Shown here: piece after piece, positions 1 to 20,983 of the stretch
How the letters are laid out: the number at the start of each line of letters is the position of its first letter
Numbering within the stretch: position 1 is the first letter of the stretch
IMG/VR virus record: IMGVR_UViG_3300002835_001336
Location: 1-20,983 of that record
Source: a virus
Strand: one strand, 5' to 3'
DNA length: 20,983 nucleotides
Position numbers and translations under genes: made by a program
Notes under the pieces: model-generated
The model's input: the letters and a program-made list of their open reading frames with translations, nothing else
Told to the model about the DNA's origin: nothing
Databases searched by the model: none

Positions 1-170
1 TGCCCCAGTGGTCTTTAGTAGCAGCAGCGTCGATTGTGAAGGGGTGCCAGTCTGCATCCCAGCGCCCGTGGTGGTGAGCCGCAGGTTGACCGATGCCGAT
101 GGCGTGCCGGCGGGCAGCGCTCTGGCGCCTCGGGTCCTCAGCTGGATCCGAACCGATGCCGAAGGTGTCG
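1..170 (-). repeat. Tandem protein repeat in the tip/fibre gene (about 20-21 codons)
   Basis: At least three copies are visible, starting near 168, 105 and 45 on the minus strand. They encode TPSASVRIQLRTRGA, TPSASVNLRLTTTGA and TPSQSTLLLLKTTGA. The array continues past the left edge, so the copy number is unknown. Degenerate in-frame repeats of this kind usually build beta-strand shafts in fibres. Confidence 0.7.
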
Positions 171-543
171 ATGCCCGACGGATCCAGGCCCCAACGAACT
201 CAACCGTGAGGGCATAGAACTCAGTCCCCGGCACCGCCCGAATGTCGTCCTGCGTAACCGGCCGGGCATAGGTCCAGCGGAATCCTGGCGGGGTTTCCGA
301 TGGTGCCAGGGTGGCTGAGTTGAATCCGAACGACCGGCCCTGCTGGCTCAGCTGGTGGTCTGGCACGCTGCGGGCCTGGGCTTCAGAGAGCCCCTGGAAG
401 GTCATCACCAGAGCATCGCCCGCTGGCACCGTGTCGGCCGTGCTGGTGGTGCTGCTGCCGTCGTAGCCAACCTGCAGGGTGGTGGGGACCACGCCAGGGG
501 TGATCGAGACGGTGGCGGGGCGCAGGGCGGGGAAATCAGCCAT
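1..543 (-). CDS. Tail tip/fibre protein with C-terminal repeats, partial (runs off left edge)
   Basis: The frame starts with ATG at 543 and stays open for 181 codons to base 1, so the C-terminus is missing. The start overlaps the hub stop codon as TAATG, implying translational coupling. The protein begins MADFPALRPATVSITPG and has a beta-rich look through about residue 120. It then enters repeats of the form TPS[AQ]S-x(5)-L-x-T-x-GA at about residues 126, 147 and 167, 20-21 residues apart. Position directly after the gpJ-like hub points to a tip or fibre component at the distal end of the tail, probably involved in host contact. I do not recognise the family. The role is inferred from position and repeats only. 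Confidence 0.7.
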   Translation of the reverse strand, partial: MADFPALRPATVSITPGVVPTTLQVGYDGSSTTSTADTVPAGDALVMTFQGLSEAQARSVPDHQLSQQGRSFGFNSATLAPSETPPGFRWTYARPVTQDDIRAVPGTEFYALTVEFVGAWIRRASTPSASVRIQLRTRGARALPAGTPSASVNLRLTTTGAGMQTGTPSQSTLLLLKTTGA

Positions 544-2756
544 TAGATATATCCAGGGCTAAGGGATCGCCCCTCCCACTGGTACGGCCAGGTCGCCTGA
601 TAGCTGCCGTTTACAAGGTGTTCGACATCCCTAATGAAGCCAAGCGTCCCGTCAGCATTTACTGTCTGAACACGTGTGAGGCTGTTGTTTGACACATCAC
701 CATCAATATACGCGCGTTGCCCTGCGCCAATGGGTATATCAAACTGCTCTATCACTATAGTTTCAGGTGGTGTTTTTTTTCTAAAATATAAGAGCAAGGT
801 GTATTTTGTGTAATTCTGGGGCGGCTTCGGTGGTACCGGCGGATCCGCCGGGCCGTCTGGGGTGTCAGGTTGGGATGGGATCTCAGGTGGCTCGACCGGG
901 CCGGTAGGTGGCAAGGGGGCAGGGGGAGCAGCGCCACCACCGCCGCCGCCTCCCCCACTGCCACTACCACCACCGCCACCACCGCCGCCACCCACACTGA
1001 ATCCGCCGCCCGCGTATTCGCCAGAAACCGGCCGCCGACCGTAGCGGCCGTAAAACCAGACCTCGTCACTGGTCCAGCTCTCCTCGTCGGGCGCGGGGAT
1101 CGAACAATCGGTCGCCCGGCCGGGGTCCGCATCGCAGGAGGGGGCGGTGTCACCGGTAAGGAACGTGATGTTTGCAACCTGAACCGCTGCCACGTCCATG
1201 GCAACCAGGGAGCGCCCTAGCCCATCGACCGGGCAGTGCTCCAGTTGCAGGGTCAGGGTGCCCTCGCGGCCGGTGTTGGCAGAGACGATCCAGTAGATCT
1301 CGACCATGGGGCTGCTCACCCCGTCTACGTCCTCGCGATCCAGCTGCACTTGAATCAGCTCGCCCTCTCCCAGGGTTGAGTTCCAATAGCCAGCCTTGAT
1401 CGCCACCGCAGCGGAGTGGGTGAGGTGCCGGCGCTTTGCCTGGCCAAACCGGATCGCCCTGGCGGCGTGAATCTCGGTTGTGCAGAACTGGCTCAGATCG
1501 TGCTCCTCTGTTGGCGCGGTTTCTGGGGTGGAGTCATAGGCCACCTCCGTGGTCCGGATCATCCTGGACAATCCGTCGGGGCCCTGCTGGCGCCAGGCCA
1601 CCACAGCCCGGTAGGGGCGCCTAGCCTCAGGGCTAACCAGCTGCCAGGTGTAACTCCCATCGACGATCGCCTCGCCATCAAACACCCACGCGGGGCTCAA
1701 TGGCTCGGTGTCGATGGCCCCAGATGGCGTAACGGGCAGCAGTGGCCGCAAGCCATAGCGACCGGCGATCTTGGTTTCGCGCACCATGAAATAGGGCCCA
1801 ACCTTGCTCATCCAGTCGCTGATGCTGGTCGGCTCTGATAGCACCCCATTCCACCAGAGACCGTTGGCATCCATGAACCGAGCTGCTGCGGTCAGCGACT
1901 CCCGATCAATCCGAACCGGTGCTGTGCGGCCATCATTGTTTAGTAGGTATAAATAAAGATCGCCTAGGTTGTTGGAGCTGCCGTAGACATTATCCAGCAG
2001 CCTGACTGATTCGACTCCATTGCGAATAAATAGATGAATCTGCCGCTTCCAGTGGCCACGGTCTGGCAGTCCGACGCCGTCACCGTCAAAACCGTTGAAG
2101 TTTACAGCGCTAAACGATACGGTTGTTAGGTCTTTATGTGTACCAACCGTGCCGCATTGCGTAGGCGCCTGCACTTTGTTGGCAATTAATTGCGACCCTG
2201 AATAAACATCAACTAGGAAATTGCCGGGCGTCCAGGTGCCGGCAGTTTTTGGGCCATAGGACTGGCTGAAGCTCCCAACCCGGCAGCGGCCCTGGAAGAC
2301 TCCATTGACCGAGATGCCGCCGAGCTTCCCCTGGGAGACAACCAGTCTCCACTTCACCGCCACGGCATTGGCCACGGGCTGGCCCTCCAGCAGGGGAGTA
2401 TCAAATCGGCAGGCCGTGGCCTTCGGGCTAACGATCACCCCGCCGATGCCTGCATCTGATGGGCTGCCGCAGGTGTCGCCGATGCGCCGGCACCAGACGA
2501 TGGGCGCCCGCTCCAGCAGGGTCATTGCCTGCTGGTTGGCATTCCATGGGGAGTCAACATCGGCGCTATTGATAGCCGTAAGACGAACCGAGCTGCCGAG
2601 GGCGGCCGGTGCCTTGCTGGCCGCAAATGATACTTTGGAGGTTCCGTACTCAACGCCAAAGGCGCGTGGATCTCCTCCGTTTTTTATCCAAGCGCTCAGA
2701 GCTTCTGCACGGTTCCATGGGTGGTTGTAAAATTTTGTATTAAGAGATCCGTTCAT
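543..2756 (-). CDS. Tail hub / tip attachment protein (gpJ-like, host specificity)
   Basis: This 737-residue protein lies after the tape measure and one minor tail gene, where siphoviruses encode the central tail hub. Residues about 290-405 carry a hub-like pattern (DANGLWWNGVL, WMSKVGPYFMVRETKIAGRYG, then an AWVFDGEAI block). Residues about 465-490 (EGELIQVQLDREDVDG, EIYWIVS) resemble the phage tail III-like part of gpJ relatives. Residues 589-608 are nine Gly, SGS and eight Gly, followed by a Pro-rich linker to about 646. A C-terminal module of about 90 residues follows and ends SLSPGYI. The linker and tail module suggest a flexible tip. The start overlaps the upstream stop as ATGA. The hub call is moderate and rests on position plus these motifs; the C-terminal module has no recognised family. 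Confidence 0.72.
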   Translation of the reverse strand: MNGSLNTKFYNHPWNRAEALSAWIKNGGDPRAFGVEYGTSKVSFAASKAPAALGSSVRLTAINSADVDSPWNANQQAMTLLERAPIVWCRRIGDTCGSPSDAGIGGVIVSPKATACRFDTPLLEGQPVANAVAVKWRLVVSQGKLGGISVNGVFQGRCRVGSFSQSYGPKTAGTWTPGNFLVDVYSGSQLIANKVQAPTQCGTVGTHKDLTTVSFSAVNFNGFDGDGVGLPDRGHWKRQIHLFIRNGVESVRLLDNVYGSSNNLGDLYLYLLNNDGRTAPVRIDRESLTAAARFMDANGLWWNGVLSEPTSISDWMSKVGPYFMVRETKIAGRYGLRPLLPVTPSGAIDTEPLSPAWVFDGEAIVDGSYTWQLVSPEARRPYRAVVAWRQQGPDGLSRMIRTTEVAYDSTPETAPTEEHDLSQFCTTEIHAARAIRFGQAKRRHLTHSAAVAIKAGYWNSTLGEGELIQVQLDREDVDGVSSPMVEIYWIVSANTGREGTLTLQLEHCPVDGLGRSLVAMDVAAVQVANITFLTGDTAPSCDADPGRATDCSIPAPDEESWTSDEVWFYGRYGRRPVSGEYAGGGFSVGGGGGGGGGSGSGGGGGGGGAAPPAPLPPTGPVEPPEIPSQPDTPDGPADPPVPPKPPQNYTKYTLLLYFRKKTPPETIVIEQFDIPIGAGQRAYIDGDVSNNSLTRVQTVNADGTLGFIRDVEHLVNGSYQATWPYQWEGRSLSPGYI
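933..992 (-). repeat. Low-complexity glycine-codon tract in the hub gene
   Basis: Sixty bases encode nine glycines, Ser-Gly-Ser and eight glycines using mixed GGT/GGC/GGA/GGG codons. The plus strand is correspondingly rich in CCACCGCC units. The protein segment is a flexible linker between the hub body and the C-terminal tip module. The repetitive DNA could vary in length between relatives by slippage. Confidence 0.85.
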
Positions 2757-3238
2757 GTCGAAAATTCCAACACGCAGGGCGTGCCTATCAGCTCCTGCGT
2801 GAGCACGATTGGCGGGGCCGACACTGCAACCGGAGGCGGTGAGATAATGCCTTTGATCGTGACGTTTGTGAGGGAGCCGCTGGCGGTGATGCTGCCGACC
2901 AGGACCGAATCAACCCGGCTGAGCCCGCCCAGGACAACCTCGAACTGAGTCACCTCGATCAGCCATTGGTTAGCGTTCGCATCGAGCGCCAGGGCCAGAA
3001 CAGCAGGGGAGTACGCGCAGGTGATCGCGACCGATCCCGACACCAGGCCAGAATCAAACCCAGGGCAGTTGAACTCCTGAAACTCCCAGCGTTGCACCCC
3101 GTCGCCATCGCCAGCATCAAAGGAAGTGAAGGGGCTGTTGTTGATGCCGTCGAGCCGGTGCCAACGCCCCTTTGCGTTGCCGCTGCTATCCATCCACTTC
3201 AGAGTCTGGGTGTAGACGTGGGGGCCGTAGTCGGGCAT
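2753..3238 (-). CDS. Putative minor tail protein (161 aa)
   Basis: The gene sits between the tape measure and the hub and overlaps both neighbours (TGATG at 3238, ATGA at 2753), so it belongs to the tail assembly run. In lambda-like phages this interval encodes minor tail proteins (gpM/gpL type) that link the tape measure complex to the tip. The protein has no transmembrane segment or signal peptide. It begins MPDYGPHVYTQTLKWMDS, has an aromatic- and glycine-rich N-terminal half (WHRLDGINNSPF, WEFQEFNCPGF), and a beta-strand-rich second half ending CVLEFST. I do not recognise a named family. The function is inferred from synteny only. Confidence 0.65.
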   Translation of the reverse strand: MPDYGPHVYTQTLKWMDSSGNAKGRWHRLDGINNSPFTSFDAGDGDGVQRWEFQEFNCPGFDSGLVSGSVAITCAYSPAVLALALDANANQWLIEVTQFEVVLGGLSRVDSVLVGSITASGSLTNVTIKGIISPPPVAVSAPPIVLTQELIGTPCVLEFST

Positions 3239-6200
3239 CAGGCAATCCCTATCGCACGGCGGCCGTCAATGCTGACCCGGTAGGCCTCATAGTCCTCCAG
3301 CGCCCTGGCGGTAATTGCTTCGGCGTCGGCCATGGTTATGGCGTTGGATCCGTCTGGGAGTCGGTAGACCGGGCCGGTGTGGTTGAGCTTGAACTCAGCG
3401 GTAAAGCTGCCGCCTCTGGAGCCCCCGGCAGTGGCGGCGCCTGCGCTAGTGCGGGAGGGTGACCGCTGTAGATCGATGACCTGCTCCTGAGGATGGACCA
3501 TCGCCATGAATCCGCCCTGCCCGTCAAGCCCGCCAGACCGTGGGCCGTTGCCGGTGTAGCCGCCGCCAGCGAATGATGGCACTTCAACAGGCTGGATAGC
3601 CCCTAGCTGCGGCAGGCCCACCCGGCCGCTGATTGAGTTGACCGATTGAATGAGGCGGTTCACCTGCTCGATGAAGGCATTGATCCCCCGCGCTGCGACG
3701 CTAAGGGCCGAATTCAGCACCCCGCGCACCGTGCCAACGATTGATTCCCAGGCATCGGTGATGGGCTCCACCAGGCCAAGCGCGTAGTCCCTAATGCCAT
3801 CCATGCCAGCATTCCAGGTTTGCCCCAGGCGTGCAATCAGGCCATTCTCTGGGCCAATGATGGTGTCGAAGAATGCTGCAAAGTTGTCACTGATATTGGG
3901 CAGAATGTTACTGACATAGCTGCTGATGCCGTCCATCATCAGGTTCCAGCCACCGCCGATCATTGCGACAAACCCGGTTTCAGGGTTGGCAATCAGATCC
4001 CAGAGGCCACGGAAAGCATCGGCGATCTGATCGCGGAAGGAAAAAATCACCACCGCCGTGGCGACGGCTGCTGCGCCAATCAGCACCGGGGCAGTCACGA
4101 ACCCGGCGACCAGGGCGGCCAGGCCGGTGACAGCTAATTTGATGGTGGTGACGATGCCCGCCAGACCAGCTGTTACCGCCGGCATGGCCCCAGCCCAGCC
4201 GGCAATGGTGGCGCCTAGGCCAAAGCCGGCAATGGTCTTGATGGCCATCCCAAGGCCAGCCACAACGGGCAGGGCAATGACTGCTGCTGCTCCAATGGCG
4301 CCAATCCCAATTGCTATTTGCGTGAGCAGGGGATTGGTTTTGGCAAAGCCTGAGATTGCTTGAACCACCCCGATAAATCCAGGAATCAATTCTTTAATCA
4401 CGGGCAACAACTGATTACCTATTTCGATCTGCAAGTTTTCTACATTGTTTTTGGCTAGCTGCATCTGCGCCGCCGTTGTTCCCATCATTACCCCAGCTTC
4501 ATCGGTAACCGACCCCATGTTCTTAGTTTCATCACTTGCAACCCTTAGCATTTCGGCAAGCTTTTGTGTATTGTTAATCATCGGAAACAATCCCCTGGCC
4601 TCATCGCCAAAAAAGTCGCTAAACGTAGGCAGCTGCAGCTCTTGCGGCAGGCTCTTGATTTTATCCAGCATCGCAATTATCGTAGGCTCTGCGTTAGTTA
4701 CCATGTTTCTAGCCAACAGCAATCCCGCGCTTTCGCCTGACTTCCTAGCCGCTTCGTCTTGTTGGATTTTTAGCATCTTTTGCTGGCCATCATATAAAGC
4801 TCTTTCTTCTGTAAACGATTCCTCTATGTTTTTCTTTTTGTCGTCCAACCTCTCTTGCTCTGCTTGCTTAAACGCGACGACACTTTCTTCGTATGCCCTT
4901 TTTTCCTCATCGGCCATATCTCTAAGTATTTTCAGCTCTTCATCCTTGCGTTCATTAAGCGCGTCCATCCGTAATGTAGCAGCATCTTCTATGGCCCGCT
5001 GCTCACTCTTTAGGTATTGCTGCGAGGCTTCATCAGTGCCAGTAACCCGTTTGCGGAGTTCCTCTAATTGGTCTTCGGTTCGTCGGCGCTCTGTCGTCTC
5101 GTAATTTCTGTAATTTAAATTTAGCGTTTTTTCCTCTTGGGATACAAATTCATTTAGAATTTTTAACTGTTCATCCATCCGCCTCTGGGCTTCGCGCAAC
5201 ACGCCATTTGTTTCCACCTCGGCCAGCCTGATAGCGCCATCCTTGCGCCGGTTCAGGGCGTTCTCATAGCGCCGATCCTCTGCCGATTGCACCATCTCAT
5301 CCTGTGCCTGGCTGATGGCGGTAGCAGCCTGACCCGATGCCATCCCCAGGGTCTGCAGCGCTCGAATCTGCCGATCCGTCATGGAGTCGCCACGGGTCAT
5401 GGCTTTAATCATGTTGTTGAAACTGGTAGCAGCGACTTCGGTTTCAACGCCTGCGGAGATCATCGCCGCGCCAAAACCTGCAACCTGCTCCGCCGTTAGT
5501 CCTGCCTGCTGCCCAACAGCTCCAGACCGTAAAGCAAATTCAATCAGTTGTTTACCATTAGCAGCACCGGCTTTATCAAGTTCATTCATTGTATCGGCCA
5601 GCTTCAATACGTCTGGCTGCGTTAATTTCATGCTATTGCGCATTTTCGCAATAGACAAACCGGCCTCATCTGCCGTCATAGTGAAAGCAATACTTATCTT
5701 TGCAACATCTCCGGCAAATTGCCGTACTTCCTCCCTTGCGATGCCTGACGCGCCGGCAGCGGCGTAGATCTCTGCAAATCCTTTGGCTGAGATCGGCAGC
5801 TCTAGGGATAGTTCTCTGATCTCGTCTGAGATTTCCGCAATTGCAGCCGGCGTCTCCAGGCCATCCATGACCTTGCGGACCTGGGAGATGCTGGTCTCAA
5901 AATCAATGGCAGCTTTTGTGCTGATCGCAAGGGCAGCGCCAAAGCCTGCCGCGCCAGCAGCAGCAGCCTGCCAAGATCGGCTGTTGAGCACAGCATCGAA
6001 TCCCCGGCTGAAAGATGCGTCGATCCTGTTGAGGCCAGACAGGACCGATTGCAGTCGGGTGGCTTCTACGTGAACCACGCGCAACGACTCGGCCTGGGCC
6101 TGGGCCGCCCTGAGTTGCGCATCTGCTACTTCTCTTTTTTTGGCGACAATGTTTGTAGTTATTACTAGCTCTTCCTGTGCAATTCGGTTAGCGGTCCTGG

Positions 6201-6669
6201 CGGCTTCAGTCTGCCGCAACATCTCGGGCGTGATCTTGCCGTAGGCGCCAGCAGTAGAAACCACCGACTGGGCCCGCTGCAGCTCCAACTGGGTGGCCGT
6301 CTTTTTAGCCTGGGCTGTCTTCAGTTCGCCGGCCAACTGCTCTTCTGTCTGCTTGCGCCGCAGCTCCGCGCCCTTCACCTCCAGGGCCGCCATTTGATTC
6401 TGGGCCGCTGCACGGTCCCTGTCGTTGTCCAACAGCTTCATCCGTGACGCCAGCACCTGCTTGTCGGCATCCAGGATCTGAATTGATGCTGCCGTGGCCG
6501 CGGCCATCTGACGCTCTATCCCGTCGGTGCTGAAGACCCGGGCATTCTCCTGGGCCGCCAGCTTGGCCGATTTCGACACATTGATCAGCGTGTCGGAGAG
6601 CTTCGTGACGCTGCTCATCCCTGCAACTTCGGCCCCAATCTTCAGAATCGCGTCAAAATTGACGGCCAT
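3238..6669 (-). CDS. Tail tape measure protein (TP901 core type)
   Basis: This is the longest gene in the window (1143 aa), as expected for the protein that sets tail length and is packed inside the tail tube. Residues 1-210 are an Ala/Gln-rich coiled coil. Residues about 255-445 match the first part of the TP901 tape measure core (DFETSISQVRKVMDG, MTADEAGLSIAKMRN, AAMISAGVETEVAATSFNNM). Residues about 453-655 are a highly charged coiled coil (many E/K/R), after which core-like sequence resumes (FFGDEARGLFP, NVENLQIEIGNQLLPVI). Residues about 780-880 are strongly hydrophobic, consistent with membrane interaction during DNA ejection. The C-terminus has FAGGGYTGNG and MVHPQEQVIDL, typical ends of tape measures. 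A good ribosome binding site (GAGGGG) precedes the ATG, which overlaps the upstream stop as TGATG. Confidence 0.95.
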   Translation of the reverse strand: MAVNFDAILKIGAEVAGMSSVTKLSDTLINVSKSAKLAAQENARVFSTDGIERQMAAATAASIQILDADKQVLASRMKLLDNDRDRAAAQNQMAALEVKGAELRRKQTEEQLAGELKTAQAKKTATQLELQRAQSVVSTAGAYGKITPEMLRQTEAARTANRIAQEELVITTNIVAKKREVADAQLRAAQAQAESLRVVHVEATRLQSVLSGLNRIDASFSRGFDAVLNSRSWQAAAAGAAGFGAALAISTKAAIDFETSISQVRKVMDGLETPAAIAEISDEIRELSLELPISAKGFAEIYAAAGASGIAREEVRQFAGDVAKISIAFTMTADEAGLSIAKMRNSMKLTQPDVLKLADTMNELDKAGAANGKQLIEFALRSGAVGQQAGLTAEQVAGFGAAMISAGVETEVAATSFNNMIKAMTRGDSMTDRQIRALQTLGMASGQAATAISQAQDEMVQSAEDRRYENALNRRKDGAIRLAEVETNGVLREAQRRMDEQLKILNEFVSQEEKTLNLNYRNYETTERRRTEDQLEELRKRVTGTDEASQQYLKSEQRAIEDAATLRMDALNERKDEELKILRDMADEEKRAYEESVVAFKQAEQERLDDKKKNIEESFTEERALYDGQQKMLKIQQDEAARKSGESAGLLLARNMVTNAEPTIIAMLDKIKSLPQELQLPTFSDFFGDEARGLFPMINNTQKLAEMLRVASDETKNMGSVTDEAGVMMGTTAAQMQLAKNNVENLQIEIGNQLLPVIKELIPGFIGVVQAISGFAKTNPLLTQIAIGIGAIGAAAVIALPVVAGLGMAIKTIAGFGLGATIAGWAGAMPAVTAGLAGIVTTIKLAVTGLAALVAGFVTAPVLIGAAAVATAVVIFSFRDQIADAFRGLWDLIANPETGFVAMIGGGWNLMMDGISSYVSNILPNISDNFAAFFDTIIGPENGLIARLGQTWNAGMDGIRDYALGLVEPITDAWESIVGTVRGVLNSALSVAARGINAFIEQVNRLIQSVNSISGRVGLPQLGAIQPVEVPSFAGGGYTGNGPRSGGLDGQGGFMAMVHPQEQVIDLQRSPSRTSAGAATAGGSRGGSFTAEFKLNHTGPVYRLPDGSNAITMADAEAITARALEDYEAYRVSIDGRRAIGIA

Positions 6670-7031
6670 CAGGAACCCCTCAGCAGTGTCAACAGTTCCA
6701 GCTCGATGACGCGCAGATCATCCATCAGCGCAGCAACCGCACCACGGCCACGCCGCAGGCCCGCCAGGGCGATCACCGCCGGATAGTTGAGCCCGGTCCG
6801 CACCCGGTACGGATGCCCCTCTGGGGTGTACTCGGTGGCCCACTGCCATTGGGTTTGCACCTGGCACCAGAGCAGGAAGGCCTCCCAGTTCTCGGGCAAT
6901 ATCCAGCAGGTCGGCTCAGTAGGTTCTGGGGTCTCATCAGGCACAAATCCAACGATCCCCAGCCTTTTCGCTTCTTGCGCCAGCCTGGCGTTCTCCTGGG
7001 CCTGGGATTCAACGCGGCTGACGGTGGTCAT
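6669..7031 (-). CDS. DUF1799-like tail assembly protein (gpT-position)
   Basis: This 120-residue protein lies between the tail assembly chaperone and the tape measure, where lambda produces its gpGT extension. The central block (CWILPENWEAFLLWCQVQTQW) and the following GLNYPAVIALAGLR and DDLRVIELELLTLL segments match my memory of the DUF1799 phage family. It probably helps load the tape measure and tube subunits during tail assembly and is not part of the virion. It starts with ATG inside the upstream stop (ATGA at 7031-7028), so it appears to be translated by coupling rather than by a programmed frameshift. No slippery heptamer is present at the junction. A search against DUF1799 would settle the family. 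Confidence 0.72.
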   Translation of the reverse strand: MTTVSRVESQAQENARLAQEAKRLGIVGFVPDETPEPTEPTCWILPENWEAFLLWCQVQTQWQWATEYTPEGHPYRVRTGLNYPAVIALAGLRRGRGAVAALMDDLRVIELELLTLLRGS

Positions 7032-7483
7032 TTGCCGATGCCATTCCCTCGCGATTTGCCGGAGGTTAAAGGCTTTCCCACTTCAGGATCCGTTAGTGTG
7101 TTCCATGTGGAAACAAGCGCATTGGCTACCCCAGGAAATTCGATTACTTTTTTCTTGTTTTCAGCAGTGAAAGACATTGGCTCATCATTATCGCCGCTAA
7201 GCATGTCTTCCCCCCAGCCAACAAGAATTTTATCAGCGATTGGAAGAAGGCTTTTCCTTTCCAGTCCATCAGCAGCAGACGGCTCCAGACTGCCAAGCTC
7301 AATGGCTCTAATAATTGCAATGTAGGAGCGAAATTCTTCACGCATATTTTCAATCTCGGTTTGCTGGCCTCTGTCAAAGATTGCCGTAAATGATCCATGC
7401 TCTTGCTTTCCGTCTCCAATCGGGTAGCTAAACTCCACCTTGCCCGTAAAGGTGGTGCCAGCTCTGTCAATGTTGAAAGCCAT
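7028..7483 (-). CDS. Tail assembly chaperone (gpG-like)
   Basis: The 151-residue product follows the tail tube gene and precedes the DUF1799 gene and tape measure, the standard place for a tail assembly chaperone. It is acidic and mixed alpha/beta, beginning MAFNIDRAGTTFTGKVEFSYP. An internal helical part has TEIENMREEFRSYIAIIRAIE and DGLERKSLLPIADKILVGW. Its C-terminal part MSFTAENKKKVIEFPGVANA resembles other siphovirus chaperones. It probably coats the tape measure and recruits tube subunits, and is absent from finished virions. The gene is AT-richer than its neighbours. The start codon lacks an obvious Shine-Dalgarno sequence. Confidence 0.75.
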   Translation of the reverse strand: MAFNIDRAGTTFTGKVEFSYPIGDGKQEHGSFTAIFDRGQQTEIENMREEFRSYIAIIRAIELGSLEPSAADGLERKSLLPIADKILVGWGEDMLSGDNDEPMSFTAENKKKVIEFPGVANALVSTWNTLTDPEVGKPLTSGKSRGNGIGK

Positions 7484-7519
7484 AAGAAAAAATCAGGAGT
7501 GAAGGGTTAGAAGTAGTAG

Positions 7520-7535
7520 CTTGATCAGTATCAAG
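7520..7535 (-). other. Small hairpin at the end of the tail tube gene
   Basis: A perfect 6-bp inverted repeat (CTTGAT, 4-nt loop, ATCAAG) overlaps the tail tube stop codon in the 47-bp gap before the chaperone gene. It lacks an adjacent U tract on the minus strand, so it is not a convincing intrinsic terminator. It could be a processing or attenuation element that lowers chaperone output relative to tube protein, or it could be chance. Confidence 0.25.
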
Positions 7536-8469
7536 TAAACGCCAGCGTGCCTGAGTCGCTGAGGCCTTCAGTGCGCCGCACCGTAAACGGAATGTTCAAC
7601 GCTGCGATGCCGGCATCATCGTCGGGTGCGGGGGCGCCCAGTTGAACCTTGGGCAGGTTGACGACTATGCGATTGCCCGCCACCGTGCCATGGGTGAAGT
7701 TAAGTACACCATTGGTAGAGGCTACTGCTATCGCGTAGAAATCCTTGCTGCTTAGCAGATCCGGCCTTTGCAGCTTAAGGGATCCCGTGATTACACGATC
7801 CACGATCTGAAAATTAGGAGCGCAGCCCATTCGATCATAAAATTCTAAAGTGTTATCACATTTCAGCGAAAAATCAATAATGCAACAGCTATAACCATGA
7901 AGGCTAAACGTTGGCGTATTGACAGAATTGCAAGCTACGGGAGCGGCCATAGCACTATAAGTTGGCGTTAAGGATGCCGCATCGACCGGAGGCACATAAA
8001 TGCCAGGCACGTCAAACGAAAACAGCGGCACTTCGCCGGCCTGCATCTTCAGCTCCCAGCTCTTGGTTCGAGCACCTATTCCTAGGTGCTTGTTGCCGTC
8101 CCAATCGTGGTAGAAGGTCAGGGAATCAGCCCCGCCCGTCACGAATGAGTAGGTGTTGCTGGTGGTGGCAACCGTTGCCAGGTTCATCCCTGCGGCACGC
8201 AGGAAGATCCCGTAGGCGGGGGGCGTGCCAGCGGTGCCAGAGCCGACGGCCTCAACGTCAAACGCAACGCCGTTTTTCAGCTCGGCCATCACGTCCGGCA
8301 ATGCCTCGCCGAACTGCCCGTCTAAGCTGGGGCGAGCAATAGCAGTAGCATCAAGGGCTGTCAGCTTCGGGTCCCTGACCCGGATCGCGTTCACCCCCGT
8401 CGGGGCTGCTGATGTCGCGTAGGTCGTCTCCAACGCTGCCATCAAGAACTGAGAAATGTTGCGGGCCAT
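7531..8469 (-). CDS. Major tail tube protein
   Basis: At 312 residues and directly upstream of the chaperone and tape measure, this is the expected tail tube subunit. The N-terminus MARNISQFLMAALETTYAT followed by APTGVNAIRVRD is characteristic of one siphovirus tube family (an 'iEtTYGt..aPTGa.AI.vrd' pattern). It continues with a beta-sandwich-like body, DVEAVGSGTAGTPPAYG for subunit contacts, and ends with an INIPFTVRRT-like strand (ALNIPFTVRRTEGLSDSG) and TLAFT. Subunits would polymerise as rings around the tape measure. The start matches the family N-terminus even though no clear ribosome binding site precedes it. The 5' end overlaps an out-of-frame small ORF by 119 nt. Confidence 0.88.
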   Translation of the reverse strand: MARNISQFLMAALETTYATSAAPTGVNAIRVRDPKLTALDATAIARPSLDGQFGEALPDVMAELKNGVAFDVEAVGSGTAGTPPAYGIFLRAAGMNLATVATTSNTYSFVTGGADSLTFYHDWDGNKHLGIGARTKSWELKMQAGEVPLFSFDVPGIYVPPVDAASLTPTYSAMAAPVACNSVNTPTFSLHGYSCCIIDFSLKCDNTLEFYDRMGCAPNFQIVDRVITGSLKLQRPDLLSSKDFYAIAVASTNGVLNFTHGTVAGNRIVVNLPKVQLGAPAPDDDAGIAALNIPFTVRRTEGLSDSGTLAFT

Positions 8470-8593
8470 CGGCTTTGGGATTGGGGGGTTGGGTTACGGA
8501 TTCGAGGATCCACTCGTTATTGGTGAGCAGATAAGCGCCAGGGCCAGAAGGCAACGGCGTTGTAGGGAGCTGCTCAGGCGTTGCCTTCTTCAT
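8351..8593 (-). CDS. Small hypothetical protein overlapping tail terminator and tail tube genes
   Basis: This 80-codon ORF starts with ATG at 8593 inside the end of the tail terminator gene and fills the 104-bp gap before the tail tube. Its first 41 codons are unique and look like protein (MKKATPEQLPTTPLPSGPGA, then YLLTNNEWILESVTQPPNPK). The last 39 codons run out of frame through the tail tube start and look less natural. It may be a real small tail gene with an unusual overlap, or only its early part may matter for coupling translation to the tail tube gene. I know no family for it. Confidence 0.45.
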   Translation of the reverse strand: MKKATPEQLPTTPLPSGPGAYLLTNNEWILESVTQPPNPKADGPQHFSVLDGSVGDDLRDISSPDGGERDPGQGPEADSP

Positions 8594-9050
8594 GCACTGT
8601 GATGTTGGAGATGGCCGTGTAATAGGTCACAGTGTAAATCATTTTGACTTCGCACGCTTGCAAGTTGGGCTCATGGATCCGGCCACGGGATTCGATGTCA
8701 ATGCACAGTCCCCCCAGGTCTCGTCTCCCGGCCATGATGCGTGCATGGACCGCCGCGCAGAACGGGCCCAGGATTCGCCAGTTTGCGGGCTCCCCTGGCG
8801 TTCGGGGCTTGGTGATGGTGATAACGACCGGAAGGGTTGAGACCACCTGGCACGCGCTCAGGACCTTGTCGAGGGCCTCCCCTTCCTGATCCAGCTTGAT
8901 CACCACGCCATTGGGCTCAGATGCCACCCTGGCTGCATCGAGAAACAAGGCCCCAACCCCAGCAATATCGCTCCGGTCCTCGGTGGCCGCCGCGCCCCGC
9001 AGCAGCGCCGCCAGGGCATCCATTATCTGCGCGTCGATGGGGAGCGTCAT
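8574..9050 (-). CDS. Tail terminator / tail completion-like protein
   Basis: This 158-residue protein lies immediately upstream of the tail tube, where siphoviruses place the terminator (gpU-like) that caps the tube and joins it to the head. It starts MTLPIDAQIMDALAALLRGA, then has SEPNGVVIKLDQEGEALDKV and a beta-rich C-terminal part with EVKMIYTVTYYTAISN, consistent with the small alpha/beta fold of terminator and Gp37-type completion proteins. It has no membrane segment. Its ATG overlaps the upstream stop (ATGA at 9050-9047). The assignment rests mainly on size, fold impression and position. Confidence 0.6.
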   Translation of the reverse strand: MTLPIDAQIMDALAALLRGAAATEDRSDIAGVGALFLDAARVASEPNGVVIKLDQEGEALDKVLSACQVVSTLPVVITITKPRTPGEPANWRILGPFCAAVHARIMAGRRDLGGLCIDIESRGRIHEPNLQACEVKMIYTVTYYTAISNITVHEEGNA

Positions 9051-9301
9051 GGGCTAGGGGTGCGGTCCTGCTGGGGTTCGGTGGGCCGTAAGGTTTCAGC
9101 CTGCGGATCTTCGTCCAGCTTTGCCAGCAGGGTGGCACCCAGGCCGGCCGCAGCCAGGGCTCCAAATCCAGCAGCTGTCCACCCGTTCAGGCAATCGGCG
9201 GAACGCCGCTGGCAGATGTGGAAGGCCCCGCCGATGCCGATCGCAGGAGACGAAAACAAGCAAAGGGCGATGGCTGCGGTAATGGAATCTCTGGCGTTCA
9301 T
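9047..9301 (-). CDS. Small membrane protein, holin candidate (84 aa)
   Basis: The protein has two hydrophobic segments, about residues 6-28 (ITAAIALCLFSSPAIGIGGA) and 41-61 (WTAAGFGALAAAGLGATLLA), separated by a short Cys-containing loop (CQRRSADCLNG). An acidic, Pro-rich, polar tail follows. Two short membrane spans in about 80 residues is the usual architecture of a class II holin, which would open the inner membrane at lysis. It overlaps the upstream and downstream genes by 4 nt each. No endolysin is visible in the window, so the lysis role is inference; it could instead be an unknown inner-membrane protein. Confidence 0.55.
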   Translation of the reverse strand: MNARDSITAAIALCLFSSPAIGIGGAFHICQRRSADCLNGWTAAGFGALAAAGLGATLLAKLDEDPQAETLRPTEPQQDRTPSP

Positions 9302-9606
9302 CCCCTCCCCCTCACTAGTGCTGGGGGCATGATAGCGCCGGAGTTTTTTTGTAGATGACTACGATCAAGGAATTTATCCCAGATACCTGGCATTGCAAGC
9401 GAAAGAATAAACCCTACAATGCAAATTTGAGCCATTCTTTCTTTTATCTTTCCAACTTCTTTGGATAGCGTTTCGTGCGCAGTCACCAATTTATCTTGGC
9501 TTTTGCTGCGCTCACCTAACAGCGTGACAATCGTGCTAACGGAGCCTTCAACTCTAGCTATTTGAATAGCCAAAGCCGTGTGAGTGATTTGCTCAGATTC
9601 CGCCAT
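9298..9606 (-). CDS. Single-span membrane protein with coiled-coil N-terminus (XhlA-like)
   Basis: The 102-residue product starts with a soluble amphipathic and coiled-coil-like stretch (residues about 12-58: ALAIQIARVEGSVSTIVTLL, KLVTAHETLSKEVGKIKERM). One hydrophobic span follows at about 60-80 (ICIVGFILSLAMPGIWDKFL) and then a short basic tail. This resembles haemolysin XhlA-type holin accessory proteins in layout and length. It sits between two other small membrane proteins and overlaps the next start as ATGA, so the three probably work together, plausibly in lysis. The gene is AT-richer than the fibre genes upstream. Confidence 0.55.
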   Translation of the reverse strand: MAESEQITHTALAIQIARVEGSVSTIVTLLGERSKSQDKLVTAHETLSKEVGKIKERMAQICIVGFILSLAMPGIWDKFLDRSHLQKNSGAIMPPALVRGRG

Positions 9607-9635
9607 TGCTCAATGCTATTGTGGATGCAATGCAA

Positions 9636-10007
9636 TTATAGCCCATCGTTACTGTTGCGTGGTGACCTAGGCGATTCTGACGGCTCGCTATCACCATCAC
9701 GGCGAAGCTCTGGGTTGTACTTCCAGTAACCCTCTTGATATTTTTCAGCTTTTTCTTTTTCTTTGCCAAACTGGCCGACGATGTAGCCAAAAATTACTGC
9801 TGCACTAAGCGGCCCTCCAGCATTCATTCCAGCTATTGTCAGTCCCTTTTCCCAGCATTGCTCAAAATCTTTGCCAACAGCAAGACAATCATCTTTATAT
9901 TTATGCCCTAAAAATAGCAACGCAAGCAACACCGCTATGGCGCCAATTGATCCAACCAATCCAGCTGTGATTACCTTGGGTTGCGGCTGTTGTTTCAATC
10001 TAGCCAA
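9636..10007 (-). CDS. Two-span membrane protein of unknown function (123 aa)
   Basis: Hydrophobic segments lie at about residues 12-33 (VITAGLVGSIGAIAVLLALL) and 55-76 (LTIAGMNAGGPLSAAVIFGY). Between them is a loop with two cysteines (DCLAVGKDFEQCW). The C-terminal tail is long, charged and Ser/Arg-rich. The best available start is TTG at 10007; no ATG or GTG lies in frame upstream before the preceding stop, and no Shine-Dalgarno is seen, so the start is uncertain. Together with the next two genes it forms a trio of small membrane proteins between the fibre and tail genes. A holin, spanin-like or exclusion role is possible but not shown. Confidence 0.5.
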   Translation of the reverse strand: MARLKQQPQPKVITAGLVGSIGAIAVLLALLFLGHKYKDDCLAVGKDFEQCWEKGLTIAGMNAGGPLSAAVIFGYIVGQFGKEKEKAEKYQEGYWKYNPELRRDGDSEPSESPRSPRNSNDGL

Positions 10008-10054
10008 AACAATTAACTTAGAAACTGTAAGCCATGGCTGTTGCTGGGTGGCGT

Positions 10055-10789
10055 TTAGTCAGAGAGCAGGGGCCGGCGGTTGCGGAACGGATGATCAGCA
10101 GGAAGCAGCCATTCCAATCCATACTCCCAGGCCAGGTAACCCGTGACGATCCTGCGTTCTCGCAGCGTCGGCAGAAACAACGTGATAATTACTTGCCCTA
10201 TTTTTCCACGCCAGCCACGGTTAAATTCGAATCTATCAGCCCCTACCCAGATGGTGTTTCTACCGGCAGATGGCGCTATATCATCCGCCCACAGGAACGG
10301 CGCTGCAATCGTGGGCATCGCAATGTTAGAGGACGTTTCAACGCCATTCAGAAAAACCGGACGGAGCCCAAACCATTGGTTTGGAGCCTCTGCAAGAAGC
10401 AAACTAGCATTGGTGGCGAACGGGTATGACAGCAGTCCAGTAAATCCCACAATTGGGTCCGGTCCCTCATAATGAGCCACGCCAAAAGTTCGCACCGGGT
10501 CAAATGCTGTACCCGTCCACGAAAGCCTATTGTTATTGAGTGCAGCTCCATAGTTCATTGCAGGCTGACCATTAAGCCAGTCTGCGATATAAGCCGGTCG
10601 CTGACCAACCGTAGCGGTCAGGTGACGGCCGCCTCCGCTTTTGTCCTGTACTCCCGTGATCAGGTTGCTTGTTCTGGACGAGTCGCGGGGGTCATACCAG
10701 ACTATGGACGTGCCCCACTCGGCGGGGGTCCAAAACTCTTCGCCAGCAGGGGGAGTAAACCGCCTTGAATTGAGCCAAATTATGCTCAT
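10055..10789 (-). CDS. LamG/concanavalin A-like adhesin (tail-associated)
   Basis: This 244-residue protein has the marks of a lectin-like jelly-roll domain common in phage adhesins. These are a WYDPRDSS motif near the N-terminus, VQDKSGGGRHLTATVGQRPA, a LNGQPAMNYG segment, and a C-terminal block GYLAWEYGLEWLLPADHPFR. That last block is the usual ending of these domains (YLAhkWGL..lLP..HPY). It probably binds surface sugars. It follows the collagen-like fibre and its partner, overlapping the latter by 4 nt (ATGA at 10789-10786), so it is likely part of the same fibre complex. The lectin fold is moderately sure; the ligand is unknown. Confidence 0.65.
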   Translation of the reverse strand: MSIIWLNSRRFTPPAGEEFWTPAEWGTSIVWYDPRDSSRTSNLITGVQDKSGGGRHLTATVGQRPAYIADWLNGQPAMNYGAALNNNRLSWTGTAFDPVRTFGVAHYEGPDPIVGFTGLLSYPFATNASLLLAEAPNQWFGLRPVFLNGVETSSNIAMPTIAAPFLWADDIAPSAGRNTIWVGADRFEFNRGWRGKIGQVIITLFLPTLRERRIVTGYLAWEYGLEWLLPADHPFRNRRPLLSD

Positions 10790-11463
10790 TCCTGCCGCTC
10801 CCAGGCCAGTGACTCGCGCTCAATGGTGCTGGGGTCGTCGGGCAAAAACTGACCGTCAGCATCACGGGCCTGCACCACAACCCACAAGTCGCCGGAGGCA
10901 TCTACCCACTCCTGCCCTACCGCCATCGCCAGCGGGCGGGCAGCGCCACCCAGGGCCGCCACGAATGAATCAGGCAAGTGCAAGGCCAGCGCCAGTCCTC
11001 GAACCTCCTGCAACAGTTCAGAGCTGACCAACCCCTGCCGCCGCATGGCGATCCAGGCCCCACGAAAATCGTCCGGGTCGCCTGCCCCTGCAGCGGCCAC
11101 CAGCAGCAGGGCTGATGGCAACGACAGGCCCGCTGCTGGGGCGGTGCTAAGACTGCCGGCCAGCATCTGGTTGATCGCAGGGTGGGCCAACAGGGTGCGC
11201 TTGAATGTTCGCCAATTCGGCACTGGCGGCGGAGTCGGTAATGGTTCAACTAACCAGCTCCAGATCCATTGCCCTGCAGCGCGGTCAATCGTTTGGATCT
11301 CCCGAATGCTATGGGTTGTGGGGTCGTGCTCCGGCTGGGGGGTCCGCACAATGGCCAGCACCTCATAGTGAGCGTCGAGGCCCTCTACGGGTTGATCGTC
11401 GAGCCGTGGGTACGCCACCAGTTTGCCGGTGGTGGTGTTGAGCAAAATGAAATTTGGAGCCAT
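10786..11463 (-). CDS. Fibre-associated protein, probable fibre partner or assembly factor
   Basis: The gene begins directly after the collagen-like fibre stop (TAGATG) and overlaps the LamG-like gene. Residues about 1-75 contain IREIQTIDRAAGQWIWSWLV. Residues about 82-165 form an all-helical block (NWRTFKRTLLAHPAINQML, DDFRGAWIAMRRQGLVSSEL, LPDSFVAALG) that resembles a domain I associate with cyanobacterial phage fibre partners (NW..F...L.....F). The C-terminal 45 residues (VGQEWVDASGDLWVVVQARD) form a small beta-rich end. It could be a structural partner or chaperone of the fibre; no named family is certain. Confidence 0.55.
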   Translation of the reverse strand: MAPNFILLNTTTGKLVAYPRLDDQPVEGLDAHYEVLAIVRTPQPEHDPTTHSIREIQTIDRAAGQWIWSWLVEPLPTPPPVPNWRTFKRTLLAHPAINQMLAGSLSTAPAAGLSLPSALLLVAAAGAGDPDDFRGAWIAMRRQGLVSSELLQEVRGLALALHLPDSFVAALGGAARPLAMAVGQEWVDASGDLWVVVQARDADGQFLPDDPSTIERESLAWERQE

Positions 11464-12666
11464 CTAGCCGGTCCTCCGCACTGTGAGATACAGCTGGGCC
11501 AACCTGCAGCCACCACCAGCCTGCGTGATGTCAAACCGCAGAATATCACCCGCCGCTGCAGTCGTGATTGACAGCGTGCCGCTGCTGCCTTCGGTGCTGC
11601 CGATCGCAATTTGCGGGAGGGTGCTGTAGATCGAGGTGGCGTTCAGCCTAGCATTGACGATAAACGCAGACCCTGATGCAGCAGTTTCCGCGCTCAGGGC
11701 TGACGCCAGGATTTGTGCAGGCCAGGGAAACCTAAACCGCTCAACTGCGGTTGCTGCGGTTGGGTCGGCCTGGGTGCCGCTGAGTTCTACCACCAGTGAC
11801 TCAGAATCTCGCTGGTGAACGTGATCTTCCCTGGCGTAGTCCGTGCTGGTGCCGATCGCTGCAGTAGCCGCCAGCGCTGCTGGCGCAGCATCGGCGGGAG
11901 ATGGGGCAAGCCCTGCCGGCCCCTCAGGCCCCTGGGGGCCTGTCGCGCCGGTGGCACCCGTCGCCCCCGTCGCACCCGTTGACCCCTGCGGGCCTGCAGG
12001 GCCCTGAGGCCCGGTCACCCCTTGAGGCCCCTGCGGGCCAACCAAAGACGCCAGCCATTGTGCTTCGGTCCCTGAAAAACCGCCAGCCACGGCCGCCTGG
12101 TAGGCGCTACTGCCCGTTGCGCCGGTAGGGCCCTGAGGGCCCTGCGGTCCAATCGGGCCAGGAACCGTTGACGCAGCACCCGCCGGCCCAGCAGGCCCTG
12201 CAGGCCCAGTTGGCCCCGGAACCGTCGAGGCAGCACCTGCGGCCCCCGTCGCACCCGTTGACCCCTGCGGGCCTGCTGGGCCTGCAGGGCCTGCTGGGCC
12301 TTGAGGTCCTGCCGCTCCCGTAGCCCCGCTAGCGCCTGGCGGCCCGGTTGGCCCCTCAGGACCCTGGGGGCCAACCCCTAAAATCGCCGCCACCGCTGAG
12401 ACCGCTGCATTCCGGGTATTGATCGGCCCCGCCGTGCCGGTGCCAGTGCCAGCACCAGTGGCTACAAAATAAGCACCAACTGTATTTGATTCGGCGCCAA
12501 TTGCCGTGAAAGAGGTATTGCCTACGCTGATAATTTGATACGCTTGCCCAACAACAAACGCCCCGGCCGTTACCGCCGCGCCGATGCGGTCCAACACCAG
12601 GCGGTCGCTGCCCTGGACGCTGCCCAGGTCTGGCAGTTGGGAAATCGTGAGCGGTGTTTGGGTCAT
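11464..12666 (-). CDS. Collagen-like tail fibre protein
   Basis: The 400-residue protein has an N-terminal domain (1-98) including [20 protein letters not shown] and [17 protein letters not shown], a motif I know from other phage fibres. Gly-X-Y collagen-like runs occupy about 99-186 and 210-252, split by [20 protein letters not shown], a common insertion in phage collagen fibres. Next come [16 protein letters not shown], another fibre hallmark, and a beta-rich trimerising or binding head (about 290-400). It should form a trimeric rod with a terminal knob. The gene starts 3 nt after the gpFII-like gene. Its location between head and tail genes is unusual. The collagen repeats use GC-rich codons and contain long direct DNA repeats. 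Confidence 0.93.
11963..12276. repeat. 35-bp perfect direct repeat pair inside the collagen-like gene
   Basis: Positions 11963-11997 and 12242-12276 are identical over 35 bp and lie 279 bp (93 codons) apart in the same frame, coding for the repeated [11 protein letters not shown] segment. Recombination between them would delete or duplicate 93 residues of collagen rod without shifting the frame. Confidence 0.85.
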
Positions 12667-12669
12667 GGC

Positions 12670-13080
12670 TTAGGACGGCTGGTTTTGCAGCGAACGGCCG
12701 GAGCCGGTAACCAGCAACTGGCCGGAGCCGGTGCGGAGGAGGCGGGAAACTAGGGGTATGGCTATGGCTGTGGTGCGGGCTAACCTCACCATGCTCCAGC
12801 TCAGCGCCCTGGGCTCGCTACCAGGCAGTGGCTCTGGCGCCCTTGTTGCCTTAAATGCAATGCCATCAACTACAAGAGAATGGTTATAGTCAAGATGGCC
12901 AAATTCTGCGGTTCTGATCTTTAGTAGCCATGGGACAACCTCCACTCCATCATCAAAGACCAGCTCTTTGTTTTCCTCCAAAAAACCACGGCCAGTAACG
13001 GCGCCAGCAATTACGCTGACGCCGCCCATGAAATCCAGGGCCGCCCGATCTGCATCAGCTGACAGGCGGGCCCAGCTCAT
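12670..13080 (-). CDS. Head-tail joining protein (gpFII-like)
   Basis: The 136-residue product follows the capsid and decoration genes, where lambda-like phages encode the FII connector that binds the head and receives the tail. It begins MSWARLSADADRAALDFMGG, then has beta-rich VFDDGVEVVPWLLKIRT, and a GHLDYNHSLVVDGIAFKATR block that mirrors the FII core ('gd.l.vdG..y.v'). The C-terminal 20 residues contain an octapeptide repeat ([RV]TGSG[QR] twice). Its start overlaps the upstream stop by one base (TGATG at 13080). The family call is moderate because FII proteins diverge strongly. Confidence 0.6.
   Translation of the reverse strand: MSWARLSADADRAALDFMGGVSVIAGAVTGRGFLEENKELVFDDGVEVVPWLLKIRTAEFGHLDYNHSLVVDGIAFKATRAPEPLPGSEPRALSWSMVRLARTTAIAIPLVSRLLRTGSGQLLVTGSGRSLQNQPS
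12696..12732. repeat. 13-bp direct repeat pair, 24-bp period
   Basis: GGCCGGAGCCGGT occurs at 12696-12708 and 12720-12732. It encodes two tandem octapeptides (LLRTGSGQ, LLVTGSGR) at the end of the head-tail joining protein. It looks like a recent small tandem duplication. Confidence 0.75.
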
Positions 13081-13427
13081 CAGAAGGCGCCGTTAAGGCG
13101 GACGTGGGCCAACGTAGCGCCAGAAGCGTAAGCGGCAGACTGGGATCCAATTGGCACAAACACACCGATAAGGGTGTTGCCGCTGGCGCTGGCTGTCACG
13201 TTCTTGTTGGTGTCATTCCAATACGCCTTGGCGTAAAGGCTGGCGGTGGCGCCAGTGGCCTTAGGAAGTTCGTGAACTCCTTCAAGCATGAAGCTGCCAA
13301 CCTCCCCACTGGCTAAAGCGGTTACGGCAACACCAAACAAAGCGCCAACCAACGCGCCGCCACCAGAGGCGACAACGTAAGGAGCGGCAATGGATAGGAT
13401 TTTTCCTTCTTGAATAGGTCCTTGCAT
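13080..13427 (-). CDS. Capsid decoration/cement protein (DUF2190 family)
   Basis: The 115-residue protein lies directly downstream of the major capsid gene, as decoration proteins normally do. Its composition is small-residue and beta-rich (QEGKILSIAAPYVVASGGGA, LVGALFGVAVTALASGEVGS, KAYWNDTNKNVTASASGN, LIGVFVPIGSQSAAYASG). It ends with VRLNGAF, the strand typical of DUF2190 proteins. It would bind the outside of the capsid lattice and stabilise it. A 57-bp AT-rich gap precedes the start, longer than most junctions here; I see no strong promoter in it. Confidence 0.82.
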   Translation of the reverse strand: MQGPIQEGKILSIAAPYVVASGGGALVGALFGVAVTALASGEVGSFMLEGVHELPKATGATASLYAKAYWNDTNKNVTASASGNTLIGVFVPIGSQSAAYASGATLAHVRLNGAF

Positions 13428-13484
13428 TGTTTTTAATGGAATTGGGGAAAGTTAAACATTAAAGCTAAAGCGCAATGGTTAAAA

Positions 13485-15584
13485 TCATGCGCCAGAGCTG
13501 CGATAAATAAAACGGAAATCCTCAATGGCGCAACCAAAATCAGAACGAGCCAGCAGCTTCAGGCCATCAGGATCCCTTTCGGGCTCTGATGTAATGGTAG
13601 GACCAGGCTCGTCTGCCAGGTAACCCCACACCATGCCAGGCGTTCTAGTTGGGCCAGCGGCTGCATACCATTGCGTTGCGGAACCATCAAGACGTGGCTC
13701 AACTATTAATTGCATCTTCCTTGCGTAGGGATTGGGCCCAGAGTTTCCAGTCAACGCAGCAGGAGCGTAACCATCAGGATAGAGAAATTGCTCGGCAGTT
13801 GCTTCTAGATCTGATGGAACAATCATAAACTCAGGGGTCAAATTAACCGTAACGTTGCTTATATCTTTTTGCTTTCGCATTGCCTTTCGGGCTGCGTTTA
13901 CACCGGCAATACCAATGGCGCCTGTGCCGGTGTTATTGTGAGCTGCATTAAACAATGCAAGACCGTCTACCGATACAGTGGCATCGCCAGTGATCATTGC
14001 CCATATAAGATTGGATTCCAAGCGACGAAACCCACGGCCTAAAAATTCAGGAGTTCGCTCCAAGGCAGACAAATCATCATTGATAATTGCTTGCCGAGAA
14101 ATTACAATTTTTTTGGTATATGTAAACAGCCTCCAGGTAGCTTCTGCTTCCTTCAGAGTGCCTGTTTTGTATTCGCCGCCTTCAGGCGTAAGCTCTGGCG
14201 TAAGATCGGCGGCAATAGTTAAATCGCTTGCTCTTTTGAAATCTGGTAAATTTCGTTGGCGTGCAAGCCCCTTCCAGGTATGAGGCTCTTCTTCGTAGAA
14301 TTGAGTTAAAGATTTGCCTGCTAGATTAGAAAACAGCAATGGAAAATCGCTAGTGCTGTGCATGGCCATGGCCACTAGCTCATTTTTAGACCTACCCACA
14401 GTGCTTATGCCCCGCGAGTTGGCATAGGCCCTTACGCATTCCATCAAGGAATAACCTCGATACTCTTGGCCAACGTCAGAGATCTGGGCCAGAGGATTGA
14501 TCCGTGCGTACAGCATGTCCCCAATGCCGGCCATCACAGTGTCCCCCGCGTCGCGGGTGACCTGGAGGCGGGCAGGGTGGCCCGCCTTGCTGGCGACGGT
14601 TTCAAGCGGGCCGGCGTGGGCCTTCACAATTTCGAGGGCAACATCAGCAAACGGCTTACCGCTGTCAACCATGGCTTGCACCGCGATAGGAGCGATATTG
14701 GCCTCGGCCGCGCAACGGCGGATTTCAATTTCGCGCTGTGCATTGGCAAGAGCCACGGAATCCGCAACAGCGGTTGAGGCAACGGGGCTTACGGCGGCTT
14801 GCACTACTGCAAGGGCAACAGGGGCAGCTTCGGTAGAAGCAACCACGGGAGGCGCTTCGGTGACGGCGGCCGGTGCGCTCCCGGCCTGATCTTGCGTGGG
14901 CATGTGTTCAGCTCGGGAGTGTTCAGGGTGATCTCCTGATTCTATTCTAACCATTGACGCCAGGGCCTTAGACACCCACCCTGGAGGGTTAGGGAATCGC
15001 CCCGCAGGCAGAGCCGGGACGCTGGCACGCACGTCTACCGGGTCGATCACTGCATCAATCAGGCCAGCCGCCAGGGCCGCTTCGGCGGTAAACCAGGTAC
15101 CACCCCCCTGCGCCGCGCCCATCCATTCCAAAATCTGTTCGACCGATTGGCCTGATGCCTTGGCATAGGTGGTGGAATAAACCTGGGAGTGCACGCGCAG
15201 CATGGCCGCCGCGGCATCCATCGAATCGGCGTCTCCAACCGATCCGCCCCAGCAGTTATGGATCATCAGCAGGGCGTTGCTTGGCATCAAGCGGCGATCA
15301 CCCTTGGCCTTGCTGATGGCCATTGGGACAATCGAGCCGGCAGATGCCACCAAGCCATCCACCACATAATCCTTTCTGCCCTTGTAAGCCGCCAACACGT
15401 TATGGATTGCAATCCCTTCGGCTGCCGCGCCGCCAGGTGAAAACAGGTGAATCTCAACATCACGCCCCCCTGCAGCGTCCAGCGCTCGGGCCACGTCGTC
15501 AACCAACACGTCAACCCCGACTTCGCCATAGAGCCGCAACACTGGGGCAGTGGCGGCGGCTTTAACGGTTACTCCTGGGGCCAT
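13485..15584 (-). CDS. ClpP-like prohead protease fused to major capsid protein
   Basis: This 699-residue protein joins two phage functions. Residues 1-195 are a ClpP/S49-type serine protease: LFSPGGAAAEG forms the oxyanion region, LVASAGS gives nucleophile Ser81, MIHNCWGG gives His109, and GLIDAVID gives Asp167. Residues about 205-335 are Ala/Pro-rich and then helical and charged, like a scaffold or delta domain. Residues about 340-699 match the Mu gpT/HK97-like major capsid family (NLAGKSLTQFYEEEPHTWKG, KKIVISRQAIINDD, GLALFNAAHNN, RSDFGCAIEDFRFIYRSSGA). The protease would release the capsid domain during head maturation. ATG at 15584 is the first start after an in-frame stop. This fusion type is already known in phages. 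No stop or restart divides the two parts. Confidence 0.93.
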   Translation of the reverse strand: MAPGVTVKAAATAPVLRLYGEVGVDVLVDDVARALDAAGGRDVEIHLFSPGGAAAEGIAIHNVLAAYKGRKDYVVDGLVASAGSIVPMAISKAKGDRRLMPSNALLMIHNCWGGSVGDADSMDAAAAMLRVHSQVYSTTYAKASGQSVEQILEWMGAAQGGGTWFTAEAALAAGLIDAVIDPVDVRASVPALPAGRFPNPPGWVSKALASMVRIESGDHPEHSRAEHMPTQDQAGSAPAAVTEAPPVVASTEAAPVALAVVQAAVSPVASTAVADSVALANAQREIEIRRCAAEANIAPIAVQAMVDSGKPFADVALEIVKAHAGPLETVASKAGHPARLQVTRDAGDTVMAGIGDMLYARINPLAQISDVGQEYRGYSLMECVRAYANSRGISTVGRSKNELVAMAMHSTSDFPLLFSNLAGKSLTQFYEEEPHTWKGLARQRNLPDFKRASDLTIAADLTPELTPEGGEYKTGTLKEAEATWRLFTYTKKIVISRQAIINDDLSALERTPEFLGRGFRRLESNLIWAMITGDATVSVDGLALFNAAHNNTGTGAIGIAGVNAARKAMRKQKDISNVTVNLTPEFMIVPSDLEATAEQFLYPDGYAPAALTGNSGPNPYARKMQLIVEPRLDGSATQWYAAAGPTRTPGMVWGYLADEPGPTITSEPERDPDGLKLLARSDFGCAIEDFRFIYRSSGA

Positions 15585-15625
15585 TGATGCTCAGATGCTG
15601 AGGGTAGTTTAAGCGGTCAGCGCCA

Positions 15626-17137
15626 TCAGTCCGGCGGATCGCTGCTGCCTTCTTCTGCTCCAGGGTCAGGCGCCGAGTTGGTGAATGCAGATCCTGCTGG
15701 GCGAGCCTGGGTTACGCCAGCATTGGAAACCAGCGCGGCATCTGTACTCAGGATTAGGCTGGCATCTCTGGCTCTTTGCATATCTCTGCTCAGCTCTTCA
15801 ATTACTTCCTCTGGTACATAACCAAATGATAGCTGTACTTCTGACAAGCTCATAAACCCAGCCCTCACAGCCAAAATCAGCGCTGGAATTTCCTTGGTTG
15901 GATCGATCATCTCCCGACGCGGCGGGGTATGGGTCCAGCTCATTGGCCCTTTCAGCAGGCCAACCATCCGAGCCAATTCGTCGTGCCACTCACACACCGG
16001 CGCCAGCATTCCGGGGATGGAAACCTTCCCTCGCAAGTAAGCAATTCGCCTACTAAACTCAAGCCATCCGCCCCTAAAGCTCGAATAATTGACGTTTGAC
16101 AAATCACCCGTCATTGATTCGTAAGTAATCTCGTAAGCTGCTGCTACGGCGTGAGCGTACTCACGATGGGTGCTAACAAAATCACCGGAACTTGGCGGGG
16201 TGAATGCTTTGAAGTCTCGACCTGGTGGGAGATGCTCAATTGCGCCAGGCTCAATTTCATCAAAATTAACTCCGATTATTTGGTTACCGTTTTCATCAAG
16301 GAGTTTATCTGCATTAACATCAGAGTCGTAGCTAACCCCAAAAAAGCAAGCTGAAATTTTATCTTTCATCTGCTGGGCCGCCCTGATGTCGCCCATATCC
16401 CGCAGCGTCAAAATCGCTGCCGTGCCAAACGGGAGCCCCATTCTCTGGCCAGCTCGCCTGCAATCAAAATGTAAACTAATTTCTTCTTTCGGTACAAAAG
16501 TGCTTTGCACCCTGACGCCAATACCTAGCGACGTTTCACCAGGGTGGCTGTCTCTAATCCAGTAACCCATTAAACGGCCTGCGCTATCAAACTGCTGGCC
16601 AAATAATATGTCTTGAGAATTGTCTTTATTAAAATCTAGCCAATCGGGCTCAAGCATTTGCACCTGCAAAGGCACTATTCCGTGACGCTCAAATAGTTCA
16701 GGATATATCCTCTTCCGCACCAGTACAGCGCCGCGCACCGCTGTAGTTCTGGCCCCAACGGATTGATTTCCGTACCAATCATGGGTGCTGTAAAAATCGC
16801 TATGTCGTGATTCTGCCCAGGTTTTCCAGCTTGATTTATATTTGTTAGTCGCACCCGTAGGAGTGCTCATAATCCCATCACCAATCCAATTATTTACAAT
16901 TACGCCAATTGCTCTGGAGGCGTAGGCATCGTTATCAGCAAGATCCTGGTGCCGCTTGACCAGCCAGTAGTACGCCTGTCGTAAATCGCTGTTTGGGCCG
17001 CTGTTGTTTGTCCGCCAGCCAGAGGTTCGCCGAGTGTCCTCTGCGGCCTCAAACCGGGCCATGGTGCGGCGGGCAAATTCCCGGTCATCCCTTAGCCGCT
17101 TGCCCCTGCTCTTGCTCTTGCTTTTGCCCTTGCCCAT
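15626..17137 (-). CDS. Portal protein (lambda gpB family)
   Basis: The 503-residue product forms the dodecameric ring at one capsid vertex through which DNA enters and leaves. It begins with a Lys/Ser/Arg-rich tail (GKGKSKSKSRGKRLRDDREF). The family signature follows at residues about 45-90 (SDLRQAYYWLVKRHQDLADN, AIGVIVNNWIGDGI). Later come the lambda-portal blocks QVQMLEPDWLDFN, HFDCRRAGQRMGLPFG, EIEPGAIEHLPPGRDFKAF and SFRGGWLEFSRRI. The C-terminus is Ala/Ser/Pro-rich and probably disordered. Length and order next to gpW-like and protease genes agree with lambda-type portals. The start overlaps the gpW-like stop by 1 nt. The middle third is AT-richer than the ends. Confidence 0.94.
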   Translation of the reverse strand: MGKGKSKSKSRGKRLRDDREFARRTMARFEAAEDTRRTSGWRTNNSGPNSDLRQAYYWLVKRHQDLADNDAYASRAIGVIVNNWIGDGIMSTPTGATNKYKSSWKTWAESRHSDFYSTHDWYGNQSVGARTTAVRGAVLVRKRIYPELFERHGIVPLQVQMLEPDWLDFNKDNSQDILFGQQFDSAGRLMGYWIRDSHPGETSLGIGVRVQSTFVPKEEISLHFDCRRAGQRMGLPFGTAAILTLRDMGDIRAAQQMKDKISACFFGVSYDSDVNADKLLDENGNQIIGVNFDEIEPGAIEHLPPGRDFKAFTPPSSGDFVSTHREYAHAVAAAYEITYESMTGDLSNVNYSSFRGGWLEFSRRIAYLRGKVSIPGMLAPVCEWHDELARMVGLLKGPMSWTHTPPRREMIDPTKEIPALILAVRAGFMSLSEVQLSFGYVPEEVIEELSRDMQRARDASLILSTDAALVSNAGVTQARPAGSAFTNSAPDPGAEEGSSDPPD

Positions 17138-17355
17138 CAGGTTGGCCGAGACACGCTGAAGTAGGTGCGGCGAACCCGACGCGAGGTAGTCGGCTCCGCC
17201 TCTGCGGCCATGGATTGTTCGATCCGGCGCATTTCATCCAGGCTTCGATAGGTGATCTCCCGGCCGTCGCTGAATCGAGCTTTCAAGACGCCTTGATTGA
17301 TCTTGCTGCGCAGCTCAGCAAGATCCGCAGCAACATCCTCAGAGGTATAGGCCAT
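17137..17355 (-). CDS. gpW-like head-tail joining protein
   Basis: At 72 residues between terminase and portal, this matches lambda gpW in size and position. The sequence has the gpW pattern: an N-terminal helix (SEDVAADLAELRSKINQGVL), a beta hairpin (KARFSDGREITYRSLDEM), a second helix, and an Arg-rich end (RRVRRTYFSV). gpW binds below the portal after packaging and is needed for tail attachment. It begins 9 nt after the terminase stop, with a GGGG just upstream of the ATG. Confidence 0.88.
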   Translation of the reverse strand: MAYTSEDVAADLAELRSKINQGVLKARFSDGREITYRSLDEMRRIEQSMAAEAEPTTSRRVRRTYFSVSRPT

Positions 17356-17364
17356 GGCCCCATC

Positions 17365-19362
17365 TTACCTCTTTAGCCAACCTTTGCGCCGGTCGGAACC
17401 GCCTGCATTAGAGCCCTTCAACCAGCCCGACCGCTGGGGGTCTCGTGCTGGGGCCGGCGCTGCCCCTCCCCCTCCCCCTCCCGGCGCCTGGGTGCCCAAG
17501 GTGCGGGCGAGCTGGGCCCACATGGTGCCTTTGGCATAGCGGCGGGACACCAATAGCATCGCGGCATAGGCCATCCTGGTGCAGTCGCCGCCTTCGTCGT
17601 TGCAGCCTGGAGGATTGATCCAGTGGTATTCGGTGCGGGCCCGGGTCTTCGGGACGTACTTCCAGGGGAACAGCTCCCTCAGGAACTCATCTGTAGAAGC
17701 CTGCCCAAAATGCAGGTATCGAGGCCCTGGCTGCTCAACCCGAAGCATGGCCTTCAGCATGTTCACACTGGCGTCGTAACCAGTGGTGTAGAGCAATCCG
17801 CCGCGGCGGGTGACTGATTGATTCTTGCGGTTGACCTCTGTCGGCTTGCCCTTCTGGATGATCGGCAGCCCCTTGGTGCCTGATCCTTTCATCGCAACCC
17901 ATCGATCGGGACGGGCGCGGCAGAAATCCTCTACCTGCTTGCTGCACAAGCCGCCATGGTCAACACCCCCCAGGTTGGCCTTCATGGTTCCCCCGTCCTG
18001 ACGGGCCCAGGCCTTCGTGCTGATCACGTCCAGCTGCTCCCATACCTCCGGCTGCTGGGGGTCCCCCTCGATTTCAAAATGGGCAATGTGCCAGCCCTCC
18101 TCACCAGCCCCCCAGCCCCAGAGGGTGTAGACCAGCCGCTCGCCCACGGTGCCGCCGCCGCCCTGCACATCCACTCCATCGGTCAGCAGCAGCACTCCAG
18201 TCGGAATGTCCCACTCCTCGCCGTCCCATGGGTAGCCATTGCCGAAGCCTACATTTTTTCGCCGCTCGGCTAGGCCGTCGCCGGTAAGTTTGCTGGTTAT
18301 TTCATCAGCCCATGGCACCCCTAAATCTGTATTATGAAATGTTTGCATGGGCGCCACATTCCCCATTTTCATTTGCTCCAGCGCTACCCGATGCCGGGCC
18401 ACCAGCTCGGGCCACATGGCCGCCCGGTGGTAGCTCATGCCAGGGCCCACCTGCTGTGATCGCCAGATCGGCACACCGTTGCGCAAGACCTGCTTGCTGC
18501 GATCCAGACCCAGCGGGCAGGCCCAGCCAGCTGCCTTGTCCATCGAGTACAGGTTGCTGTAGTCGATTGGGGTTTCGCAATGCTCGCAACGAATCCGCCC
18601 TTCATCAGGACCTTCCTTTATGAAATTCTCCCATCGCAGTTGTTGGTAATGGTTACAGTGCGGGCATGGATAATATCTATACTGTTGATCGCCTTTCTTA
18701 AAGGCTTGCTCCATGTAATCATTAGGGTATATTGGCGTGCCGCCAATCGTAAAGAACGGATCCCAAATGTTACCGGCCCGCTGAAACAGGTTTCCAATGG
18801 TGTCACCTTCGGGACTGTCGTAGGTCGCCGGCTCTTCAAACAGGATTGGGCTTCGCTCCACCCGACGACCAGACCGAGGCGTTGCGGCGCTTACCAGGTG
18901 GATCAATGCACCATTGACAAGCTGCTTAAAATCGTAGCTATTTTTTAACGCTCCTTTTGTTTTTTTATTATTTAATTGTCCTTTTAGCCTGGGTATTCCA
19001 TGGTTATCGTCAAACATTGAATCTATATCTTCGGTGCTGTATTTCTGTACTTCAGAGTCTGTAGGCTGCACCAGCATAATCTTAGATCGGCGCCAGTCCG
19101 AGAAAAACACGATTACTGCTTTCACGTACTCTGACCAGCCAACCCGCGACGGCTTCTGGCAAACCATGCACTCAACCTCTGGGTCAGTTGGCGCCAAGAA
19201 CCAATCTTCTTGATATGGCCTAGTTCTCCACTTCTGCCGGCCATCAGTTGCGCTTGTAACATAATAATGAGTATTACTATAATCCAGCATCGTCATAAAC
19301 GGTTTAGGCTTTACCATGGCGGCAAGCCGTTTGGCCATCTTTCGGATATTGCGATCAATCAT
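17365..19362 (-). CDS. terL: Terminase large subunit (lambda gpA family)
   Basis: The 665-residue motor-nuclease has the gpA-type features. The Walker A-like motif CQKPSRVGWSE lies at about residues 68-78, parallel to lambda's ARVGYSK. A probable Walker B is SPILFEEP at about 171-178. A zinc-ribbon-like pair (CPHC at 233-236, CEHC at 259-262) follows. The RNase H-like nuclease region starts LLLTDGVDVQGGGG at about 391, with GGVDHGGLCSKQVEDFCRAR later. It cuts concatemeric DNA and drives packaging. The C-terminal 45 residues are Gly/Ala/Pro-rich and contain GWLK twice, likely a flexible portal-contact tail. The start overlaps the small subunit stop as ATGA. The segment near 18900-19130 is strikingly AT-rich. 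Confidence 0.95.
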   Translation of the reverse strand: MIDRNIRKMAKRLAAMVKPKPFMTMLDYSNTHYYVTSATDGRQKWRTRPYQEDWFLAPTDPEVECMVCQKPSRVGWSEYVKAVIVFFSDWRRSKIMLVQPTDSEVQKYSTEDIDSMFDDNHGIPRLKGQLNNKKTKGALKNSYDFKQLVNGALIHLVSAATPRSGRRVERSPILFEEPATYDSPEGDTIGNLFQRAGNIWDPFFTIGGTPIYPNDYMEQAFKKGDQQYRYYPCPHCNHYQQLRWENFIKEGPDEGRIRCEHCETPIDYSNLYSMDKAAGWACPLGLDRSKQVLRNGVPIWRSQQVGPGMSYHRAAMWPELVARHRVALEQMKMGNVAPMQTFHNTDLGVPWADEITSKLTGDGLAERRKNVGFGNGYPWDGEEWDIPTGVLLLTDGVDVQGGGGTVGERLVYTLWGWGAGEEGWHIAHFEIEGDPQQPEVWEQLDVISTKAWARQDGGTMKANLGGVDHGGLCSKQVEDFCRARPDRWVAMKGSGTKGLPIIQKGKPTEVNRKNQSVTRRGGLLYTTGYDASVNMLKAMLRVEQPGPRYLHFGQASTDEFLRELFPWKYVPKTRARTEYHWINPPGCNDEGGDCTRMAYAAMLLVSRRYAKGTMWAQLARTLGTQAPGGGGGGAAPAPARDPQRSGWLKGSNAGGSDRRKGWLKR

Positions 19363-20018
19363 TCCGGTAGCTCTTCAAACTCGTTAGAAGATACAGATTC
19401 GAAAATTTCGGATATAATCCTTTCAATTTCGCTTAGCTCTTGGTGGGTAAGGTGGGGGATCATTGCCTTGATTCGCTTATGAGCGGAGCTTGCTAGGGTG
19501 GTTAATTGGAGCAAGACAGCGTTATAGGCTATTTCCATATCTGCTCTATAGGCTAGCTCTTTTGCTTTTTCCATTCGATCCATTCGAGCAATCAAGCGCT
19601 TTTCGCGCTCGTGCAACGCCCTCTCCTTGTTGAAATCCGCTTTCTCTGTGTCTGGATCGTCGTCCAGTCCGTCGATTGGATCGGCGGGGTCCGGCAGTGT
19701 TTCCGTTTTTGGCTTAGGCGATGGCCGGGCCTTTGCAGGCTGCTGAGCCCGCTTGGCCGTGGGCACCTGGTCTTCTGGGGTGGCAGTCTTCGGTCTGGGC
19801 CCCTGATCTTGGCCGGCATTGGTCCCACGGGGCGCCGGGTCGGTGGCCCGTGCCCACTGCTCATCAGCAAGAACCGGGTCAATCTCCCAGCCCTTTCCTT
19901 GACGCTCAACCGCTGGAGATTGCAGCCGACCATTCTTAATCGCCCTGAGCACTGATACATGGGTGGCCCCTCGGAGGCCCAGGGCCTTGCGGTGATCGGC
20001 GTACTGCTGGAGGTTCAC
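19359..20018 (-). CDS. terS: Terminase small subunit (Nu1-like)
   Basis: This 219-residue protein lies directly upstream of terL and overlaps it. The N-terminus (LQQYADHRKALGLRGATHVS, VLRAIKNGRL, GKGWEIDP) reads as the winged helix-turn-helix of Nu1-type small terminases, which bind the cos site. A disordered Pro/Lys-rich linker (about 60-125) follows. Then comes a helical coiled-coil part (KADFNKERALHEREKRLIAR, DRMEKAKELAYRADMEIAYN, KRIKAMIPHLTHQELSEIER) that would form the oligomer and recruit the large subunit. The start is GTG at 20018; no ATG, GTG or TTG lies in frame upstream although the frame stays open for 44 more codons. There is no clear Shine-Dalgarno. Confidence 0.85.
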   Translation of the reverse strand: MNLQQYADHRKALGLRGATHVSVLRAIKNGRLQSPAVERQGKGWEIDPVLADEQWARATDPAPRGTNAGQDQGPRPKTATPEDQVPTAKRAQQPAKARPSPKPKTETLPDPADPIDGLDDDPDTEKADFNKERALHEREKRLIARMDRMEKAKELAYRADMEIAYNAVLLQLTTLASSAHKRIKAMIPHLTHQELSEIERIISEIFESVSSNEFEELPE

Positions 20019-20060
20019 TCTGCCCGCGTCACCGGCATCGGATTTGTACCCATGGACATA

Positions 20061-20092
20061 TTGTAACCAGCTGCGTACAAAATAGGTTACAA
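20061..20092. repeat. Inverted repeat TTGTAACC / GGTTACAA
   Basis: A perfect 8-bp inverted repeat occupies 20061-20068 and 20085-20092 with a 16-bp spacer. A second pair, TTTGTAC (20043-20049) and GTACAAA (20075-20081), interleaves with it. Such spaced dyads suit a dimeric DNA-binding protein, for example the Nu1-like small terminase or a late regulator. Both lie in the predicted leader of terS. Confidence 0.6.
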
Positions 20093-20141
20093 CCTTGTGA
20101 TGCCAAGCGATTACACCGGTTACGGCCTGGCCCTGGCAAGG

Positions 20142-20170
20142 GTTGTACCTTTATTGAGAAGCGTTATCAA
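20142..20170 (-). promoter_or_regulatory. Candidate sigma-70-type promoter for the terminase/late operon
   Basis: On the minus strand TTGATA (20170-20165) and TACAAC (20147-20142) are separated by exactly 17 bp, matching the -35 consensus at 5 of 6 and the -10 at 4 of 6 positions. Transcription would start near 20135, giving a leader of about 117 nt before the terS GTG. It would drive the whole late run. The -35 element overlaps the imperfect hairpin. Unproven, since late phage promoters often depend on phage factors. Confidence 0.4.
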
Positions 20171-20232
20171 CAGATAAATCGCGGCTTCGTGGCTCCCTCG
20201 CTATGTGTCGCCGGGAGGACCCAAGCCCAAAC

Positions 20233-20301
20233 CCCTTGGTATGACTTGGTTCTTGGCAGATGAATGACTGAGGTTTGCTGAGATCCCTTGCTATGACTAG
20301 G
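20233..20301. repeat. 17-bp imperfect direct repeat downstream of the gpZ-like gene
   Basis: CCCTTGGTATGACTTGG (20233-20249) and CCCTTGCTATGACTAGG (20285-20301) agree at 15 of 17 positions and start 52 bp apart. The second copy sits just past the stop of the gpZ-like gene. Two copies ahead of the terminase genes could be protein-binding sites, possibly part of cos. No terminator-like hairpin with a U tract was seen here. Confidence 0.6.
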
Positions 20302-20308
20302 CCGCGCA

Positions 20309-20959
20309 TCATCGCCCCCCATAGCCCCTGGCGGCCGAGTCCAGGGCCCGCTTGTAGCCCGCTATGAAGCTCCTGTTGATCTCGATGTTGATCTCGGTCT
20401 GGATCAATTTGCTGTGCTCGCCTCCGTCGAACATGCGTGCGACCGATGGGCCGTAGACCACCTGCAACCGCCTCTTGCCGTCAGGCTTGCGCTTGTCCCC
20501 GACTCTGAAGGGCAGCATGACGCCACCCCGGCCCATGGCCATGAAGGTAGTTGGGTAGTCCTGGCGCTTGCCTCGCAGGATGCTTGCTCGCCCTGGTCTG
20601 CCCCTTTTGGTGGCTTTTCCCCAGCCACGGCCACGGCCTAGCCCTGGGAGCCCTGTGGCGCGGGTTCCGGGCCTAAACCCAAACTGACTGAGCGTTGGTG
20701 CTCGTGCTGCGAATGTGAGAGTTGCCTCCCCTCTGCTGGCCAAACCAGTAAAGAGACTTACATCTTGTTTGATACGCCTTGATCCAATATTATATCTTTG
20801 GCTAATACTTTTGCCTGCTTGCTTATTGGCAGACGTAGCAGCAGCCAAGATCCCCGCCCTTGTTGCTTTTTGAAACAATTTGGGATCAAGGAAGGCCCGC
20901 ATTTTTTCTAGCTGGCTGATGCCTTCGACCTTTACTCTGATGAATTCGTTGGTGCCCAT
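20309..20959 (-). CDS. Minor tail protein Z-like (tail completion)
   Basis: The 216-residue protein resembles lambda gpZ and related tail-completion proteins. It has an N-terminal helix with KATRAGILAAATSANKQAGK, YNIGSRRIKQDV (a hallmark of the family), a basic Gly/Arg-rich middle (GRGRGWGKATKRGRPG), FMAMGRGGVMLPFRVGDKRK, VVYGPSVARMFDGG, and a C-terminal helix (EINRSFIAGYKRALDSAARG). gpZ-type proteins finish the head-proximal end of the tail. In lambda the gene lies between FII and U; here it is upstream of the terminase. A purine-rich GGGGGA precedes the ATG at a short 3-nt spacing. Confidence 0.75.
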   Translation of the reverse strand: MGTNEFIRVKVEGISQLEKMRAFLDPKLFQKATRAGILAAATSANKQAGKSISQRYNIGSRRIKQDVSLFTGLASRGEATLTFAARAPTLSQFGFRPGTRATGLPGLGRGRGWGKATKRGRPGRASILRGKRQDYPTTFMAMGRGGVMLPFRVGDKRKPDGKRRLQVVYGPSVARMFDGGEHSKLIQTEINIEINRSFIAGYKRALDSAARGYGGR

Positions 20960-20983
20960 CTATCCCCCCGTCTCTACATTCTG
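20960..20983 (-). CDS. Possible 3' end of an upstream gene (7 codons visible)
   Basis: Immediately before the gpZ-like ATG, one minus-strand frame reads Q-N-V-E-T-G-G and then TAG, giving a TAGATG junction like the one at 11466-11461. Only 24 bases are visible, so this could equally be noncoding. Confidence 0.2.
   Translation of the reverse strand, partial: QNVETGG

What the first reader, a model, noticed from the sequence alone, without database searches (positions are those of the whole stretch)
20019..20308. Candidate cos site and operator array ahead of terS
The 290-bp gap holds three GGTTAC motifs, with starts 22 and 33 bp apart (near two and three helical turns), interleaved inverted repeats, a bulged hairpin and a 17-bp direct repeat. 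The terminase is of lambda type and its small subunit has a winged-helix domain, so a cos site is expected here. The motifs are candidate TerS binding sites.
Basis: partly seen in the sequence, partly recalled or inferred. Interest (0 to 1): 0.5.

Follow-up and report, generated by a model that had tools for sequence, protein, structure and literature searches.

The report
Lambda-type DNA packaging site, swappable specificity
The gap ahead of the terminase genes is very probably the phage's DNA packaging and cutting site, built like that of phage lambda; its recognition motifs change together with the DNA-binding end of the small terminase, so related viruses seem to trade matched lock-and-key cassettes.

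Summary
The 290-bp gap (20019-20308, read on the minus strand) is very probably a lambda-type cos site. Shown in relatives: (1) an invariant GGGTCCT (window 20216-20222), the 7-mer found 30 nt before the cut in lambda; (2) contig ends pile up at one column (21 of 61 contigs whose terS-side end was visible in one scan); (3) two linear relatives (41,987 and 48,419 bp) end in identical 12-nt repeats at that column, the length of lambda's cohesive ends; (4) a 22-bp palindrome-like block follows, and the first recognition motif abuts it at base 47 from the cut (lambda R3 50-65, N15 48-60); (5) the motif follows the TerS N-terminal domain in 44 of 44 testable rows although that domain switched at least 9 times on the TerL tree.

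Window repeats alone are not significant. The window's own ends were not observed; its predicted overhang is 20185-20196. Against: a published relative, S-LBS1, was called headful. New variant of a known kind: several matched TerS/cosB pairs on one chassis, plus an element not known from lambda.

The parts
20309..20959 (-). last right-arm gene, neck/tail-completion (gpZ-like) protein
   Evidence: Pfam Minor_tail_Z 2.6e-4 (below its cut-off), PHROG 27 2.8e-15
20233..20301 (-). two copies (20233-20249, 20285-20301) of an AGTCATaCCAAGGG element upstream of cosQ; role unknown, not part of the core site
   Evidence: recurs upstream of cosQ in several right-arm types, in both orientations; not seen upstream of cosQ in the gamma-type sequences printed
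20216..20222 (-). cosQ, GGGTCCT
   Evidence: 7 of 7 columns invariant in 14 sequences; same 7-mer 30 nt before the cut in lambda and near the N15 end
20185..20196 (-). predicted 12-nt cohesive end GGAGCCACGAAG (cosN); minus-strand nick between 20197 and 20196, plus-strand nick between 20184 and 20185
   Evidence: homologous contig starts; 12-nt terminal repeats in G017 and G029; not observed for the window itself
20151..20172 (-). block A, TGTTGATAACGCTTCTCAATAA, palindrome-like conserved element between cosN and R3
   Evidence: 19 of 22 columns invariant; found with TerS classes N1, N1', N2 and those of L126 and L232, not in the N5 group or S-LBS1; 9-1-9 perfect palindrome in G017
20141..20150 (-). 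R3, first TerS-type site AGGTACAACC, bp 47-56 from the predicted cut
   Evidence: 8 of 10 columns invariant; sequence switches with TerS class
20085..20096 (-). R site, inverted (AAGGTTGTAACC)
   Evidence: conserved array
20073..20082 (-). R site, inverted (TTTTGTACGC)
   Evidence: conserved array
20057..20068 (-). R site, direct (GGTTACAATATG)
   Evidence: GGTTAC intact in 14 of 14
20042..20051 (-). R site, direct (GGGTACAAAT)
   Evidence: conserved array
   Evidence: intact in 9 of 14 sequences, inside the variable stretch
19359..20018 (-). terS; residues 1-58 predicted as a winged helix-turn-helix, 60-127 low confidence (probably disordered linker), C-terminal helices
   Evidence: PHROG 57 5.9e-11; models; fold
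17365..19362 (-). terL, lambda gpA family (ATPase and nuclease domains)
   Evidence: Pfam GpA_ATPase 9.7e-34, GpA_nuclease 1.7e-57

Best explanation
The gap is a lambda-type cos site, ordered cosQ - cosN - block A - cosB - terS. TerS dimers bind the R sites through their winged-helix N-termini, the first at bp 47 from the cut. This anchors TerL, which makes two nicks 12 nt apart and leaves 5' cohesive ends (predicted GGAGCCACGAAG here). GGGTCCT acts as cosQ in termination. Block A is an added subsite, common to most TerS classes, whose binder is unknown. Shown: order, conservation, the ends in relatives, motif/TerS association. Inferred: actual binding, dimer formation, nicking, 5' polarity, cosQ function, and that the window's own ends are as in its relatives.
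For: Contig starts: 21 of 61 contigs of one TerL scan whose terS-side end is a contig end begin 25-27 nt before the TTGA of block A (19 of 53 before eight left-out loci were added); an equally loose block A match falls anywhere in 188 of about 2000 random 120-nt stretches. In the first set 8 of 13 near starts lie at 23-24 nt in that call's register. G017, 41,987 bp, ends in GCTGCCAAGTAG on both sides; G029, 48,419 bp, in GATCCACGCAGC, with one extra T at its left start. G017's TerL is 46% identical to the window's, and its TerS 50% identical to the N2 TerS of L143. GGGTCCT is identical in lambda and N15. R3 at bp 47 against 50-65 (lambda) and 48-60 (N15) in PMC9026076 section 6. Motif class matches TerS N-terminal class in 44 of 44 rows (in 7 of them on a single copy, the R3 one), 9 switches on the TerL tree, 6 supported independent pairs all in agreement, sign test 0.031. 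Cases found after the scheme was set: L232 and the N5 group have other N-termini and their own repeated motif. TerS 1-61 fold: best matches 7lwr and 7lxs, Z 7.2 and 7.1, rmsd 1.7 and 1.6 over 50 residues, small terminases related to lambda Nu1. The upstream open frame is not coding: 18 synonymous to 57 non-synonymous codon differences, against 138 to 62 in TerS codons 2-60.
Against: The window's own ends were not seen; its contig runs across the site. The 12-nt repeats come from only two records, G017 with a TerL 46% identical to the window's. Right ends are rare: none among 22 contigs found by the right-arm gene, none of the 23 and 17 contigs matched by two cosN patterns, two among 23 found by the primase, one of them (L214) with a 7-nt tail that does not match. 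Three left ends (L035, L077, L271) start 6-7 nt late. Synechococcus phage S-LBS1, with TerL 86% identical to G017's, was called headful with a terminus at 25,643 by PhageTerm (PMC6157547 section 23), and neither GGGTCCT nor block A was found ahead of its terS. TerS and cosB are neighbours in most rows, so their association could partly be linkage. Foldseek E-values were all above 0.1, and the aligner's notes warn that Z under 8 may mean only a common arrangement. Flanks of the cut lack lambda's conserved CG.
Confidence: 0.92

Rival explanations
1. A pac site of a headful phage: one precise initial cut, later cuts by head filling.
For: S-LBS1 was called headful; left-end contig starts far outnumber right-end ones.
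Against: Two linear records carry 12-nt terminal repeats at the site; a headful phage should not break contigs at pac, since most molecules run across it (established knowledge); cosQ is lambda-identical. The one right arm looked at carries a YqaJ recombinase and an AAA-domain protein, so right-arm fragments may simply be recognised as viral less often (inference).
Confidence: 0.04
2. An operator/promoter region for the late operon; TerS or another regulator binds it to control terS transcription, with no packaging role.
For: Palindrome-like block A and interleaved inverted repeats look like operators; the site lies directly ahead of terS.
Against: Contig ends and terminal repeats coincide with it; the first R site stays next to cosN when 0.86-1.7 kb of other DNA separates it from terS.
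Confidence: 0.03
3. The motif/TerS association is only linkage: cosB and terS travel on one DNA segment, without binding specificity.
For: Block A and terS are 51-233 bp apart in 28 of 36 distinct loci.
Against: At least 9 switches without one mismatch (44 of 44), including rows with 0.86-1.7 kb in between (5 N1' loci and 3 N2 loci); R3 position fixed; lambda, 21 and N15 precedent in PMC4669245 (passages).
Confidence: 0.1

Closest known systems
cos of phage lambda (cosQ, cosN, cosB with R3-I1-R2-R1)
   Same: GGGTCCT 26 nt (window) or 30 nt (lambda) before the cut; 12-nt ends in relatives; first R site near bp 50; sites in both orientations; terS start at bp 179 (lambda 191); gpA-family TerL; Nu1-like wHTH
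   Different: No conserved block where lambda has its IHF site; block A between cosN and R3; different R sequence; cosN flanks lack CG; distant TerL (lambda's own TerL was not aligned; listed hits other than S-LBS1 are 23-27% identical)
cos of phage N15 (single R3)
   Same: cosQ and R3 position (bp 48-60)
   Different: Window has five R sites and block A
cos of E. coli PICIs with Rpp proteins
   Same: Same cosQ-cosN chassis with other R3 specificity at bp 47-65 (PMC9026076)
   Different: Here specificity changes sit in the phage's own TerS, not in a separate redirecting protein
Synechococcus phage S-LBS1 terS-terL region
   Same: TerL 45% identical to the window's and 86% to G017's; terS preceded by an array of its own 11-mer repeats
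   Different: No cosQ or block A found; published as headful

Membership tests
lambda-type cos site | conserved 7-bp cosQ upstream of the cut | tested here: met
   GGGTCCT, 7 of 7 invariant in 14 N1 sequences; same in lambda and N15; some distant relatives have GGGTCCC (L159, L267 and L281, G029)
lambda-type cos site | 12-base cohesive ends | tested here: met
   12-nt terminal repeats in two linear relatives; not observable for the window
lambda-type cos site | ends are 5' extensions | tested here: inconclusive
   Four odd ends (L035, L077, L271, L214) fit tailing of recessed 3' ends in one library type; library type and tail composition are inferred
lambda-type cos site | first TerS site (R3) about 47-65 bp from the left end | tested here: met
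   bp 47-56; literature values
lambda-type cos site | R2 oriented opposite to R3 and R1 | tested here: met
   order direct, inverted, inverted, direct, direct in the window
lambda-type cos site | IHF site between R3 and R2 | tested here: inconclusive
   that stretch is variable, 10 of 44 columns invariant; no IHF model was scanned; N15 also lacks one
lambda-type cos site | conserved CG flanking both nicks | tested here: not met
   flanks vary: GAG, GTG, GCC before the cut; so it is lambda-like in plan, not a member of the narrow group with lambda-like end sequences
lambda-type cos site | TerS with N-terminal wHTH | tested here: met
   predicted wHTH, pLDDT 89; best fold match 7lwr, Z 7.2, a lambda-Nu1 relative
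lambda-type cos site | TerS binds cosB specifically | not testable with these tools
   indirect support only: motif class follows TerS class in 44 of 44 rows
headful (pac) packaging site | permuted, heterogeneous ends | tested here: not met
   fixed ends at the site in two linear relatives; virion DNA itself not examined

The most novel reading that the evidence does not exclude
This virus family keeps one cos chassis (cosQ, cosN, usually block A) and exchanges matched TerS-NTD/R-site cassettes as packaging-specificity types, at least five of them with further candidates unexamined, perhaps driven by packaging parasites or by competition between co-infecting phages; block A is a new cos subsite, bound by a dimeric protein, that takes the place of IHF.
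Probability: 0.3. Interest if true: 0.8.

Novelty: new variant of a known kind. Interest (0 to 1): 0.6.

Why it matters
It carries the lambda-type cos plan, down to cosQ and 12-nt ends, to a large virus family seen here almost only as public metagenome contigs, whose nearest isolate found infects a freshwater Synechococcus, and supplies a natural set of matched TerS/DNA pairs from which the recognition code could be read and tested. It also shows that physical phage ends can be read from piled-up contig ends in public assemblies. If the swapping is selected, it points to conflict over packaging in nature.

Tried and rejected
Block A as a host regulator box (it resembles Fur/Zur-type palindromes, from recall): the exact core pattern occurs in 17 stretches of genome contigs, none titled as cyanobacterial; not supported, though looser host versions were not tested. 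Block A as a classical IHF site: considered by eye only. Protein-coding extension of terS upstream: rejected. Relatives by TerL in genome contigs: 7 stretches matched a pattern, none encoded a relative. Isolated phages with similar cos DNA: no blastn match. Profile search of TerS in solved structures: one match at E 0.8 to an unrelated protein; Foldseek on the full model gave nothing below E 0.6. L165 first looked like a right end, but L101 and L223 from the same contig run on, so it is only the edge of a stored stretch. Ends of eight long records: overlaps of 127 and 69 bp in two (G003, G004), read as circular assemblies, and none in six. Literature searches: none of the listed titles and abstract starts reports a cos site in this family; that covers only the open-access library and listings. 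PMC9026076 was read in sections 6 and 24 and in passages, PMC4669245 and PMC6612421 in passages, PMC6157547 in section 23 and passages.

Counts and selections: one search used 36 distinct loci after merging near-copies from 138; 35 fit the three-motif scheme (L041 with one copy only, its R3), and L232 has its own motif. One search used the 44 of 62 TerL rows in which a block A was found and that were not N5; 7 of the 44 rest on one motif copy. One search used 42 hand-picked contigs that start near the site (35 with a recognisable block A, 27 of them at 25-27 nt). One search took 53 of the 80 loci, judged from its table to have a contig end on the terS side; one search added eight that I had left out (61 of 80; 29 with a block A in the first 120 nt, 21 at 25-27 nt). 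Two of these eight were already in the first set. The motif patterns were chosen after seeing the alignments. In one search I marked L256 as not starting at a contig end; that was wrong and was put right.

Full report
What is there. The window is a 20,983-bp virus record. On the minus strand, in order: a gpZ-like gene, the 290-bp gap, terS, a gpA-type terL, a head-tail adaptor, a lambda-family portal and a ClpP-capsid fusion. The best TerL match among phage records is Synechococcus phage S-LBS1, 45%; a picocyanobacterial host is inferred from that alone.

Check of the observation. Inside one sequence they do not stand out: in 46% of dinucleotide shuffles some 6-mer reaches three copies. The question therefore went to relatives: 53 loci by TerL, 44 by TerS, 22 by the upstream gene, 56 stretches by the block A pattern, 23 and 17 by two cosN patterns, 23 by the primase, and the best 80 of more than 600 pattern matches by a second TerL.

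Anatomy. Read towards terS, the site holds GGGTCCT; then a variable spacer and cosN of several types that go with the right-arm context; then block A; then the R array; then terS. In 14 sequences of the window's TerS class, invariant columns are 7 of 7 in cosQ, 0 of 19 in the spacer, 1 of 12 in the cohesive end, 19 of 22 in block A, 8 of 10 in R3, 10 of 44 in the variable stretch and 42 of 55 in the array. Codon counts show that the open frame upstream of terS is conserved as DNA, not as protein.

Where it is cut. In the first set, 13 contigs begin within 40 nt before block A, 8 of them 23-24 nt before it, and 10 of the 13 start with GG. In the second scan, 61 of the 80 loci have a contig end on the terS side; 29 have a block A in the first 120 nt and 21 begin 25-27 nt before its TTGA core, 11 of these with GG. 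The same column in different cosN types is hard to explain by assembly branching. The primase search then gave G017, a 41,987-bp linear contig that ends GGGTCCT...GTGCC-GCTGCCAAGTAG and begins GCTGCCAAGTAG-CCCAG...block A-GGTTGC. A second record, G029, 48,419 bp, shares GATCCACGCAGC between its ends, with one extra T at the left start and GGGTCCC in place of GGGTCCT. Twelve bases is the lambda length (passage). Four ends do not fit at first: L035, L077 and L271 start 6-7 nt late with a purine leader, and L214 has seven pyrimidines after GAG. All four come from neighbouring IMG data sets (3300045999 to 3300046011). A library kit that adds a low-complexity tail (PMC6612421, passages) would produce this at recessed 3' ends, so they may mark the two nicks of a 5' overhang; that these data sets used such a kit, and the make-up of its tail, are inference and recall.

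Who reads it. TerS residues 1-61 are predicted as a winged helix-turn-helix with mean pLDDT 89. The best matches among 690 pre-ranked solved chains are 7lwr and 7lxs, Z 7.2 and 7.1, which a search with lambda Nu1 identifies as small terminases; excisionases and MerR proteins follow at 6.2 and below, and the tool warns that Z under 8 can be a common arrangement. TerS N-termini come in several classes. The repeated motif after block A changes with them: TACAA type for N1 and N1', GGTTGC for N2, GTGAGAC for L126, TGTGACA for L232, and, in the N5 group that shares cosQ and cosN but lacks block A, GCCTTA/GGCTAA repeats. S-LBS1 has an 11-mer array of its own. Further first-site sequences such as GGCGACC were seen and not examined. 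The TerL tree of 62 rows needs 18 changes of class. Among 44 rows with a readable array, N2 against N1/N1' switches nine times for both traits, without a mismatch; in 7 rows the call rests on one copy. In five N1' loci the array stays beside cosN although 0.86-1.7 kb lies between it and terS; in three N1' loci that were looked at (L011, L016, L022) ParB-like, methylase and Mom genes fill it.

Likely mechanism. As in lambda (PMC9026076 section 6 and passages, PMC4669245 passages), TerS bound at R3 would place TerL on cosN for two staggered nicks, with the other R sites stabilising the complex and cosQ acting at the next cos in termination. Positions agree: R3 starts at bp 47 and terS at bp 179 (lambda 50 and 191). 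Binding, nicking and termination are inferred, not shown. Block A, common to most TerS classes, should be read by something common to them, such as TerL, a host bending protein or a phage regulator; which is unknown.

Against this reading. The window's own ends were not seen. Right ends are scarce: two, against about thirty left ends. The one right arm looked at carries recombination and AAA-domain genes, so right-arm pieces may be recognised as viral less often, which is a guess. S-LBS1, with TerL 86% identical to G017's, was reported as headful with a terminus far from terS, and its terS gap lacks GGGTCCT and block A; either it differs or that call needs review. Linkage may explain part of the co-variation.

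Verdict. Lambda-type cos in plan, confidence 0.92; TerS recognition of the R array is likely; membership in the narrow group with lambda-like end sequences is not met, because the flanks of the nicks differ. New variant of a known kind.

Noticed in passing
L011:465-1728, L016:2606-4411, L022:815-2403, L041:3564-4355; G017 left arm: A cargo slot between the cos R sites and terS holds ParB-like plus C5 or N6/N4 methylase, Mom-family or HNH endonuclease genes (Pfam on L011, L016, L022 methylase and L041; L022's ParB-like gene and G017's gene placed by resemblance, read by eye).
   Followed up: partly
window 20233-20249, 20285-20301; L009:3478-3600; L037:1948: AGTCATaCCAAGGG element, one to four copies upstream of cosQ, in either orientation in different right-arm types, and also elsewhere in L037 beside an AT-rich stretch; role unknown.
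   Followed up: partly
L035, L077, L271 starts; L214 end: Purine leaders or pyrimidine tails of 6-7 nt at contig ends, all from neighbouring IMG data sets; look like library tailing at recessed 3' ends.
   Followed up: partly
   Followed up: no
S-LBS1 record MG271909.1, last 405 bases: A 116-bp exact duplication with many CTGCCTAACCT repeats; may be an assembly artefact at the genome end.
   Followed up: no
window 13485-15584: One 699-aa protein joins a ClpP-type protease and the major capsid domain.
   Followed up: no
window 11464-12666: Collagen-like repeat protein, probably a tail fibre.
   Followed up: no
L211 (lambda right end), L213 (N15 right end): Palindrome-like GATAATCATTATC (lambda) and GATAACTATTATC (N15) just upstream of cosQ, somewhat like block A though on the other side of the cut.
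   Followed up: no
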